DNA from: Turicibacter bilis
Lineage (GTDB): Bacteria; Bacillota_I; Bacilli_A; MOL361; Turicibacteraceae
Assembly: GCF_024499055.1 (NCBI RefSeq)
Contig: NZ_CP071249.1
Location: 1,217,001 to 1,281,000 of the forward strand
Direction of reading: 5' to 3'
Length of the DNA stretch: 64,000 nt
The notes below the pieces were generated by a model, which worked only from the letters and a program-made list of their open reading frames with translations, was not told where the DNA came from and did no database searches. The position numbers were made by a program, and so were the translations under genes. Below are positions 1 to 64,000 of this stretch, one piece after another (the stretch's first letter is position 1; every line of letters starts with the position of its first letter).

Positions 1-138
1 GCAAGACAAAATGAGGCTGCAAGTCGACAACGAAATGAAGCCGAACAAACGGACTTTGACAATCTCTATAACGATATTGATGTATTACAAGCTGAAATTG
101 ATGCCATTAAACAACAATTAGGAATGAATCAAACTTAA
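1..138 (+). CDS. C-terminal end of a small coiled-coil membrane-protein paralogue (partial)
   Basis: Only the last 45 codons are inside the window, ending at TAA 136-138. The tail is rich in Gln, Arg, Glu and Asn (ARQNEAASRQRNEAEQ, then DFDNLYNDIDVLQAEID) and should form an amphipathic coiled coil. It matches the C-terminus of the complete 14587-14997 protein (ARQGEAVSQQRSEYRQ, then NFDNLYSEVDRLTEEL), so the two genes are paralogues. By analogy the missing part should hold an N-terminal soluble stretch and one membrane segment. Function is unknown. A terminator follows directly. Confidence 0.75.
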   Translation, partial: ARQNEAASRQRNEAEQTDFDNLYNDIDVLQAEIDAIKQQLGMNQT

Positions 139-175
139 AAGGACGTTCATCATTAAAAAAGTGACGTCCTTTTTT
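137..175 (+). terminator. Rho-independent terminator
   Basis: The stem AAAAGGACGT pairs with ACGTCCTTTT across an A-rich loop and is followed by a T-run. It lies immediately after the stop codon of the partial gene at the window start. Confidence 0.85.
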
Positions 176-195
176 AGTTATTCTAAACAAAAATA

Positions 196-229
196 TTGAC
201 TATACGGTTACCAGATAGTTTAGTATACT
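196..229 (+). promoter_or_regulatory. Probable promoter/operator of the MATE gene
   Basis: TTGACT at 196-201 is a good -35 box. TATACT at 224-229 is a -10 candidate but the spacing is long (22); a weaker TTTAGT at 219-224 gives 17. The self-complementary AGTATACT lies over the -10 region and could bind a MarR- or TetR-type repressor. No regulator gene is adjacent, so the operator is speculative. Confidence 0.4.
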
Positions 230-262
230 AAAAAGAAACTTATATAGAAAGGTATGAGAGAA

Positions 263-1570
263 ATGATGAAGAAATTTTTAAGTTATGCAATTCCCTCGGC
301 TTTAGCCATGTTTATTTCATCTTTATATACAGTCATTGACGGTATTTTTGTAGGACAAGGAGTCGGAGATCTTGCATTAGCAGCCGTCAATGTTGTAATC
401 CCCCTAACCATTATGTTATTTGGTATGGCAACCATGTTCGCCGTCGGAGGAGGAGCACTTATTTCTAAAAACTTTGGAAGTGGTAATATCCAAAATGCCA
501 ACGTAATGTTCCGCCAAGTTTTTAAATTTTTATTAATTCTTAGCCTTTTCATTAGCATCATCTGCTTCCTCTTTACAGGACCTATTGTTAAAGGATTAGG
601 AGCAACCCCTGATTTATATGAAAGTGCTAAAATTTATTTAAGATTCTATTCAATCTTTTGCATTCCTAATATTATTGGAATTGCCCTTAATAGCTTTATC
701 CGAAACGATGGTAACCCTAAGTTAGCCATGATTGCGACAATTTCAGGAGCAATCACAAATATCGTACTCGACTATCTCTTCATCTTCCCGCTACAGCTTG
801 GCTTATTTGGAGCAGCACTAGCAACTGGTCTTGGACAATTAGCGACAGTCTCAATTCTTTTAATTCACTTTATTCGTCGCCAAGGACAACTTCGATTCGG
901 AAATGTTAAATTAGACTTTAAAATCATCAAAGAATTTTCAAATATTGGATTTCCATCCTTCTTTGCTGAAGCTGCTTTCTCAGTCATTATTTACTTAACC
1001 AATCTTGCCTTAATCACAACCGTTGGAGAAGCAGGAATTACGACTTACAGTATTATCAACTATTTAACAACACCAATTTATCTACTCCTACTTGGATTAG
1101 CCTTTGGGGCACAACCATTAATCAGCTATCATTTCGGTGCAAAAGAACAAGAACCGATGATGAAATATTATCGTCTGACCAATATCACAAACTATCTCAT
1201 CAACGTAGTATTTATCTCTATTTGTTTGTTCTTCGGGCGTCCAATCATTAGTGTCTTCACACAAGATCCAGCCATTATTGATATGGCCTATATCGGTCTA
1301 AATATCGTTAATGCAGCCTTTATTATTGTTGGAGTTAACCTGAATACAACTATTTATTATCAAGCCATTGAGATGACAAAATACTCAAATTTATTATGCG
1401 CTTGCCGATCAATCATTTTCTTACCTATCGTTTTATTCATTCTAACAACGGTAGTTGGGTTACATGGAATTTGGGCTGCACTCTTTATCTCTGAATTATT
1501 AACGATGGTATCCTTCTTAATCTTTACAAAAATGAAGACCATCACTGAAAGAGCTATTCAATGGGCTTAA
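263..1570 (+). CDS. MATE family multidrug/cation exporter (MepA-like)
   Basis: A polytopic inner-membrane protein of about 435 residues, the usual MATE length, with about twelve hydrophobic segments in two homologous halves. The N-terminal half has the family pattern YTVIDGIFVGQGVG, then ALAAVNVVIPL. MATE proteins couple Na+ or H+ entry to export of drugs or metabolites; the real substrate cannot be read from sequence. An upstream ATG at 254 is only one base after the AAAGG Shine-Dalgarno, so the ATG at 263 (10-base spacing) is preferred. It is monocistronic, with its own promoter region and a bidirectional terminator shared with the convergent lipoprotein gene. Confidence 0.9.
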   Translation: MMKKFLSYAIPSALAMFISSLYTVIDGIFVGQGVGDLALAAVNVVIPLTIMLFGMATMFAVGGGALISKNFGSGNIQNANVMFRQVFKFLLILSLFISIICFLFTGPIVKGLGATPDLYESAKIYLRFYSIFCIPNIIGIALNSFIRNDGNPKLAMIATISGAITNIVLDYLFIFPLQLGLFGAALATGLGQLATVSILLIHFIRRQGQLRFGNVKLDFKIIKEFSNIGFPSFFAEAAFSVIIYLTNLALITTVGEAGITTYSIINYLTTPIYLLLLGLAFGAQPLISYHFGAKEQEPMMKYYRLTNITNYLINVVFISICLFFGRPIISVFTQDPAIIDMAYIGLNIVNAAFIIVGVNLNTTIYYQAIEMTKYSNLLCACRSIIFLPIVLFILTTVVGLHGIWAALFISELLTMVSFLIFTKMKTITERAIQWA

Positions 1571-2167
1571 CGTAAAAAACGATTCATGATGAATCGTTTT
1601 TTTGTTATAAATCTTCACCGTCTGTTTAAAAAAACCAACAACTTGTTTTAAATCTTGATTAACATAAACTTTGATGACAGTATCCTGTTCCGTTTTAAAG
1701 CGAAAAATCATTTCGCGCTCATTTTCTTTTACTTTTTGGTCAATGAGTGAAACTTGTTTAGCCATGTCATGGTCAGATAAAAAAGCAACTGCCAATTGTT
1801 CTAAGCTTTCTTCACTGTATTCCGTTGGTTCCGAATGAATTTCAACAAAAATCCCATTTAAATCACCCTCTTTATACTCACCAGTCACACGAACCACTTC
1901 ATTATCCTTAGGCTCACTCCCTCTTATTAAAGTCACACGATCCCCCTCATAAATCGGTTCATTTGTTTCTTGATCAATAAGTTCCCCTTCCTTTTGAACT
2001 GTTGCTGAAAAATCATTCAAGACTAACGGAAAATCAAAGTATGTTTGATAATCTTGAACTAAGTAATCAACTAATAACTGATCAGATTCACTTAACTTCT
2101 TTGATGAACATGCACCTAGTAATATTGCAACGCCTAGTAACATCCCCATCCATCTAAAACGTCTCAT
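1517..2167 (-). CDS. Lipoprotein of unknown function, probably C-terminally extended by a lost stop
   Basis: The start is the ATG at 2167, eight bases after a GGAGG; in-frame ATGs upstream lie before that site. A hydrophobic signal ends in a lipobox (LLGAC), so the mature protein should be anchored outside the membrane. The body is acidic and resembles a small DUF-type lipoprotein, but I do not recognise a family. The last 36 residues are encoded across the terminator and into the 3' end of the MATE gene. One extra T in the seven-base run at 1628-1634 would give a stop straight after VVGFF, placing the terminator correctly. A one-base deletion, or a sequencing error, is therefore likely. Confidence 0.7.
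   Translation of the reverse strand: MRRFRWMGMLLGVAILLGACSSKKLSESDQLLVDYLVQDYQTYFDFPLVLNDFSATVQKEGELIDQETNEPIYEGDRVTLIRGSEPKDNEVVRVTGEYKEGDLNGIFVEIHSEPTEYSEESLEQLAVAFLSDHDMAKQVSLIDQKVKENEREMIFRFKTEQDTVIKVYVNQDLKQVVGFFKQTVKIYNKKTIHHESFFTLSPLNSSFSDGLHFCKD
1574..1603. terminator. Bidirectional terminator between convergent genes
   Basis: AAAACGATTCAT pairs with ATGAATCGTTTT, flanked by an A-run on the left and a T-run on the right, so it can stop transcription on both strands. It lies inside the present reading frame of the minus-strand lipoprotein, which suggests that frame has been extended past its original stop. Confidence 0.85.
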
Positions 2168-2261
2168 TGTATATACCTCCATTTCCATATACCTTAATAT
2201 CGGTTAATTCAATTCAAAATAACTAGTTAATCCTCTAAAAAGACAAACTTTCCTTTTGGGG

Positions 2262-2385
2262 ATGTTAAATATATACGTCCTGATAAGTTTTTCATATCGT
2301 AGAAAATAACCCCTACTAGCGTAGGGAACCTCCTAGCAGTGGAAGATACATTTTCTTCGAAAATACCAGGTTTCCCCGTCTCAAA
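2262..2385 (-). repeat. Palindromic repeat array with tail (array 1)
   Basis: Read on the minus strand this has a unit with a perfect central stem (TATTTTCGAAGAAAATGTA), the conserved TTCCACTGCTAGG side, a second short unit (TTCCCTACGCTAGTAGGGG), and then the tail motif ATGAAAAACTTATCAGGAC. It belongs to the same family as the arrays at 4.4, 5.8, 12.3, 44, 48.7 and 52.6 kb. The rest of 2386-2530 holds nothing I can identify. Confidence 0.8.
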
Positions 2386-2530
2386 GCGATTGATGAACTA
2401 AGATTGATTCCAAAAATATGAAATATATTTCGGTTTCTATGCGTCTTATTATATCCCTTATACCTCAAAAGATTTATCTTGAAAAAAAGCCTAAATCATC
2501 AAATTTTTACGATATTCGGACCCTTCATCT

Positions 2531-2623
2531 CTACTTGCATCTTTGACACTCCGACTTTTCCTCTTGATATCCTAATAACACCACACAGATAATTACTTTT
2601 ACAACTTCTAAGATTGCCTTCAT
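2531..2623 (-). CDS. 30-residue hydrophobic peptide, tandem copy A
   Basis: A short frame with a strong Shine-Dalgarno (AAAGGAGG) six bases before the ATG at 2623 encodes MKAILEVVKVIICVVLLGYQ followed by a polar tail. It has one short amphipathic or membrane-spanning segment. It closely resembles the peptide at 2762-2851 (MKRLIEVLRVIVLVVMAGYD plus tail), including the GY motif after the hydrophobic stretch. Conservation between the two copies and the good ribosome sites argue that both are real. Possible roles include a small membrane regulator or a type I toxin-like peptide; the sequence does not decide. Too short for standard gene finders. Confidence 0.6.
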   Translation of the reverse strand: MKAILEVVKVIICVVLLGYQEEKSECQRCK

Positions 2624-2761
2624 CATCAACCTCCTTTATTCAGTTTCTATCTAAAAACAGATTAATTTTTTTACATCTCTACATTCCAACTAAAGTCTTA
2701 AGCCATCATGAACACTGCCTAATTATAAAAGTAATAAAACTCTTGTTAATATAAAAAATAA

Positions 2762-2851
2762 CTACTTCTTATATAGTTCAAAGGTATATTCATCATAACC
2801 AGCCATCACTACTAACACAATCACTCGAAGAACTTCTATTAATCGTTTCAT
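2762..2851 (-). CDS. 29-residue hydrophobic peptide, tandem copy B
   Basis: The ATG at 2851 follows AAGGAGATGATACA, an acceptable ribosome site. The product begins MKRLIEVLRVIVLVVMAGYD and ends with a short charged tail. It is paralogous to the peptide 140 bases downstream on the same strand: both start MK, have a single hydrophobic stretch rich in Val/Ile, and carry GY(D/Q)E at its end. No terminator separates the two genes clearly, so they may be co-transcribed. No family recognised. Confidence 0.6.
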   Translation of the reverse strand: MKRLIEVLRVIVLVVMAGYDEYTFELYKK

Positions 2852-3036
2852 TGTATCATCTCCTTGCTCTTGATGTCTTCATAATACTACTCCAGTTGAT
2901 AATCTCCTATCTCAATACGTGAAAATAATCTTGTAAATTTGTCACCTTCGATATTATTCCTATAAATTGGATATATATTCATAAAATTTACAAAAAGTAA
3001 TATAGATGATTTTTTTACAATATAAATTTGGATTTG

Positions 3037-3065
3037 GCCATAAAAAAACCAGGATTATTTTCCTG
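3037..3065 (-). terminator. Terminator overlapping the hydrolase stop codon
   Basis: On the minus strand GCCAGGAAAATAATCCTGG forms a stem followed by a T-run. The TAA stop of the hydrolase gene lies in its loop region. Confidence 0.8.
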
Positions 3066-4020
3066 GCTTCACATAGGCATTAATAAACTGATAAATTCCG
3101 TCAAAATATTCTTTCTCCATGAGACTATCAGCCTCACAGTGACCGAGTCCTTCAATATACCATAATTTTTTATTTTCATGTGGAATTGCATCATAAATAT
3201 ACTGACTACTTTCAGGAGGCGTCACTTTATCATCTGTTCCATGAATTAAAAGAACAGGAACACTAATATTTTTTACCGCATCAACAGGCTGAATATCATC
3301 ATAAGTTAAATGTTCTTTTACCTTCAAGACAACATTCCCCGCCCATTTAGCAAAACTGACTGGTAAAAATGGAATATCTTCGGCAATAATTCCTAATTCA
3401 ACAGCACTCTCCATCGTATGATATGGCGCATCTAGCACATAAAAATCAACATTTCGTGCTTCTTCATTTAACTCGGTATGCATGGTTGATGTTGCAGCTC
3501 CCATTGAAAATCCGTGTACACCGATAATTCCATCTCGATAAAGTGAACGAGTATACTGTGCAACAGCTTCTAAGTCAAAACGTTCATATAATCCAAACGT
3601 ATAATTATCCCCACCTGTTAATCCCGTATTACGTTGATGATAAACGACGACATTATAACCATTTTCTAAGTAATTAAAAGCAACATTTAAGACTTCATGA
3701 TAATTACTTCCGATTCCGTGTACAACGATCATCGCATCTGATGTTTCCTCGTTAGCTTTAATACTCAGTGTCTCAACTTCGTAATCATTAACTTCACTTT
3801 TAACAAATACCGTCTCATGTTCATAATTTGCAAGAGTATCTAACACTTTATCCTCTCGCGTCGAATAAAACTCTTTCATATCTTCTGCTTTCACAGATGG
3901 TTTCTTTCCAACGGTCCCATCATAGACCATTCCACCAATAATCCAAGTTGCAGCACCTAAAGCAGCTACTGTTGCCGTTGCGGCAATCCCAGACCCAATC
4001 ACAACCTTCTTCTTTTTCAT
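3055..4020 (-). CDS. Membrane-anchored or secreted alpha/beta hydrolase
   Basis: A 321-residue protein with an N-terminal uncleaved signal or signal peptide (residues about 5-33) followed by an alpha/beta-hydrolase fold. Visible elements are the oxyanion HGIGSN stretch near residue 102, the nucleophile elbow GFSMG near 170, the acid HGTDDK near 260 and the catalytic His in GLGHCEAD near 293. The family (serine aminopeptidase S33/BAAT-like, similar to YqkD-type proteins) hydrolyses esters or peptides; the substrate is unknown. The active site should face the outside. It is monocistronic, with a terminator at its stop codon. Confidence 0.85.
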   Translation of the reverse strand: MKKKKVVIGSGIAATATVAALGAATWIIGGMVYDGTVGKKPSVKAEDMKEFYSTREDKVLDTLANYEHETVFVKSEVNDYEVETLSIKANEETSDAMIVVHGIGSNYHEVLNVAFNYLENGYNVVVYHQRNTGLTGGDNYTFGLYERFDLEAVAQYTRSLYRDGIIGVHGFSMGAATSTMHTELNEEARNVDFYVLDAPYHTMESAVELGIIAEDIPFLPVSFAKWAGNVVLKVKEHLTYDDIQPVDAVKNISVPVLLIHGTDDKVTPPESSQYIYDAIPHENKKLWYIEGLGHCEADSLMEKEYFDGIYQFINAYVKPGK

Positions 4021-4123
4021 GACATCACCTCATTACTTTTAACTTCAAATTATTTATTCTCATTATAACAGACATTATTTTGTTCTTCAAACTTTGTAGA
4101 TTGTTAACTTTTTACACTTATAT

Positions 4124-4168
4124 TCGACATTATCCTTCATATACTATAATTGTTGTGGTACACAACAA
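4124..4168 (+). promoter_or_regulatory. Promoter with downstream palindromic operator for the DUF1540 gene
   Basis: TATAAT at 4145-4150 with a poor -35 (TCGACA near 4124). Immediately downstream, 4150-4168 is a perfect inverted repeat, TTGTTGTGGTACACAACAA, which would cover the transcription start and looks like a repressor site or a 5' hairpin. Confidence 0.5.
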
Positions 4169-4192
4169 ACTTCTAAGTCTGGAGGATTTGGT

Positions 4193-4354
4193 ATGTTAGA
4201 TAAAAATCCTAGTATCAAATGTAACGTCAGCAGTTGTAAATTTAACAATAAAAATAAACACTACTGCAAACTAGACACAATTAAAGTTGGAACACACGAA
4301 AAAAATCCAACTCAAGTCGAATGTACAGATTGTCAATCATTTGAACTTGAATAA
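4193..4354 (+). CDS. DUF1540 domain protein
   Basis: A 53-residue protein starting at ATG 4193 with a GGAGG seven bases upstream. It carries the DUF1540 pattern: IKCNVSSCKFNN at the start, a central C in HYCKL, and ECTDCQSF near the end. The regularly spaced cysteines suggest zinc or another metal bound in a tiny fold. DUF1540 genes are common in endospore-forming Firmicutes and have no settled role. The gene stands alone between a promoter/operator and a terminator. Confidence 0.9.
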   Translation: MLDKNPSIKCNVSSCKFNNKNKHYCKLDTIKVGTHEKNPTQVECTDCQSFELE

Positions 4355-4378
4355 CTTCATCCTCTCCTAATATCTTTT

Positions 4379-4404
4379 AGCTAGACCCATCGGTCTAGCT
4401 TTTC
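4379..4404 (+). terminator. Terminator of the DUF1540 gene
   Basis: AGCTAGACC pairs with GGTCTAGCT over a four-base loop and is followed by TTTTC. Confidence 0.85.
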
Positions 4405-4418
4405 AATTTCCCGGGGAA

Positions 4419-4620
4419 TAGGTTCCCTGGCATTTCCCACGGAAATGTCTCCTCAATTGCTAGGGTATGGGGCCCCCGGCAGTGAGCAAAGCGAACAATC
4501 CTCCATTGCTGGGGTATGGGGCCCCCGGCAGTGAGCAAAGCGAACAATCCTCCATTGCTGGGGTATGAGACGAGCCCCCCCACTTCTAAACAATGTGAAG
4601 CAAATCTTCCACTGGTGGGG
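4419..4620 (+). repeat. Palindromic repeat array 2 (four head-to-tail units)
   Basis: Four units follow one another. The second and third are exact 49-bp copies that differ only in their last bases (GCCCCCGGCAGTGAGCAAAG to GGGTATGGG). The first has the stem CATTTCCCACGGAAATG and the fourth CTTC..GAAG. All keep the TCCTCC or TCTTCC bulge followed by an arm ending in GGGG or AGGG. GC content is higher than that of the surroundings. An apparent 62-codon minus-strand frame here is only a by-product of the repeat. Confidence 0.8.
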
Positions 4621-4625
4621 CTAAT

Positions 4626-4760
4626 TCAAAGTTATCACCTGATGCACTGTTAAATACGTACAGATGAATGTTTCCTCCTCTAGTAGGGCACAAGTTCAAA
4701 GTTATTACTTAATACACTGTTAAATAAATTCACAAAAATATTTCCTATTCTTATTAAATG
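4626..4760 (+). repeat. Two degenerate 68-bp repeats after array 2
   Basis: TTCAAAGTTAT at 4626 and again at 4694 each begin a copy of about 68 bp containing CACTGTTAAATA and ending near TTTCCT. The first retains the CCTCTAGTAGGG arm of the palindromic repeat family, so these look like decayed units. Confidence 0.55.
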
Positions 4761-5205
4761 ATTCAAACTTCTTACATTATATATTCTTAAACAATAATTT
4801 TAACTATCTCCCTCTATACATATTTCGATAAAAAACGAATAAATACAAATCATAAGAGATATTATAAAATGCCTCTTACTTTTTATTCTTCCACACATGA
4901 CTTAAAAAATACTAATCCTTATTTCTATATAACTTCTATACTTCTTTCTTTGTTACTTTACTGTTTTTTTCAAAATATTGCTACACTTCTATAGTTTAAT
5001 CTATTGGGTTATTACCTGTTCATTAATGACCTTCTTTTCTATCCTATTCCATTAAGCATATTTTGTATCAATGAATATATAAGTCCAGATAAATTTTCTT
5101 GAGAGAAAATTTTTAGCTGAACTATAGGATGTCTTGATAGGTAAAATAGATTAGTATTTTTTATTTGCTACCTTAGATGTAAAATACTTTTCGGTTTATA
5201 TATAG
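4761..5205. other. Gene-free AT-rich region with one solitary repeat tail
   Basis: I see no convincing gene. At 5076-5118, read on the minus strand, there is a copy of the tail motif (AAATTTATCTGGACTTATATA) preceded by a short TTTTC..GAAAA-type stem. This is the same module that ends several palindromic arrays, here without units. Confidence 0.6.
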
Positions 5206-5207
5206 AT

Positions 5208-5238
5208 AAAAAAACTCCACTCGTGTGAAGTTTTCCTA
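5208..5238 (-). terminator. Terminator downstream of the small membrane protein gene
   Basis: On the minus strand AACTTCACACGAGTGGAGTT forms an imperfect stem followed by a T-run. Confidence 0.65.
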
Positions 5239-5286
5239 CCGCTGTATAAATGATTAACTGATTTATAAAAATGACTTCTTAGATAT

Positions 5287-5607
5287 TTAAAAGAAAAATA
5301 ATTGGATAATCCCTAAACTAATCGATAACGTGATAAAAATCTTTGCCAGTAATAATTTTTTCTTAAAGAAGCACCCCATTCCAATAAGACTTACTCCACC
5401 AATCAGCCATGCAATCATTTTTGAAATAATATAATTAGTTGGTAATGAACTAACGGATAAATATACAATATACCAACTAATTAAAAAACAAAGCCATACC
5501 ATCACTTGATTAAAGCGTTCACGCTTTGCTATCCATAATAATGCCACACATATCAACGTCACCACAAACAAACTGATCATAAAAATCAATAAGATCCCTA
5601 GTGCCAT
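5287..5607 (-). CDS. Small four-helix membrane protein, unknown
   Basis: About 106 residues with four hydrophobic segments covering nearly the whole chain and few conserved polar residues. The second ATG (5607) is chosen because GGAGGAATGTGG places it at normal distance, whereas the first ATG overlaps the ribosome site. No domain recognised. It is monocistronic with a terminator about 50 bases downstream. Confidence 0.65.
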   Translation of the reverse strand: MALGILLIFMISLFVVTLICVALLWIAKRERFNQVMVWLCFLISWYIVYLSVSSLPTNYIISKMIAWLIGGVSLIGMGCFFKKKLLLAKIFITLSISLGIIQLFFF

Positions 5608-5828
5608 CCACATTCCTCCTTAACACCTGTATTATAGCACACAAAACATTTATATTCTATGAATTACATTTTTAAAATTTCTCTTAATATCTGTGATATA
5701 CTTCTACATATACGTCATCTCATTTTAAAGTTAATTATTAACTAATCTATTATAGGAACAGAGATATATCTTACCCCTCTACATCAGACTTATTTGATGA
5801 ACCACTTATACCAAGGCATCCTATAGTG

Positions 5829-5972
5829 TGGGGGTCACCTACCATTTTCGAAGAAAATGTATCTACCGCTGGTAGGGCTTGGGTTCCCTACGCTACGTGG
5901 CTTAATTGAAGATTAAGCTCATAGCTTAGGCCTATTTTTTACGATGTAAAAAAACTTATCTAGATTTATATA
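5829..5972 (+). repeat. Palindromic repeat array 3 with tail, in front of the AraC gene
   Basis: Unit 1 (GGGGTCACCTACCATTTTCG onward) has a perfect CATTTTCGAAGAAAATG stem and ends GGTAGGGCTTGGG. A second unit begins GTTCCCTACGCTACG. The array ends in the tail at about 5940-5965 (AAACTTATCTAGATTTATAT), only about 30 bases before the AraC start codon. The tail therefore lies where the promoter should be, and its TATATT could serve as a -10 box. Confidence 0.8.
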
Positions 5973-5999
5973 TTATATCAACAACAAGAGGTCATCTAT

Positions 6000-7013
6000 A
6001 TGCATAACTATGTTCAAACTGCACAACAATTCCGAGAAACAGTGTTAACTGAATTGAAATTCCTTCCAAACTCGGAAAAATACTGTACACTTTATACTGA
6101 TCCTAATACGCCTAAAAATGGATATTTTCTATTATATGAACGTCCTGGGTACTACGATTTTGGTATTGCCGATTATACCATTGATCATCCTTTCTCGATT
6201 CAATTTAATAATCCACAACGTCTCGTCCGTTTTGGTACCGTGTATAAAGGAACGACAGAATTTCAATTAGATAATGAGCCGGTTTCTTCATTCAAACCTT
6301 CCTCATTCTTTGTCGTTGAACAAGGATTAAAGGGGAAGCAAATATGGAGTACAGGTCAACATTTTCACGGAGCCGAAATCACCATTTATGAGGATTATTT
6401 TACTGATATTATCCAACCATTACTAAAAACAGAACTTGATTTTGATTTATTCGTTAAAAACTATACGTATCATTATCTTCCACTAGAAGTTATTTCTATT
6501 ATCCAAACGATGCAGACTCTTTCTAATAAAAATATACTCGATCCACTACAATTAGAAAGCTATATTCTACAATGTATTTCCATTATTATTCAAACAATTG
6601 AAGAATCGCCGAATAATACATTTACGAATCAATTAGATTATGGAAAAGTTCAAATTGGAACGGACCGTTACCTACACTTAAATGCTCAAGATATTCAAAG
6701 CATCCAAAAAGCTCATGACATCTTGAGCCGACAAATCGAACATCCACCGACAATCGAAACGCTCAGTGAAATGGTTCTGCTTCATCCACAAAAACTCAAA
6801 GCGGGATTTTCCCATTACTATCATATGTCCATTGGTGAATTTATAACCTCTTTACGGATGTCAGTTGCAGCAAACCTTCTCTGTACAACTGATTTAAGAA
6901 TTTCTGATATTGCCCAAAAAGTAGGCTACCTATATCCGAGTAACTTCATTAAAATGTTTCGACAAACCTTTGAATGTACCCCACTTCAATACCGAAATAA
7001 CAGTAAAAAATAA
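6000..7013 (+). CDS. AraC family transcriptional regulator, likely controls the siderophore uptake operon
   Basis: 337 residues: an N-terminal effector domain (about 1-225) and a C-terminal double helix-turn-helix (about 232-333) with the typical second helix ISDIAQKVGYLYPSNFIKMF. AraC regulators of this layout (YbtA/Btr-like) often respond to a siderophore and activate its transporter. The gene converges on the adjacent ferric-siderophore-type ABC operon and shares a bidirectional terminator with it, which supports but does not prove this link. The ribosome site is AAGAGG. A repeat tail lies in its promoter region. Confidence 0.85.
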   Translation: MHNYVQTAQQFRETVLTELKFLPNSEKYCTLYTDPNTPKNGYFLLYERPGYYDFGIADYTIDHPFSIQFNNPQRLVRFGTVYKGTTEFQLDNEPVSSFKPSSFFVVEQGLKGKQIWSTGQHFHGAEITIYEDYFTDIIQPLLKTELDFDLFVKNYTYHYLPLEVISIIQTMQTLSNKNILDPLQLESYILQCISIIIQTIEESPNNTFTNQLDYGKVQIGTDRYLHLNAQDIQSIQKAHDILSRQIEHPPTIETLSEMVLLHPQKLKAGFSHYYHMSIGEFITSLRMSVAANLLCTTDLRISDIAQKVGYLYPSNFIKMFRQTFECTPLQYRNNSKK

Positions 7014-7046
7014 AAACCAGTCAACTCACGCTGACTGGTTTTTATT
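7014..7046. terminator. Bidirectional terminator
   Basis: AAAACCAGTCA pairs with TGACTGGTTTT, with A- and T-runs on either side. It ends both the AraC gene and the convergent MFS gene, whose stop codon is inside the hairpin. Confidence 0.85.
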
Positions 7047-8294
7047 ATCTTCTTTAATTAATAATACATTCCAACGAACAAGTAATGTGACACCGAATAC
7101 TAAAATAGCAGCAATGTAAATTAACCAATAAATATGCCCTGTTAAGACTTCAATTAATCCACCAAATAAAATTTGTCCCAGTGGGATACATAAAATCGCA
7201 AATGCGGAACCAAACGCTAGAATTTTTCCTAACATTGAACTTTCAGTGGCTTGATATAAATAAGTCGCACTTAAAACATTAGCAATTCCAAGCACTCCCA
7301 TGATGATCATTCCAAACACTGTAAACAAGGCCACACTCACTAACGCTGAACTACGACCAACTTGGAATAAAAATACAGATACGCCCATCATTGCCATTGA
7401 AATCGACGTTAAATAGAGTAAGCGATGCACGCGTTTAATGTGAAACTTCGCTGGCTTCCATGTAATAATGAGTCCACCTAGAATCATCCCTAGTGCAATC
7501 ATTCCCTCAGCTAATCCATAAACTTCAGCCGATAATCCGAATGTCACCTTAATTAAATAAGGCGCTGCGACACTGAATACCGGAACCAAAAATAAATTAT
7601 AAAACCCTGAGAATAAAAGCATACGGAACACAATCGGATTTTTATATCTTAAATACGTATAACTTTCTTTCATATCTGAAACAAAAGCCGAAGCAAAGGC
7701 TTCTTTTCCCTCTTTTTTCTCATGAGGAATATCTAAGAATAGCTCTAGTATCGCAGAGAATAAGAAACTCACCATATTCAACACAACAACCCCGGTAATC
7801 CCAAAGAATCCATATAACATCCCGGCAAAAATTGGGCCTAAGAAATTACTCAATGACGAAACTTGTTGAATAATCGCATTCGCACGAACTAAATTCTCAT
7901 CGGCGACAATCACTGGAATACACGTGCTGACAACGGGTTGATAAATCGTTGAAATCGTTGATAACAAGACCATCACTGTTGCAATAATGAATACATGATC
8001 ATTGCCATTAAACACAACACCTGCATAGGCCATTAATAAAACCGCACTTAATACATCTAAAAGGACCATTAACTTTTTCTTATCTCCGCGATCCGCTAAC
8101 ATCCCAGCAATCGGTGAAATAAGAACGACTGGAATCATTGAAATCGCCAAAATCGTCGCAAAAACACTCGCTGATCCCGTTAAATCTAATAAGTACAAAG
8201 ATAAAGCAAATCGCTGAATCGAACTCCCAAATAAAGAAATGATTTGCCCCAATACTAAGATATTAAAATTTTTATCATACAACTTTTTCGACAT
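7026..8294 (-). CDS. MFS transporter, last gene of the siderophore-type operon
   Basis: 422 residues with twelve predicted membrane segments of the MFS type, including the loop motif GMLADRGDKKKL near residue 64. It resembles the MefA/EntS branch of drug and siderophore exporters. It starts 20 bases after the ABC ATPase gene, with AAGGAG before ATG, so it is probably co-transcribed. Position suggests export of a siderophore or recycling of the free ligand after iron release. No siderophore biosynthesis genes are visible, so the substrate is an inference. Confidence 0.8.
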   Translation of the reverse strand: MSKKLYDKNFNILVLGQIISLFGSSIQRFALSLYLLDLTGSASVFATILAISMIPVVLISPIAGMLADRGDKKKLMVLLDVLSAVLLMAYAGVVFNGNDHVFIIATVMVLLSTISTIYQPVVSTCIPVIVADENLVRANAIIQQVSSLSNFLGPIFAGMLYGFFGITGVVVLNMVSFLFSAILELFLDIPHEKKEGKEAFASAFVSDMKESYTYLRYKNPIVFRMLLFSGFYNLFLVPVFSVAAPYLIKVTFGLSAEVYGLAEGMIALGMILGGLIITWKPAKFHIKRVHRLLYLTSISMAMMGVSVFLFQVGRSSALVSVALFTVFGMIIMGVLGIANVLSATYLYQATESSMLGKILAFGSAFAILCIPLGQILFGGLIEVLTGHIYWLIYIAAILVFGVTLLVRWNVLLIKEDNKNQSA

Positions 8295-8313
8295 AGCGTC
8301 TCCTTTTTAACCC

Positions 8314-9099
8314 TTACTTCTCAATATTAAAATCCACACAGATTGGATACTGCTTGCTCTCATCTAATTGTAAGGTTGCTTCAATACCATACAATGTACG
8401 TAAATTATCCTTTGTAATCACATGAAGTGGATGACCAGAAAACACGACCTGTCCATCCTTCACCCCAACTAAATAATCGGCAAATTTCGTCGCATTATTA
8501 AGTTCATGTAACACCATGACAATCGTGCGATTTTCTTCTTTATTTAACTTTTGTAATAACAATAAAATTTCTAATTGATGCGCCATATCTAAATAAGTTG
8601 TCGGCTCATCTAACACTAAGATTTCGGTATCTTGAGCCAGCGCCATCGCAATCCAAGCACGCTGACGTTGTCCACCTGATAAGCTATCCACCGGACGTTC
8701 TGCAAATTCAGCAATTCCAGTTACCTTCATCGCCCAATTCACCATCTCAACATCTTCTTGTTTTAAACCACCCATTGCACTTTGATAAGGGAATCGGCCA
8801 TAAGACACTAATTCTTTCACTAAAAGACCTGAGGGAACAATTGGACTTTGTGGCAAGACAGCCATTTTCTTAGCAATCTCTTTTGGTGCTTGTTGTTGAA
8901 TACTGATACCATTTAATTGGATTTCACCTTTTTTAGGTGTAATGATCCGAGCAATCGTCTTTAATAATGTTGATTTTCCGCATCCATTTGATCCAATAAT
9001 CATCGTAATTTTCCCTTTAGGAATCTCTAAATTCATATTTTTAATAATATATTTTTGTTCATATGCCACATCTAAGTCTGTCACTTTAATAGCTTCCAT
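8314..9099 (-). CDS. Ferric-siderophore/heme-type ABC transporter ATPase (FecE/FepC family)
   Basis: 261 residues with the full ABC set: Walker A GSNGCGKST near residue 37, Q-loop AVLPQSP, signature LSGGQRQRAW near 140, Walker B ILVLDEPTTYLD and switch His in VLHELNN. The FecE/FepC subfamily powers import of ferric siderophores, heme or cobalamin with two FecCD permeases. It follows the second permease by 19 bases in the same operon. Confidence 0.93.
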   Translation of the reverse strand: MEAIKVTDLDVAYEQKYIIKNMNLEIPKGKITMIIGSNGCGKSTLLKTIARIITPKKGEIQLNGISIQQQAPKEIAKKMAVLPQSPIVPSGLLVKELVSYGRFPYQSAMGGLKQEDVEMVNWAMKVTGIAEFAERPVDSLSGGQRQRAWIAMALAQDTEILVLDEPTTYLDMAHQLEILLLLQKLNKEENRTIVMVLHELNNATKFADYLVGVKDGQVVFSGHPLHVITKDNLRTLYGIEATLQLDESKQYPICVDFNIEK

Positions 9100-9118
9100 C
9101 TTGTTCCTCCGACACTTC

Positions 9119-10120
9119 TTATTCTTTTAGCATTAAATAGATAAAATACGGTACCCCTACAATCGCAATCGTAATTCCAACTGGAATTTCAATCGGTGAG
9201 AAGACATTTCTTGAAATTGAATCTGCAAATAATACAATGATACAGCTAACAATAGCTGCCATTGGTATTTGTCTTCGATGAACCGGTCCCACTAAACGTT
9301 TCGCCACTTGTGGCCCTAATAATCCAAGAAAAGCAATATTTCCTGCAACAGATGTTGCTAAAGCGGCCAATGTAATCGCATAGATAAATAAAATCTTGCG
9401 CTCTTTTTCAACTTTCACCCCAAGGCCAATGGCAATTTCATCACCTAAATCTAATACGTCTAAAATCTTTGATTTCCAAATCGTTAATCCCAAGAAAATT
9501 AAAGCTAATGGAGTAATCAAATAGAAGAACTTCCAACTACTTCCCCACAAACTTCCGCTAATCCACGTTAATACTTGGTTATAATCTCCTTGTGCCATAT
9601 TTAATTGATATAACGAAATGAATGCATTAATCCCCACATTCACTCCAATTCCTGTCAGAATTAAACGAGTGGGTGAGACCCCTTTTTTATAACTTAAACG
9701 ATAAATAAGTAGCCCACTTATCAAACTACCCACAATCGCGACAATCGGCATCACGAATAATGAGGCGTCTCCAATCGTACTATAATACGTCGTTTGTCCT
9801 GAAGAAATTAACAGAACAACTGCTAAAGCAGCCCCCGCATTAATTCCAATCATTCCAGGTTCAGCTAACTCATTTCGTGTCACACTTTGTAAAACACACC
9901 CTGATGTCGATAAACAAACCGCTACCACCATCGCAACGCAGATTCGAGGTAATCGAATATCAAAAATTGTCGTTGACTGAAGCTTAGATCCCCCACCAAA
10001 TAAAGTACTCACCACTTCACCGATGGACATCGTATAACTTCCCCAACTAATCGCTAGTAAAAAGACAGCAACCAAAAGAAGACTCATGATGATACTGACG
10101 ATCATTAAACGTTTTTTCAA
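9119..10120 (-). CDS. FecCD family iron-complex permease, second subunit
   Basis: 333 residues with about ten membrane helices and the family signatures SGCVLQSVTRNELAEPGMIG and GNIAFLGLLGPQVAKRLVG. It pairs with the other permease to form the import channel for the iron complex. The start codon is TTG, placed by AAGGAG eight bases upstream. It begins two bases after the stop of the preceding permease gene, so the genes are translationally coupled. Confidence 0.92.
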   Translation of the reverse strand: MKKRLMIVSIIMSLLLVAVFLLAISWGSYTMSIGEVVSTLFGGGSKLQSTTIFDIRLPRICVAMVVAVCLSTSGCVLQSVTRNELAEPGMIGINAGAALAVVLLISSGQTTYYSTIGDASLFVMPIVAIVGSLISGLLIYRLSYKKGVSPTRLILTGIGVNVGINAFISLYQLNMAQGDYNQVLTWISGSLWGSSWKFFYLITPLALIFLGLTIWKSKILDVLDLGDEIAIGLGVKVEKERKILFIYAITLAALATSVAGNIAFLGLLGPQVAKRLVGPVHRRQIPMAAIVSCIIVLFADSISRNVFSPIEIPVGITIAIVGVPYFIYLMLKE

Positions 10121-10122
10121 TC

Positions 10123-11103
10123 CTAACTCTCCTTTCTAACCATCCAAATAAATAAGGGCACACCAACTAATGACGTAAATAATCCAATCGGTGTTTCATA
10201 CGGTTGATTCACTAATCGTGCGAGCACATCTGCCCAAATAACAAGCGTAGCCCCACATAAAAAAGACACCGGCATAATCACACGATAATCTTGCCCTAAA
10301 ATTTTACGAACAATATGGGGGACAATTAAACCGACAAACGCAATATTTCCAGCCACAGCCACACACACCGCACACATCGGAATAATTAGCAACAATGTCT
10401 GCATTCGGATTCGAACGGGATTTTGTCCTAGCCCAATACAGACATCTTCACCTAAGTTGACAATATTAATTTTAGGCGCTAAAAAAAGGGAAATAATTGT
10501 CGCAATTCCGCCCACTATGATGACTAATTGAACACTCTCCCATGTCGTGGCACGAAAACCACCCGAAATCCAAAACGCTAAATTTTGTGACTTATTCGTT
10601 AGTAATGCGATAACGGTTGCCATTGAAATAAAGAACGTACTTAATGCCGTTCCGGCTAGTAGTAAGCGCGACATATTCATATTTCGTGCACTTTTCATAC
10701 TAAATCCAAGAACTAGCAATCCACTTACTAACGCTCCAATAAAGGCTGCTAACGTATTACCTAGTAGCCCATATAAACTAGAGCTAGCACCTACTAAAGC
10801 AATCGCAAACGTTGCTCCTTGTGTAATCCCCATTAAAGATGGTTCCGCTACAGGGTTTCTTGTAACACCTTGCATCATGGCCCCTGTAATACCAAGAAGA
10901 CCGCCTACAAAGGCGGTACAAATAACTCTTGGTATTCGAACATCTCTAACTAATTGCATATCTAAAACATCTTCGTAATGAAAGATACTGTCCCATACAG
11001 TTTGCAAAGGAATACTCTTTGCACCTGCACAAATCGCAACAATTAGCCCGATTATTGCGAATAAACTACACGACGTAACAAGAAAAACTAATTTCTTATT
11101 CAT
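10123..11103 (-). CDS. FecCD family iron-complex permease, first subunit
   Basis: 326 residues, about ten helices, with GAMMQGVTRNPVAEPSLMGI and GNIAFVGLIVPHIVRKILG, the coupling-helix region that meets the ATPase. Its ATG overlaps the 3' end of the binding-protein gene by eight bases, a tight coupling that makes up for a weak ribosome site. Confidence 0.92.
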   Translation of the reverse strand: MNKKLVFLVTSCSLFAIIGLIVAICAGAKSIPLQTVWDSIFHYEDVLDMQLVRDVRIPRVICTAFVGGLLGITGAMMQGVTRNPVAEPSLMGITQGATFAIALVGASSSLYGLLGNTLAAFIGALVSGLLVLGFSMKSARNMNMSRLLLAGTALSTFFISMATVIALLTNKSQNLAFWISGGFRATTWESVQLVIIVGGIATIISLFLAPKINIVNLGEDVCIGLGQNPVRIRMQTLLLIIPMCAVCVAVAGNIAFVGLIVPHIVRKILGQDYRVIMPVSFLCGATLVIWADVLARLVNQPYETPIGLFTSLVGVPLFIWMVRKES

Positions 11104-12040
11104 GCATGCTCGCTAATAAATTTTGTACTTCTTCAACGAACACTAAACGTCCAATTGGGCTATAACCTTGGTTAAAGTATGGACTTGCAGGTAATGTAAC
11201 TACATTTCCTTCTTTCACAGCTTTCGTACCATTCCAAATACTGCTTGCTTTTAATGTTGCTAGATCTTCATCTGTTCCGATAGCAAAAATATAATCAGCA
11301 TCGATTTCTGCTAACCCTTCAAGTGAAACAACTGGTAAGCTAATATTTTCTTGTTGAGGCATCCCAGCTGGTTTTGCTAATCCCATATCATTATATAAAA
11401 TTGATCCAATACCAGCTTGGTCGAAGATAAATAAACTTCCTGCACTTGCTAAAAATGATAAATATGAACTATCTTCTCCATAAGTTGCCTTAATTTGGTT
11501 TCCAACTTCTTCAGCTTTGGCTAAATAGTCATTAATCCATGCTGTCGCTGCTTCTTCTTTACCGAATACTTTTGCAACGTGCATGAAATCTTCTTTCCAA
11601 TCTACTTGCTTCATTTCAACCATGACAACTGGTGCAATTTTTGATAATTGATCATACATTTTCTCTTGAACCGTTGAGATTACAATTAAATCAGGTTCTA
11701 AAGCAATAATCGCTTCAACATCCATTTCAGCTAACATGCTATAACCTAAAATTTGTGCATCACCTAACACATCTTCTAAATAAGTAGGGAATTTCGTATA
11801 ATCATAACCATCACTATTTGCTGTTCCGATGACGTCATATCCTAAAATAGATAAAATATCACTTGCTCCACTAATATCAACAATACGTTTTGGATTGACC
11901 GGGATTTCAACTTCACCTTTTACATCCGTTACCGTACGCATTTCAACATTTACATCTGAACCTTTATCACTGCTAGAACATCCTACAAGCCCTAACATTA
12001 AAACAAAAACACTAGTTAATAATAAAACTGTCTTTTTCAT
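11096..12040 (-). CDS. Iron-complex ABC transporter substrate-binding lipoprotein
   Basis: 314 residues; the signal peptide ends in a lipobox (LGLVGC), so it is anchored to the outer face of the membrane. The mature part has the FecB/PeriBP fold: VNPKRIVDISGASDILSILG, IIALEPDLIVIS near 110, and the late AEIDADYIFAIG stretch. It captures the ferric complex and delivers it to the two permeases encoded downstream. It is the first gene of the operon, with a strong promoter and palindrome upstream, and has AAAGGAG before ATG. Confidence 0.92.
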   Translation of the reverse strand: MKKTVLLLTSVFVLMLGLVGCSSSDKGSDVNVEMRTVTDVKGEVEIPVNPKRIVDISGASDILSILGYDVIGTANSDGYDYTKFPTYLEDVLGDAQILGYSMLAEMDVEAIIALEPDLIVISTVQEKMYDQLSKIAPVVMVEMKQVDWKEDFMHVAKVFGKEEAATAWINDYLAKAEEVGNQIKATYGEDSSYLSFLASAGSLFIFDQAGIGSILYNDMGLAKPAGMPQQENISLPVVSLEGLAEIDADYIFAIGTDEDLATLKASSIWNGTKAVKEGNVVTLPASPYFNQGYSPIGRLVFVEEVQNLLASMHE

Positions 12041-12075
12041 ATTAACGCTCCTTTTTTATTTCTTATAAACTTTAT

Positions 12076-12131
12076 AGTTAGCACCTGCTAACTGATAAGA
12101 GGATTATACAAAATAAGCTTCTTGCAGACAA
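12076..12131 (-). promoter_or_regulatory. Promoter and palindromic operator of the siderophore-type operon
   Basis: On the minus strand TTGTCT (12126-12131) and TATAAT (12103-12108) are separated by 17 bases. About ten bases downstream of the -10 box, AGTTAGCACCTGCTAACT at 12076-12093 is an inverted repeat with eight-base arms. A repressor there would block initiation. It does not match the Fur 7-1-7 consensus; a DtxR-type or AraC-linked site is possible. Confidence 0.7.
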
Positions 12132-12243
12132 GTTTTTCACCTTTTTTAATTATTTTATCATCTTATATAATTATTATTCTTTTATTACACGAATAAATTT
12201 ACTATTAGTATGTCCTAACTTCCAGTTATCTTTCATCTGCAAT

Positions 12244-12276
12244 AAAAAAAGGTGTAAGAAATTATCCTACACCTTT
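12244..12276 (-). terminator. Terminator on the minus strand downstream of repeat array 4
   Basis: AAAGGTGTAGGATAA pairs with TTCTTACACCTTT on the minus strand, followed by a T-run. No other clear minus-strand terminator lies between the GH43 gene and here, so the repeat array may be transcribed as a 3' untranslated region. Confidence 0.75.
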
Positions 12277-12343
12277 CTATATATAAAGTAAAAAATAATC
12301 TAGATATTTCAATTCATACTTAGTTCTTAAAATACTTTGATAG

Positions 12344-12752
12344 TGGGTCACCTATGCTACGGAGTGAGTTTACGAACTCGTAGCTTTCCTCCGCTGATAG
12401 GGTTTGGGTCACCTACCATTTCCAACGGAAATGTATCCTCCACTAGTAGGGAATGGGTCACCTATGCTACGTAACGAAGTTCGTAGCTTTCCTCCGCTGA
12501 TAGGGTTTGGGTCACCTACTCTAACTGAAAGTTAGGTATCCGCCGCTAGTAGGGAATGGGTCACCTATGCTACGTAACGAAGTTCGTAGCTTTCCTCCGC
12601 TGATAGGGTTTGGGTCACCTACTCTAACTGAAAGTTAGGTATCCACCGCTAGTAGGGAATGGGTCGCCTAGAAGATTGTCAAAGACAATCTAATCTTCAA
12701 CTACTAGGGCTTTAATTTTCCCTATAGAAAATTTGTCGCAACTTATATATTT
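12344..12752 (+). repeat. Palindromic repeat array 4: seven units plus tail
   Basis: Units start at TGGG positions 12344, 12405, 12454, 12508, 12557, 12611 and 12660, with lengths 61, 49, 54, 49, 54, 49 and about 53. Long units (stem GCTACG/CGTAGC, arm CTGATAGGGTT) alternate with 49-bp units (stem CATTTCC/GGAAATG or CTAAC/GTTAG, arm CTAGTAGGGAA). The last unit has yet another stem (AGATTGTC/GACAATCT). Every unit keeps GGGTC(A/G)CCTA at the left, a paired centre, and TCCTCC-type bulge at the right. The tail follows at about 12715-12750. Confidence 0.9.
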
Positions 12753-12753
12753 T

Positions 12754-13698
12754 TTATTCTTGATTCCACTGATGATTTTTAATTCGCTCATACTCTTCCA
12801 TCGTAATCGTTAAAATTGTTCCATGCTTAAATCCATATGGAAAACTAAATGACACATCTGAACGGACAAATTTTCCTTCATCAATATTCTCTGAAATAAA
12901 TGGGACATAGCCTTGTCCCGCTCCACGAACACCGTAATAGTCTAAGAATAAGCACCACTTTCCATTTTCTAAACGTACAGCCGTCGGCGCCTCATAAACA
13001 TGTGGCGCTAAATCAGCCATACACTCATCAAATGCTTCAATGCGCGTATACGGTCCTGTAGCATGATCTGACTTTAACAATAGATTCTTAGCAGGTTTGT
13101 CCTCACTCTTTACAAACATATAGTACGTTCCATTCTCTTCATAAATAGCAGAATCAATCACACCACTATCCTCTTTACGATATAACACCTCAGGTTTTGA
13201 GAAAGTCTCAAAATCTTTCGTACGACTATAATAAATCCCTTTGAATCCATTTGGATAATCTTTATGTGGCGAAGACCAATGAATGACATAATCCTCATTT
13301 TCTGAATCAAAAATAATATCTGGTGCCCATAGACATCCGAAATTTTCATCTCCAAGTTTCACTAAACGTTGTTCCGACCAATTCACTAAGTCATCAGATT
13401 CCCATACCGAGAAATTTTTACTGCCGTTAACCGAAATCTCATACCAAGAATTATGATACTGATTGCGCATCCCATAAGCTAAACTTAAATCTGTCGCAAA
13501 AATATAAAACTTTCCAGTATCTTTACGGCGCGTAATTGTAAAATCACGAACACCCTTATCACCATAATAAGCCCACAAAACAGGGCGCCCATTGTTCACT
13601 TCCTCCCAATGGAATCCATCTTTACTCAAACCAAAATAAACTTGCTCACCATCTGGTGTCGCCTTTTCTCTAAAATGGACAAATAAATACGCTTGCAT
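12754..13698 (-). CDS. GH43-like beta-propeller glycosidase
   Basis: About 314 residues with no signal peptide, so probably cytoplasmic. The repeats of W(E/S)xxDLVNW, GCLWAPDIIFD, DSAIYEENGTYYMF and YEAPTAVRLENGKWCLFLDY are the blades of a five-bladed GH43/GH62/GH117-type propeller. Candidate catalytic acids are Asp in VRDFTI, Asp in VIDSAIY and Glu in YEAPTA, in the family order. Members act on arabinose- or xylose-containing oligosaccharides, but specificity varies. The ATG at 13698 is chosen over the upstream one because GAGGGG lies just before it. It is monocistronic. Confidence 0.8.
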   Translation of the reverse strand: MQAYLFVHFREKATPDGEQVYFGLSKDGFHWEEVNNGRPVLWAYYGDKGVRDFTITRRKDTGKFYIFATDLSLAYGMRNQYHNSWYEISVNGSKNFSVWESDDLVNWSEQRLVKLGDENFGCLWAPDIIFDSENEDYVIHWSSPHKDYPNGFKGIYYSRTKDFETFSKPEVLYRKEDSGVIDSAIYEENGTYYMFVKSEDKPAKNLLLKSDHATGPYTRIEAFDECMADLAPHVYEAPTAVRLENGKWCLFLDYYGVRGAGQGYVPFISENIDEGKFVRSDVSFSFPYGFKHGTILTITMEEYERIKNHQWNQE

Positions 13699-13837
13699 CT
13701 TCCACTTTCCCCTCTCATTAACGAATGAATCACACATCAGCCTACAAGTTTAGTCCCCTCTCTTACAACACTTGCATGTTAATCAAATACAACCATATAT
13801 TATCATTATAACCTTATTTTTAAAAGCACTTTCAAAT

Positions 13838-13874
13838 AAAAAAAGGAGTTGAATTCTAAAAATTTTCAACTCCT
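13838..13874 (-). terminator. Terminator of the DUF805 gene
   Basis: AGGAGTTGAA pairs with TTCAACTCCT on the minus strand, followed by seven T. Confidence 0.85.
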
Positions 13875-13882
13875 AAATGCTT

Positions 13883-14341
13883 TTATTCCTCAGCTTGTTT
13901 TAAAAAGTGATTCGTTGGAAGAAGCGTAATAATCAGCATAACAATACTAACTAATAAGCCAATAACTGACCAAACTAGTCCACTTGTTGTCCACTCAATA
14001 ACGAGATTAACCACATACAAACCAACAAACCACCAACCTGATAATCCCGTATCATGATAGCGACGAACGGATAAACTCAATGACGGGATAAGAGCTGCTA
14101 AACTATAAATAGCTAACAAACCTCCAAACAATGAGACAAAAACAGTACTCGCAGAAAAACCATCCCCATAACTAACGGCAGATGCCATCATGCCAACAAA
14201 AGAAAGACCTAATCCAAATCCTAAAACGGCACCAATAATCACATTCCAAAGAACAACAAACCAAAACTCACGTCTTGATGCACGACCACTAAAATTAAAA
14301 TAATTTTTCCAAAATGACTTAAAAGCCCCTACAAATGTCAT
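13883..14341 (-). CDS. DUF805 family membrane protein
   Basis: 152 residues with the DUF805 start, FNFSGRASRREFWFVVLWN, and four hydrophobic helices, plus the SLSVRRYHDTGLSGWW motif in the second half. DUF805 proteins (YhaH/YhaI type) are inner-membrane proteins of unknown biochemical role. The ATG at 14341 follows AGGAGGG by six bases; a longer frame begins seven codons upstream but has no ribosome site. Monocistronic with its own terminator. Confidence 0.88.
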   Translation of the reverse strand: MTFVGAFKSFWKNYFNFSGRASRREFWFVVLWNVIIGAVLGFGLGLSFVGMMASAVSYGDGFSASTVFVSLFGGLLAIYSLAALIPSLSLSVRRYHDTGLSGWWFVGLYVVNLVIEWTTSGLVWSVIGLLVSIVMLIITLLPTNHFLKQAEE

Positions 14342-14586
14342 CCTAATCCCTCCTAAAACCACATTAAAATCTAACTACAATATATATTCTATGTTTTCAT
14401 CATCAAAACGTTCTCTCAACTCCTCCCTTTCAATAAAAAAACAAATTTACCTCAAATGCGATACCATCCCATGAATAAAATAATCCTTTATCATAAACGT
14501 TTTTAAAATTATGGATGTTTTTTATCAGCCTTTTGCCCTCACTAATGTTCATATAATATGTTAGCAAGACTATTATCATAAAGGGG

Positions 14587-14997
14587 GTGAATATTATTCT
14601 ATCCGGTAATTACGATACACTTTTAAACTTCGATGCATTTGCTGGAATAAGCAGTCATAAGTATGGATTCACAGACAGTGAATTTTTAGCCTTTATTGCC
14701 GATTTAGATCCTACTGAGTACATTCTAGTCATCACTGTCGTAACTATTTTAATTAATATCAATTTAAATATCTTTGAGCAATATGTCGTTTCTGGAGCCC
14801 TCCTTGATATCGCTGTCACTAGTCAGAATATGGTTCAACAAAGAGGATTCCAATTAGCTCGCCAAGGAGAAGCCGTGAGTCAACAACGAAGTGAATATCG
14901 ACAAGAAAACTTTGACAACCTTTATAGTGAAGTCGATAGACTAACGGAAGAATTAAACCAACTAAAATCAAAGATATTCCCTCAACAAACCGATTAG
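14587..14997 (+). CDS. Single-pass membrane protein with C-terminal coiled coil
   Basis: 136 residues if the GTG at 14587 is used. Residues 1-44 look soluble, 45-72 are hydrophobic (EYILVITVVTILININLNIF), and 95-130 form a charged coiled coil. The C-terminus matches the partial protein at the window start. The start is odd: AAGGGGGTGA is an excellent ribosome site, but the GTG lies inside it, and the codons at proper distance are ATT (14593 or 14596). Either initiation is at a rare ATT or the GTG is used inefficiently. Function unknown. Confidence 0.65.
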   Translation: MNIILSGNYDTLLNFDAFAGISSHKYGFTDSEFLAFIADLDPTEYILVITVVTILININLNIFEQYVVSGALLDIAVTSQNMVQQRGFQLARQGEAVSQQRSEYRQENFDNLYSEVDRLTEELNQLKSKIFPQQTD

Positions 14998-15072
14998 TAT
15001 TAAAAAATAATACAACACTTTTTTATAAATTCAATTTACTTCCTACTTAATATCAATACAAATCCCTTCCTA

Positions 15073-15430
15073 GTTGATTTACCGTTATCCGTTTTCTATA
15101 TTATCCCAAAAACAAGCACCACAAAATCTTAGTATGCATCTTTCTAACTATGATCCCCTCACTTCAAGTACTAGTGCCTATCATTTTCTTTCTCTTTTTA
15201 CCTCCCCTTATACTAAGACCGACACCCGATCTATCAAAGCCCCTCTATCTCTACCAAAACATTCGAATTATATTTAAACCTTATTGATAGATTCTCTTAT
15301 ATCCAGTTGACCCATTGTCACCTGTTTTGCCACGTTATCTCAAAAAAAACAAGTGCTACAAAATCTTAGCATGTATCTTTCTAACCACGATAACCTCAGT
15401 TCAATTGCTAGTATCTGTTCATCTCACTAA
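15073..15430 (+). repeat. Pair of imperfect direct repeats, about 110 bp
   Basis: Copies at about 15073-15185 and 15305-15420 share GTTGA(T/C), ACGTTATC-type and ACAAAATCTTAG(T/C)ATG(C/T)ATC blocks and CTAGT(G/A)(C/T)CT near the end. They carry no conserved frame. The 67-codon frame inside is not supported by a ribosome site. Origin unknown. Confidence 0.6.
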
Positions 15431-15435
15431 AGAAG

Positions 15436-15576
15436 TTTTAAAATAAAATTGAGGCGATGACAGGGAGAGCGAATCAATGGGATTAGGGGTGAGCTTGCTC
15501 ACCTACTAATAAGAATAGCCCATCGGTAGAAGCTCTCCCCTTATAATATCGCCTCATAGATTTTCTTATTTTAAAA
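15436..15576. repeat. Long multi-stem hairpin element, copy 1
   Basis: The 141-bp segment folds on itself through successive nested stems: TTTTAAAATAA with TTATTTTAAAA, TGAGGCGAT with ATCGCCTCA, GGGAGAGC with GCTCTCCC, ATGGG with CCCAT, and an apical GGTGAGC/GCTCACC. It sits between converging genes and has no frame. The layout matches the element at 19949-20091. It could be a structured RNA, a palindromic MITE or a terminator-like island. Confidence 0.75.
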
Positions 15577-15650
15577 CCATCTACTATTCTTGCCGACCAA
15601 TGTACAATGCTAGCCACTTGACCTGATACCCTCCCTGTGCATCTTAGTAT

Positions 15651-15681
15651 AAAAAAAGACAGCATCTTAAAGATACTGTCT
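15651..15681 (-). terminator. Terminator of the rRNA methyltransferase gene
   Basis: AGACAGTATCTTTAAGATGC closes into an imperfect stem with CTGTCT on the minus strand, followed by seven T. Confidence 0.85.
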
Positions 15682-15687
15682 AAATGA

Positions 15688-17082
15688 TTAGCGTTGTTTT
15701 TTAGATGGGCGGTCTTGGCGAACTAAGCGCACAACAGCCTCAACATGCGATGTTTGTGGGAACATATCCACTGGTTGAATATAGTCCACACGATATTTCT
15801 TCGTTAATTCTTTTAAATTCTTCGCTAACGTCGATGGATTACATGACACATACACAATCGTTTTTGGTTGCACACGTTTTAACATCTCGATTAGCTCAGT
15901 TCCTAATCCTGTACGAGGAGGATCCACAATCACCACATCTGGTTTGAATCCTTCATTCGCCCACTTCGGTACGATTTGTTCTGCTTTACCAACAGCATAG
16001 TATGTATTTGTTAAGCCATTTAATTTTGCATTTTCTTTCGCATCCGCAATGGCTTGACGTGTAATATCTACTCCGCGTACTTCACTTGCTTTATCTGCGA
16101 CCCATTGACCAATTGTTCCAACACCACAATAAGCATCAACCACTTTTTCGTTTCCTTTTAAAGCAGCTGCATATTTGACTTGGTTGTATAATTTAATCGT
16201 TTGTTCTGGGTTTAACTGATAGAACGCGCGTGGAGATAAATTGAACTTGAAGCGTCCTAATTCATCTGAAATGAATTTTTCTCCAGCAATGTGCTTCATT
16301 TCTTTTCCGAAGATTTCATGCGTATCTTCATTGTTAATATTTAAATAAACTGATTTAACATCTGGGCAATATTTCATTAAGTCTTTCGCTAAAGCATTCA
16401 TTTTTCTGAACTCATTGTTAGCGAATACGAATGTCACCTGAACCTCACCTGTTTTAAACCCACGACGAACAACGATATAACGTGCCGTTCCTTTTTTCGT
16501 TTTAGGTGCGTAAGCGAACACTTTGTAATCATCTAATAAATCAACCGCATGATTGATAACTGTGTTAATTTCTTCATATTGAACATCACAATCTGTTACA
16601 TTGACTAATTCACGTGAATTCATGCTATAGAATCCAACCATAACCCCATCCTCGTCATATCCAACTGGCATTTGAGCGCGATTGCGGTAGTTATATGGAT
16701 CTTTCATTCCAATCGTTGGACGGATATCACATTCTTCAGGATCTAAATTCGTATAACGTTCAATCGCTTGTGAAACCGCGTCACGTTTAATACGAAGTTG
16801 CTCTTGATAAGACATATGCTGTAATTGACATCCACCACATTGTCCATAAACTTCACATGCGGGTTGCACACGGTGCTTTGATTTACGTTTCACACGTACC
16901 AGTTCCGCTTCCGCGTAACCACCTGCCACACGCGTACAAGTCGCAACCACTTCTTCACCCACTAACGTTCCTGGAATAAAGACCGCTTGTTTTTTATAAT
17001 ATCCGATTCCCTCACCGTTAATTCCGATGCGTTTAATCGTCACTAAAAATTCTTGACCAACCTTTAAAGGTGACATATTCAT
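15688..17082 (-). CDS. rlmD: 23S rRNA (uracil-5-)-methyltransferase, RlmD/RlmCD-RumA type
   Basis: 464 residues. An N-terminal TRAM domain (about 5-62) precedes a 4Fe-4S-type cysteine set (CEVYGQCGGCQLQ near 76-88 plus a later Cys), then the SAM-dependent methyltransferase domain with VVDAYCGVGTIG, IVDPPRTGLG and the catalytic-nucleophile motif VSCNPSTLAKN near 415. These enzymes make 5-methyluridine in 23S rRNA using SAM. In Bacilli one homologue (RlmCD) modifies both 747 and 1939, so RlmD or RlmCD cannot be told apart by eye. Start ATG 17082 with GGAGG nine bases upstream. Confidence 0.9.
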   Translation of the reverse strand: MNMSPLKVGQEFLVTIKRIGINGEGIGYYKKQAVFIPGTLVGEEVVATCTRVAGGYAEAELVRVKRKSKHRVQPACEVYGQCGGCQLQHMSYQEQLRIKRDAVSQAIERYTNLDPEECDIRPTIGMKDPYNYRNRAQMPVGYDEDGVMVGFYSMNSRELVNVTDCDVQYEEINTVINHAVDLLDDYKVFAYAPKTKKGTARYIVVRRGFKTGEVQVTFVFANNEFRKMNALAKDLMKYCPDVKSVYLNINNEDTHEIFGKEMKHIAGEKFISDELGRFKFNLSPRAFYQLNPEQTIKLYNQVKYAAALKGNEKVVDAYCGVGTIGQWVADKASEVRGVDITRQAIADAKENAKLNGLTNTYYAVGKAEQIVPKWANEGFKPDVVIVDPPRTGLGTELIEMLKRVQPKTIVYVSCNPSTLAKNLKELTKKYRVDYIQPVDMFPQTSHVEAVVRLVRQDRPSKKQR

Positions 17083-17210
17083 CTATTAAAACCTCCAATG
17101 CTTTGTTAAGCTATCCTTTATCTTACCACATTCCCTGTCATTTTACATCGAAATCCCTATATTTCATGATAACTTTCACACATTGATTTGATTATTTTAG
17201 AACCCAATGC

Positions 17211-17238
17211 TTGACTTTTTTATAAAAGATGCTAAAAT
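17211..17238 (+). promoter_or_regulatory. Promoter of the lysine riboswitch transcript
   Basis: TTGACT at 17211-17216 and TAAAAT at 17233-17238 with 16-base spacing. The aptamer begins about 30 bases further on. Confidence 0.7.
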
Positions 17239-17267
17239 AGGCTTAATTGAATATGTCTCTTGTTCTC

Positions 17268-17530
17268 TTTGATGAGTTAGAGGTGCGTGTCCAATGAGTA
17301 GGAATTTCGAGAGTGACGTCGATGACAAATTCTAAAAGGTGTCCACGCCGAAGTCTTGTTTGTGTCAACCAAACTTGTGCTGGTGTTATGTTGAATAAAT
17401 TTAACACTGTCACTACAATTGTAGTGGAGGACTAATGATCGGAGAGTTAAATAATACTTGTCATCTATCGTCTAACAACCTTAGACTTTTTAGAGCCATG
17501 TATGAGTTTAACTCTGCATGGCTCTTTTTT
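17268..17530 (+). promoter_or_regulatory. Lysine riboswitch (L-box) with terminator
   Basis: Conserved L-box blocks are visible in order: TAGAGGTGCG (17278), GAGTAGG, GTGTCCACGCCGAAG, TGCTGGTGTTATGTTGAATA, CTGTCACT and GTGGAGGACTA (about 17434). The expression platform follows: AGAGTTAAA near 17443 can pair with TTTAACTCT near 17507 (antiterminator), while AGAGCCATG 17492-17500 pairs with CATGGCTCT 17517-17525 and is followed by six T (terminator). High lysine should favour termination and shut off the transporter downstream. Confidence 0.93.
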
Positions 17531-17588
17531 CTTTATCAAAAGAACAGCTTCTTATTCAATTGCACTAACAATTGAGGAGAGGATTTAT

Positions 17589-19175
17589 ATGATTGGAACC
17601 ATTTATGCGTTAATTCCGGCACTACTTACGATTGCCCTTGTTATTTTTACGCGCCGTGTCGTATTATCACTCGGGATTGGTGCCATCTCGGCTGCCTTTA
17701 TTTTAGCCAATTTCAATCTCATTCAAACGGTTGAAACGCTTGGATCAACGTTTAGTGGACTTATTTTTGAAAAAGATGGATTAATCGGCTTTTTAAATGA
17801 TTGGAACCTGTCGATTGTTTTCTTCTTACTTGCACTTGGCGCCATTACAGCTTACATCGTCTTATCAGGCGGAGCGTCTGCGTTTACAAAAGCGATTATC
17901 AAACGCGTCAAAACGCGCGAAGGCGTTCAATATACGTCTGCCATTTTAGGAATTTTAATTTTTGTCGATGACTACTTTAATGCCCTAGTTGTCGGAAATG
18001 TCTCAAAACCGTTAGCTCAGCAACAAAAAATTTCACGAGCACGACTAGCTTACATTGTCGATTCAACGTCAGCACCAATCTGTGTGATCTCACCGATTTC
18101 AAGTTGGGCGACTGGAGTGATGGGATCGATGGCAGTTATTTTTGCAAGTACAGGTGCGACGTACAATACGTTCTCTGCTTTCTTAATGACGATTCCTTAT
18201 CATTTCTATGTGATTGTCTCAGTTATCATGGTCTTCATTGTCATTAAATACAATTTAAATCTTGGACTCATGAAAAAATACGAGACGGATACGGTCAATG
18301 GGAATGATAGTTCTCTTACGAGTGCTGAAGTGGCAAACGCTCACGGAGGCGACGTAGAGTCATCAAAAGGAACAGTATGGGATTTAATCGTCCCGATCTT
18401 GACCTTAATCGTCGTGACTATGTTAACGATGGTATATACTGGCTATGTAGGCGCAATGAATAGCGCATCAGACTTCAACTTATTCTTTGCAATCTTAGAT
18501 AACATCAACCTATCAACAGCGCTTCGCTTTGGTGGAGCAGCGGGATTAATCGTCTCAATGGCAATGGCATATCGTCATGTTATAAGTGGTGAAGTCACGC
18601 AGAACCAATATGTCAAAGCCTTCTTCTCAGGAATGAAGTCAATGGTTGGAGCCATTATCGTTTTATTATTAGCATGGGCAATTTGTGAGTTAGTTAGTGC
18701 GTTAGATGCGGGTGGCTACTTAGCCTCTGTCATTACATCAGCGAACATTAATCCAAACTTCATCCCAGTTGTAATGTTCATTGTCGCAAGCTTCATGGCT
18801 TTCGCAACAGGAACGTCATGGGGATCATTTGGAATCTTACTTCCAATTGCTGGTTCAGTCGCAGCGGCGATTGATATGAATTTAATGATTCCAGTGATGG
18901 CTGCTGTTTTATCAGGTGCTATCTTTGGAGATCATGCCTCACCTATTTCAGATACAACCCTTTTATCAGCAACAGGATCAGGTTGTGATTTAGGTGCTCA
19001 CTTTAACTCTCAGTTACCATACGCCCTTTTATCAGCTTGTATCGCTTCACTCGCATACATCGCATTTGGAATGACTGAAAGTTTAATGATTGCCTATCTC
19101 ATCATCATCATTGGCTTCATCGCTACAATCTTTTATGCAAAATCACAAAACAAATCGGAAGCTATCCAAGAATAA
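17589..19175 (+). CDS. NhaC family transporter under a lysine riboswitch (LysW-type, probable lysine importer)
   Basis: 528 residues with about twelve membrane helices and NhaC-family motifs such as DDYFNALVVGNV, STSAPICVISPISSWATG, ATGTSWGSFGILLP and GAIFGDHASPISDTT. NhaC proteins are annotated as Na+/H+ antiporters, but members preceded by an L-box have been predicted to be lysine transporters, and that is the best reading here. The start is the ATG at 17589 after TTGAGGAGAGG; a longer frame from 17502 would begin inside the riboswitch terminator and is rejected. Monocistronic, terminator at 19226. Confidence 0.88.
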   Translation: MIGTIYALIPALLTIALVIFTRRVVLSLGIGAISAAFILANFNLIQTVETLGSTFSGLIFEKDGLIGFLNDWNLSIVFFLLALGAITAYIVLSGGASAFTKAIIKRVKTREGVQYTSAILGILIFVDDYFNALVVGNVSKPLAQQQKISRARLAYIVDSTSAPICVISPISSWATGVMGSMAVIFASTGATYNTFSAFLMTIPYHFYVIVSVIMVFIVIKYNLNLGLMKKYETDTVNGNDSSLTSAEVANAHGGDVESSKGTVWDLIVPILTLIVVTMLTMVYTGYVGAMNSASDFNLFFAILDNINLSTALRFGGAAGLIVSMAMAYRHVISGEVTQNQYVKAFFSGMKSMVGAIIVLLLAWAICELVSALDAGGYLASVITSANINPNFIPVVMFIVASFMAFATGTSWGSFGILLPIAGSVAAAIDMNLMIPVMAAVLSGAIFGDHASPISDTTLLSATGSGCDLGAHFNSQLPYALLSACIASLAYIAFGMTESLMIAYLIIIIGFIATIFYAKSQNKSEAIQE

Positions 19176-19225
19176 GGTCGCTTCCAAAACAAAATCAAAG
19201 GTGGAAAAAATAATTATAGATAACA

Positions 19226-19271
19226 AAAGGAACTAAGTGCAGAGGGGAAACTGCATCTTAGTTCCTTTTTT
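19226..19271 (+). terminator. Terminator of the NhaC-family gene
   Basis: AAAGGAACTAAGTGCAG pairs with CTGCATCTTAGTTCCTTT over an AGGGGAAA loop, followed by T-run. The loop holds GGGGAA, also seen in the hairpins at 20.3 kb. Confidence 0.85.
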
Positions 19272-19512
19272 CTATATTAAAGAGAGGTTGAGAGAATTGG
19301 AGAAGAAAGTCTACATTATATGTATTTAGCATCAAGATGATAAATACATAAGACTTCTGTATTGGTAAATAGAGAACTTCAAGTACAAACTCAAAGTATA
19401 GTCCCACCATGAAAGACTATTAACTTGGGAGGTTATCTCTACACACCCTCATTATAGGCACCCATTCAAAATCCTAAACAAAAATGCGAAAATTTTTTCA
19501 TTATTTTAAGGC
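19272..19512. other. Gene-free stretch with one AT-rich hairpin
   Basis: I see no gene. TATGTATTTAGCATC at 19319 pairs with GATGATAAATACATA ending at 19350, and AGAAG..AGTCT/AGACTTCT can extend the stem. Between here and the hairpin element at 19949 most sequence is AT-rich with no supported feature except the remnant listed next. Confidence 0.4.
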
Positions 19513-19670
19513 TCAACACCAGAATTGGTTCTTGACAAAAAAGTTGATACAAATAGCTGAATCACAGATTTAGAATTTCAGTATTTTATCATTACTAATG
19601 ATGAACCATTAGAGTTAATTTCTTAGTTGAACCAAGTCAAGCACCATTTTTGGTGAAGACTCTATTTTAA
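19513..19670 (+). pseudogene. Decayed copy of the gene pair now at 61.1-61.8 kb
   Basis: Two short matches in the same order: STPELVLD (codons from 19513) resembles SSPKLVLD at the end of the 61088-61348 protein, and SQAPFLVKTLF (codons from about 19635) resembles CQAPFLVKTLKDLF leading into the 61432-61803 frame. Nucleotide differences are partly synonymous, so the similarity reflects former coding sequence. Frames are broken by stops here. Confidence 0.5.
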
Positions 19671-19948
19671 ATATTAATAAATTATCTTCTAAAATCCAGG
19701 CCATTTTTATGGGGACTTCGATAATAACTGTGGGATGATTATCATCCTATTAAAGTCATTTTATACAGTTCACCTTTAATGGTTATACCTAATTTCTTCC
19801 CACTAAATGAATACTTACTTCTCCCAAAACCATTTAACTTAGAAAAGAGATTTTCCTCTCATATTTTTTTATATTATTACTAGTAGAAGTCTTAATAAGC
19901 ACTAGCCACAAAGTAAAAGGTTGATTCAAAATTCATTTTTCCTAGAAA

Positions 19949-20091
19949 TTATGATAATAATAAATAAAATGAGGCAATTTAACGAGGGAGTCTATCATGG
20001 GATGATAAGTGGTGAAACCACTTATCATATGCAATGCCCATTAAAAGCACATCATCGAAAATAAATGCCTCATTTATATTATTATAATTTA
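19949..20091. repeat. Long multi-stem hairpin element, copy 2
   Basis: ATTATGATAATAATAAAT-type and ATTTATATTATTATAAT ends, then TGAGGCA pairing with TGCCTCA, ATGGG with CCCAT, and the apical stem GATAAGTGGT/ACCACTTATC. The order TGAGGC, GGGAG, ATGGGAT, apical hairpin, GCCCAT, GCCTCA is the same as in 15436-15576, although outer and apical stems differ in sequence. No coding frame. Confidence 0.7.
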
Positions 20092-20161
20092 GTCATCTTT
20101 TATCTATATAGCTACCTGATGAATGTCTAAAGAAATAATCAAACTTTTAACCACAACCTAG

Positions 20162-20347
20162 AAAAAAAGAGATAATTTCGAAAATCCGAAATTATCTCTT
20201 CACTTAAGCAGACAACTCCGCCAAGCGCGGAGTATAGTTCAGCTAAATTTTTGCTCTACAAAAATAGCTGAACAAACAAAAAATAAACCTCGAGAGGGGG
20301 AACTCTCGAGGTTTGGTTAAACGGTCGTGGGGGAACACGATCCGTTT
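20162..20347 (-). terminator. Cluster of five hairpins, including the PdaA-gene terminators
   Basis: Hairpins at 20168-20199 (AGAGATAATTTCG stem; seven T on the minus strand), 20215-20233 (ACTCCGC/GCGGAGT), 20237-20273 (GTTCAGCTA/TAGCTGAAC), 20285-20314 (AAACCTCGAGAG/CTCTCGAGGTTT) and 20319-20347 (AAACGGTCGTG/CACGATCCGTTT). The first and fourth look like intrinsic terminators for minus-strand transcripts. The last two share the loop GGGGAA. Sequence between the cluster and 20515 has no convincing gene. Confidence 0.65.
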
Positions 20348-20514
20348 GGGAGTGAGAAAACATAATGAATAAGAAAATCAAAGGGGGAGAAAATTTATTA
20401 TCATTTTCATCCATAGTTATTATGGCACAAAGTTATGTACAAAAAATGAATTAAACGTGTTCTTTCAGTGTCCTTGTAACGTTTACATCACTTTTTTCTA
20501 CAAATTATAACCAA

Positions 20515-21303
20515 TTATTCAATAATCACCGGACTATCTTGTGTCATTAAATATTGCAGTGACTTAAACTCATACCCTTCATTTCGAAGTTCAGGAATTA
20601 ACTTATTTAAACATTCTGCATTATCACTTGAGATACTGTGCATTAACACAATGGCACCCGGATGCATACGTGCTAAAATTTGATTATACGCATAATCCGC
20701 ACCTTTTTGTTTATTCACATCCCAGTCCATATAGGCTAAAGACCATAAAATTGTATAATAGCCACGCTCTTTCGCCCAATCTAACATTTGTTGATTAAAA
20801 TGTCCTTCAGGTGGTCTTAAGTAACGAACCATCTCTTGGCCCGTAATCTCTTTATATTTATCTTCAACTAATTGTAATTCTTCATTAAATTTTTCTTTGT
20901 TGACTTTCGCTAAATCTGGGTGATGCCACGTATGATTGCCGACGATATGTCCCTCATCTGCCATTCGTTTCACAAGTTCCGGATTTTGTTCCATGAAATG
21001 TCCCGTCACAAAGAATAAAGCTGGCACTTGATGTTCTTTTAAAACATCTAAAATTAAGGGTGTATTTCCATTTTCATAACCACAATCAAATGTTAAATAA
21101 ATCATTTTTTGATCGGCGGGACCAATATAATAAGCATCATTTTGACGAATAATATCATCAAACTCTTGACCCGGCCATGGTTGCTCATGATTCTCACCTT
21201 TTGGGATACCCCAGCCTATATCTTTCGCCTCTGCGTGACAAACTGAGATAAAGCATAAGAGGAACGTTAGAACAGTCAACTTCCAACTAAAATGTCGATT
21301 CAT
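20515..21303 (-). CDS. pdaA: Polysaccharide deacetylase, PdaA-like (spore cortex muramic delta-lactam)
   Basis: 262 residues with a signal peptide ending near HAEA and an NodB/CE4 domain: metal-site motif LTFDCGYENGNT, HTWHHPD and RPPEGHFN, plus LMHSIS near the end. The TFDxGYENG variant and total length match Bacillus PdaA, which removes acetyl from N-acetylmuramic acid so that the delta-lactam of the spore cortex can form. The protein should act outside the membrane. The ATG at 21303 is six bases after GAGAGGTG; an in-frame GTG overlaps that site. The nearby gerA operon fits a sporulation role. Confidence 0.85.
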   Translation of the reverse strand: MNRHFSWKLTVLTFLLCFISVCHAEAKDIGWGIPKGENHEQPWPGQEFDDIIRQNDAYYIGPADQKMIYLTFDCGYENGNTPLILDVLKEHQVPALFFVTGHFMEQNPELVKRMADEGHIVGNHTWHHPDLAKVNKEKFNEELQLVEDKYKEITGQEMVRYLRPPEGHFNQQMLDWAKERGYYTILWSLAYMDWDVNKQKGADYAYNQILARMHPGAIVLMHSISSDNAECLNKLIPELRNEGYEFKSLQYLMTQDSPVIIE

Positions 21304-21460
21304 GTTGTTCACCTCTCATTATAAAAGAATTATCACTAATAATTTGTCGAGTTTTGTGTAAAATATACATAAACAACATAAAACCATTTATTAATCATGG
21401 TATGTCCCTTAAACTGACGACATATCATAAATTAAAAACCTTAGTTGGGAGGGACCAATT

Positions 21461-22390
21461 ATGCAACATGTTTTTAGCTTAACCTTTATCAAAAAAGTAA
21501 AAGAACAAATGAATCATCGAGAGATTAAAGCCTTACCTGAACAAATTGCATTCAACTTAATTATGGCCATCGTCCCGCTACTCGTCGTCATTGTTCAGCT
21601 CGGAACTTATCTCTCTTTAAATACCGATCTCGTGAAGTATTTGATTACAGCCTATGCGCCACAAGAAGTTCAACAACTTTTACTCTATCTTTTTGATACA
21701 ACCTCTGCTCCTCAATCGGGAACTTTATTTGTTCTACTGACCGCCATCTCTTTCTTTTGGCTCATTTCAAAAGGTTTTTACGGGATTTCGATAGCTGCTA
21801 ACACGACCTATCAAGTTCCCCTCATGAAATTCGCCTATCTTGAACGTATCTTTTCATTTATGATGCTTTGTTTTATGATTTTACTTCTCGTGGTTACTAT
21901 CATCCTCGCTTTATTTGGTCAAGCTATCATCTCACTCATCCTTCACCTTCTAAATATTCAAGTCGATTCATACATGATTATTCTCCTTAATACCCTTCGA
22001 TCAACGATCAGTTTCATTTCCTATTTCTCCTTCTTTGTCCTCCTGTTCTACCTCGCACCAACCATTAAAATTAAAATTCATGAAATTATACCCGGTGCTT
22101 TAGTAACAGCCGTTGGGTGGAGTGTCGCCTCAATTGGGTTTAGTTTCTATGTCAATTACATCGCCAATTATAATAAGTTCTATGGGAGCCTCTCAGTCAT
22201 TATTATCCTTCTCTTTTGGCTCTATATTTTAGGCTATGCCATCATGATTGGATTACAAGTGAACTATATCTTAAAACGCGATTATTACGGAGGCGTTGAC
22301 TACTTACCTCGCCTAACTCTGATTCAAAAATCTAAATATCTTTCAAAATGGACAAAATTTACGGTTAATGACGAACAAAAGATAAACTAA
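21461..22390 (+). CDS. YihY/BrkB family inner-membrane protein
   Basis: 309 residues with six hydrophobic helices and family motifs PEQIAFNLIMAIVPLL near the N-terminus and PGALVTAVGWSVASIGFSFYV, then YGSLSVIIILLFWLYI. The family was once called ribonuclease BN by mistake; its real function is unsettled, possibly membrane transport. Start ATG 21461 after TGGGAGG. Divergent from pdaA. Confidence 0.9.
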   Translation: MQHVFSLTFIKKVKEQMNHREIKALPEQIAFNLIMAIVPLLVVIVQLGTYLSLNTDLVKYLITAYAPQEVQQLLLYLFDTTSAPQSGTLFVLLTAISFFWLISKGFYGISIAANTTYQVPLMKFAYLERIFSFMMLCFMILLLVVTIILALFGQAIISLILHLLNIQVDSYMIILLNTLRSTISFISYFSFFVLLFYLAPTIKIKIHEIIPGALVTAVGWSVASIGFSFYVNYIANYNKFYGSLSVIIILLFWLYILGYAIMIGLQVNYILKRDYYGGVDYLPRLTLIQKSKYLSKWTKFTVNDEQKIN

Positions 22391-22463
22391 ATGCACCTCC
22401 TTTTCGTATGAACCTCTACCTTCATGAATACAATGGAACATACTGATAACTGAGGTGAAAATT

Positions 22464-23120
22464 ATGAAAAATGTATGCCTAATTTTAGGATTAGTGATCA
22501 TGAGTTTATCCGGTTGCTCCAATAATACAAGTCCAAAAACTATCTCAACACCTCAATCGCTACAAAGTCTATCCATCACAACCAATACCGGAACGAACAC
22601 TAACACGGTCTCTAATCCAAGTACGGAAGAAAACAATTCACAACCAAATGATTCAAATCAACAAACAGAAACCACCAATTCAACAGAAAAAACATTCGCC
22701 ACGCAGCAAGACTTTGTAGATTATATGTATGAAAAAGTAAAAGCCCTTGAAGACACAGTGTCACTACTCGACTCTAACTTAACGCAAGTATATTCTGTAG
22801 CGGGAACAGAAGCTGAAACAGCTCAACTTTCAATCCGACATAATCTATTAAAACAAACAACGAATGAAATGAATGCTATTGAATCACTAAAACGACCAAC
22901 TGAAGAAGTCGCAACGCTTCAAGACTATGTTGTAAAGGCTTATCACTACAATGTTGAATACAAAACAGCAGAATATGAAGTCTTTAAAGCAGAAACTTTA
23001 CAAGATCGCCAAGTGTTATTAGATGCAAATGCGGAAAATGAAAAACTCGCTCAACAATACATCTCATTGGCTTGGTCAGAAATTGATCGTCTTTCAGAAA
23101 CGGCCTACGACCGTAAATAG
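22464..23120 (+). CDS. Ser/Thr/Asn-rich lipoprotein, unknown
   Basis: 218 residues; signal peptide with lipobox MSLSGC, followed by a low-complexity Asn/Thr/Ser linker (about 20-75) and a helical C-terminal domain (about 80-215). The start is the ATG at 22464 after GAGGTG; the in-frame GTG nine bases earlier is part of the ribosome site. The linker suggests a cell-wall-spanning stalk with a folded domain at the surface. No family recognised. Confidence 0.75.
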   Translation: MKNVCLILGLVIMSLSGCSNNTSPKTISTPQSLQSLSITTNTGTNTNTVSNPSTEENNSQPNDSNQQTETTNSTEKTFATQQDFVDYMYEKVKALEDTVSLLDSNLTQVYSVAGTEAETAQLSIRHNLLKQTTNEMNAIESLKRPTEEVATLQDYVVKAYHYNVEYKTAEYEVFKAETLQDRQVLLDANAENEKLAQQYISLAWSEIDRLSETAYDRK

Positions 23121-23123
23121 TAA

Positions 23124-23156
23124 AAACTGAGGCTAATTACTAGCCTCAGTTTTTAC
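23124..23156. terminator. Bidirectional terminator
   Basis: AAAACTGAGGCTA pairs with TAGCCTCAGTTTT between the converging lipoprotein and gerB-type genes; it overlaps the end of the latter. Confidence 0.85.
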
Positions 23157-24257
23157 GTCTTTCGGATGTTTACGATACTTAAACTCACTCATAATCCAGA
23201 TTAATCCTGGAATAGCTAATTGGAAAATAGGGAGAAGCCCTTTAGGATTCTGAATAATTACACGGTAAATATTTTCAATCCGATTAGAACTAATCTTTGT
23301 TGCTCCAAAAATTAACAAAATTCCAATAGGAATAGCTAATTGACGATAGTTAAAACGAACAACGATTTTTTCTAAACAAGAAAGTCCTGCATAACAATAA
23401 ATACTGATCTTAAAAAAACAGGTTGTCATTAAAATAATAATAGATAATGGATCAACTCGTTCAAAAAGAACACTAACTCCAACCATTTTCATTGCATTAA
23501 AGAAAGGATAAACGAAGTTTTTTGTTAAATCAGCTCCTAAAATTCCAATATTCATGACATCAATTCCAAGTAAAATAACCATCGCCATAACAATTGCTAC
23601 ATAGCCATATTTCAAGATTTTTCCTTTTTTATCATTTGGAATTAATGGAAAAATAAATAAAAAGGTAATGGCTTCACCATATGGAAATAAACTCATCGTA
23701 TAAATATCTGTTTTTAAGGCAAACAATCCTTTTTCAAGAACCGGTAATAAATTTTCAAATTTAAAGATATCTGATGTAAAAACGGCAATTAATAATGGGA
23801 TAAAACAAATACAAACGACATAAAACAACAACTCTGAAGAGCGACCAATGACATTCACCCCAAGGATCAGTCCATAGACAATTGGAATCATTAAAAGTGT
23901 AATCACAAGCGTTAGATTAGCATCAATCATGGTGGTTGCCTTAATCATATCAGACGTACTTTTCAATAACCCCGTCGCTAAAAACAAGAAATACCCCATA
24001 TAAGCAAGAATAATTAACCCACCTATCCATTTTCCAAAAAGATCCCTAATAATTTCTGTCAACGATTGAAACCCATGTAATTTACTAATTCGATAATAAA
24101 TAGTAAATAAGAGACCACCAAAAACAGTACTAATTAAAATGACAATCCAAACATCGCGTCCTGAAAAACGTCCCACATTAACAAGTGATGCACTACTAGA
24201 TAAAAACAAAACAAGTAAAGTTAAAAATTGATTTAAACTAATCCGTGATGTTTTCAT
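23133..24257 (-). CDS. Spore germination protein, GerAB/GerKB family (germinant receptor B subunit)
   Basis: 374 residues with ten membrane helices of the amino acid permease-like GerAB family (motif GRFSGRDVWIVILIS near residue 27). The B subunit binds germinant within the spore inner membrane and works with the A and C subunits encoded just upstream. It starts 15 bases after the C subunit gene with AGGAGAG before ATG, so the operon order is A-C-B. Confidence 0.92.
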   Translation of the reverse strand: MKTSRISLNQFLTLLVLFLSSSASLVNVGRFSGRDVWIVILISTVFGGLLFTIYYRISKLHGFQSLTEIIRDLFGKWIGGLIILAYMGYFLFLATGLLKSTSDMIKATTMIDANLTLVITLLMIPIVYGLILGVNVIGRSSELLFYVVCICFIPLLIAVFTSDIFKFENLLPVLEKGLFALKTDIYTMSLFPYGEAITFLFIFPLIPNDKKGKILKYGYVAIVMAMVILLGIDVMNIGILGADLTKNFVYPFFNAMKMVGVSVLFERVDPLSIIILMTTCFFKISIYCYAGLSCLEKIVVRFNYRQLAIPIGILLIFGATKISSNRIENIYRVIIQNPKGLLPIFQLAIPGLIWIMSEFKYRKHPKDVKTEASN

Positions 24258-24272
24258 AACAGACTCTCCTTT

Positions 24273-25436
24273 CTAATCTTTTAAATTAGCAATATCTCCA
24301 ACCGAATTAATCTCGATTTTCACATCAACCTCAAATTCAAGCGTTGGATAAATTTCTTCCCAATAGCCATTAACCGCTGCCCATTTTTTAGGATCTTTTT
24401 GATGAATCTTACTTCCAACACCTAAAATATCAGATTGAAGTTCATGCTGTGTCTTCGAAATAAGATTCATTAAATCTTGTTTTAGAGCCTCTTCTAAATA
24501 AGTTTGTAACGTGTTGATATTATCAGGTTTCATTAAATTAATGGGATATTCATTTTCCATTAAAATTCCTTCAACCTTACATTCGACTTTCACTTTCTTT
24601 TCATCAAGATTCGGTTTAATCTCAACTTTTGTGTCCCGTGCTTCATAAGCGACTTTATATGTCTCATCTATGACTGTATTTAACACATAACGCTTACTAT
24701 TCCCCACTAAAAGATTATAGTACTGAGCTTCCTCACTATCTAAATAACCGACCAATTTATCACTTTTAAAAGCAGCCAATGAATCGATTTGTAATTGAGT
24801 AGACGGCTCTACTTGTAAAATATTTTCTATTTTTTCACCTTGTGAGATTCCATCTCCTATAATCGCAACACTATTTAGGACAATATTATCTCCTTCAGTA
24901 TTAACTCGCTCACTCACTTGATAAAGGTTATAATTTACCTGTCTTCCTGTACATTTTACGCACATATTTGATAATGAATCTAATTGAGTAATGGGAATTT
25001 GATCACTCGGTATTAAAACATGTAAAATATCTGCCGCCGGAGCATTATTGGCAATCGCCACTGTAATATTGGGGCGAATCGCGACATTACGTAAAACGAA
25101 ATCTAACACGGTATTAATCCCATCTTTCGCAATTTCTTCGTCTAGTACAATCACGCTTAAATGAGGAAGATAGAGGACTTTAGAAGTCAACGTATTTAAT
25201 TCACGATACGCATCATATAATGTTTCACCTTCAGCTGAAACAGAAAAAATAGAAAGGGTATCATGTTGATTTCCAGCAATTGAACTCGGATTAACGACTT
25301 GAGCCGTTAGACGATATCGATCCTCAATTTTATCGATTCCAAATCCTGACACAATTCCTAATTGACTCATTTCAACTTTATGGGCGCAACCACTTAAACA
25401 AACTAAAACACTCATTAAAAATAGCCATCGCTTCAT
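24273..25436 (-). CDS. Spore germination lipoprotein, Ger(x)C family (receptor C subunit)
   Basis: 387 residues; lipobox CLSGC, then the GerC pattern MSQLGIVSGFGIDK, followed by the three-domain body. It anchors to the outer face of the spore inner membrane and completes the receptor. It starts two bases after the A subunit stop, with GGAGGAG overlapping the end of that gene. Confidence 0.92.
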   Translation of the reverse strand: MKRWLFLMSVLVCLSGCAHKVEMSQLGIVSGFGIDKIEDRYRLTAQVVNPSSIAGNQHDTLSIFSVSAEGETLYDAYRELNTLTSKVLYLPHLSVIVLDEEIAKDGINTVLDFVLRNVAIRPNITVAIANNAPAADILHVLIPSDQIPITQLDSLSNMCVKCTGRQVNYNLYQVSERVNTEGDNIVLNSVAIIGDGISQGEKIENILQVEPSTQLQIDSLAAFKSDKLVGYLDSEEAQYYNLLVGNSKRYVLNTVIDETYKVAYEARDTKVEIKPNLDEKKVKVECKVEGILMENEYPINLMKPDNINTLQTYLEEALKQDLMNLISKTQHELQSDILGVGSKIHQKDPKKWAAVNGYWEEIYPTLEFEVDVKIEINSVGDIANLKD

Positions 25437-25438
25437 CC

Positions 25439-27007
25439 CTACTCCTCCTTCCTTACTGGATTTTTCATATTATGACGCGTTCGATTACCCGTTTTAAAAA
25501 TTTTAGGGCGATATTTCATCCATGAAAAAGGTAATCTTAAAAATTGATCCTCCTGATCATGTAAATTAAACGGTGCAATCGGTGCTAGATAAGGTTGATC
25601 AAGTGTCGTCAATGAGGCTAAATGAAGAATAAGCATAATAAATCCAATCGTAATTCCATAAAGACCAAACGTTGCTCCTAAAAATAAAAAGATAAATGTT
25701 AAAATTCGAGTCGCATTATTCAGACGACTACTTGATAAAATAAAGCCTGCAATCGAAGTAATCGAAACAATAATGATAACCATATAAGAAACAAGCCCTG
25801 CCTCAACAATCGTCTGTCCAATAATTAAGGATCCAACGATGGTCATTGAATCCCCTACCACATTTGGTTTACGTAACGCGGCCTCTCGAATAATCTCAAA
25901 GAGGACTAAGATAACCAAGGTTTCAATATAGGTTGGAAACGGATTTGAACTCCGCTGATTAATAATGGTGATGAGTAAGACCGTTGGAATCATCTCTTGA
26001 TGATAAGTAGAAATCGCAACATATAAACCGGGGACTAAAATAACCAATAAAAAAGAAGCATAACGAAGGATTCGAGTTAATGTTGCAATCAAAGGCCGTG
26101 AATAATAATCATCTGTAATCTGAAACATCGTAATAAAATAAGCAGGTCCAACCGTCACAAAAGGAGATCCATCGAATAAGATGGCCACACTTCCTTGCAT
26201 AAGGGCAGCTGTTACTTTATCTGGACGCTCTGTTTGAGTCAAACGAGGAAAGATAGTTAAGTGGTGATCTTCAATGAGTTGCATTAATTGACCCGAATCA
26301 ACCAATCCATCAATATCTAAGCTTTTAATTCGCTTATTCACGGTCTGAACAAGTTCAGGATTTGCAATTCCTTCAATATAAGCCACAAAAACATCGGTCT
26401 GTGTCACCGTTCCGACCACATGAGCGTCAAAACGAAGATTAGGATCTTTAATCCGACGACGAAGCGTCGCCGTATTCGTGCGAATCGTCTCCACAAAACA
26501 ATCTTTCGGACCATATAACGACTGTTCCGTTTGGGGTTCACTAATGGAGCGCATTTGCCATCCTTTACAATCAAACATCATTAACTGGTCGACCCCGTCA
26601 ACTAAGACGATGATATGTCCATTTAATAAATTTGTATATAAATCGTCAAAACTTTGCGCACACTGTGCATCTATCATACTAATACGAGACTCAAAAATCG
26701 ATTGAAAAACACCACATGAACGCGTCTTTGAATCTTCAACTAACGACAAATCAATAGCTAAAACATGAACAATAAATTGCTCCGCTTGATTCGTATCAAT
26801 TAATCCATCGATCCCTAAAACGGCAACAGCAACATCATCAGCACCTTGTAAATGAAGCTTTCGAATCAATAAATCATTGGCATTCCCTAACTTTTCTTTA
26901 ATTAATGTTAAATTTTGTTCCAAACTTGGATAAATTCGTTGGGGTTCTTTTTCAGGAACCGGTTCTTTCGTATTCTTTTTTCCTTTAAAGATTTTAAAAA
27001 TATCCAT
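25439..27007 (-). CDS. Spore germination protein, GerAA/GerKA family (receptor A subunit)
   Basis: About 522 residues: a hydrophilic N-terminal domain (1-260) with KIKSLDIDGLVDSGQLMQLI and PFVTVGPAYFITMFQ, then four to five membrane helices including TYIETLVILVLFEIIREAALR and KPNVVGDSMTIVGSLIIGQ. GerA-type A subunits form the oligomeric ion channel opened by germinants. The ATG at 27007, eight bases after GGGTG, is preferred to the GTG at 27022. First gene of a three-gene operon. Confidence 0.92.
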   Translation of the reverse strand: MDIFKIFKGKKNTKEPVPEKEPQRIYPSLEQNLTLIKEKLGNANDLLIRKLHLQGADDVAVAVLGIDGLIDTNQAEQFIVHVLAIDLSLVEDSKTRSCGVFQSIFESRISMIDAQCAQSFDDLYTNLLNGHIIVLVDGVDQLMMFDCKGWQMRSISEPQTEQSLYGPKDCFVETIRTNTATLRRRIKDPNLRFDAHVVGTVTQTDVFVAYIEGIANPELVQTVNKRIKSLDIDGLVDSGQLMQLIEDHHLTIFPRLTQTERPDKVTAALMQGSVAILFDGSPFVTVGPAYFITMFQITDDYYSRPLIATLTRILRYASFLLVILVPGLYVAISTYHQEMIPTVLLITIINQRSSNPFPTYIETLVILVLFEIIREAALRKPNVVGDSMTIVGSLIIGQTIVEAGLVSYMVIIIVSITSIAGFILSSSRLNNATRILTFIFLFLGATFGLYGITIGFIMLILHLASLTTLDQPYLAPIAPFNLHDQEDQFLRLPFSWMKYRPKIFKTGNRTRHNMKNPVRKEE

Positions 27008-27155
27008 CTCATTTTCACCCACTTTTTTTCGGCATTTATCCTATTATTTGTGAAAAAAGATAAGTTATACCCATTCATAATTTTCTAATTTTTACCCAAT
27101 ACCTTGAATTATTGTAGTAAACAGACTATAATGCACTCAGATTGGGGGAAAGTAT

Positions 27156-28709
27156 ATGAATTCAATTTCAACCTTATTAACACAACTTCGACAACTCAAA
27201 CTTAAACTCGCTCTTGAGGGGATGATCGTCGGGTTAGTTTCAGGTCTTGTTGTCGTCTTATATCGACTGATTTTAGAGAAAGCCGAACAGGTTAGACAAC
27301 TCCTCTTTTCATCACAAAATTCCATCTGGTATACCATTAGCTGGTTCATCCTTCTCATTCTCGTTGCTCTATTCGTTGGGAAACTGATGATGAAAGATCC
27401 CATGATTTGTGGAAGTGGAATTCCACAAGTAGAGGGGGTTCTCGCTAACAAACTAAAGATGAACCCATTATCTGTTCTAATCAGAAAATTCATCGGGGGA
27501 ACACTATGTATTGGAGCAGGTCTTTCTGTCGGAAGAGAGGGGCCTTCGATTCAACTTGGAGCAGCCACAGCTCAATATTTAAGCCAACTTACTAAGCTTT
27601 CAAAAACAGAAGAAAAATATTTAATTTCAAGTGGGGCTAGTGCTGGTCTTGCTGCCGCCTTTAATGCTCCCTTAGCTGGTGTTCTGTTCTCATTAGAAGA
27701 AATCCATAAGCACTTTTCACCACTCGTTTTTATCTCAGCCATGTCAGCGTCATTAACCGCCGACTTCGTTTCTAAAAACTTCTTCGGATTAAAACCTGTT
27801 TTTAACTTTGATACACTTGAAGCCATTCCACTTGATCATTACTGGCTGATTATTATTCTTGGAATTATAACGGGGCTTTGTGGTGTCTTTTATAATAAAA
27901 CAATTAAAACCACATTAGAGGGATACGATAAAATCGCCTGGATAAAAAAACAGTATCGTCCCATCATTCCTTTTATCTTAGCGGGCCTTCTATTATTCAT
28001 TCTGCCTCAAGTTTTAGGAGGTGGACATTCTCTCGTTGAAAGCCTCATTCATAGTTCTTTTACGATTAAAATGTTACTACTTCTACTAATTGTTAAATTT
28101 ATCTTTTCCATGATTAGTTTTGGTTCAGGCGTACCCGGTGGTATCTTCTTTCCACTCCTGGTCTTAGGTGCGCTAACAGGTTCGATTTTCGGAACTGTTG
28201 CAGCAAACCTTGGACTAATCAACGATACCTTGATTCAAAACTTTATCATTTTAGCGATGGCTGGCTATTTTACCGCCATCGTCCGTGCACCTATTACAGG
28301 AAGTATCTTAATCACTGAAATGACCGGATCATTGACGCATCTTCTTTCATTATCCCTTATTTCACTCATCGCCTATACCGTGGCTGAATGTTTAAAAAGT
28401 GAGCCCGTTTATGATTACCTACTCGCGCGACAACTTCAAGGAACTAAAACCTTTGAAACGTCAGAGGACAAACTCATGATTGAAATCCCAGTCTTTACTA
28501 ATTCCTATATCGATGGGCGTTTCGTCCGCGACTTATCACTACCGGATGGATGTCTACTCATTGCCGTCAAACGTGGGAGTCATGAACTCATCCCAAGGGG
28601 GAATACCGAACTTTTAGCAGGTGATTACCTCGTCATTCTCCTCAAAGAAAGCATCGCTTCATCCGTTCAAGAAGAGTTAATCCTTCATTGTAATCAATTA
28701 AAGGTCTAG
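27156..28709 (+). CDS. ClC-type chloride channel/antiporter with C-terminal TrkA-C domain
   Basis: 517 residues. Chloride pathway motifs are present in order: GSGIP, GREGPSIQLGA (with the gating glutamate), and GVPGGIFFPLL. The glutamate suggests Cl-/H+ exchange as in ClcA. A cytoplasmic TrkA-C/RCK_C domain (about 430-515, with RDLSLPDGCLLIAVKR) may sense a ligand. Start ATG 27156 with GGGGGAAAG upstream. Its stop codon TAG 28707-28709 touches the truncated end of a group II intron, so the 3' flank is rearranged and no terminator remains. Confidence 0.9.
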   Translation: MNSISTLLTQLRQLKLKLALEGMIVGLVSGLVVVLYRLILEKAEQVRQLLFSSQNSIWYTISWFILLILVALFVGKLMMKDPMICGSGIPQVEGVLANKLKMNPLSVLIRKFIGGTLCIGAGLSVGREGPSIQLGAATAQYLSQLTKLSKTEEKYLISSGASAGLAAAFNAPLAGVLFSLEEIHKHFSPLVFISAMSASLTADFVSKNFFGLKPVFNFDTLEAIPLDHYWLIIILGIITGLCGVFYNKTIKTTLEGYDKIAWIKKQYRPIIPFILAGLLLFILPQVLGGGHSLVESLIHSSFTIKMLLLLLIVKFIFSMISFGSGVPGGIFFPLLVLGALTGSIFGTVAANLGLINDTLIQNFIILAMAGYFTAIVRAPITGSILITEMTGSLTHLLSLSLISLIAYTVAECLKSEPVYDYLLARQLQGTKTFETSEDKLMIEIPVFTNSYIDGRFVRDLSLPDGCLLIAVKRGSHELIPRGNTELLAGDYLVILLKESIASSVQEELILHCNQLKV

Positions 28710-29617
28710 CGCCCAACTAGACTTTCCTCTTGATTCACTTTTAATTTAAGTGTCTTTTCGATGAATTCTGTGATGCCTTTCATCACTCGTTCTGCTGCTC
28801 GTGGTAATTTGACATATCTATTACAATCATCTGCAAATCTCACAAATCTTAATCCTCTTCTTTCAAGTTCCATATCTAAATCATGTAACATCATGTTACT
28901 GAGTAGTGGACTGATTGGTCCTCCTTGCGGCGTTCCCTCTTTATCTTTAACAACGACTCCATTCTCCAGACTGCCACTATTAAGGTACGCTCGGATTAAC
29001 TTCAGTACTCCTTTATCCTTGATAGTTCTCGCTACTCGACTCATTAAAATGTCATGATTTACACGGCCAAAGAATTTTTCAAGGTCTATATCTACCACAT
29101 AAATATACCCGTCTTCCACATATTCTTTTAATTTTATGAGAGCTTGATGTTGATTTCTTCTGGGTCTGAATCCATAGCTGTGGTCTGACAATATCTTTTC
29201 AAAATGTGGTGTTAGGACTTAAGTTAATGCTTGTTGGATGATTCGGTCTACTACAGTTAGTATCCCTAATCGTCTTTTCCCACCATCCGGTTTATCTATT
29301 TCAACCCTTCTTACAGGTTGAGCGCGATAGGTTCCTCGTCCTATCGATTAGCTAAGTTAATCTCGATTAACTTTTAGGTATTCAAATACATCTTCTATTG
29401 TCATCTCATCTCCATCTATACCATAACTTCCTTTATTATTTTTAACTCGTAGGTAAGCCTGATTTAGGTTATGACGATTTAACATCTGTTCAAGTAAATA
29501 TTCTGTTGTCATGTTGACGCCTCCTTCTAATTCTGCCGGATTTAACATTACGCGCTTTCTTAATAGATTGATAAACTTCCATTTTATCTCTCTAATACTT
29601 AGCTTCATTTTCTGCAA
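28706..29617 (-). pseudogene. Group II intron reverse transcriptase/maturase, truncated and interrupted
   Basis: An N-terminal piece (to about 29357) has LNQAYLRVKNNKGSYGIDGD, the RT-0 region. A bridging part carries EIDKPDGGKRRLGI and VDRIIQQAL with in-frame stops near 29353-29360 and 29219. The C-terminal piece (28706-29191) has YGFRPRRNQHQAL, TPQGGPISPLLSN and the catalytic FADD (usually YADD). The chain ends at SLVGR, before the thumb/maturase domain. Clearly non-functional. Confidence 0.85.
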
Positions 29618-30084
29618 TGCTTGTGTTATCGCGAATAATTTAGTGACTTGTCACTAAATGTTCAGTCCTTCCCTCCTGTTGATAGGTACTATGACTTCTG
29701 CTGACTTCCTCTATACATTTTCGATTCCTCAAGATACCCCTACCCTGCATATGCCCTCGTCATATCATGCTTCAGATAGGGTCTATAGTAAGACCTCTCG
29801 GGGTAAGCTCAACCACTTTCCTCTCATCTATCCGTCATATCTACACCCTACTCTTTCGAACCGATTTTGAGCTTTGTTTTGTCCTGTAAACTCACTCAGA
29901 ATCATCTGCCTAATATGCTCCGTATTCCTCGGACCAAGAGTTTGCCTCGACCTTCCTTCAGAGTGCGAAGCCTACTGTAAGTATTCTACCTCTCGATAGA
30001 TACCCTTGGTTTCGGCTAATAGTTCGCTCGGTTTACGCCTACAGTGGACTTTCACCACCTAGTTGTTGTGCATGCCTAGCACAC
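28706..30084 (-). mobile_element. Group II intron, 3'-truncated, inserted in a palindromic repeat
   Basis: On the minus strand the 5' end at 30084 begins GTGTGCTAGGCATGCAC, matching the GUGYG start of group II introns. About 460 bases of structured domain I-IV RNA follow, then the intron-encoded protein. The 3' half of the protein gene and the catalytic domains V-VI are missing; sequence stops at the ClC gene stop codon. The intron is therefore inactive for splicing by itself. Its 5' junction lies inside a unit of the palindromic repeat (30085-30119). Confidence 0.8.
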
Positions 30085-30119
30085 AGGAGATATTTACTTT
30101 ATAAATGGGAGGTGACCCG
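30085..30119 (-). repeat. Half of a palindromic repeat unit, interrupted by the intron
   Basis: Minus strand: GGGTCACCTCCCATTTATAA onward to ATCTCCT, then directly the intron. The right arm that should follow (CCACTGGTAGGG) is absent, presumably lost with the 3' end of the intron. Confidence 0.8.
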
Positions 30120-30120
30120 T

Positions 30121-30303
30121 TGCCACTTCTGAATAAGTGGGATGACCTTATCAGTGACAGCAGAAATAATTTCATGAGAAGTTTCGAATCCATAAATATC
30201 TTCTAACGTTTTAGAAATGTCACGTATCGATAACTCTTTAGCGTAAAGTGCTAAAATCTTATATTCAATTCCAATCACAGTTGTTTCTCCAAGTCGTGTC
30301 TGA
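30121..30303 (-). pseudogene. IS256 family transposase fragment
   Basis: About 60 codons: IGIEYKILALYAKELSIRDI, then EDIYGFETSHEIISAVTDKV and IPLIQKWQR, the N-terminal domain II region of Mutator-type transposases. It ends at the tryptophan/glutamine motif, exactly where the palindromic repeat begins. Confidence 0.75.
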
Positions 30304-30374
30304 ATGGTTTAGATAGGTTACAATTAATTAGACAGTTTTTTTAAAGTCATGTAAAATGCTAAAGGAGCTTTAAC

Positions 30375-30660
30375 GTGACCTAAACTAAAACCCATAGACC
30401 ACGCCGTACTTATACAGATGAATTTAAAAATCAATTAGTCCAACTTTATCTAAATGGTAAACGTAAATGTGATATGAGTCGTGAATATGATATTTCATCA
30501 TCTTTACTCGATAAATGGACTTTCTACAGGTTCTTTTAAGGAGAAAGATAACTGTTCAGAAGAAGAAAATGAGTTGATTCAACTTCGTAAAAAGGTGAAA
30601 CAATTGGAAATGGGTTACCTAGCATGCGAAGCATAAATCCTCCACTGCTAGGGAATGGTA
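30375..30660 (+). pseudogene. IS3 family OrfA fragment interrupted by a palindromic repeat
   Basis: RRTYTDEFKNQLVQLYLNGK and SREYDISSSLLDKW are the helix-turn-helix of an IS3-type OrfA; after a small frameshift the leucine-zipper part follows (ENELIQLRKKVKQLEM). The frame then runs into the palindromic unit at 30611. The left IS end may lie near 30320-30350 (CAATTAATTAGACAG). OrfB is absent. The rest up to the gtrA gene holds only its promoter region. Confidence 0.75.
30611..30658 (+). repeat. Palindromic repeat unit in the IS3 remnant
   Basis: GGGTTACCTAGCATGCGAAG, CATAAATCCTCCACTGCTAG, GGAATGG; short stem ATGC/GCAT. Inserted after ATGG in the leucine-zipper codons. Confidence 0.8.
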
Positions 30661-30809
30661 ACTGTTCTAAGAGTTTACACACTTTATCTTACAACCTCAT
30701 AAATTGATTTTTTTACTGAAAAAGTTGAGATAGTAACACTAGTTATAGCTATCTAGGATCTTTTATTTTATAATAAGTTAAGAATGACTTTATATAAAGG
30801 GAGACTTAT

Positions 30810-31199
30810 ATGCTTGAAAAAATTAAAAACAATCCAAAACTATTAGAATTTATTAGATTCGTCATTGTCGGTGTTGGAGCGACTATTCTTCATTATGGAA
30901 TTTATTTAACACTAGAACATGGCCTTCATTTTAACTATAACCTTGCCTATACACTTGGTTATATTCTTAGTTTTATTTTTAACTTCTTTGCTTCAACATT
31001 CTTCACATTCAAAACAGAAGCCAATGCACAAAATGGATTCAAATTCGCAAGTGCACATTTGATTAACTATTTTGTTCATATGTTTTTACTAAATATCTTT
31101 ATTTTCATTGGGATTCCAGACGGAATCGCGCCTATCTTTGTTTTTCCAATCGCAATTATTCTCAACTTCTTTATGGTCCGCTTTGCTTTAAAGAAATAA
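30810..31199 (+). CDS. GtrA family flippase-like protein
   Basis: 129 residues with four membrane helices and the GtrA/GtcA pattern: LEFIRFVIVGVGATILHYGI, YTLGYILSFIFNFFASTFFTF. GtrA-family proteins are thought to flip polyprenyl-phosphate sugars made by a GT2 enzyme so that a GT-C protein can use them outside. Such partners lie about 5-8 kb downstream (YfhO-like and GT2), now separated by IS elements. Start ATG with AAAGGGAG upstream. Confidence 0.88.
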   Translation: MLEKIKNNPKLLEFIRFVIVGVGATILHYGIYLTLEHGLHFNYNLAYTLGYILSFIFNFFASTFFTFKTEANAQNGFKFASAHLINYFVHMFLLNIFIFIGIPDGIAPIFVFPIAIILNFFMVRFALKK

Positions 31200-31235
31200 G
31201 AAAAAAGTTATTTAATCCCGAATTATTCATGACCT

Positions 31236-32232
31236 GAATTGTCAATTTAAATCAGACAATTAGTTATCACAAGCTAAGCAATTGGAATGAGCGAGTCTAA
31301 TCCAGTTGCTTTTTTCATGATTTCTTCTGGAGTGTAATTATTTAAAGATTTTCTTGGGACACGATTATATTTCATCGCAATTTCGCTTAATCTCTCTTGT
31401 GAATGAACCGATAAACCGGTTGATTTAGGTAGGTCTTGTCGAACCATGCTGTTTGAATTCTCATTTAATCCTCGTTATCCAGGTGCTCCGGGATCACTAA
31501 AGAAAATCTCAATCGGTGTTTGACTTTCCTGTTTGATTTCTTTCCATTTAGAAAACTCTTTTTCACAGTCAAAGGTGAATGTTTTAATGGCAGTTTCCAT
31601 TTGCTCATTCAGCCAATTTAACATGGCTTCTTTGACCTCTTGGCTTTTACGACTGGCTTTTAAGAGAACGATGTGTTTACTCTTCTTTTCCACTAAAGTC
31701 ACAATGGCTGACTGACGATTCTTCCCGACAATGGTATCTCCTTCAAAATGTCCGTATTCTTGGTTCGTTGATGCCTGAGGATACTGCTCATCTCGCTCAT
31801 GGATGGTTTTACAGCTATTAATTTCTCCACGTGTTTCTTGATGACTTTTAGGGTTATTCTTTCCCTTTCGATGTAACTTATTGGCATCAATCATTCCTTG
31901 CTTAACAAGCTTATATAACGTTTTAGTTGATACCCTTTCCGTTTGATTCATGAGTTTATCACGACCTGCAATGGCGTCTAATGACCACCCTTGATCTAAT
32001 CACTTATGAATATTCTTTAACTTCTGTTCTGACAACACACGTTCTTTTCTTTCACAGCGGTGTTTATTTTGCTTGTAACTTGTAAGTAGAGTAGATTTGT
32101 TTAACGGTTCATCCTTGTTTCAAAAAGTGATAATAGTGATAGACTTTATCCTTTCCAATCTTCATACGACGTGCACATTCACGGGCGTTAACTCCTAAAT
32201 AATAATTTGACTCTATATTTGTTAATTGAATA
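31236..32232 (-). mobile_element. IS30 family element, degenerate
   Basis: The transposase frame is readable from about 32090 to 31290 with several stops. The best part (31475-31951) carries EYGHFEGDTIVGKNRQSAIV, the first catalytic Asp, and TFDCEKEFSKW, the second. After a stop the frame resumes with RGLNENSNSMVRQDLPKST and ends near SLNNYTPEEI. Weak terminal inverted repeats (CAATTTAAATCAGACAATTA near 31240 and its counterpart near 32215) support these limits. Inactive. Confidence 0.75.
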
Positions 32233-32329
32233 ATGTTAATATGGTTATATGAGCTTAGATTCTATAGATAAGTCCCTAAGAAATTCTTAAAAGAGTGACT
32301 TTCCCTTTAGTGATAGGTTACTCGAAAAA

Positions 32330-32968
32330 ATCATGAAACTTTCAGATATGAGCGGCTTAGAAAAGAATTATTCCAAAATAAGGTCTTACATGCAGATGAG
32401 ACTCCTTATCAAACATTAAATCGAGCGGATGGTAAACCAATAGCTTCTCAAGCAAGGTTTTGATTATTCCGAACGATTAAAAAAACCAAACATTCGATTA
32501 CTTACTATCACACCGATCTGACACGTGAACGTGCAGTCGCAACGACTATCTTAGAAGGATTTCAAGGAAAACTTCATTGTAATGGTTATTCTGGATATAT
32601 AAATATTCCGAACATAGATGTAGTGGGATGTTGGGTTCATTTTCGAGATTCCAGGAAAGAACGTCAAAAATAGCAACAACCGCTTCTCAAACAAATGGTC
32701 GAGGAATTTTTTGAGTGGCTAGAATCCTTCTATGCGATGAAAGGAAAACTTCAAACAGCCGTGATCTATGCCTTAAATCAAAAGGTAGAGCTTTTACGTT
32801 TTTTAGAAGATGAAAACCTCGGAACCTCGAATAATATCGCTGAACAAGCCATTCGTCCAATCGCTATTGGCCGACAGAACTACCTCTTTTCAACGAGTAT
32901 GAAAGGTGCAACAGCTAATGCGATGGCTTACACGATCATTGAAACCGCAAAGGTAAACGCAATTAATC
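32330..32968 (+). pseudogene. IS66 TnpC fragment (copy A) with an uninterrupted insertion site
   Basis: Codons from about 32365 match TnpC: VLHADETPYQTLNRADGKPI, then a TGA instead of Trp, then LDTFLKT-like and TRERAVATTILEGFQ. The N-I-D-V-V-G-C-W-V-H stretch at about 32612-32641 is continuous, so this copy preserves the empty site used by the palindromic repeat in copies B and D. The C-terminal part (32695-32968) has SNNIAEQAIRPIAIGRQNYL. It is cut off at 32968 by the left end of the next IS66. Confidence 0.85.
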
Positions 32969-33236
32969 GTAAGCAAGTAATATAAACATGTCTATTTTGA
33001 TCTCGGTCTTTGAGATATACTTGAGCTATCAAAGATTAGGAGGTCAATTTTTTATGAAAGAAAATCCTATTATCGCCCAGTCTCATTGAATGATTCTCGA
33101 TTAAAAGCTAATTCAGTCTCTGCAATTGAGAGGAAAACACCTGTGTGTCACTTTAAAATCAAGGATGCTGAATTGACATTCTACAATGGTGTCGATAAAC
33201 ATATCCTACATGCGGTTTTAGCGGAGATGTCAAAGT

Positions 33237-33593
33237 ATGCTCGTTAATTTCACAACTGTTCAAAACATCTTCATCGTCTGTGGTCATACTGATATGCGTT
33301 GTGGGATTGACGGGTTAGCTAGTGTTGTCTCAGATAAATATAATCTAGACTTATTTCATGATGCCACCTTCTTGTTTTGTGGCAGAAAAAAGGATCGTTA
33401 TAAAGCTTTATATTGGAATCGCGATGGATTTATGTTATTGTACAAGCGTATCGAAAATGGCAACCTACAATGGCCAAAAGATCAAGATGAAGTCAAGAGG
33501 TTAACCTCACAACAACTTATTTGGCTTTTGGAAGGGTTAGCCATTCAACAACCTAAAGCTATCAAATCAGCTAAAATAGGTTGCCTATATTAA
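33237..33593 (+). CDS. tnpB: IS66 TnpB (orf34-like) accessory protein, copy B
   Basis: 118 residues, full length for the family, with GHTDMRCGIDGLASVV, FLFCGRKKDRYKALYWNRDG and the RIENGNLQWP region. TnpB is needed with TnpC for IS66 transposition, though its activity is unknown. Its ATG overlaps the end of the decayed tnpA. The stretch TTCATCGTCTGTGG here is uninterrupted, in contrast to copy D. Confidence 0.88.
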   Translation: MLVNFTTVQNIFIVCGHTDMRCGIDGLASVVSDKYNLDLFHDATFLFCGRKKDRYKALYWNRDGFMLLYKRIENGNLQWPKDQDEVKRLTSQQLIWLLEGLAIQQPKAIKSAKIGCLY

Positions 33594-33700
33594 TAGAAAT
33601 AAGATATTTTATCGAAAAATCTCTTATTTCTATTTTCATCTTTTCTAAGATTAGGTATACTAGCTCTAACGATAAACCCTTTTGAAAGTAGGCGAATTTG

Positions 33701-35274
33701 ATGACAGAACTTGAACAAAACTTATTCTCACAAGTTAAAGACTTAACAGAACAAAACAAAGAGCTTCTAGAACAATTTCGCCAATTAACAAAAAAGATTC
33801 AGTACATGAATAAAAAGCTATTTGGTTCTTCAAGTAAGAAAACTAAAGTAACTGAGGGACAAATTTCACTATTTGATTCAGAAAATTTTTTGAAGAGACA
33901 GAGACAACTGAGGAATAAACCGTCGAAGAAATAACCTACCGACGTAAAAAACAAAAAGGAAGAAAATCTGAATTAATCAAAGACTTACCCGTTAAAGAAA
34001 TTCATTTTCAATTACACGGTGATAATTGCCGATGTGATCACTATGGGAATGAAATGAAACAGATAGGAAAAAGATGAGTCGTGAAGAAGTTTGCTTTATT
34101 CCAGCTCGATTATATAAAAAGCGATACATTAGCTATACATATGCTTGTAGTTGTCATGATGAATCCATTGAAGACAAACCGATTCGTTATGCCGAGACAC
34201 CAAAAGCTCCGATTCAAAGAAGCTTTGCCGGGGCCAGTGTGTTAGCTGAAGTTTTTCATCAAAAATATGTTTTAAGTATCTCTTGTTATCGACAAGTATC
34301 AGAATGGAAGCGATATGGATTGAGTTTGAGCGATAAAACTCTCTTGAATTGAATTATAATTGCTTCACATAATTGGTTATCACCGATTTACGAGCGACTT
34401 AAAGATGAGTTGATTCAAAATAAAGTCTTACATGCGGATGAAACGCCCTATCAGATCTTAAATCGAACGGATGGGAAACCAGCGACTTCTCAAGCAAGGG
34501 TTTGGTTATTCCGAACGATTAAAAATGCAGGTTATCCGATTGCTTACTATCATGTGGATCTCACACGTGAACGCGCAGTCGCAACAACGATCTTAGAAGG
34601 GTTCCAAGGATACCTTCATTGTGATGGTTATTCTGGCTATAAAAATCTTCCGAGTATTGATTTAGTGGGTCACCTGCCATTTACGAAGTAAATGTCTCCT
34701 CCACTGGTAGGGAATAGGATGTTGGGCTCACGTCAGAAGAAAGTTTTACGAGATTCCAGGAAAAAACGGTAAAGCAGAAAAATCAGTCAAGTACTGCGAT
34801 TAAATCTTTCATTTTGAGAAGACCATTAAGATGCTTTCTCCTGAAGAACGACAAAAGCAACGACAACTGATCATTAAACCAGTGATCGAGAAATTTTTTG
34901 AGTGGCTAGAATCCCTCTATGCGATGAAAGGGAAACTTCAAACAGCAGTGACGTATGCCTTAAATCAAAAGGTAGAGCTTTTACGTTTTTTAGAAGATGG
35001 AAATCTTGAAGCCTCGAATAATCTAGCTGAACAAGCGATTCGTCCATTAGCTATTGGTCGCAAAAACTATCTCTTTTCAACCAGTATGAAAGGAGCGGCA
35101 GCGAATGCGATGGCTTATCCGATCATCGAAACTGCTAAAGACAATGGATTGAATCCATCAAAATATCTTAACTATTTATTTGAAAAACTACCCAATATGG
35201 ACTTCATTAGAAATCCAGACATACTGGTAGACTTTTTGCCATGGGCAAAAAACGTACAAGTGATTTGTCAGTAA
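33701..35274 (+). pseudogene. tnpC: IS66 TnpC transposase, copy B, broken
   Basis: The chain can be followed from TELEQNLFSQVKDLTEQNKE (coiled coil) through the zinc-finger-like region, ADETPYQILNRTDGKP (DDE Asp) and SNNLAEQAIRPLAIGRKNYL to the C-terminal DFLPWAKNVQVIC. It is broken by stops near 33932, 34077 and 34350, and by a 49-bp palindromic repeat at 34670-34718 between codons for LVG and CWAHV. Confidence 0.9.
34670..34718 (+). repeat. 49-bp palindromic repeat inserted in tnpC copy B
   Basis: TCACCTGCCATTTACGAAGT at the left, TCCTCCACTGGTAGGGAATA near the right; stem CATTTACGAAGTAAATG. Removing exactly 49 bp restores GTGGGATGTTGGGC and the reading frame LVGCW, as in the uninterrupted copy A. 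Confidence 0.92.
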
Positions 35275-35285
35275 TGATATAAAAT

Positions 35286-35345
35286 AAAAGCTACCAACTC
35301 TGTATTTATAGTTTACAGGATTGGTAGCTTTTTTTGTATCCGTGT
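35286..35345 (+). terminator. Terminator inside the IS66 right end
   Basis: AAAAGCTACCAA pairs with TTGGTAGCTTTT over a long loop, followed by T-run. The same hairpin occurs in IS66 copies C and E. Confidence 0.75.
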
Positions 35346-35350
35346 TATTA

Positions 35351-37912
35351 TTACGTGCTTACTTTCTTCCTTTTAGTAACAAACATTGTTATATTTAGAA
35401 TAATCAATGAAACAATTGAGATGAGTGTACCAATTTTGAATCCGGGAGAGTAGTATGTTAATTCTACTCTATTCAAACCTTCCTCCAGGTCTAATAAAAG
35501 AAAAGATAAATTTGCAGATTGAAGTTGTGAACTACTTCCATTACTGTTAGCTTCCCACCCCTGACTATACGGAATTGAAAGATAAAGATAATTCTCTTCA
35601 TCTACTAAGACATCTGTTAATACTTTATTTTTATTCATTGAAATATTATCTAGACTTCTAGCATTCATCTTATCCAATTCAGTTTGATAAGATAGCATGT
35701 CCACTTCATAGAATATAAGCTCATTAATCGTATATTCAGTATCCTCATTAAGATATACTTTAATACGCGGTGTACTTGTATAACACCCGATATCTTTTAA
35801 TCTAACTGAATGTGTAAAATCACCAGAGCTAACCGTATACGTGCGATCTTGATCTATAATCTCTATTTTTTTTACCTTGTTATTAGATGACAGATACATA
35901 AAAATTTCAGAAGATGAATAAGATAATGGGGTTAATGTAAATTCAATATACGGGTCTTCAATTTCTTGTGTCGTAATCTGATTATTACTTACTTCTTGTA
36001 AGTTTGTTTTAATATCTTCTATTTGAATTATCTGATAAGCAATATTTTGACTATAATTTTCAACAATATTACTATTATCAGAAACAACTACATTATTAAT
36101 TAACACTAACTCTTTTTCCATTTGATTTAATGAAGTAAAAGTAGATTCTTTAATAAAGTTAGAAACTAGATAACCTCCACCTAAATAGTTTTTATTCTCA
36201 TATAATGAATAATTTAACTGTTCTGCTATTAGTTCATATCCATATGGAATAGGACTCTCATTACTCAAAATTAAATATTTAACATTTAACACTTGATTTG
36301 ACATTAAATTCCCTGTTAGATTAACGATTCCCGATGAATTATCATTTAAAGTTAATGTATTCAGAAATTTTAAATATAACTCATTATCTGTCGAAGTAAA
36401 TGTATTCAATCCAGAATAACTATAGGTTAATGCCATATTTCTTAAACGTTCTGAGTCATTTAAATCAAAGTTTTCAAAAATTCGTTCTAAATTATTCTCC
36501 TTTATTTTATTCACATCAGAAATCAAACTTGCAACCTCATTATTTTCAAACCATTGTTCATACTGTTCTTTTGATAAATAATTTGCCGAATAATAATTGA
36601 AAATTAATGTTGTACTAATTAGCAATTCTACAATTGTCATTCCTAATATTAAATATTTTTTTCGATAATTAACCGATACATAATAAATAGTAAAAATTAA
36701 AATATTAAAAGCAACAATAACTATTCCTTTTTCTTGTAATAGAATAAGCGGATATAAAATTAAAAATACAACATAATACTTCGATATTTTATAATTCGAT
36801 TTAAAAAGCAAATTGAGTATATACGCTAATATAATTAAGTTTAAAGCGATAAATCCATACATAAACCTAAAAGGAAAGCAAATAGGTTGAGCTAACCCAT
36901 GAAAGACAAGATAGAGAAATGGACTAATAATCGATAAAACTTCAACAAATAAAGTTCCTCCTATCAACACCCTAATTTTATTTGGTATATTAATCTTTGA
37001 AGTAAATAGTAAGGGAAGACTGATAGTCATTAAACTTCCACTATATAATAAAGCTTGTTGAGCAAAAACAACATTAAAATCAGTACTTGTATTAAAAAAG
37101 CTTGATTTCAAAGAATTTATTAGCATAGAGAAATCTAACTTAAAGATAGTATCTAATAGCATTGTACTTTGTCCTCGTGGACTTTCTTTAATTGCCATTA
37201 CGGATGGAATCAAGATAACTGCCGCTATTCCAACACCAATTAAGTAATATCCCGTCATCTTAATAAAGTATATCACCACCCCTTTAAATCTAAACTTATT
37301 TTCATATACAAAATAACTAATAAATAAGTACAAGTATACAAATATCGAAGCTGAGAAAAAGATATAATAATTACTAATTGCCGTTAAAGCAACTGCCACA
37401 ATAAACAGTAAACACTTCTTATGTTGTCTAATTCGATTAATTCCTAAAAAGATTAATGGAAGTAAATATAAAATATCTAGCCACATCGGATTACTAGTGT
37501 AATGAATGAAATAGGCATTAAACGCCCAACAAAGTGAAATCAAAATACAAATCCAGCGCTCTATCTTAAAATTTTTGAGTAAACTATACATTGCTACAAC
37601 TGCTATTTGTTGCTTAATAATAAAGCTTACTACGAATAAATAAGGCATTAATTCTTTATTAGAAATTAGTGCTAATATAATCATAACTGGACTCAATAAA
37701 TAATACGTCATCGAACCAAAAAAATTAGCCCCTACACCTTGTCTCCAAGTCCAAAAAAGCGATTCGTTATTTTGAACAATATTCGATAATTCATTATAAA
37801 AATGTAAATATTGATTAATTCCGTCAAATGATAATAAAAATTTATTTCCTAATAAAAAATTGAATAGTGTTAACATTTGAATGATTAATGTAATGAACAT
37901 AGCATATAACAT
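35351..37912 (-). CDS. YfhO family membrane protein (GT-C glycosyltransferase), 3' end replaced by IS66
   Basis: About 853 residues: twelve or so membrane helices in the first half with the short extracellular GINQYLHFYN and WRQGVGANFFGS motifs, a large extracellular domain (about 460-820) and a last C-terminal helix. YfhO-family proteins transfer sugars from undecaprenyl phosphate to teichoic acid with a GtcA-type flippase and CsbB-type GT2, both encoded nearby. The ATG at 37912 follows GAGGAGAG by eight bases. The last residues VST and the stop come from the IS66 end; the family's length is otherwise preserved, so the protein may still work. Confidence 0.85.
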   Translation of the reverse strand: MLYAMFITLIIQMLTLFNFLLGNKFLLSFDGINQYLHFYNELSNIVQNNESLFWTWRQGVGANFFGSMTYYLLSPVMIILALISNKELMPYLFVVSFIIKQQIAVVAMYSLLKNFKIERWICILISLCWAFNAYFIHYTSNPMWLDILYLLPLIFLGINRIRQHKKCLLFIVAVALTAISNYYIFFSASIFVYLYLFISYFVYENKFRFKGVVIYFIKMTGYYLIGVGIAAVILIPSVMAIKESPRGQSTMLLDTIFKLDFSMLINSLKSSFFNTSTDFNVVFAQQALLYSGSLMTISLPLLFTSKINIPNKIRVLIGGTLFVEVLSIISPFLYLVFHGLAQPICFPFRFMYGFIALNLIILAYILNLLFKSNYKISKYYVVFLILYPLILLQEKGIVIVAFNILIFTIYYVSVNYRKKYLILGMTIVELLISTTLIFNYYSANYLSKEQYEQWFENNEVASLISDVNKIKENNLERIFENFDLNDSERLRNMALTYSYSGLNTFTSTDNELYLKFLNTLTLNDNSSGIVNLTGNLMSNQVLNVKYLILSNESPIPYGYELIAEQLNYSLYENKNYLGGGYLVSNFIKESTFTSLNQMEKELVLINNVVVSDNSNIVENYSQNIAYQIIQIEDIKTNLQEVSNNQITTQEIEDPYIEFTLTPLSYSSSEIFMYLSSNNKVKKIEIIDQDRTYTVSSGDFTHSVRLKDIGCYTSTPRIKVYLNEDTEYTINELIFYEVDMLSYQTELDKMNARSLDNISMNKNKVLTDVLVDEENYLYLSIPYSQGWEANSNGSSSQLQSANLSFLLLDLEEGLNRVELTYYSPGFKIGTLISIVSLIILNITMFVTKRKKVST

Positions 37913-38101
37913 TGCTTCATCTCTCCTCATATTTCTAAATGATATTGGTTAAATCAAACGATAATTTTTAAAAATTGAAACCATGAGACTAAATAATTAA
38001 AAAAAATAGAAATCCTAATACTTACATACTAGAATTTCTAGAAACACTACATATCCCTTAAATATAATAAAATAAAAAATAATATTAAACGCCTCATGAT
38101 T

Positions 38102-39046
38102 TTATTCCTCTACTTGTTCATTGATTATACTTTTCACAATATAAGCTGGACGTTGTTTTACTTCATTATAAATACGACCGATATATTCACCTATAATTCC
38201 TAAGAATATTAATTGAACGCCTCCTAGGAATAATAAAATACAGATTAAAGACGACCATCCCGCTGTATTATTTCCAAATAATAAAGTACTTATAAACGTA
38301 TAAAGTAAAAAGAGAAATGCAATGAATGCAATAATAATACCTGTATACGTCGCTAATCTTAACGGAGTATTTGAAAAAGCAGTAATTCCTTCAATAGCAT
38401 AGTTAACTAACTTCATGAAGTTCCATTTAGTTTCTCCTGCACTTCTATCAACATGTTCAAATTCTATACAAACCCCATCGTATCCAATCCATTGGAATAA
38501 ACCTTTTGAAAAACGATTTGTTTCTTTTAATGAGATTAAATCATTTACTGCACGTTTACTTAACAAACGATAATCACGAGCACCATCAACAAACTCTACA
38601 TGACTAATAGCATTAATAATTTTATAAAAAGCATTTGCAAAGAAGCTTCGAATAGGTGGTTCTCCATCTCTATTTTTTCGACGAGTCGAAATATTATCAA
38701 ATCCTTGTTCCCAGTACTTAATCATCTTAGGTAATAATTCTGGCGGATCTTGTAAATCAACATCCATAACAACAGCCGCATCAGCTTCTTTTGAATATTC
38801 TAATCCTGCTAAAATTGCAGATTCTTTTCCAAAATTTCTAGAAAAATCTATTAAAGTCACAGACTTATCTTCTTCACGTAGCTTTAATACTTCATTAACG
38901 GTTTGATCTCTAGATCCATCATTAACATATACAATTTCAAAATAATAATCTAATGATGCTACTACTTTCCTTACTTCGTTATAAAAAGTTCTTACTGTTT
39001 CTTCTTCATTATAACAAGGAACTATAATCGATATCTTTTTAGCCAT
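38102..39046 (-). CDS. GT2 family polyprenyl-phosphate glycosyltransferase (CsbB/GtrB-like)
   Basis: 314 residues. An N-terminal GT-A domain has ISIIVPCYNEEETV, VNDGSRDQT and the metal-binding VMDVDLQDPPE, with a later RRKNRDGE acceptor loop. Two C-terminal membrane helices (about 232-255 and 268-295) and IGEYIGRIYNEVKQRPAYIV complete the CsbB/GtrB pattern. It loads a sugar onto undecaprenyl phosphate on the cytoplasmic side. The ATG at 39046 follows AAGGTGGG; the GTG at 39058 is part of that site. Likely in one operon with its neighbours. Confidence 0.9.
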   Translation of the reverse strand: MAKKISIIVPCYNEEETVRTFYNEVRKVVASLDYYFEIVYVNDGSRDQTVNEVLKLREEDKSVTLIDFSRNFGKESAILAGLEYSKEADAAVVMDVDLQDPPELLPKMIKYWEQGFDNISTRRKNRDGEPPIRSFFANAFYKIINAISHVEFVDGARDYRLLSKRAVNDLISLKETNRFSKGLFQWIGYDGVCIEFEHVDRSAGETKWNFMKLVNYAIEGITAFSNTPLRLATYTGIIIAFIAFLFLLYTFISTLLFGNNTAGWSSLICILLFLGGVQLIFLGIIGEYIGRIYNEVKQRPAYIVKSIINEQVEE

Positions 39047-39092
39047 TAAGTTTCCCACCTTAAATCTAATATTGTCACTTATTTAATACAAG

Positions 39093-40442
39093 TTACATTC
39101 CCATGACCATCTGCATTAAGACATTATATGAATATACTCCTACACCTACAACAACTAAAAAAATACTACATAAATATCTTTTTTTATTCGTGAGACTCAA
39201 ATTTTCTATTAATAATAAACTTGTAATAATTAACGAAAAATAAAAGAATATATATGTTCTTGTTGAAGATGCGTATAAAGTTGGCGAAAATCCCATAATA
39301 ACTCTCGCTACAAAACCTGCACCTAAAATAATATAACTTAATAATGTCATCCATGAAAACCCAAAAATAATGTAAATTGAGAATAAAATACAGACAACTA
39401 CAATTAATAAAAATAAAATCACCAAATATATCTTTAAAATATTAATATCATATTTATACACTAAAATACTATCTAATAATTCAGAGTACCAAGGAAACTG
39501 TTGTTGTAATAACATACTTCCCCATCCAAAAATCAGACAAGTGATAAATGGAACACCAGAAATCAATCGCTTATACATAACTTTACATTTATTCCATACA
39601 TTAATCAATAAGATACCTGTGAAAACGCTCATTAAAATATTACTTCGTAAAAAGAAATGTGATAACGTATCTAAAACGCCTAATTGTATTTTCATTGTTG
39701 TACTTAACATTTCAAAATCAGGGAACCATGTCTTAATTTCACTCGTTAAGCGATTTGCATTACCAGGACATGTTAAAATAAATAGTAGTGATGCCACAGA
39801 AATTACAAATTGAATGATGATAAATTTAGACGTTTTCTTATTCATCAGGAGATAAATCACAAATAATAAATATACACCCGTTAAAATTGCTGCCATTTGC
39901 TCGACATTTGCTGCAATTAATAAAGCTAAGCAAGAAGTAATATATTCATAGGTTCGTATCTTTTCCCCGTAGATAATTTTACTCAAAGGGATTAGTGAAT
40001 ACATCCCAAATGCTAATGGCCATAAATAATTTAATGTCGTGGCAATCCATCCTGCTGAATACATATGAATGAATGGATAACATAAAAATAAAGCACACAA
40101 AATAGAATTTAGATATTTTTTATTGGTTCTAATAAAGATTTTTGAAATCGAAATTACTAATAACATAATCATAAAAATATCTATAACCCGCCACAAATTC
40201 TCATGTGGAGAGATTGAAACTAATGCTGCTTCAATAATGAGTCGTGAGGCCCATTGATGATATCTTCCATTTAAAAATTCAAATAGTCCTTGATTATCTA
40301 AAATAGCCGAGAAGAAAGTATCATCTCCGGTATTTCCACCGATATATAAATGTAAAAGGAACATTAACCCTAGTAAAATTACAAATGGTAAATATTCTGA
40401 TTTGATAAAGAAAATAATGTTCTTACTTATTTTTTTAACCAT
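39093..40442 (-). CDS. Polytopic membrane protein, DUF6056/GtrII-like (probable GT-C)
   Basis: 449 residues with about eleven helices and an early extracellular loop GGNTGDDTFFSAIL. A GDD motif in the first loop followed by RYHQWASRLIIE resembles serotype-converting glucosyltransferases and DUF6056 proteins. By position it probably uses the same polyprenyl-phosphate sugar donor or a related one. Start ATG after TAGGGAGA. Exact acceptor unknown. Confidence 0.7.
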   Translation of the reverse strand: MVKKISKNIIFFIKSEYLPFVILLGLMFLLHLYIGGNTGDDTFFSAILDNQGLFEFLNGRYHQWASRLIIEAALVSISPHENLWRVIDIFMIMLLVISISKIFIRTNKKYLNSILCALFLCYPFIHMYSAGWIATTLNYLWPLAFGMYSLIPLSKIIYGEKIRTYEYITSCLALLIAANVEQMAAILTGVYLLFVIYLLMNKKTSKFIIIQFVISVASLLFILTCPGNANRLTSEIKTWFPDFEMLSTTMKIQLGVLDTLSHFFLRSNILMSVFTGILLINVWNKCKVMYKRLISGVPFITCLIFGWGSMLLQQQFPWYSELLDSILVYKYDINILKIYLVILFLLIVVVCILFSIYIIFGFSWMTLLSYIILGAGFVARVIMGFSPTLYASSTRTYIFFYFSLIITSLLLIENLSLTNKKRYLCSIFLVVVGVGVYSYNVLMQMVMGM

Positions 40443-40456
40443 AAAATTCTCCCTAA

Positions 40457-40945
40457 TTAGATTTCAATCCATATATTCGTTGGATGTAATAATAAATTAT
40501 CATTATTCATATATAAAACAACTACTTCATATCGTTTACCTTTAGTTAACTCATTTAAGTTAATTGAAGCCTCAAATCCACTATTTACATAATTACACCC
40601 ATCTGACGCTCCAAATTGTTGAGCAATATCTTCCCTCTTAACCATGCTAGTTGGGAGTACTAAATAATCCTCAACCAGTTCTTCCTTTAACAATATATAC
40701 GAATGAAAGAAATCAATGTTCTCTCCTTCTTTAAAAACAAATCCACTTAAAAATAAGCTTTCAGAATTAATAATCTTTTCTTCTTCTAAACTAAATATAA
40801 TACTATCATAATCAATACTAAGCTTCTCTATAGAACTGGCTATAAATCTTGTAACATGATGATCTCTGTAATAGATGCCCCACGTTACAAGAAGACATAA
40901 AACTAATCCTATAATTAAAAAATAACTATCTTTAAACTTCTTCAC
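40457..40945 (-). CDS. Membrane-anchored protein of unknown function in the glycosylation cluster
   Basis: 162 residues; one N-terminal helix (about 8-26) and an extracellular beta-rich remainder. The apparent start is GTG at 40945 behind GGTGG; no ATG is better placed. The stop lies 15 bases before the next gene, so the three genes from here to 38102 are probably co-transcribed. Not recognised; could be an accessory of the sugar transfer machinery. Confidence 0.65.
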   Translation of the reverse strand: MKKFKDSYFLIIGLVLCLLVTWGIYYRDHHVTRFIASSIEKLSIDYDSIIFSLEEEKIINSESLFLSGFVFKEGENIDFFHSYILLKEELVEDYLVLPTSMVKREDIAQQFGASDGCNYVNSGFEASINLNELTKGKRYEVVVLYMNNDNLLLHPTNIWIEI

Positions 40946-40975
40946 TTCGTTTATCCACCCTATCTTTTTTCATTT

Positions 40976-41110
40976 AGACTCTGTTTTAAATAAGTTTTGA
41001 TGATTGCACCCGCTAATTTTAAGCAATTGGTCGATAATTAAATTGTCTAAATCGTTGTTATCAGCAGGATTTGAGTTAACTATCAATATTCTTTTAAAAC
41101 ACAGTGTTCA
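40976..41110. repeat. MITE-like element with CTGTTTTA ends, copy 1
   Basis: Left end ACTCTGTTTTAAATAAG and right end, in inverse, ACACTGTGTTTTAAAAGAAT. The right end also resembles the right end of the element at 41908-42018 (CTGTTTTAGAAGATAGTTGA versus CTGTGTTTTAAAAGAATATT). No coding frame. Limits are approximate. Confidence 0.4.
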
Positions 41111-41347
41111 TTTAAAAAAGTATTTTACAATATAATATTTTATCATACACTACTATCTTTTTCAAATTTATCATTGTCTATTAATAGCTCAACTTTTGCA
41201 CAACGAAAAGCCTAATCACCTCTTGATGTAATTAGATAAAGTTATCATCCAATTATCTAGTTGACCTTTAACACAAGCTGTGTTAATTGTAATTTCTCTT
41301 TCACCTTGACTAATAGTTTCTTGCACAATATTTAAAAGTCCTAAACA
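41111..41347. other. AT-rich stretch without a supported gene
   Basis: I see no frame with a ribosome site, no repeat unit and no clear hairpin between the MITE-like element and the IS66 remnant. Confidence 0.4.
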
Positions 41348-41759
41348 TGACAATCTTGAAGCCTCTAATAATCTGCCTGAACAAGCGATGCGTCCATTAG
41401 CGATTGGTCGTAAAAACTGTCTCTTTTCAATCAGTATAAAAGGAGCTACTGCGAATGCGATAGCCTATACTATCATCCAAACCGCAAAATCTAATGGCGT
41501 CCTAGCACTGAACATAGTGAACCATCTATCGCTACTAATAAATGGCAATTATTCCATCGGAATATCTAAACTACTTATCCTAAAAAAACCAAATATGGAC
41601 TTTATCAGAAATCCAGATATGCTAGTAGATTTTTTACCATGGAGAAAAACGTCCAAGAGATTTGTCAGTAACGATATAAAGTAATAGCTACCAACGGCTG
41701 TACCTTTAGTTCAAAGGATTAGTAGTTTTTTTGTACCCGTATTATTATTACGTACTTAC
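41348..41759 (+). mobile_element. IS66 remnant, copy C (TnpC C-terminus and right end)
   Basis: Codons from 41352 read LEASNNLPEQAMRPLAIGRK and, after a short insertion of foreign sequence (about 41505-41585), KPNMDFIRNPDMLVDFLPW. The terminator hairpin follows, and the right end, inverse, is GTAAGTACGTAATAATAATA. The remainder of the IS is missing. Confidence 0.85.
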
Positions 41760-41907
41760 GGAATAATAATCGGATTTTCTTTCATAAAAAGATGGATCTC
41801 CTTAATTTTGATAGCTCCAGTATAGCTCAAAATGAGGGATTGAAATAAACATGTTTATATTATTCTCTTACAAAAGACCTAAGTTCCTCCCTCACTTCTT
41901 AATCATA

Positions 41908-42018
41908 GGGTCTGTTTTAAAATTGAAACTATCAATCTTTATTAATGAAGTTTTTATTGATATTCAGCTAGATACACTTATTTTAAGTGAATATCAACTA
42001 TCTTCTAAAACAGAACCT
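41908..42018. repeat. MITE-like element with CTGTTTTA ends, copy 2
   Basis: GGGTCTGTTTTAAAATTGAA at the left and, in inverse, AGGTTCTGTTTTAGAAGATA at the right form imperfect terminal inverted repeats about 110 bp apart. A 60-codon frame covers it but has no ribosome site. Confidence 0.45.
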
Positions 42019-42026
42019 AATCATAA

Positions 42027-42085
42027 AAAATAAAACTCGTAGAAGCTACACACAAATACTGGTGTATTTCCTACGAGTCTTATAG
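42027..42085 (-). terminator. Terminator of the AhpF-like gene
   Basis: GACTCGTAGGAAATACACC folds with GTGTGTAGCTTCTACGAGT on the minus strand, followed by TTTTATTTTTT. Confidence 0.85.
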
Positions 42086-42140
42086 TACTAAAAGACTACT
42101 TCATAAACTCACAAAAATTGTGAAACAGTCTTTCTTTATA

Positions 42141-43808
42141 TTAGGCGATGAAGTTTAACATGTCTTGGATTGATTTTGATCCGAATGTTACTTTTTCATC
42201 GTTAACGATCATACATGGTACTGACATGACTTTATGTTTTGTTTTTAATTCTGGGAAGTTGGCGATGTCTAACATCTCAGCTTCTACGTTAGGGTTTTCG
42301 ATGGCGATACGTTGTGCACCAACAACGACGTCTGGACATAAGTGGCATGATAATGAAACAGCTACTTTGATGTTAACTTTTTTATCAATCGCTTGAATCG
42401 CTTCTAAAACTGACGCATCTAAGGCTTGTCCTGGTCCAGCTAAGTTATAGATGGCTAATAAGAATGAGTTTAACTCATGTCCACCAGGTACCCCGTGGAA
42501 TTTAACTCCAGCGTAGTTTCCATCTTTATCAATTAAAGCAACAACTGGGAATTTGTCAGCATTTACTTTTGCTTCTAATGCTGCATCTTCACCTTTTGTT
42601 TTAACAACGGCCTCTAATTTATCACCTAAGTTAGCGATATCGATGACTAAGTCACGTAATTCAATTGATTTCTCGTTTGTTGGATCAACAATTGTCACTA
42701 ATGTCACGTTGTTTTCCATACGTCCAAGTACTGTTGCGATTTGTCCACGTAAGGCATCATTTAATAACGCAGAGCGTCCACCTTGTGCCACTTGTTGTGC
42801 TTGTGGTGCAGACTCAGCAGCTGATTTTGGTTGTGGTGTTTCTTCGATTTCTTCTTCAACAATTCCTAAACGTTCTTTTTCATGAGCCACATATTTTTCA
42901 GCTTCTAATGAAGCGATGGCTCCATCAGCGACTGCTGTAACAACTTGGCGCAATACTTTCGGACGTAAATCTCCTGCTGCATAGACCCCTTCAACACTTG
43001 TGTGCATGTTTTCATCAGTGATGATGTATCCCCATTTATCCATATCAACTAAACCGTTAAATACTTTCGTTTGTGGCACGTATCCTGCGAAGATGAAGAT
43101 ACCGAATGTTTCGTCTTCAGCTGCCACGTGTTCAAATGTTTCTTGTGTTTGGTTGTTAATGAACTTCACACGACGTAATAATTCATCTCCTGTTGCCTCA
43201 ACGATTTCAGTGTTGAATTTAACTTCGATTTTTTGATGAGCTAACACTTTATCAGCGATTGTTTTTGCACATGTGAATTCTGGCTCACGAGCGATAACTG
43301 TTACTTTACGAGCGAAACGAGTTAAGAAGATTGCTTCTTCAGCTGCCGCGAATCCTGCACCGATGACAAATACTTCTAATCCTGTGTAGAATTCTCCGTC
43401 ACATGTTGCACAGTAAGCGACTCCACGTCCACGGTATTCAGCTTCACCTGGGAATCCTAAAGTACGAGGTGTTGCCCCTGTTGCGATAATTACTGAACGA
43501 GTTTCATAATCACCGTTTGTTGTTTTTAAAACTTTGATCTCACCTTCTAATTTAGCTTCTAATACTTCAGCTTGAGCAAATTTTACTCCGAAGTCTTCCG
43601 CTTGAAGATGCATCTCTTCCATTAATTTAGGACCTGTCGTGTGACGAACACCTGGATAGTTCACAATCTCATTTGTTGTTTTAGCTTGTCCCCCCACAGA
43701 ACCTTGCTCTAACACTAATGTTTTCATTTTAGCGCGTCCTGAATAAATCCCAGCAGACATCCCTGCTGCTCCTCCACCAATCACAATGACATCATAAATA
43801 GTTTTCAT
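42141..43808 (-). CDS. AhpF-like peroxiredoxin reductase with permuted domain order
   Basis: 555 residues. The first 310 residues are a thioredoxin-reductase-type flavoprotein: GGGAAGMSAGIYSGR (FAD), redox pair CATC at 133-136, FVIGAGFAAAEEA (NAD(P)H) and GVYAAGDLR. A hinge rich in Glu/Pro/Ala/Gln (about 318-345) leads to a double thioredoxin-fold domain whose second half has CHLC at 488-491 and the cis-Pro SVPC. In classical AhpF the double-fold domain is N-terminal, so the order is swapped here. It should pass electrons from NAD(P)H to AhpC, encoded upstream on the same strand. Start ATG after AAGGAGG. Confidence 0.85.
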   Translation of the reverse strand: MKTIYDVIVIGGGAAGMSAGIYSGRAKMKTLVLEQGSVGGQAKTTNEIVNYPGVRHTTGPKLMEEMHLQAEDFGVKFAQAEVLEAKLEGEIKVLKTTNGDYETRSVIIATGATPRTLGFPGEAEYRGRGVAYCATCDGEFYTGLEVFVIGAGFAAAEEAIFLTRFARKVTVIAREPEFTCAKTIADKVLAHQKIEVKFNTEIVEATGDELLRRVKFINNQTQETFEHVAAEDETFGIFIFAGYVPQTKVFNGLVDMDKWGYIITDENMHTSVEGVYAAGDLRPKVLRQVVTAVADGAIASLEAEKYVAHEKERLGIVEEEIEETPQPKSAAESAPQAQQVAQGGRSALLNDALRGQIATVLGRMENNVTLVTIVDPTNEKSIELRDLVIDIANLGDKLEAVVKTKGEDAALEAKVNADKFPVVALIDKDGNYAGVKFHGVPGGHELNSFLLAIYNLAGPGQALDASVLEAIQAIDKKVNIKVAVSLSCHLCPDVVVGAQRIAIENPNVEAEMLDIANFPELKTKHKVMSVPCMIVNDEKVTFGSKSIQDMLNFIA

Positions 43809-43937
43809 CTTAACTTCCTCCTTATATCAATGAAATAAAAAGTTCACAACAACCTTTATTCCCTGCTGACTTAGTTATGCATAGCAATCAAAGGACCTCT
43901 AATGATATCCTTTCATGACACATCCATAACTTTCCTT

Positions 43938-44001
43938 ATTATACTATATAAGAATAAGGATAAACTATCTAAAATTAACAGTCTAATCCTTATTCTTATA
44001 T
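43938..44001 (-). promoter_or_regulatory. Promoter region of the AhpF-like gene with a 16-bp inverted repeat
   Basis: A -10 box TATAAT (minus strand, 43938-43943). Upstream lie ATATAAGAATAAGGAT (43946-43961) and its exact inverse ATCCTTATTCTTATAT (43986-44001), 24 bases apart. This covers the -35 zone and beyond, and could be an operator for a dimeric regulator. There is no T-run, so it is not a terminator. Confidence 0.5.
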
Positions 44002-44060
44002 TAAATGCTTTAAAAATTATCTAGGATAAATATATTGACTTTATAACCACTAAAAATCTA

Positions 44061-44263
44061 GAGCCCCTTTAGTGGGAGATACATTTACTTCGTAAATGAT
44101 AGGGCCCCACGAACAAACTACCCACTGCTTTTTAAACATCTATTCGTTAAGAATTTAGATAGCCTTATCCTTTAGGGCCGCCTTATACTTAATCCAGCTT
44201 CAAGCAGCAGTTTCTAATTCCCCTACCTATTGAGGAAAGATGCTAACGCATCGCAGGGAACCC
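44061..44263 (-). repeat. Two palindromic repeat units between ahpF- and ahpC-type genes
   Basis: Minus strand: GTGGGGCCCTATCATTTACG..AAATGTATCTCCCACT (44061-44109, stem CATTTACGAAGTAAATG) and GGTTCCCTGCGATGCGTTAG..CCTCAATAGGTAGGGG (44219-44263, stem GATGC/GCATC). Confidence 0.7.
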
Positions 44264-44450
44264 ATAAAGTCAACTTGAACCAGGTGGCATACTCCAATCC
44301 AGTTTCGTTGAGCAGATGCTCTATGAAGTTTCACGCTCACAAATCTTGATAATCAAGATGTGCGAGCGTTTCAACCCCTACGATCATCTAAGCGCTCAAC
44401 TCAACTCTTTATACAATCTAGTTTCGAGTTGCAGTCTCTCTATAAAGTCT
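44191..44450. repeat. Three imperfect repeats of about 110 bp and a strong hairpin
   Basis: AATCCAGCTTC (44191), AATCCAGTTTCG (44296) and AATCTAGTTTCG (44415) each precede a GCAG..TCT(C/A)T block. Between them CGCTCACAAATCTTGAT pairs with ATCAAGATGTGCGAGCG (44333-44368). No frame. Origin unknown; part of the 43809-44536 gene-free zone. Confidence 0.45.
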
Positions 44451-44536
44451 AAAACTGTCTAGCGACTCCTTAAGGAGTCACTATCAGTTTCGACGACTTT
44501 TACGAGCAAACTAATCGCAACTCTCAACCTTTTATA

Positions 44537-45100
44537 TTATAATTTCCCTACTAAGTCTAAGCTTGGTGTTAATGTTTCTTGTCCTGGTTTCCATTTTGCT
44601 GGACAGACTTGGTCACCGTGTGCTGCAACGAATTGTGCGGCTTGTACTTTACGTAATAATTCATCTGCGTCACGTCCGATTCCATTGTCATGGATTTCGT
44701 ATGCTTTGATGACACCTTCTGGATTGACAACAAAGCTTCCTCGTAACGCCATTCCTTCTTCTTCAATCATCACATCAAATCCACGAGTTAATTTTCCAGT
44801 TGGATCGGCTAACATTGGATACTTGATTTTTCCGATTGTTTCTGATGCATCTGCCCATGCTTTATGTACGAAGTGTGTATCTGTTGAGACTGAATAAACT
44901 TCACATCCAATTTCTTTGAATTGTTCGTATTTATCTGCTAAATCTCCTAATTCAGTTGGACAAACGAATGTGAAGTCCGCTGGATAGAATACATAGACTG
45001 CCCATTTTCCTTTTGCAGCTTCTGCTGTAAATTCTTTAAAATCTCCAGCTTGATAACCTTGAACTTTATAATCAACAACATGAGTACCAATTAATGACAT
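44537..45100 (-). CDS. ahpC: Alkyl hydroperoxide reductase subunit C (2-Cys peroxiredoxin)
   Basis: 187 residues, standard length. Peroxidatic cysteine in DFTFVCPTE near residue 47 and resolving cysteine in GDQVCPAKW near 166, with the GGLG/YF-type features of AhpC. It reduces peroxides in the cytoplasm and is recycled by an AhpF-type reductase. The reductase gene lies downstream but about 730 bases away and has its own promoter. Start ATG 45100 after AAGGAGG. Confidence 0.95.
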   Translation of the reverse strand: MSLIGTHVVDYKVQGYQAGDFKEFTAEAAKGKWAVYVFYPADFTFVCPTELGDLADKYEQFKEIGCEVYSVSTDTHFVHKAWADASETIGKIKYPMLADPTGKLTRGFDVMIEEEGMALRGSFVVNPEGVIKAYEIHDNGIGRDADELLRKVQAAQFVAAHGDQVCPAKWKPGQETLTPSLDLVGKL

Positions 45101-45128
45101 GTTAATTCCTCCTTATTAATTTTATAAG

Positions 45129-45177
45129 TAGTAATCATTACTGATATTATTATAGATTTGAATCTTAATAATGTCAA
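45129..45177 (-). promoter_or_regulatory. ahpC promoter with a PerR/Fur-like palindrome
   Basis: TTGACA (45172-45177) and TATAAT (45149-45154) are perfect consensus boxes, 17 bases apart. Just downstream TAGTAATCATTACTG (45129-45143) is a 7-1-7 palindrome close to the PerR box form (TTATAATnATTATAA). ahpC is a classical PerR target, so peroxide induction is likely. Confidence 0.75.
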
Positions 45178-45301
45178 TGGTATTTATAAATTTTTTTAGC
45201 TTCATCAGCAAATATATTATTTACTTCTTAAAATAAACTTATACGAAATAAAGCAGACGATGAGCTGATAAATGTTACTTTTATTGAACTCTTCATTTCA
45301 T

Positions 45302-45325
45302 AAAAAAAGTGGGAATCTCTCACTT
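45302..45325 (-). terminator. Terminator of the two-lipoprotein operon
   Basis: AAGTGAGAGATTCCCACTT on the minus strand forms an imperfect stem followed by seven T; it overlaps the stop codon. Confidence 0.7.
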
Positions 45326-45896
45326 ATAATTCAGTGATACTACCATCATCTCCGACAAAAAGAAGCAGGACAATTCCGTCTCCACCTTCTTTTTCTTGTA
45401 AGACTTTTGATTTTAAAGCCACATAATAACCAATTTGATCATCTCCATAATGCTCGTGATTATCGTCGTACATATAAATAATATCCTCATCATCTGTCCC
45501 ATAACGCTCCATCGCAAGTGCGACCGCATCGACAGCTGTAAATGTATGATGATGTGTCCCATCTTCACTGACTTCAACTTCACTCAAAACTTCTTTTAAT
45601 TCATTAATTCGGATGAGTTGTTCCTCAGTTCCAACAGGTCCATTTAATTCAGATAAAAATCCATTTAAGGCGACTTTCGCCGCATGTAATTCTTCTACCC
45701 CAACTAACATTTCGATATAAGTAATTTCTTCTTCAATTGTTGAATGACTTAAAGATTTTCCAACGGCTTGTGTTATCTCATCTAAACTTGTCGGTTGGAT
45801 TCCTGCCTCTTCTTGAATCTCTAAATCATTGGTACATGCCATTAAACTCATCGATGACAATAACATCAGGAATACTTTCGATAGACTCCGTTTCAT
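45324..45896 (-). CDS. Lipoprotein, unknown, second gene of a pair
   Basis: 190 residues; lipobox SLMACT, then an acidic helical region (about 35-105) and a C-terminal part beginning HHHTFTAVDAVALAMERYG that resembles a PepSY-like or lipoprotein sensor fold with YYVALKSKVLQE. GGAGG lies six bases before ATG. It follows the upstream lipoprotein gene by one base, so the two are coupled and may work together at the cell surface. Confidence 0.7.
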   Translation of the reverse strand: MKRSLSKVFLMLLSSMSLMACTNDLEIQEEAGIQPTSLDEITQAVGKSLSHSTIEEEITYIEMLVGVEELHAAKVALNGFLSELNGPVGTEEQLIRINELKEVLSEVEVSEDGTHHHTFTAVDAVALAMERYGTDDEDIIYMYDDNHEHYGDDQIGYYVALKSKVLQEKEGGDGIVLLLFVGDDGSITEL

Positions 45897-45897
45897 G

Positions 45898-46386
45898 TTA
45901 CTCCTCCATTTCTTGTTTTAAGCTAATTAACTCCTCTATTTCACTTTCAAACATTTTTAGTGTCCCCATTCGTTTTTCAATCAAGCGAATCAACTCTATG
46001 ATCTCTTTCATCTCCCGACTTTCTAAGGTACCACTCGCTAATTCTTTTACCTCGCTAAGTTTACCTTTAATGTATGCAACGGCCTCTTCTTTTACAAAGC
46101 TTGGCTCACTGTCAATTAAGTTTAAATCGGTCCATGCTAGTAATAAGTCATCAAATAACGTTAAGTCATCATATTCTAACATGTTTAAAAAGGCCTCTCC
46201 CTGCTCATACCAAATCTCATAACTTTTATTTGAACTTTCATCACTTGCAAGCTTTAATAAACCAACTGCCCGTTCATAAGACTTGTCTTCAAATGCATCT
46301 TTTGCTTCTTTAATCATCTGATTCGCTATTTTATTTCCACATCCAGCTAATAGCAAACAACAAAAAAGTAATAGATATCGTCTCAT
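45898..46386 (-). CDS. Lipoprotein, unknown, first gene of a pair
   Basis: 162 residues; signal ending LLLAGC. The mature part is helical, starting IANQMIKEAKDAFEDKSYER, with a tetratricopeptide-like pattern (AFxxxxYERAVGLLKLA), which suggests protein binding outside the membrane. Start ATG after GAGGGTGG. Coupled to the next lipoprotein gene. Confidence 0.7.
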   Translation of the reverse strand: MRRYLLLFCCLLLAGCGNKIANQMIKEAKDAFEDKSYERAVGLLKLASDESSNKSYEIWYEQGEAFLNMLEYDDLTLFDDLLLAWTDLNLIDSEPSFVKEEAVAYIKGKLSEVKELASGTLESREMKEIIELIRLIEKRMGTLKMFESEIEELISLKQEMEE

Positions 46387-46534
46387 TAAACCACCACCCT
46401 CGATAATACGAGAATATCACAAGACCAAATCAGAAATTTGCCATATCAGCACCAAAAAAATGGACTACTTCTGTCTTCTTTTAGCCAAGTTCGCTGCAAT
46501 CGCCAACGCTTTACAAACCTCCTTTTAGAAAGAC

Positions 46535-46570
46535 AAAAAAAGATGTAACCTCTTGTAGATTACATCTTTT
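46535..46570 (-). terminator. Terminator of the GGDEF gene
   Basis: AAAGATGTAA pairs with TTACATCTTT around CCTCTTGTAGA, T-run on the minus strand. The rest of 46387-46702 holds no supported gene. Confidence 0.8.
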
Positions 46571-46702
46571 GATGACACCATTTGTTATGATCTTGAAAAA
46601 ATTATCAGTTTTTTATTTTAATCATCTAAAAATAAAATGGACTCAAATCAATAAGTGCTTAGCATCTAAGATGACAAAAATGAAAATTTTTGTTGAACTA
46701 TC

Positions 46703-48625
46703 TTAATCAATATAAAACTTATCTTTTCCGTTCTTTTTAGCAATATAAAGTCGTTGATCGGCAGCTACATATAATTGATTAAAAGTATTAATTTCACTAG
46801 TCACTTTGGCACTTCCTATACTAATTGAAAGACCACAGCTTTCATAATACAGTTTAAATGTCTTTCGAATACGTTCAATTAATTGTGTTAATTTCGTTTC
46901 AAGGTGTTGTTTTGTCATATTACTTGGTAAAAATACAACAAATTCATCCCCTCCTAATCGCCCAACGATATCTTTTTCCCTAAATTCCGATTTAATCGCT
47001 TTAGCAAATAATTGCAGGACATAATCACCTTCCATATGACCTTTGGTGTCGTTAATCACTTTAAAATTATCTAAATCAAATAATAATAAAATCCCTACTT
47101 GATTAGTTGCTAAATAAGTGCTGACCATTTCATAAACTGCTAGTTTATTAAGCAATCCCGTTAAATAATCGGTTCGTGCCAACCGTCTAGATTCATCTAA
47201 TTCACACATCATATTCTGGCGTTCTAAAATCGTTGGTGTTACATCCTGAATGACACCATACCATTCATTTGCATCATCAAACATTGTTATTTTAACGTAT
47301 TTAGAATTGGGTAATTCATAAATATCTTGGTGCGATTCTAAAGGATTTTGTTTTAAAGTCGATAAAAATGCTCTAAATTTCTGACAATCACCTTTGATTT
47401 CATTAAAGGATTCCTGATCCAAGTTTAAGATATCACACGTGTTTTCTGTAATAAAAATTTGGTTTAAGTTTCCAATGTATTCAAATAAAACGATTGGTAA
47501 TTTAGTGACATCAATAATATGAATTAATTTATAGTTAAATGTCTTAATCATCTTAACACTTTGATTAATAGAATTTGCTATCTGTGATAATTCATAACTA
47601 CTCACCTCTCCTATTTCAATATCAAACTCACCCTTTTTGAATTCATTTAACGTTTGTAAAATTTGTTCAATATCTTGAATCAATTTTTTATTAATTAGAT
47701 AATTGATCAGTTTGATAACTAAAATGACCAATAACAAAGTAATCAAAGTCATAAATCCTATTAACCAAGCGATTTTACTATAAATGATTTGACTACTACT
47801 AGCGGCAATAAGAAGTAAATCATCATAGGCTTGAGTGACTAAATAATAAGTATCATTTCCAATTTTTAACCATTTTCCATCAGTGGAAGATTTCAATGAC
47901 TCTAGTTGATCTTTAAAACTAACTGAATTGCCCTCATAAGCAGCTGAATGACCAATTAAATCACCCGTATGACTATTTAATGCAAACAATAAATGACCTT
48001 CTATCATAGGTAATCTACTTAAAACAGTCCTAATGGATGCCTGATTCCAATAGCCTTTTAACCCCTCTGGACCAATTGAAATTTGAATAAAACCACAATG
48101 AGCTCGACATTTAACCCCAATATAACTGCTCTCTTCTTGATCAACTGTATTTTTTTGCATCTCTTGAACGTAACTTGCAGTTTCATCAGTTGAATCAATT
48201 AAAAAGAGAAATTCACGCGCCTGTGAAGAGGTATGGAAATCAAATCCTAACCGATTCTCGACGGAAGAGCCTATAATAATCCCCTCTTCACTAACGACTT
48301 CAAGCGCATCTACCGAAAGCGTATTAGCAATAGAAACTAATTTTTCTTGATTTTCAATAATATCCGGATTTTCAAATACCATTTCTTCAAAGGCCCGCGC
48401 TCTAATTAAATAATCTTGTTTTATTAGTTCTTCAAATTCTTCTAATTCGTTGTGTCTTTCATCTAATACGGATGTCGTTTGTAAAATCAAATGGTCTAAC
48501 AGGCCTCGTTGTTGGTTCATCATCACATAAAATTCAAACATACTATAAATTAAAATTAGAAATCCTCCACTAACGGATAACACAATTAACATATATCTTC
48601 GAAAAATATCCTTTATTTTTTTCAT
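46703..48625 (-). CDS. Membrane diguanylate cyclase (extracellular sensor, HAMP-like linker, GGDEF)
   Basis: 640 residues: membrane helix 12-34, extracellular sensor (about 35-282) of the Cache/CHASE kind, second helix 283-308, a linker, a PAS-like segment (about 365-455) and a C-terminal GGDEF domain. The active site GRLGGDEF is at 556-562 and an inhibitory I-site RxxD (REKD) lies five residues upstream, so product feedback is likely. It makes cyclic di-GMP from GTP at the membrane. Two EAL proteins that could degrade it are encoded just upstream on the same strand. Confidence 0.92.
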   Translation of the reverse strand: MKKIKDIFRRYMLIVLSVSGGFLILIYSMFEFYVMMNQQRGLLDHLILQTTSVLDERHNELEEFEELIKQDYLIRARAFEEMVFENPDIIENQEKLVSIANTLSVDALEVVSEEGIIIGSSVENRLGFDFHTSSQAREFLFLIDSTDETASYVQEMQKNTVDQEESSYIGVKCRAHCGFIQISIGPEGLKGYWNQASIRTVLSRLPMIEGHLLFALNSHTGDLIGHSAAYEGNSVSFKDQLESLKSSTDGKWLKIGNDTYYLVTQAYDDLLLIAASSSQIIYSKIAWLIGFMTLITLLLVILVIKLINYLINKKLIQDIEQILQTLNEFKKGEFDIEIGEVSSYELSQIANSINQSVKMIKTFNYKLIHIIDVTKLPIVLFEYIGNLNQIFITENTCDILNLDQESFNEIKGDCQKFRAFLSTLKQNPLESHQDIYELPNSKYVKITMFDDANEWYGVIQDVTPTILERQNMMCELDESRRLARTDYLTGLLNKLAVYEMVSTYLATNQVGILLLFDLDNFKVINDTKGHMEGDYVLQLFAKAIKSEFREKDIVGRLGGDEFVVFLPSNMTKQHLETKLTQLIERIRKTFKLYYESCGLSISIGSAKVTSEINTFNQLYVAADQRLYIAKKNGKDKFYID

Positions 48626-48650
48626 TTTTCAAGCCTCCGCTAGATTTAAA

Positions 48651-48795
48651 GATATCAGTCCGGATAAATTTTTCATGGTCGAAAAACTTCTAACTCTTCC
48701 CCTACCAGGGATAGAAGGCTAAGAGCTTCGCGACTTAGCGTAGGGAACCCACTAGCGTTGTTCTTCTTATCGAGAAGACAAACGTATTGGGATAA
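48651..48795 (-). repeat. Palindromic repeat array 5 with tail
   Basis: Minus strand: a unit with stem TCTTCTCGATAAGAAGA ending CGCTAGTGGG, a second (GTTCCCTACGCTAAGTCGCG..CTTAGCCTTC..CCTGGTAGGGG), then the tail CATGAAAAATTTATCCGGAC. The gap 48796-49046 holds nothing else that I recognise. Confidence 0.8.
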
Positions 48796-49046
48796 GTTCG
48801 AATAAATGAAAAACATTTCCGTTTCTATAGATCATATTCTTTTTTTACTTGTTAGATTAATAAAATAAGCTATATTAAACTATCTTTAAATGTAAATTCA
48901 ATCATGTAAAAGCTGTCGTCTACTTAAATCACCTTCTACAATTATAGTTTACCATTGCTAAATTAGAAATAAAAATTTCCTTTCATCACTCATGTTATTT
49001 TAAAGATTACCTTCTAGTGATTAGGAAAACGTTATTTAGAGATGAC

Positions 49047-50624
49047 TTATAAATCAAAGATTTGCTCAATTGATAATGGTTTATTATAATAATTCCCCTG
49101 AACATAAAGCTTTTCATTTTTAATCTGAGAAATGATTTGATGCTGAACCGAGTGTTCTACACCGTCTAGGATGACCGATTGATTTTTAATCAATGCGAGT
49201 TTATAAATCAATAAGACCACTTCCTCTTTAAGTGAATCAATCCCAATTCCTTCAATAAAAAGTTTATCTATCTTAATGATATCCACGTCTAATTGATGTA
49301 AAAGATCTAAGTTAGCATATTCTTTTCCAAATTCATCCATTGATATGATAAAACCAGCATGCTTTAATAGCTGAATATGATTCATAATCGTTTCTAAATC
49401 ATCCAATTTCAATCGTTCGACTAATTCTAAACATATTTTATTCATTCCTAAGTTAGATTGATTTAACTTTTTAATAACGCCTTTTACAAATTGTTGATTT
49501 TCAATATCATCAAATAAGCAATTAACTGAAATATAAAATGGTTGCTCTCTTACACAACGGCAGGTTTTTAACATATGATAATCTTTAATTACCTGATCAA
49601 TAATCCAAAAAGAAACATAAGATGACATTCCGTATTTCTCTATGTTAGACATCATTTTCATAGGTGAAATCATCTGTTGATTTTTACCGCGTAACCTCAA
49701 TAAACTTTCAAATCCTATGATTTGATTAGTTTTTGGATGATAAATGGGTTGATACTCAAGAAAATATCGACGTGCCATTAAATCTTTTTTTATTTGATTT
49801 CTCATAAACTTTCGTTTTAACGACGGGGAAATCACTAATAAAGGTGTAAATAAAGCGAAACCTACGATGATTTCATTCCAATAATCATCCCCTTCTATTG
49901 AATTACCAAAATATTCTTCTAATAATAATGTAATCGGATATTCTCCTTGTTTCATGAATTCCTCAATAACCCGATCAATCTCCTCGATAATCAACTCACT
50001 ATTTTCATTTCCTGCAATATATACATCTTGTCCATTAAATTCATAAACCAAATAATAATCAGAAGCTTTTATCAGGTTATCGACATATAAATCGATTTCT
50101 TTTTCTTCTAATTTCTTAACTAATGTGTGGTAATCTTTTTCATAATAGACAGTGACTTCAATTTGATTAGCTTTTAAAATCTCTAACACCTTGTTTGCAT
50201 TAGAATCTCCTCTCACTAATCCTAGTTTCAAATCTTTTCGTTCTTTTAGTTGGTTAAGACTTACTTCCTCAAGACTAAATAATCCAAAAATCTCCTTATT
50301 CGTCCAATTATGATTAAAAATAAATTGGTCTTTGAATTGGTTATTCATTGAAATCCCTAACATTAAATCAAGATCGCCAGAAACTAATTGATTCATGCCT
50401 TCCGATAACGGTAAGACAATGAATTCATAATCGAATGATAACTCATCTTCGAATAACTTCATTAAATCATAATAATATCCTTCCATCTCTCCTTCTTCGT
50501 TCACCATACAGTATGGCTCATACTCATAAACGCCTATTTTAACAAGATCAACCTCTTGTGCTTTAACAGAATGTAAAAAAATGAAAAAACTACCAATTAA
50601 ACATCCTATGATTTTCTTTTTAAT
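49047..50624 (-). CDS. Receptor-EAL protein (SBP_bac_3 sensor plus EAL), apparent ATT start
   Basis: 525 residues when begun at ATT 50624, which lies eight bases after GGAGG and restores a signal peptide (IKKKIIGCLIGSFFIFLHSV, then KAQE) missing from the ATG frame at 50507. Residues about 26-225 are a solute-binding sensor, followed by a membrane helix and an EAL domain (about 262-525). The EAL signature is ESLLR; N in SVNCLF, E in LELVER and K in IIKIDK are kept, but the DD motif is MDEFG. It may hydrolyse cyclic di-GMP in response to an external small molecule, or may be inactive. Paralogue of 50797-52404. Confidence 0.75.
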   Translation of the reverse strand: MKKKIIGCLIGSFFIFLHSVKAQEVDLVKIGVYEYEPYCMVNEEGEMEGYYYDLMKLFEDELSFDYEFIVLPLSEGMNQLVSGDLDLMLGISMNNQFKDQFIFNHNWTNKEIFGLFSLEEVSLNQLKERKDLKLGLVRGDSNANKVLEILKANQIEVTVYYEKDYHTLVKKLEEKEIDLYVDNLIKASDYYLVYEFNGQDVYIAGNENSELIIEEIDRVIEEFMKQGEYPITLLLEEYFGNSIEGDDYWNEIIVGFALFTPLLVISPSLKRKFMRNQIKKDLMARRYFLEYQPIYHPKTNQIIGFESLLRLRGKNQQMISPMKMMSNIEKYGMSSYVSFWIIDQVIKDYHMLKTCRCVREQPFYISVNCLFDDIENQQFVKGVIKKLNQSNLGMNKICLELVERLKLDDLETIMNHIQLLKHAGFIISMDEFGKEYANLDLLHQLDVDIIKIDKLFIEGIGIDSLKEEVVLLIYKLALIKNQSVILDGVEHSVQHQIISQIKNEKLYVQGNYYNKPLSIEQIFDL

Positions 50625-50654
50625 AACTAATCCCTCCTACTAGCGATAGCACCT

Positions 50655-50796
50655 TCAATCATAAACAACAATGACATAGGGAGAGCGAAATAGTTTTCAC
50701 ATCCTAAGAAGCAAGCTGAGTTGATGAGTCTTGTTATTAAAAAGACTAACCAAAATCCCGCTAAAAGATTTTCAACGATGAAAAACTATCCCCTAC
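50655..50796. other. Intergenic sequence with a decayed piece of the long hairpin element
   Basis: AATGACATAGGGAGAGCGAA at 50670 resembles GATGACAGGGAGAGCGAATC in the 15436 element, but the matching 3' arm is absent. Near 50785 ATGAAAAACTATCCCCTACT loosely resembles the repeat tail. Confidence 0.4.
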
Positions 50797-52404
50797 TTAG
50801 ATATCAATTAATTTAATTTCCTGTTTAAATAAGGGCTTGTAATAATAATAGCCCTGAACATGAATAAAGTCATAATGATGTTGTTGAATCGCTTGAATCT
50901 GTGTTTTAGTCTCTACCCCTTCTAGCACAACCATTTTATTTTTTATTTGTGAAACCCTAAAGATAAATTCAATCATCTCATTCTTAACAGGGTCTTCTTC
51001 AATTCCCTCGATTAAAAATTTATCTACTTTGATAATATTGGTATCTAGGCTTAATAATAAATCAAGATTTGAATATTCAGCACCGAAATCATCCATCGCA
51101 ATTTTAAATCCTGCCTGCTTTAATAGTGCCAAATTCTTAGCGACTCTAGGCATTTGATTCACTTTGACCCGCTCAATGATCTCTAAACAAATTTTATTTG
51201 GTCCTAAATTCGATTGCTGTAATATTTTTTGAGCTTGACGAATAAAACGACGATTTTCAATTTCACTTAAGGAAACATTAATGGAAATATAAAACTCACG
51301 ATTTTTTACACAATCATACGCTTTAATTTCATCATAATCTTGAATAGCTTTTTTTAAAATCCAAAGAGATATCTCTAAAAGCATCCCGTTTTCTTCGATT
51401 TCTGGAATAAACTGAAAAGGAGGAATCAGTTGCTTTTGATCATTATACAACCTTAATAAGCCCTCAAATCCCCGAATTTTCTCACTGTTTAGATGAACAA
51501 TCGGTTGGTATTGTAAAAGATAACGTTCTTTTTTCATATTCAATCGAATTTTTTGTTTAATCTTAAATCTTTTCCATATAACAATTAAAAACGGACTAAC
51601 TAAAAGTAATAAAACTAACAACCATGCTGCTAAACATCGCAACACCTGAGCGTTAACCTCTTCGGTTTCACTAAAATAACTAGCATACAGGTGTTCGATT
51701 GGATGATCTTCCCTCGTATAAAGTGTCGCGAGGGCATCATCTAGTTGATAGATTAATGATTTTTGTTCATTACTTGTCACGATAAAGACTTGATCACCTG
51801 TCATTTCATAAATTTTATCATATCCGGGTCTATCTAATTGGCTATAATGTGGAATAACATCCACTTTACCTGATTCAAATGATTGTTCAAGTTCTTTCCA
51901 ACTTTTAACTAAATAAGGTTCAACACTGATTCCCATGACTGAAAAAAGATCTAAAATGGTCTCTGTACTATGGCTACCTTCAATTAACCCAATCGTTTTC
52001 CCATTTAAATGCTCGATAGACGTCATGCCGGATAAAGGATTCGTGTAAAAACCAAATACTTCCTCTCCAATCGATCGTTGACTATAATTCATTTGGTTCA
52101 ATCGATCAGAAACTAAAGAAATACCAAACATCAAATCGATTTGTCCCTCTTTTAGCTGCTGTAATCCATCTGAAAAATCTGTGATAACATACTCATAACT
52201 AAAAGGTAGGACCTCTTGAATCAATAGTAGTAAATCGTGATAATACCCCTTTATATTTCCTGACTCATCGATATCATAATATGGACTCGTCTCGTAAAGA
52301 CCGATTTTCACTTTATCATCTTGCGCTTGTACTTTAAACGATATCGGTTGGATTAGTCCAATACTGATAATAAATCCAATCATTAATTTACCTATTAATC
52401 GCAT
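50797..52404 (-). CDS. Receptor-EAL protein (SBP_bac_3 sensor plus EAL)
   Basis: 535 residues: signal peptide (ending near VQAQ), extracellular solute-binding domain of the amino-acid type (about 28-235, with KIGLYETSPYYDID and GKTIGLIEGSHS), membrane helix (about 255-278) and EAL domain (about 290-535). Catalytic features are present: EGLLR in place of EALLR, NVS, LEIIER, MDDFG, IIKVDK, LEGVE and VQGYY. It should cleave cyclic di-GMP under control of an external ligand. The ATG at 52404 follows AGGAGGG; the one at 52428 precedes it. Confidence 0.88.
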   Translation of the reverse strand: MRLIGKLMIGFIISIGLIQPISFKVQAQDDKVKIGLYETSPYYDIDESGNIKGYYHDLLLLIQEVLPFSYEYVITDFSDGLQQLKEGQIDLMFGISLVSDRLNQMNYSQRSIGEEVFGFYTNPLSGMTSIEHLNGKTIGLIEGSHSTETILDLFSVMGISVEPYLVKSWKELEQSFESGKVDVIPHYSQLDRPGYDKIYEMTGDQVFIVTSNEQKSLIYQLDDALATLYTREDHPIEHLYASYFSETEEVNAQVLRCLAAWLLVLLLLVSPFLIVIWKRFKIKQKIRLNMKKERYLLQYQPIVHLNSEKIRGFEGLLRLYNDQKQLIPPFQFIPEIEENGMLLEISLWILKKAIQDYDEIKAYDCVKNREFYISINVSLSEIENRRFIRQAQKILQQSNLGPNKICLEIIERVKVNQMPRVAKNLALLKQAGFKIAMDDFGAEYSNLDLLLSLDTNIIKVDKFLIEGIEEDPVKNEMIEFIFRVSQIKNKMVVLEGVETKTQIQAIQQHHYDFIHVQGYYYYKPLFKQEIKLIDI

Positions 52405-52581
52405 CGTCTCCCTCCTATATTGCCCCATCTCTCATTTAAGCTTCATCGTTGACTCCTAATAAAAATCTTATTAAAAATAAAAATTTCTTATACCTATCTA
52501 TTATATAAATAGAAATGTATTTCACATTTTCTAATTCATCTCAGTACGTTAGTCTTTTTGATAGTAAGACAGACTATCGTC

Positions 52582-52770
52582 CAGGGGTCACCTACCATGC
52601 GCAGCATGTCTCCTCCTTTGGTAGGGAACGGGTCACCTGCCATGCACAGCATGTCTCCTCCTTTGGTAGGGAACAGGTCAGCTACCATTTTCTAGGGAAA
52701 TTTATCTACCGTTAGTAGGGCTTAAAAGTTTTCCGATATGAAAAACTTATCTGGACTTATATATATAATA
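52582..52770 (+). repeat. Palindromic repeat array 6: three units and tail
   Basis: Two near-identical units (GGGTCACCTACCATGCGCAG.. and GGGTCACCTGCCATGCACAG.., both ending CCTTTGGTAGGGAACxGG) and a third (CAGCTACCATTTTCTAGGGA..TAGTAGGGCTT). The tail GATATGAAAAACTTATCTGG is at 52735. Stems are CATGCGCAGCATG, CATGCACAGCATG and ATTTTCTAGGGAAAT. Confidence 0.88.
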
Positions 52771-53256
52771 CCTCCCGAAGTAGGATGGCAAGATCTCGTA
52801 TTTAGCATCTGACACAGATTATGGATAACTTCTCCTTATACTGAAAAAGTCTTCATGAGCCTTAAGTTTTTACTTGCTCTTTAACTTGACTGGTTTTGAT
52901 TCGGATACCATTCATTAAGGTAAAGATAGTCATCCTTTTTTTAAATTCATCACTCCTTCTCATCTGGATTCTTCCATACTATTATGAAGCTATGGATTTA
53001 AAACCATGAATCAAAAAACTCATCAATACATAATTTTACATAAATTAACACACCACTTCTTCTAAAAATACCACCAACATATACCAAAATCAATAGTAAA
53101 AAAATATTTTTTTCTTATCATCTGATTTACTATTTACAAAGCAAAAAAATTTTAAATCTAATGAACCAGACTGAGTGATTGGATTCAGATGATAGAAAGA
53201 CTGACACTAATGGCGTTAAAAATTTATCACCACTTATATATCAAGAGAGAAATAGA
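52771..53256. other. Gene-free region before IS66 copy D
   Basis: No supported gene. At 53216-53243 TTAAAAATTTATCACCACTT followed by ATATATCA is a solitary, diverged tail motif next to the IS66 left end. Confidence 0.45.
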
Positions 53257-53342
53257 GTAAGCGGGTAATATAAACCTGTCTATTTTGACCTCCAACTTTG
53301 AGCTAAAATGAAGCTATCAAAGAAAAGGAGGTCAATTTTTTT

Positions 53343-53522
53343 ATGAAAGAAAATCCGATCATTGTTCCTGTTCAGTTAAATCAACCTGCCTCTGATCAGC
53401 CCTATACTGATACCCCTTCATGTTACTTCAAAATAAACGATGCTGAAGCGACGTTTTATAATGGAGTTGATAAACATATCTTACATGCCGTTTTAGCGGA
53501 GATGTCTAAACATGCTCGTTAA
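53343..53522 (+). CDS. IS66 first small frame (TnpA-like), copy D
   Basis: 59 residues from ATG 53343, preceded by AAAGGAGG: MKENPIIVPVQLNQPASDQP, then CYFKINDAEATFYNGVDKHI and a basic end. It corresponds to the short accessory frame that precedes tnpB in Firmicute IS66 elements and may help in DNA binding. The tnpB ATG (53512) overlaps its end by eleven bases. Copy B carries the same frame destroyed by early stops. Confidence 0.7.
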   Translation: MKENPIIVPVQLNQPASDQPYTDTPSCYFKINDAEATFYNGVDKHILHAVLAEMSKHAR

Positions 53523-53917
53523 TTTCTCGAATGTTCAAAACATATTCATTCCCTACCAGTGGAGGAGATATTTACTTCGTAAATGGTAGGTGACCCATCG
53601 TTTGTGGTCACACAGATATGCGCTGTGGCATTGATGGACTAGCAGGTATCATCACAGACAAGTATAATCTTGATTTATTTAACGATGCCCTTTTCCTATT
53701 TTGTGGACGAAAAAAAGACCGATTCAAAGCCCTTTATTGGGATAAAGACGGTTTTATCTTATTATATAAACGGATTGAGAAGGGTAACCTTCAATGGCCA
53801 CGAAACCAAGAAGAAGTCAAAAAATTAACGAGTCAGGAGCTTCGTTGGCTACTTGAAGGCTTATCTATCCAACAACCTAAAGCCATTAAACCAGCTCAAA
53901 CAGGATGTCTGATTTAA
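53512..53917 (+). pseudogene. tnpB: IS66 TnpB, copy D, interrupted by a 49-bp repeat
   Basis: Starts MLVNFSNVQNIFI and resumes after the insertion with CGHTDMRCGIDGLAGIITDK. Insertion 53550-53598 breaks the frame after eleven or twelve codons. Without it the protein would be 118 residues, like copy B. Confidence 0.9.
53550..53598 (-). repeat. 49-bp palindromic repeat inserted in tnpB copy D
   Basis: Minus strand GGTCACCTACCATTTACGAA onward to CCACTGGTAGGGAATG, stem CATTTACGAAGTAAAT. The plus-strand flanks CATATTCAT and CGTTTGTGG join to the uninterrupted form seen in copy B (CATCTTCATCGTCTGTGG) after removal of exactly 49 bp. Confidence 0.92.
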
Positions 53918-53980
53918 ATCATTATAAAATGGTAATAAAACCTGTATTTTCTATTTGATTTTGGGCATACTAAGCCTAAC

Positions 53981-55607
53981 ATGAATCATTTAGAAAAAGA
54001 GGTGGCACCGTTGAGTACGTTTGAATCGAAACTAATCAAAGAAAATCAGAACCTATTAAAAAAATTGGATCAACAAACTCAACGAATCACTGAACAAGAT
54101 CAACAAATTAAACAATTAACTGAACAGGTTGAATTTTTAACAAAAAAGCTTTATGGATCCTCAAGCGAGAAAACTAAAATTGATCCAAATCAACTCTCAC
54201 TTTTTGAGGATCCTCATTTAGAAAACCACGAAACAAAGACTGAACCCACAGAAGAAATCACGTATCGTCGACGTAAGGCATCCGGTCGTAAAGCCGAGTT
54301 AACCAAAGATTTACCCGTTGAAGAAATTCACTGTGAGTTACATGGTGAAGATTGCCAATGTGAGTCTTGTGGTGAAAAGATGAAACCGATAGGAAAGAAA
54401 ATTATTCGTGAAGAGGTTTGTTTTATCCCAGCCAAGTTATATAAAAAAGTGTACTATTCACACGCTTATAAGTGTGATTGTGGTGATGATTTCTATGAAC
54501 CACAGCCCATTCAATGTGCCGAAGTCCCTAAAGGACCGATCCAAAGGAGCTTAGCTGGGCCTAGTGTTCTAGCCTGGATGATTCATCAAAAGTATGAATT
54601 AAGCCTCCCCCTTTATCGTCAAGAGAAAGAATGGAAGACGTATGGTTTAGAATTAAGTCGACGCACCATGGCGAACCGGATGATCAAAGTCGCCAATGAT
54701 TGGTTACGCCCAATTTATGATTCTTTCGCTAAGCTCATCGTAAAGGAAGAAGTTCTTCATGCCGATGAAACGTACTATCAAGTACTAAATCGAATGGATG
54801 GACGTGACGCAACCTCTCAAGCACGAATCTGGTTAATTCAAACAGGTAAAGAATGCGAAACACCTATCGTTTATTATCACGCAGATTTAACTCGTGCAAG
54901 AGTCGTCGCGGAGCAATTACTCGATGGACTTAAAGGCTACCTGCATTGTGATGGGTATTCCGGATATAAGAACTTACCGAATATTGAATGAGTGGGTCAC
55001 CTGCCATTTACGAAGTAAATGTCTCCTCCACTGGTAGGGAATGGGGTGTTGGGCTCATGCACGCCGCAAATTTAAGGATGTGCCAGGAAAGAATGGAAAA
55101 GCGAAACAAGCCATTGACTACTGTAACCAAATTTTTAAGATTGAACGAGAACTTCAGGAATTATCGCCTGAGGAGCGTTATGAGCAACGTCAGTTACAGG
55201 TCAAGCCAGTGATTGAGGCTTTTTATGACTTTCTAGGGAGCTTCATCCCCATGAAAGGTAAGTTACAAACTGCGGTTCACTATGTTTTAAATCAAAAGAA
55301 AGAACTGATGGCATTTTTGAAAGATGGACGATTAGAAGCATCGAATAATCGTGCCGAACGTGCCATCAAAACCGTGGTGATTGGACGGAAAAATTACTTA
55401 TTTTCAACAAGCTTATCAGGGGCTGAAGCCAATGCGATTATCTATAGTGTGATTGAAACAGCGAAAGAGCACGGCTTAAATGTTTATAAATATTTAACTT
55501 ATTTATTTGAACACCTACCAAATGTTGAGTTTTTAATGAAACCAAAGCTCTTGGAGGACTTTTTACCATGGGCAAAAAATGTTCAAGAACATTGTAAAGG
55601 AATCTAA
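53981..55607 (+). pseudogene. tnpC: IS66 TnpC transposase, copy D, interrupted by a stop and a 49-bp repeat
   Basis: The N-terminal 336 residues contain a coiled coil (about 20-60), the CxxC zinc finger HGEDCQCESCGEKM and the DDE region with HADETYYQVLNRMDGRD. An in-frame TGA at 54989 and the insertion 54997-55045 end the frame; it resumes as GCWAHARRKFKDVPGKNGKA and continues to ASNNRAERAIKTVVIGRKNY (catalytic Glu) and DFLPWAKNVQ. A better start may be the TTG at 54011 after GAGGTGG. Confidence 0.92.
54997..55045 (+). repeat. 49-bp palindromic repeat inserted in tnpC copy D
   Basis: 48 of 49 bases match the insertion at 34670-34718 (the only difference is in the last three bases, GGG versus AGG). 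Removal restores GTGGGGTGTTGGGC. Confidence 0.92.
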
Positions 55608-55610
55608 AAG

Positions 55611-55660
55611 AAAAGAGATCTCATCTGTAATTCCAGTATACAGGTGAGGTCTCCTTTTTT
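55611..55660 (+). terminator. Terminator inside IS66 copy D
   Basis: AGAGATCTCATCTGTA pairs with TACAGGTGAGGTCTC and is followed by six T. Confidence 0.75.
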
Positions 55661-55757
55661 CTATACGTGTTATTATTACCCGCTTACGATTAATTTAAGC
55701 ATCTGTCTACTTTGCAAAAAATATAAGAAATCAAACAGCCTAAAACCTTCATCAAAA

Positions 55758-55784
55758 TAAAAAAACTAGCCGAAGCTAGTTTTT
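55758..55784 (-). terminator. Terminator of the sortase locus
   Basis: AAACTAGC CGAA GCTAGTTT with a T-run on the minus strand; it overlaps the stop codon of the last gene. Confidence 0.85.
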
Positions 55785-56675
55785 CATATATTTTTGATAC
55801 AGTTTGACCCAATAAGGGATTAAAAAGATGATTCCGAGTCCTGTAGCTAGTAATCCAGAAATCATCAACGTCTTAAACCAGTTTTCAATGAGTAGTGCGA
55901 TACTTTCTTGTAAGTAGCTGACTTGAATGGCGATATGGTGATAAAAGCCAGATTGAATGCCGCTAAAGAAAACAATAAAAATAATTAAACCACCTGCCAT
56001 TATCCCATAACCACTGTATAATAGTCCGATCTCAATTTTTTTACGGCGCTTGTGGTGGCGACTTCGTGGTGATAATAAGACCAATACCCCCACTAACAAT
56101 AGCACAATTCCAGCTAATACCCCTGCCATCAGTTTTAAATTCATCTCGCTAATCAAACTCGTGAGTTTTTGAAGGCCTGTCATTTGAGTCAATTGATCAA
56201 AGTCAACTAATCGAAGATTCCCTTTCACGATTTGCACCACATTTTGTTTCATTAACTCGACCTCTTGTTTCAAATCCTCATCTAAATAATAGTGATTATC
56301 TCTAAAAAATGTCCCAATACGCTCATCAAAGCGGGCCTCATAAGTCGTTAAATCAAGTGCTTTAATTTGCGGCTGTGCCCCATTTAACCATGACAAAACG
56401 GCGTACACGTCACCCATCACGATTTCTTTCACTTCCTCAAGCTTAATAAATTCTCGCATGCTTTGACGCTCAATATTATTTAACAGCATCACATCATCGA
56501 TACTGCCTTGAATATTCTCTTTCATCGATTGATAAACATTCGCTTCTTCCATCACTGAAAGATACGTTTCTGGCATTAAGAATTGGGGAAGACTACTTAG
56601 TAGACAAAATGCCATGATGACAAACATCAAGCCTAAACTCAATAGCACACTTATCAATTTTTGAATCAGTTTCAT
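55776..56675 (-). CDS. Membrane protein of the sortase D locus, unknown
   Basis: 299 residues: helix 8-30, an extracellular helical domain (about 31-185), then three helices (about 187-207, 225-246, 262-288) and a basic cytoplasmic loop RSRHHKRRKK. Not recognised. It begins 14 bases after the sortase gene on the same strand and probably belongs to the same operon, perhaps helping surface-protein processing. Confidence 0.7.
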   Translation of the reverse strand: MKLIQKLISVLLSLGLMFVIMAFCLLSSLPQFLMPETYLSVMEEANVYQSMKENIQGSIDDVMLLNNIERQSMREFIKLEEVKEIVMGDVYAVLSWLNGAQPQIKALDLTTYEARFDERIGTFFRDNHYYLDEDLKQEVELMKQNVVQIVKGNLRLVDFDQLTQMTGLQKLTSLISEMNLKLMAGVLAGIVLLLVGVLVLLSPRSRHHKRRKKIEIGLLYSGYGIMAGGLIIFIVFFSGIQSGFYHHIAIQVSYLQESIALLIENWFKTLMISGLLATGLGIIFLIPYWVKLYQKYMKN

Positions 56676-56689
56676 TTTTATACCTCGTT

Positions 56690-57313
56690 TTACTTAATCT
56701 GAACTAAATCTGCGACAACGATATAGCGCTCCGGAGTCGCGCCCCATTTAATAAAAGGATAACACGTATACATCGTTAAACGTTCTTCCTCCGTTGGAAC
56801 AGTTGGAGTCACATCATCAGGCGTTGTAATATAAATATCAGATACTTGATACTCATACGTTCCGTAATCCGTTTGAACAAAGACGCGATCGCCTAACGTC
56901 ACATCTTTTAATGGATAAAAGGCCGTTTCTCGATGCCCAGATAAGACGACATTCCCACCTTCACCAGGCAACAAACTTCCGACATAATGGCCAACCCCTT
57001 CACGAAGCTGAGCATTGCCTTCTCCTTGTAAAATTGGAACCTCTAAATTCACACTTGGAATGCTTAACGTCGCAAACGGATCTCCAATCTTCGGTAAATA
57101 CATCGATTGGTTATTAATCATAAACTCAGTTTGGGCAACTTCTACATTTGGATCATAAAAAATAAGCGAACTAAACGTCATCGCTTGCCCAATCATTCCC
57201 CATAATGGAACTAACATCATCGTTGCACCAATAACCATCAAAAAAAGAGGGATTACCAAGGTAATCCCAAGCTTTTTAAGAAAGTATCGGCGCTTCTCTT
57301 TTTTTGTTTTCAC
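56690..57313 (-). CDS. srtD: Class D sortase
   Basis: 207 residues: N-terminal signal-anchor (about 14-38) and a sortase domain with catalytic His in VVLSGHRETAF near residue 120, Cys in MYTCYPF near 182 and Arg in PERYIVVAD near 197. Sortase D cleaves a C-terminal sorting signal and joins the protein to the cell wall; in Bacilli it acts in sporulating or stationary cells. The start is GTG at 57313, with GAAGGTG upstream. The likely substrate is encoded immediately upstream on the same strand. Confidence 0.9.
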   Translation of the reverse strand: MKTKKEKRRYFLKKLGITLVIPLFLMVIGATMMLVPLWGMIGQAMTFSSLIFYDPNVEVAQTEFMINNQSMYLPKIGDPFATLSIPSVNLEVPILQGEGNAQLREGVGHYVGSLLPGEGGNVVLSGHRETAFYPLKDVTLGDRVFVQTDYGTYEYQVSDIYITTPDDVTPTVPTEEERLTMYTCYPFIKWGATPERYIVVADLVQIK

Positions 57314-57328
57314 GCCTACTTCACCTTC

Positions 57329-57979
57329 TTATCTCTCATCTTGCATATGGCGATGTGATACAACCATTAAACCAGCTGCTAACACCACAAGTCCTGCCCC
57401 TGCCATCATTACTGCTGGCAATTCAAATCCAGTATCATTTAAACTACTATCTGGCATTGGATTCACTGATCCATTACCTGTAGGATTTGTTCCTAATACT
57501 GTTTCAACTGTTGTTTCAATGATCGCTTCAACGACTTTAATCATATCTCCATCAAAGTTTTGTAAAACATCTGCAATATCTGGTGCTGATAACGTTAAAA
57601 TTTGTTGCCCATTCGTTGAAACTAACGTAATTGTATCTACACCATTCACAATATCATACTTTAATACTAATCCAACTTTTGAAGCTGCTTGTTTCGCTAA
57701 CCCCATTAAATGACTTTTTTCAGTATCCGATAACTTCGTTAAATCCGTACGTCCATCAATTAAGGCATACGCTTGTTTTACGACACCTTCAAGTTCTACT
57801 TTTTGTGCATCTGTTAAATCAATGGATTGAAGATACGTCACTAACTGATTCGCACTATCTGAAGGAACTCCTAAAGACACTAACTTATCACGTAACTCCG
57901 CTGCACTCGCATCAGCGATCACATTAAATGAGCCAAATAATAAAGTTGCCGCTAAAGCGACTGTCGCTAATTTTTTCAT
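57329..57979 (-). CDS. Sortase-anchored surface protein (processed acidic surface protein type)
   Basis: 216 residues: signal peptide ending ADASAA, a helical body of about 140 residues, a linker with NPTGNGSVNPMPDS, then the sorting signal LNDTG, a hydrophobic helix (about 188-207) and a basic-acidic tail RHMQDER. LNDTG deviates from LPXTG, in line with class D specificity. Length and layout fit the processed acidic surface protein family linked to srtD. The ATG at 57979 after GAGGTG is preferred to the TTG six codons upstream. Confidence 0.8.
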   Translation of the reverse strand: MKKLATVALAATLLFGSFNVIADASAAELRDKLVSLGVPSDSANQLVTYLQSIDLTDAQKVELEGVVKQAYALIDGRTDLTKLSDTEKSHLMGLAKQAASKVGLVLKYDIVNGVDTITLVSTNGQQILTLSAPDIADVLQNFDGDMIKVVEAIIETTVETVLGTNPTGNGSVNPMPDSSLNDTGFELPAVMMAGAGLVVLAAGLMVVSHRHMQDER

Positions 57980-58070
57980 CTCTTTCACCTCTGTCAATCA
58001 TCATATTATAAAAACTACCTAATTATACCACGTTATATCCACTATTTTCAAAAAAATGAACCAAAATCTA

Positions 58071-58604
58071 TTACCAAATGGTAGTTTTTGTCTTATTACA
58101 CAAATTTACCCCTAGTAACACAGCCACACCAAACAATCCACCACAAAAATCAAGCACTACATCACTAACACTCGACGTTCTGAAAACAAAGGATTGGAAA
58201 TATTCATCTAATACCGCACACAATAAAACAACAAATAAAGAATAAATCCCTTGATTCCATAAGCTCACGTTAAATGATCTGAACATCAATAACAGTAAGA
58301 CAGCTAACATGAAATACTCTGTGAAATGGGCTGCTTTTCGAACGAAGTAACTTAGATTTTTTTGCAATTGAACTTTCGAATGAATGGGTAATTGAGAAGA
58401 AGGCGTAGCCTCACTTCTTTCGATGAGATTCTCTAAAATAAGCTCCTCTTTCTTTTTAAACGTCTCTTCCCACCAATCAATCATTCGCATCATTTGAGTC
58501 ACAACACGATCACTTTTATCCATCGATACCTCTCCAACCTGCATCCCTTGATAAAAAATAAAACATATCCATCCCACGACTAAAATAATCCAAACTCTTT
58601 TCAT
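58071..58604 (-). CDS. VanZ family membrane protein
   Basis: 177 residues: one N-terminal helix, an extracellular stretch, then FVRKAAHFTEYFMLAVLLLL and AVLDEYFQSFVFRTSSVSDV with DFCGGLFG, the VanZ signature. VanZ-like proteins give mild teicoplanin resistance in enterococci, but most homologues have unknown roles. Start ATG with AAAGGAG. The following 58605-58845 has no supported gene. Confidence 0.9.
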   Translation of the reverse strand: MKRVWIILVVGWICFIFYQGMQVGEVSMDKSDRVVTQMMRMIDWWEETFKKKEELILENLIERSEATPSSQLPIHSKVQLQKNLSYFVRKAAHFTEYFMLAVLLLLMFRSFNVSLWNQGIYSLFVVLLCAVLDEYFQSFVFRTSSVSDVVLDFCGGLFGVAVLLGVNLCNKTKTTIW

Positions 58605-58845
58605 AACTTCTCCTTTTTCATCCTATTCACATTTAAATTACCATATTTCACTGATAATCGTAACCCTAAAAAGGAATTAGTTGGAATTAAAATAGATTAC
58701 TTAATTAAATAGGAGACTATATCTAGCCTCCTATCATTTGAAATCGCCACTCATTATAAGTAACACCTTTCCAGAGTTAACATCTTGCCTTTAATGTATA
58801 AAAGATACCATCTAATCATCTTACCTATATCCCATCATTCTCTTT

Positions 58846-59514
58846 CTAATCTAATTCTATAATAGTTTGATGAATATCCTGAACCAATTGATAAATGAAA
58901 CCAATATACTGATTAATTTTTTCTTCTGTTAGTTCTGATCCCAAAGAGTTAATAGATTCTTGATCTTGATGGGCTAATCGATTCCGAAGCGAACGAAGTT
59001 TCTCGATAAGGTCAGATACTCCAAAATCAGATTCTGTCTTTAACACTAATTCATTAAATTTTTTTGACTTAAGCCCTACTGCTTCTAACTGATTTTTAAT
59101 TTTTCCATAACTTGTAAAACTCTTATACTGATTTATACTCGTAATCACTTCATCTAACCAATCTGATGACTCTGGATTTTGAATGGCTAACTCAACTGAT
59201 TGCATAGGAATTAGTAACTCTTTATACTGTTTTGTCTTAGTCTGATTCCCATTAAATTTTTGTATGATACAATACTTTACAATATCATGAATATATAAAT
59301 CTAATGCACTCATTAATAATATAATTTGACTCTGTCGAATCTCTAGTGTAGACTGACCATGTGCTGATAGAAATTGAATAATTTCATCTTTTTGTCTAAC
59401 AACTTCAATACTACTATTAAATTGTTTAAGAATGTGTTTTTCTTGCTCATTTCTAATGACAACTTTCTTTTTATCACGATTTGGCTGTGTTTGATGTAAA
59501 GATAAATCACGCAT
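58846..59514 (-). CDS. HEPN-domain protein (RiboL-PSP-type), partner of the AAA15 ATPase
   Basis: 222 residues, mainly helical. The RNxxxH motif typical of HEPN RNases is exact: RNRLAH at 177-182. The helix ALDLYIHDIVKYCIIQKF (about 70-87) resembles RiboL-PSP-HEPN proteins. HEPN effectors usually cut RNA, often tRNA, when a partner senses infection. It starts 11 bases after the ATPase gene. No signal peptide. I infer an RNase effector in a two-gene defence module; another role, such as regulation of the ATPase, cannot be excluded. Confidence 0.75.
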   Translation of the reverse strand: MRDLSLHQTQPNRDKKKVVIRNEQEKHILKQFNSSIEVVRQKDEIIQFLSAHGQSTLEIRQSQIILLMSALDLYIHDIVKYCIIQKFNGNQTKTKQYKELLIPMQSVELAIQNPESSDWLDEVITSINQYKSFTSYGKIKNQLEAVGLKSKKFNELVLKTESDFGVSDLIEKLRSLRNRLAHQDQESINSLGSELTEEKINQYIGFIYQLVQDIHQTIIELD

Positions 59515-59525
59515 CTATTCTCTCC

Positions 59526-60764
59526 CTATTTTAAAAAGAATGTATTATTATGAAGAAATGGAATACTTCCATACTTGCCTGCAATATAACCTTTTTCTAT
59601 ATTCTCATCTTTTCTAACATTTTTTAATTGTGCTAACGAATAAAAATCACTAAACTGATTATTAGTCTTTTCAACAAACCATATCTGATCGCGCCTAAAT
59701 AAATCTAAATTTAATAAATTCGTATCGTGGGTTGTAAAAATCAATTGCGCCCCCTTTTTATTAATAACTGGATTTAAAAATAATTGAATTAAGTGAACAA
59801 CTAAATTCGGATGAAGGCTCGTTTCTAGTTCATCAAAAACTAAAACTTCACCATTCCTCAAAATCTCTAAGAGAGGTCCTCCTAATTCAAATAATTTATT
59901 AATTCCTAATGACTCTTCTGACAAACTAATATCCATATGAGGATATTTAAACACTACATCTGATTTTTTAAATTCTTTTCCATTTAAAAAACTTTTTAAT
60001 TCCTCTGGCAGGTTAGATGGTAAATCTTCATTCAATAGCATCATCAAGTGATTATTAATTTCAATATCTTGAATATTAATCCCTAATGTTTGAAGAAATT
60101 GAAGAAATTCTTCTTTGAATTCTGAATCTTTTTCTATATTTTGTAACGTATATTCAAACCAATTATCATTACGAAAGCCTTGATAGACAACTAGCTTTTG
60201 ACGAATATAATGAAATACTTTTAACACCTCTTCAATATTACACCATGAAGCAGCTGATGATAAAAAGAGACGATTCTCCTTCATCTTACTTTCTGCAATT
60301 TCAGACAGGACTTTTTTAAAATTTGCTCCGTATGTATACGTCTGATGTTCACGATCAAAGATCTTTGCTTGGCGCCCATTTGGAAAATAGTATAGATACT
60401 CGTCCATAATCTCTTTATTAGTTAAGCTTACACCATAAACATAGCGTACTCCATCTTCTAAAAATTGAATTTCAAATGAAGAAGGTAACCCCTCTTGACT
60501 CATTTTATGCGGATAATAAGGTAAAACATCTTGATATTGTAAATTCACACTCGTACTAACAATATGACTTAAATAATCAATAGCATTAATTAAATTAGTT
60601 TTACCTGCCCCATTTGCCCCATATATCGCACAAACTGGATTTATCCTTAATTTTGAATCACCCAATAAATACTTTGAATGTGTTTCATCTTTTGTTGCTA
60701 GCATCGAAAAAACAATCGCTTCTTTTATCGAACGATAATTCGCACACTTAAATTGAATCAACAT
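59526..60764 (-). CDS. AAA15-type (COG1106/OLD-like) ATPase
   Basis: About 412 residues from ATG 60764 (a GTG four codons upstream sits close to GGAGG and is an alternative). Walker A GANGAGKT at about 49-56, signature region SEESLGINKLFELG, Walker B EVLVFDELETSLHP near 306 and TTHDTNLL, then the AAA15 C-terminal GYIAGKYGSIPFL. Proteins of this kind are the sensing ATPases in PARIS (AriA), AbiL and related abortive infection systems. Here the effector gene is HEPN rather than TOPRIM or RloB. First gene of the pair. Confidence 0.85.
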   Translation of the reverse strand: MLIQFKCANYRSIKEAIVFSMLATKDETHSKYLLGDSKLRINPVCAIYGANGAGKTNLINAIDYLSHIVSTSVNLQYQDVLPYYPHKMSQEGLPSSFEIQFLEDGVRYVYGVSLTNKEIMDEYLYYFPNGRQAKIFDREHQTYTYGANFKKVLSEIAESKMKENRLFLSSAASWCNIEEVLKVFHYIRQKLVVYQGFRNDNWFEYTLQNIEKDSEFKEEFLQFLQTLGINIQDIEINNHLMMLLNEDLPSNLPEELKSFLNGKEFKKSDVVFKYPHMDISLSEESLGINKLFELGGPLLEILRNGEVLVFDELETSLHPNLVVHLIQLFLNPVINKKGAQLIFTTHDTNLLNLDLFRRDQIWFVEKTNNQFSDFYSLAQLKNVRKDENIEKGYIAGKYGSIPFLHNNTFFLK

Positions 60765-60861
60765 GAATTCTAGCACCTCTCCTCCACTTATCTCCGTCTA
60801 TTATACCCTATTAATCATCATTTTAAACTCCATTTTTGAGAAAAAACTTCAAAATCGAAGA

Positions 60862-61032
60862 TTAAATATCCATAAAAATTAATTCTCGAATATCTTTACT
60901 CAATATTTTCTTAGATATGAACCACAAAAGCATTGTAGCTAACTCTATATCTATTACAACATATTTGAAGGATACCGTTCTGAGCCAACTAGGAAAACCC
61001 AATTTTACAACATAATCTACAAAATTATTCAT
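60862..61032 (-). CDS. Small protein of 56 residues, unknown
   Basis: MNNFVDYVVKLGFPSWLRTV at the start and one hydrophobic segment (IDIELATMLLWFISKKIL). The ATG at 61032 follows AGGTGATAGGG; the longer frame has no ribosome site and runs into the divergent gene. It lies upstream of the AAA15-HEPN pair on the same strand, 98 bases before it, and could be a small third component. Not recognised. Confidence 0.5.
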   Translation of the reverse strand: MNNFVDYVVKLGFPSWLRTVSFKYVVIDIELATMLLWFISKKILSKDIRELIFMDI

Positions 61033-61087
61033 ATCCCTATCACCTCTGACATAAACTGTACTAATGTAAAGATACGAGGAGGATTTT

Positions 61088-61348
61088 ATGGATACACCAA
61101 CTTTTAAGGCCACTATCTACTATATTCATCCTGAACTCATCAATCAATTAAATACAACATTTAAAAGGAAAAACTTCTATCATAAAATTATGACATTACC
61201 TAGGAAAGGTTATCATAATCCAGATTACAGACAAAAAATGAACAACTTACAACAAAAACTATGGAATGACGTATTATTACAATTAAAAGATGGCTCATCA
61301 CCAAAATTGGTTCTTGATTTTTTAAAAATATTTTCTCATTTAAAATGA
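61088..61348 (+). CDS. Small protein of 86 residues, unknown
   Basis: ATG 61088 with GAGGAGG upstream. The protein is basic and helical (MDTPTFKATIYYIHPELINQ, ending with LVLDFLKIFSHLK), with no membrane segment. Fragments of a related sequence occur at 19.5 kb. Divergent from the 56-residue gene, so the two share a promoter region. Function unknown. Confidence 0.6.
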   Translation: MDTPTFKATIYYIHPELINQLNTTFKRKNFYHKIMTLPRKGYHNPDYRQKMNNLQQKLWNDVLLQLKDGSSPKLVLDFLKIFSHLK

Positions 61349-61431
61349 TGTTTAAATTACACGGAGAATAGCCAATTTTAAGAATTGAATGAATAGTTTC
61401 AATAGAAAGAAATTGTCAAGCGCCATTTCTG

Positions 61432-61803
61432 GTGAAGACTCTAAAAGATTTATTTGAAGTCGATTCTGTCTATCAAATTGAAGATCCCTATAAAGATTAC
61501 ATTGAAAAATTTATAACGAAATACTATGAACCAGCTGAAGACTTGAAAAAGGAAATCGAATTAGAAGCTCCTACTGTATTCAAAGCACATTTAATTGCTC
61601 GAAACAACACTCTATCCGAACGAGAAGAACAACTCAATACATTTACAAATGGTGTTAAAATCAGAATTAGGACATCTCTCGAAAGAGAAGCAATCAAAAT
61701 AAACCGTGAAAGTAAAATATTAATTGACCCTCATCAACAAGAATTTACCGTTCCAAATCAGGAGAATCTACCTCAAATTAAATTTACACTGGAATTTAAA
61801 TAA
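61432..61803 (+). CDS. Unknown protein, probably 5'-truncated
   Basis: 124 codons from a GTG without a ribosome site. The frame is open upstream to 61393, adding IVSIERNCQAPFL, and that upstream peptide matches a remnant at 19.6 kb (SQAPFLVKTL), so the coding sequence once began earlier. The body is charged, with LKDLFEVDSVYQIEDPYKDY and a beta-rich end QENLPQIKFTLEFK. No family recognised. Confidence 0.45.
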   Translation: MKTLKDLFEVDSVYQIEDPYKDYIEKFITKYYEPAEDLKKEIELEAPTVFKAHLIARNNTLSEREEQLNTFTNGVKIRIRTSLEREAIKINRESKILIDPHQQEFTVPNQENLPQIKFTLEFK

Positions 61804-61862
61804 GCAGCAAACTAGCTCTTAATATTTTATTAGGAGAATTTGCAACTAATTAAATCTCATTT

Positions 61863-61890
61863 TAAAAGCCAGTCCGAACGGATTGGCTTT
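61863..61890. terminator. Terminator-like hairpin, related to the one at 63.84 kb
   Basis: AAAAGCCAGTCCG pairs with CGGATTGGCTTT. Upstream CAACTAATTAAATCTCA and downstream TTATCTCTT flanks recur around the hairpin at 63838. Confidence 0.7.
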
Positions 61891-61964
61891 CATATTATTT
61901 TATCTCTTATTCAGTTTCAACAATTTATATCTTTAACAATATTTCTTTTATAAATAACATGTTA

Positions 61965-62360
61965 CTAAATAATTTTTAACAGCTTTTTCCCATTAAAAAT
62001 TTTATTATCAAAAATGGCACGAACGACATACTCACCATCAAAAATTCGTTTTTCCACTTCAATTCCCTCAAATAACTCTTTTGCATATGATGCTTTTATT
62101 TCGACTATTTTATTTTCCTGATCAATTAATCTAATTTTTCGTCTCCCATCAATTTTAATGTCTTCTAACTTCGTTCCTACTTCATAAATAATTTCATTAG
62201 CTTTACATTTTTCAATAAATGCTTTAAGTCCTTCAGAGTAGCAATCTTTCACCTCATCTAAAGACGAAGATAAATTCTCTCCAGAGTGAGCTCCGGCACA
62301 TACAAATCCAAATTTTTGATCTGGAAAACAAAACTCACAATCACAACATTTCCCTGCCAT
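61965..62360 (-). CDS. Cys-rich small protein, unknown
   Basis: 131 residues: an N-terminal cysteine cluster (CCDCEFCFPDQKFGFVC, then one more Cys near 40) that could bind zinc, and an alpha/beta remainder with EVGTKLEDIKIDGRRKIRLI. Start ATG after AGGAGGAG. No family recognised. It stands alone in the accessory island. Confidence 0.65.
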   Translation of the reverse strand: MAGKCCDCEFCFPDQKFGFVCAGAHSGENLSSSLDEVKDCYSEGLKAFIEKCKANEIIYEVGTKLEDIKIDGRRKIRLIDQENKIVEIKASYAKELFEGIEVEKRIFDGEYVVRAIFDNKIFNGKKLLKII

Positions 62361-62537
62361 AAATACTCTCCTCCTGATTACCTATAGTTCTATTCTAATT
62401 AGATCATTATCTCTCAAAAAATCTTTTATAATCTATATATAGAATCTAATTTTTTCATATTTTATCCAGATATCACATAGAAATAACTTAAACCTATTAT
62501 CTGAAAAGTTATTTAAAAATTATGAATTGTCAAATAC

Positions 62538-62610
62538 AAAAACTACATACCTTGTGAGTATGTAGCTTAGAACCTACTGGTGCTAGACCAATCTTATTAG
62601 TATTATATGC
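62538..62610 (-). ncRNA. Candidate small RNA 2, about 65 nt
   Basis: A TATAAT (minus strand, 62602-62607) precedes a short transcript ending in the hairpin CTACATAC TCACAAG GTATGTAG plus T-run (62538-62565). It shares GTCTAG, CCAGTA and the terminator loop with the candidate RNA at 62691. The -35 region is weak. Confidence 0.4.
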
Positions 62611-62690
62611 AAATAATAAACATTGGTGTGGTTCTATTTTTATTTTCTCCGATTAATTCTAGCTTATTCAAATACCTTTAAAATTAGAAC

Positions 62691-62796
62691 AAAAAACACA
62701 TACCTTGTGAGTATGTGCTCTTACTTTACTGGCGTATGTCTAGACATAGCCTATCTTCATTACTGATTTGTATCAAGATGGTACAAAATCTATCTT
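62691..62796 (-). ncRNA. Candidate small RNA 1, about 105 nt
   Basis: It begins about seven bases after a consensus promoter. Predicted stems are ATCAAGAT/ATCTTGAT, GGCTATGTC/GACATACGCC, and the terminator CACATAC TCACAAG GTATGTG followed by TTTTTTG. No ribosome site or frame. The terminator stem differs from that of RNA 2 by a paired change while the loop is identical. Confidence 0.55.
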
Positions 62797-62802
62797 GATT
62801 AA

Positions 62803-62831
62803 ATTATATTATTTCTCTCAAGTTGTGTCAA
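62803..62831 (-). promoter_or_regulatory. Consensus promoter behind the PemK-like gene
   Basis: TTGACA (62826-62831), 17 bases, TATAAT (62803-62808) on the minus strand, eleven bases after the stop codon of the PemK-like gene. It points to the candidate small RNA, not to a protein gene. Confidence 0.75.
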
Positions 62832-62841
62832 TCACTAATTA

Positions 62842-63612
62842 TTACTTTTTAAGTTCTCTTTTTAAATTTGCAAGTTCTAGGTTTATTTGTTTAATCAGTT
62901 GTTCTTGATTAGTGATAGTATTTTGTAAATCTGTAATTTCTTTCTCTTTTTGAGCAATAATAGATTTCTGATTAGAAATCACATCTTTTAATTTTTCAAG
63001 TAACTCATCCTTTTTAGGAATATACTTTTTTAAAATAATATTATCAATCTCATTTAAGAGATTTTCTCGCAATTTGAATCGTTTTTTATTAAGTATGCGA
63101 TATTTACTTACGCGAGTTATTTGGTCCACCTGTATTACAGAATCCTTCTTAAATAGATAAAGATTTTTCTTTTTAGTAGTAGTGTTCGATTTTTGAGCAA
63201 ACACTTCAAATTCATGTATAATAGGCTTTCCCGTCGACTTGTCTTTTGTTGCAGCCGTAATAGGAGCTACAATAACCCAATCTTCGTTATTGTCATATAA
63301 GACAACACAAGGATGAGGGTAACGTATTTCAGTTCCAATATTACAAGTTCCTAAATCTACTAAAGAAATAATATCTCCACGGCTATAATTATAATAATTA
63401 TTATTTAACTGCTTATATTCATTTTGTATCCAAAGATCATGAATATGAGCATAATTTACAGTTCGTTCTAAATTACCTTGACTGAGCATTATATTCGTAT
63501 GAGCAAATACATTTTGTATTTCATGCAATGCTTCTATCGAAACAGAGGTAGACTGATTTTTATTGTATTTATTTTTTAGAGTATTTCGTAAATCATTGAT
63601 TAAATAGCTCAT
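62842..63612 (-). CDS. PemK/MazF-like protein with long N- and C-terminal extensions
   Basis: 256 residues. Residues about 75-190 carry a PemK/MazF-like barrel: YSRGDIISLVDLGTCNIGTE, HPCVVLYDNNEDWVIVAPIT and VDQITRVSKYRI. The first 70 residues are helical; the last 60 form a coiled coil (DLQNTITNQEQLIKQINLEL). MazF proteins are sequence-specific mRNA endonucleases, normally next to a small antitoxin gene, but none is visible on either side. It may be solitary, be controlled by the nearby small RNAs, or have another nucleic-acid role. Confidence 0.7.
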   Translation of the reverse strand: MSYLINDLRNTLKNKYNKNQSTSVSIEALHEIQNVFAHTNIMLSQGNLERTVNYAHIHDLWIQNEYKQLNNNYYNYSRGDIISLVDLGTCNIGTEIRYPHPCVVLYDNNEDWVIVAPITAATKDKSTGKPIIHEFEVFAQKSNTTTKKKNLYLFKKDSVIQVDQITRVSKYRILNKKRFKLRENLLNEIDNIILKKYIPKKDELLEKLKDVISNQKSIIAQKEKEITDLQNTITNQEQLIKQINLELANLKRELKK

Positions 63613-63837
63613 TCAAAAACCCCTATAAAAATTATATTTACTACATAGAAATTATTATAACACACATCTTATAGATGATGTTGTGAAGCGAACAAACTTT
63701 CTAAAAAATTCATAAATTTATAGTTTATAATATCGAAAATACTATCCTTATCTAACGCTACTTCCCACTTATGATGTAAGCAGATTCATGTTAGTCACTT
63801 TCTTATAAGATGGCTTTACAACTAATTTAATCTCACC
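63613..63837. other. Gene-free region upstream of the PemK-like gene
   Basis: I see no antitoxin-like frame. It contains the promoter region of the PemK-like gene and otherwise nothing supported. Confidence 0.4.
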
Positions 63838-63864
63838 TTAAAAGCCACCCATTCGGGGTGGCTC
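63838..63864. terminator. Hairpin related to the one at 61.86 kb
   Basis: AAAAGCCACCC pairs with GGGGTGGCT. The flanks (CAACTAATTTAATCTCA and TTATTTCATCTCTT) match those at 61.85-61.9 kb. Confidence 0.55.
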
Positions 63865-63907
63865 TCGACTTATTTCATCTCTTTTTCAACGACTTCTAAT
63901 AATCGAC

Positions 63908-64000
63908 GTAAGCATGTAATAATAGCACGGATATAAAAATAGCTACCAATTCTGAAAACTATAAATACAGTGTTGGTAGCTATTATTTTATATTGTTACT
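63908..64000 (-). mobile_element. IS66 right end, copy E, runs off the window
   Basis: GTAAGCATGTAATAATAGCA at 63908, followed by the inverse of the IS66 terminator hairpin (AGCTACCAA..TTGGTAGCT), as in copies B and C. The transposase genes would be on the minus strand beyond the window. Confidence 0.9.

Follow-up and report, generated by a model that had tools for sequence, protein, structure and literature searches.

In Streptococcus pneumoniae and S. suis, BOX elements consist of two arms around a variable number of hairpin modules of ~45-50 nt. They exceed 100 copies in some genomes, exist also as arms free of modules and occasionally insert into genes and other repeats; terminal inverted repeats as well as target duplications have been reported for them (PMC3049150). 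REP/REPIN elements, described together with their RAYT transposases, form a second kind of small repeat (PMC3116915, PMC3733652, PMC8266576). In Turicibacter we found what appears to be an undescribed family that belongs to the same known, general kind as BOX or REP repeats; a literature search returned no paper on Turicibacter repeats. The best reading is that they are small mobile hairpins of the BOX/REP kind, for which the evidence of insertion is unusually clear.

In the window (the whole 64,000-nt stretch of Turicibacter bilis DNA that was analysed, from a complete 2.79-Mb genome), seven hairpin units follow one another head to tail and without gaps at 12345-12712 (+). They lie between a glycosyl hydrolase family 43 gene on one side and an ABC transporter operon (Peripla_BP_2, FecCD) on the other, and measure 61, 49, 54, 49, 54, 49 and 52 nt in order. 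The inner stem is GCTACG/CGTAGC in unit 1 (12345-12405) and unit 3 (12455-12508), CATTTCC/GGAAATG in unit 2 (12406-12454), CTAACT/AGTTAG in unit 4 (12509-12557) and AGATTGTC/GACAATCT in unit 7 (12661-12712). The stems cited in the original prediction were all found and are perfectly complementary. Units 3 and 4 are the two halves of copy A of a 103-nt block, and units 5 (12558-12611) and 6 (12612-12660) those of copy B; the copies agree at 102/103 positions, so the array did grow, as proposed, when a two-unit block was duplicated. The existence of the array and its seven units likewise stood, but its boundaries had to be moved: the first unit starts at 12345 rather than 12344 and the last ends at 12712, the stretch from there to 12752 being a right-hand arm. 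The strict alternation of long and short units that had been described holds for six units, but not for unit 7, whose 52 nt are of another type. Alternation is a feature of this array and not of the family; other arrays are uniform, for example eight consecutive 51-nt units at locus L033.

The units, about 42-66 nt in size, are laid out as GGGTCA, CCTAsC, inner stem and loop, ~12 unpaired nt, GsTAGG and GAAT (or CTT etc.). The outer stem CCTAsC/GsTAGG is common to them, the unpaired stretch forms a 3' bulge containing TCCTCC or similar, and the variable inner stem is mostly closed by a 3-nt loop; the last three bases of a unit vary as well (AAT, AAC, TAA, CTT, AAA). A covariance model built from the 49-nt class also detects the other length classes. 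Among 113 distinct units, standard pairs were found in 95.1% of the pair cells, compared to 79.5 ± 0.6% with shuffled and at most 54% with slid partners, the covariation score was 0.385 versus 0.133 (shuffled) and at most 0.12 (slid), and changes on both sides occurred at 10/12 pairs, figures obtained from an alignment fitted to the structure model and against a shuffle control that is inflated by related copies. The covariation test, which had been put forward as the check on paired stem changes, thus places these changes beyond chance. As the alignment had been fitted to the structure, an alignment-free stem test was run in addition: 88% of the 113 distinct units contained an inner stem of ≥5 bp, versus 10% of shuffled inner parts. 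The inner stems of these units come in 39 different sequence versions. Within the outer stem, the innermost position (C facing G or A) is not conserved and should not count as a pair. Folding of one strand is conserved, the shape being kept while the stem sequence changes. The original prediction had proposed that folding of single-stranded RNA or DNA is under selection or required for mobility; one-strand folding and the link to mobility were borne out, whereas RNA as the folded molecule and selection for a host function were not.

The array is one of dozens of unit-carrying places in Turicibacter. Counts per genome are lower bounds, with at least 130 units in the source genome; beyond the window, the comparisons drew on the stretches surrounding the hits. 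Of 198 genomes from the class, only the 5 of Turicibacter had the family at E<=1e-6 (0/193 others, under stricter filters), and weaker unit matches were seen in one sister genus. All five Turicibacter genomes examined carry units, at differing places and in both gene orientations. Neither a plasmid collection searched with the array nor viral contigs searched with the unit pattern gave a match. Elsewhere in the window, units lie at 2328-2376 (-) and 44062-44108 (-), and three units, two of them of a diverged GGGGCCCCC type, at 4420-4566 (+). A weak unit (30072-30118, -, E 0.0009) adjoins group II intron pieces (D1-D4) at 29665-29979 (-). One unit (5832-5880, +) and a three-unit array (52585-52723, +) are each placed within an arm element. 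Solo units interrupt an IS3 orfA remnant (30612-30656, +), an IS66 tnpC gene at the V|GCWAH codon (34667-34715, +), a second IS66 tnpC gene (54994-55042, +) and, in antisense, an IS66 tnpB gene (53548-53596, -). The window also contains an ordinary lysine riboswitch (17270-17442, +).

Across the genomes, the hosts of solo units include IS66 tnpB and tnpC, IS3 orfA and orfB, ISL3 and IS30-like transposase genes, all assigned by Pfam save the IS30-like one, for which Pfam gave only an rve integrase core and which was assigned from its sequence; two further hosts, one radC-like and one resembling a GNAT acetyltransferase gene, were assigned from reading the sequence. Comparison with hairpin-free copies revealed exact empty sites without target duplication, namely CATT|TTAAATC (ISL3), CGAT|AAATATG (IS66 tnpB), TTAGT|GGGATG (IS66 tnpC), AAAT|GAATTT (IS3) and, for the antisense IS66 unit, CGAT|GACG with 100% flanks. 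Removal of the unit restores the reading frame in the radC, GNAT and IS genes, and units sit in both orientations relative to the host gene. The base 5' of the unit is T in 28/32 sites and the base 3' of it G in 22/32, which makes AT|G the typical target, similar to the tandem junction AAT|GGG of the units themselves. A 2-bp AT target duplication was rejected, as it fails at TAGT|, CATT| and CCGA| sites. The units show neither the terminal inverted repeats nor the target-site duplication by which MITEs are recognised.

Rickettsia palindromic elements are small hairpins that have inserted into protein genes and in some cases keep the frame. The Turicibacter units are similar to these elements (reviewed in PMC2229807) in being hairpins in protein genes that are occasionally in frame: as read from the sequence, the 45-nt unit at a second ISL3 site leaves the frame open and adds 15 residues. 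On the other hand, they are mostly frame-breaking, the unit introducing a frame shift or stop at most other sites, and their hosts are chiefly transposase genes.

Several further observations were made in and around such genes. One IS66 tnpC copy (L160) reads TTAGGGAAT|GGGATG where intact copies have TTAGT|GGGATG; to judge from the sequence, an imprecise deletion of a unit has likely left this scar. A single IS3 copy (L028, 3486-4485) carries four different units and, in orfA at 3547-3566, a second, unrelated 20-nt hairpin (TACCC-GCAA-GGGGTA-CGCCG) inserted at ATTTTA|AAGCAAGC; this hairpin is present in 5 copies in 3 species, including homologous sites in genomes G002 and G004. In genome G001, the 3' part of an acetyltransferase-like gene holds an 800-nt array of larger units (L097, 967-1766). 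A pair of units 700 bp apart at L051 was considered as brackets of a transposase gene and rejected, only short ORFs lying between them.

We regard it as probable that the units represent a mobile DNA hairpin that is non-autonomous, occurs only in Turicibacter and its closest relatives and is likely moved as a folded single strand by a putative trans-acting enzyme. We infer movement via folded single-stranded DNA and the existence of a dedicated enzyme. One strand would fold into outer stem, 3' bulge and inner stem-loop; the enzyme would probably recognise the folded strand together with fixed sequence (GGGTCACC, the TCCTCC bulge, TAGGG) and insert the hairpin precisely at AT|G-like sites, leaving the target unduplicated. 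Since these targets resemble the junction AAT|GGG, an array could begin by insertion beside an existing unit and subsequently lengthen as blocks of one or two units are duplicated; that at 12345-12712 grew through copying of its 103-nt block. In favour of a mobile DNA hairpin, the written strand folds better with DNA than with RNA energies (mean z against shuffles -1.29 and -0.58, respectively), and 3-nt GNA loops occur in 75/113 units (GAA 57, GCA 8, GTA 6, GGA 4). GNA loops are unusually stable in DNA, e.g. in d(GCGAAGC). Against it, the complement folds about equally well (z -1.48 as DNA and -1.44 as RNA), the end bases of the units vary, and one ISL3 site has gained a net 44 nt rather than 45. 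At paired positions, G.T outnumbers A.C by 59:9, 48/59 of the G.T cases coming from a single pair. Unit orientation relative to replication, determined using the position of dnaA, is weakly biased (24:39, p 0.08), so that a model of movement through the single-stranded lagging strand lacks confirmation.

Many intergenic arrays occupy one point of an arm element of ~150 bp (..TATAGTCCAG|CTAAAAGTTTT..ACTTATCTGGACTTATATATA), and the final unit of such arm-borne arrays ends in GGGCT(T), with CT contributed by the arm. Two conserved arms around tandem hairpin modules, as in BOX, are thus found in many arrays. That at 12345-12712 has only a clear right arm: in comparison with the arms of other arrays, 12713-12752 (+) is a diverged right arm (..AACTTATATAT..), and 12280-12344 shows no clear match to a left arm, which is at best decayed. 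The ~150-bp arm element, which has TATATA close to either end, forms an interspersed repeat in its own right and also occurs unit-free; arm-only copies were seen at L031, L049, L053, L066, L071 (4233) and around position 58879 (-) of the window. The arm/module architecture and the high copy number are shared with the streptococcal BOX elements. It might accordingly be asked if, as for BOX, the arm element is the mobile entity, moved by a host IS transposase, with the units as an internal module that varies by slippage or unequal crossover and solo units as a side product. The common pair of arms and the arm-only copies, which also have their counterpart in pneumococcal BOX (PMC3049150), favour this; we nevertheless consider it unlikely, because at least 12 independent solo units in genes lack arms and show their own exact empty sites. 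Moreover, copies that consist of arms alone represent empty sites for units, which means that the units arrived second. The Turicibacter module further differs from BOX in occurring alone in genes, at exact empty sites, with neither terminal inverted repeats nor target-site duplication at unit insertions. Its host, Turicibacter and not a streptococcus, belongs to another bacterial class, and in the class-wide scan the units were confined to that genus; no common sequence was noticed.

Certain codons were hit repeatedly. Both IS66 tnpC genes of the window (units at 34667 and 54994) are interrupted at the identical codon, by units that are 49/49 identical in flanks of ~65% identity (48-80% per 50 nt). 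ISL3 was struck at SAE|G in two species, by different units, and at YH|FK in four species. A 48-nt unit type was seen at one codon of IS3 only and is identical in four copies of two species; these copies are 81-87% identical around the unit and are scattered among unit-free copies in a tree with several weak branches. In G001, six unit-bearing ISL3 copies are interleaved with six unit-free ones. Going by the sequences, target preference, gene conversion or homing could account for the recurrent hits, and some of the shared sites may stem from gene conversion between IS copies and not from new insertions. That units pass mainly by intron-like homing, with an IS copy that carries one donating it to the matching codon of copies that lack it, distant ones included, would fit the identical IS66 units in dissimilar flanks, the one-codon IS3 type among unit-free copies and the interleaved ISL3 copies. 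We nonetheless hold this to be quite improbable: gene conversion among IS copies, or target preference combined with a recently active unit type, yields the same pattern, the IS3 tree has weak branches, and no homing nuclease was found.

No mover enzyme of the units was found. An IS200-like (Y1, HUH) transposase could act on the units in the way that TnpA-REP acts on REPs. The units are imperfect hairpins inserted precisely and without duplication, GTAG occurs in 59/113 of them, and Y1 genes are present in 4/6 unit-bearing genomes (counting clear full-length genes only). However, the GTAG is located in the paired 3' arm, and lies within the terminal unpaired bases, where the REP/RAYT tag would be expected, in just 2/113 units. 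The Y1 genes of genome G000 belong to ordinary IS200 elements, whose end hairpins, in the copies inspected, differ from the units, and the complete genome G002 carries units but has no match to PF01797 (Y1). Because of the latter, IS200/RAYT transposases are unlikely movers, and we give a REP/RAYT-type origin very little credence. The likeness to REP/REPIN elements nevertheless extends to short imperfect palindromes in high copy number, single and clustered, with families of stem variants; the units differ in being larger, in their 3' bulge and head-to-tail arrays, in residing often in genes, in lacking the unpaired GTAG tag and in needing no RAYT-type gene (absent in G002). With IS200/IS605-type elements they have in common the precise, duplication-free insertion, the need for a hairpin and a preferred short target 5' of the element, but their ends match those of no resident transposase element inspected (the IS200 copies of G000). 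Integron attC sites were rejected as well, the RYYYAAC ... GTTRRRY core being found in 0/113 units.

Could the units act as RNA? Transcribed units might fold and, through the C-rich UCCUCC bulge, capture a protein or Shine-Dalgarno sequences, so that arrays would serve as sponges or mRNA stabilisers. The compensatory changes and the conserved unpaired TCCTCC-like bulge are compatible with this, as is the complement, which as RNA folds better than its shuffles. As RNA the written strand barely beats its shuffles, though, both orientations occur, no RNA family described in Rfam matches the array, and solo copies in transposase genes suit mobility rather than regulation; the proposal is thus highly improbable.

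The fate of the interrupted genes bears on a further idea. In the ISL3 copies of G001, we counted 35 silent and 20 amino-acid-changing substitutions and 0 stops among unit-bearing copies compared with one another, versus 17 and 5 silent and amino-acid-changing ones among intact copies, a comparison blurred by conversion and recent insertion. Transposase could be supplied by intact copies in the same genomes, and bypass or splicing of the interrupted genes, while possible as judged from sequence, is not required. Byps of yeast mitochondria are mobile bypassed hairpins of ~50 nt, inserted exactly in genes and often with matching codons on both sides. Exact insertion in genes, a hairpin of ~50 nt and often matched flanking codons link the units to byps (for bypassing, see the review PMC5009743), but they occur in both orientations, the codon match is trivial, being produced by AT|G targets together with the AAT end, and the interrupted genes may not be expressed. 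Ribosome bypass was rejected as the leading reading: some units are antisense, and matched codons are lacking at the 48-nt IS3 site as well as at the second ISL3 site. That the hairpins home to one and the same codon in transposase genes that are only distantly related and, in addition, are excised as DNA or RNA or bypassed by the ribosome during expression is the remotest of the ideas considered; if true, interrupted insertion sequences would remain active, and the units would be a ~45-50-nt bacterial counterpart of introns or byps.

Read as small mobile hairpins, the Turicibacter units form a naturally preserved record of a mobile hairpin of very small size, with exact before and after sites, codons hit repeatedly across distant transposase genes and one fold kept by dozens of stem variants. 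This record makes them a good handle for finding a folded-DNA enzyme that is probably uncharacterised, and it also helps to ask how BOX-like arrays originate.

Follow-up and report, generated by a model that had tools for sequence, protein, structure and literature searches.

A lineage-specific structured hairpin repeat between convergent genes of Turicibacter bilis

Introduction

The bcr repeats of the Bacillus cereus group are described as interspersed elements of 100–400 bp, restricted to the group and carrying no gene (PMC6542083). Hairpins in nascent transcripts are reported to position and stabilize head-on polymerase collisions, and such collisions to end the transcription of convergent genes (PMC13082048). 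Terminators are reported to show compensatory change and to be more strongly constrained when two convergent genes rely on a single segment (PMC5381666). In a limited search of open-licence papers on related topics, no paper described the hairpin family treated here by its title or the start of its abstract.

In this study, two hairpin elements (A and B) were analyzed in a window of 64,000 nucleotides, positions 1,217,001–1,281,000 of the 2,786,784 bp contig NZ_CP071249.1 (genome 2.79 Mb). A and B are members of a lineage-specific family of imperfect palindromes of about 105–150 bp with one architecture. The element is a lineage-specific structured hairpin repeat and belongs in kind to the structured intergenic repeats. 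Intergenic repeats are usually recognized by their letters; the paralogous copies in this genome have a common shape, and most of their stem letters have been replaced in pairs.

Results

Fold and architecture

The initial annotation had placed two long multi-stem hairpins of one architecture in the window, and both were present and folded strongly. The whole fold of copy A spans 15435–15577 (+), with the conserved blocks in a core at 15450–15556 (+); that of copy B spans 19947–20090 (+), with its core at 19970–20072 (+). Both copies are covered by the covariance models R1–R3 given below. The RNA fold energy was −56.6 kcal/mol for A (z −7.1) and −43.2 kcal/mol for B (z −6.6), and neither value was reached by any of 200 shuffles. 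The opposite strands folded about equally well, with z −7.7 for A and −5.9 for B. The A/B global alignment score was reached by none of 1000 dinucleotide shuffles of B, and the local score by one of 1000.

The blocks TGAGGC, GGGAG, ATGGGAT, apical hairpin, GCCCAT and GCCTCA occurred in this order in both copies, as had been noted. On the plus strand, ATGGGAT lies at 15477–15483 in A (genome 1232477) and 19997–20003 in B (genome 1236997), and GCCCAT at 15518–15523 and 20036–20041, respectively. The observation that the stems differ in sequence and still pair held for the apical and the outermost AT-rich stems of both copies; the pairs GGTGAGC/GCTCACC and AAGTGGT/ACCACTT, given in the annotation for outer and apical stems, are apical.

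From the outside inward, the layers are an AT-rich outer stem, a GC-containing stem, an inner stem, the ATGGG/CCCAT pairing and an apical hairpin of variable sequence. ATGGGAT and GCCCAT around the apical hairpin were common to most copies. As exceptions, the minimum-energy fold of copy C paired differently near GCCCAT, D2 had no GCCCAT as such, and E had ATGAG instead of ATGGG. In A, B and E, an 8-nt bulge on the 3′ side separated the apical hairpin from CCCAT; in D and D′, a second hairpin replaced it. The folds of the copies were 106–153 bp long.

The fold is kept by paired changes among the copies, though most stem letters differ. In an alignment of seven copies, 88.5% of the cells paired, against 74.0% in shuffles, and both sides had changed at 13 of 24 pairs. 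The covariation score was 0.496 against a shuffle mean of 0.227 (reached by 0 of 500) and 0.065–0.139 for slid versions; these controls are generous, because the rows are few, partly chosen by a model (D2) and partly related (C/C2 and D/D′). D′ had fewer pairs than D, a few having been lost.

A decayed piece had been proposed near 50670. It shared only an 11-mer with A, and about three such matches per window are expected by chance. Its fold was not above chance (z −1.39), and three covariance models left it unmatched at E ≤ 10, so the proposal was abandoned.

Copies and searches

A covariance search had been suggested, and it brought out further members in the same genome. Together with motif and fold scans, it gave eight copies at six loci and one fragment, D3, which corresponds to the 3′ half of a copy of the D type (genome 2,593,720–2,593,834). 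The pattern ATGGGAT-N20–45-GCCCAT occurred at five places in the genome: A, B, C (1,211,782–1,211,888), D (1,641,894–1,642,004, minus strand) and L006. L006 was rejected as a member, since it matched the pattern yet folded no better than matches in other genomes. A and B were the only inputs of model R1, which recovered C from the whole genome at E 5e-6; on sampled DNA it gave C2, a near twin of C 338 bp away, and a weak match, D2, beside D. D′, a near twin of D, came to light when each occurrence of TGGGAT in a sample of 464 kb was folded. Model R2, built from seven copies (A, B, C, C2, D, D′ and D2), returned these seven inputs and no other from the genome, having scored 128 of 598 first-look candidates. 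On a further 400 kb of fresh sequence it found E (genome 1,555,765–1,555,866; 26.6 bits, E 0.0097), which folds into the same architecture as A and B (z −4.27). Model R3, the R2 set plus E, returned the same eight copies from the genome (39 of 767 first-look candidates scored), and gave no match in another 400 kb from genome parts with opposite GC skew. The whole-genome model searches score part of the first-look candidates and R2 missed E there, so absence is not proof.

In other genomes, R2 (29 genomes) and R3 (99 relatives, four congeners among them) gave nothing above noise, with four matches at E 0.29–0.86. No plasmid relatives of A and B were found. Three exact patterns gave no match in viral contigs; these patterns are strict, and diverged copies would escape them. 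The same short pattern in 59 other genomes gave scattered matches without an evident inner hairpin by eye. When 23 of 28 such loci were folded (five lacked full flanks), only one, which was GC-rich, fell below −40 kcal/mol; all four own copies A–D did so at a GC content of 0.30–0.41. A scan for long hairpins that used nesting depth had no discriminating power. When the stretches of the 464 kb sample were ranked by GC-corrected energy, A, B, C2, D, D′ and D2 came within the top 45, alongside many ordinary terminators. All eight copies lie at 1.21–1.64 Mb; this region was also sampled most densely, so no clustering is claimed. A link of the copy positions to the replication terminus was rejected, as no lasting GC-skew switch occurred within the sampled 1.02–1.89 Mb.

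Placement between convergent genes

The spacer of A is convergent, between a 136-aa ORF (+, 14587–14997) and an rlmD/TrmA-like methyltransferase gene (−, 15688–17082). That of B is also convergent, between an NhaC-type antiporter gene (+, 17502–19175) and a pdaA-like deacetylase gene (−, 20515–21312). A lysine riboswitch (Rfam RF00168, 111.7 bits) is located at 17270–17442, just upstream of the antiporter gene. The neighbors were tail to tail at A, B, C/C2, D/D2 and E, that is, at five of six loci as annotated. At D′, the nearest left ORF was the transposase of an insertion element nested inside the D′ unit, and the pair was convergent once this element was set aside, which gives six of six. 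In 1,264 kb of the genome, 15.2% of the spacers and 16.6% of the intergenic length are convergent. The chance of six of six is about 2e-5, and that of at least five of six about 6e-4. Placement was not a criterion in any copy search.

The nested element (L217, about 1915–3320; genome near 1,412,414–1,413,820) encodes a 370-aa transposase and is flanked by the 8-bp repeat TTAATAGA. Judged by eye from the protein and the repeat, it is probably IS256-like.

Another family of hairpin repeats in this sample was placed in tandem spacers seven times, in divergent spacers twice and in a convergent spacer once (1 of 10 placed arrays), with one array at an edge left unplaced. Since this family is mostly non-convergent, confinement to convergent junctions is not general for repeats here. 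Its tandem arrays are built from units of about 50 bp that carry a motif resembling GGGTATGGGTCACC as well as small hairpins (GCGAAGC and variants), the stems of which vary in pairs. The arrays are at 4376–4570, 12344–12670, 52496–52769, 53547–53598 and 54990–55046 of the window and also in L045, L046, L048, L050 and L058, mostly in tandem spacers.

Intrinsic terminators stood on both sides of B (minus strand by scan; plus-strand hairpin and T run by eye) and of C (by eye). The terminator scans of the A and B spacers gave only the neighbors' terminators and none at A or B. The GC-rich stem plus T run of an intrinsic terminator was absent at A and B, and no T run was seen by eye after the outer stem.

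Ends, flanks and history of the copies

The initial annotation had left the choice between a structured RNA family and a palindromic MITE. The eight copies and the covariation support a structured family with multiple members; the element is not a classical MITE, since the ends differ between subfamilies, target duplications are lacking and no autonomous partner was found in first-look searches. The outermost stems of A, B, D and E had unrelated letters, and common ones were present only within the twins C/C2 and D/D′. Target duplications, which had been named as a sign to look for, were not seen beyond chance, except for a 7-mer at D′: the flanking direct repeats were at most 4 bp at seven of eight copies and 7 bp (TTTTAAT, overlapping the stem) at D′, and random places have a flanking repeat of at least 4 bp about half the time. 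No autonomous element with the ends of A or B was found by first-look DNA similarity; the same search for B found partner ends of a neighboring MITE-like element.

This MITE-like element of about 165–185 bp lies at 19501–19685, 285 bp from the core of B. It has relatives elsewhere in three congeners with 76–90% identity, and both of its ends match pairs of places 1.3–1.4 kb apart in the genome, the pattern expected of an autonomous insertion element. A direct repeat of 68 bp (82% identity) occupies 15108–15175 and 15345–15412, the second copy just upstream of A. Group II intron pieces and fragments of IS66-type orf2 and transposase were found at 29665–29979 (−), 32695–35274 (+) and 53618–53917 (+).

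In the congener G001, the antiporter–deacetylase spacer was without about 780 bp of the present sequence (the MITE-like element and B), and the usp–tpiA spacer was without about 565 bp (C and C2), down to two terminators. G003 likewise was without the B stretch, and G004 carried other sequence there. At the A and D loci, synteny was broken on one side, which made them uninformative on gain or loss. C and C2 were 97.7% alike over 133 bp; beyond this, one 36-bp stretch near register was alike at 80.6%. D and D′ were 86% alike over 405 bp, with mismatches at 11 of 151 positions in the element and 34 of 246 in the flanks (p = 0.051). The element therefore seems to change more slowly than its flanks, which is weakly shown by this comparison. 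The copies seem to arise by duplication together with the surrounding DNA. A reading of D and D2 as two ends of one transposon was rejected by eye: the stretch beyond D2 was an ordinary terminator, and no D2 was present beside D′. The 62-aa ORF beside D had no Pfam or NCBIfam family and was frame-shifted in D′ (by eye).

Discussion

Interpretation

The leading reading, given a probability of roughly 0.38 and least certain in its mechanism, is that the element is a two-strand transcript hairpin limiting read-through between convergent genes. The hairpin would be present in transcripts from either side because the palindrome folds about equally on both strands, and a transcript from either facing gene would form it behind the polymerase. 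It may help to fix the stop site of convergent transcription, holding both polymerases near one place, and may shield 3′ ends. New copies would arise through duplication with the surrounding spacer DNA, not as an autonomous transposon. This mechanism fits the placement, symmetry and covariation. It leaves the conserved ATGGGAT/GCCCAT and the bulge unexplained, as a plain hairpin needs neither. The absence of a T run after the outer stem and the pairs that D′ has lost also count against it. A further stop is not needed at B and C, because both have terminators on both sides, and the hairpin is dispensable to the genus, because it is absent in relatives. It is rather doubtful that these repeated multi-stem hairpins, with their conserved motif and bulge, are a dedicated mark of convergent gene junctions that one lineage recruited for resolving head-on transcription and that is maintained through its shape, not its letters.

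About as likely as the transcript hairpin is a mobile palindrome that is non-autonomous and read by its shape, comparable in a broad sense to bcr repeats or REP. Its mobilizing enzyme would read the folded strand, so that letters drift in pairs and the fold stays, and copies in harmless tail-to-tail spacers would persist. The stretches absent from the orthologous spacers of G001 point to gain in the present lineage, and the near-identical twins and a genome rich in other repeats and insertion elements agree with mobility. The ends argue the other way, with the 7-mer of D′ as the only target duplication beyond chance, subfamilies without common ends, and no autonomous partner found by DNA similarity. 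Similarity between the twins extends beyond the element, to 36 bp near C and to 405 bp for D, and this suggests segment duplication. Moreover, the other repeats of this genome also occur outside convergent spacers, and the placement would be unexplained. Independently transcribed structured non-coding RNAs with their own promoters, in which ATGGGAT/GCCCAT and the bulge bind a putative protein, would account for the conserved internal motif, the constant-length bulge of A, B and E and the covariation of the stems. The mismatches on the named strand in seven copies (14 G-T, 7 A-C) lean weakly to that strand as RNA, with a ratio that is not significant. This explanation is unlikely: upstream promoter-like scores were 8–9 of 12 at best, the same as in random window stretches; there was no common upstream block and no terminator tail; A and B had no Rfam 15 match at the gathering score or E ≤ 5; and the family is confined to one genome. 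Very improbable is that unrelated hairpins are alike by chance or convergent evolution. In its favor, letter identity among A, B, C, D and E is low beyond two short motifs; model searches supplied D2 and E; and A and B were already in view when the sequence seeds were picked. Such an origin does not agree with the A/B global score that no shuffle reached, with the single comparable, GC-rich fold among the folded loci of other genomes, or with a placement that agrees though it was unused in the searches. Common descent of the subfamilies is inferred.

Should the placement be functional, the family would offer a natural and countable set on which hairpins in convergent transcription can be tested. 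Otherwise, it exemplifies palindromes that are read by their shape and escape repeat finding based on BLAST.

Comparison with known systems

The element resembles MITEs in length, palindromic shape and the absence of a gene. Copies of a MITE retain the same ends and correspond to an autonomous element; here, the ends vary by subfamily and no partner was found. Restriction to a single lineage and lack of a gene are shared with bcr repeats. In PMC6542083, bcr mobility is tied to TTTAT motifs and copies are detectable by BLAST with a consensus, whereas none of the eight copies here had TTTAT at both ends and the subfamilies are not detectable in that way. According to PMC3733652, REP and BIME are likewise palindromes outside genes; they lie downstream of genes in both unidirectional and convergent spacers and may act as RNA. 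REP elements are described there as 20–40 bp long, high in copy number and often GTAG- or CGTC-tagged, whereas the present family has eight copies of 105–150 bp, almost only in convergent spacers. Bidirectional terminators and head-on hairpins, as presented in PMC13082048 and PMC5381666, are similar in being readable from both strands, lying between convergent genes and showing compensatory change. The hairpins in those accounts are single and gene-specific, whereas those described here have no T run, combine several stems with a conserved internal motif, and occur as a repeated family.
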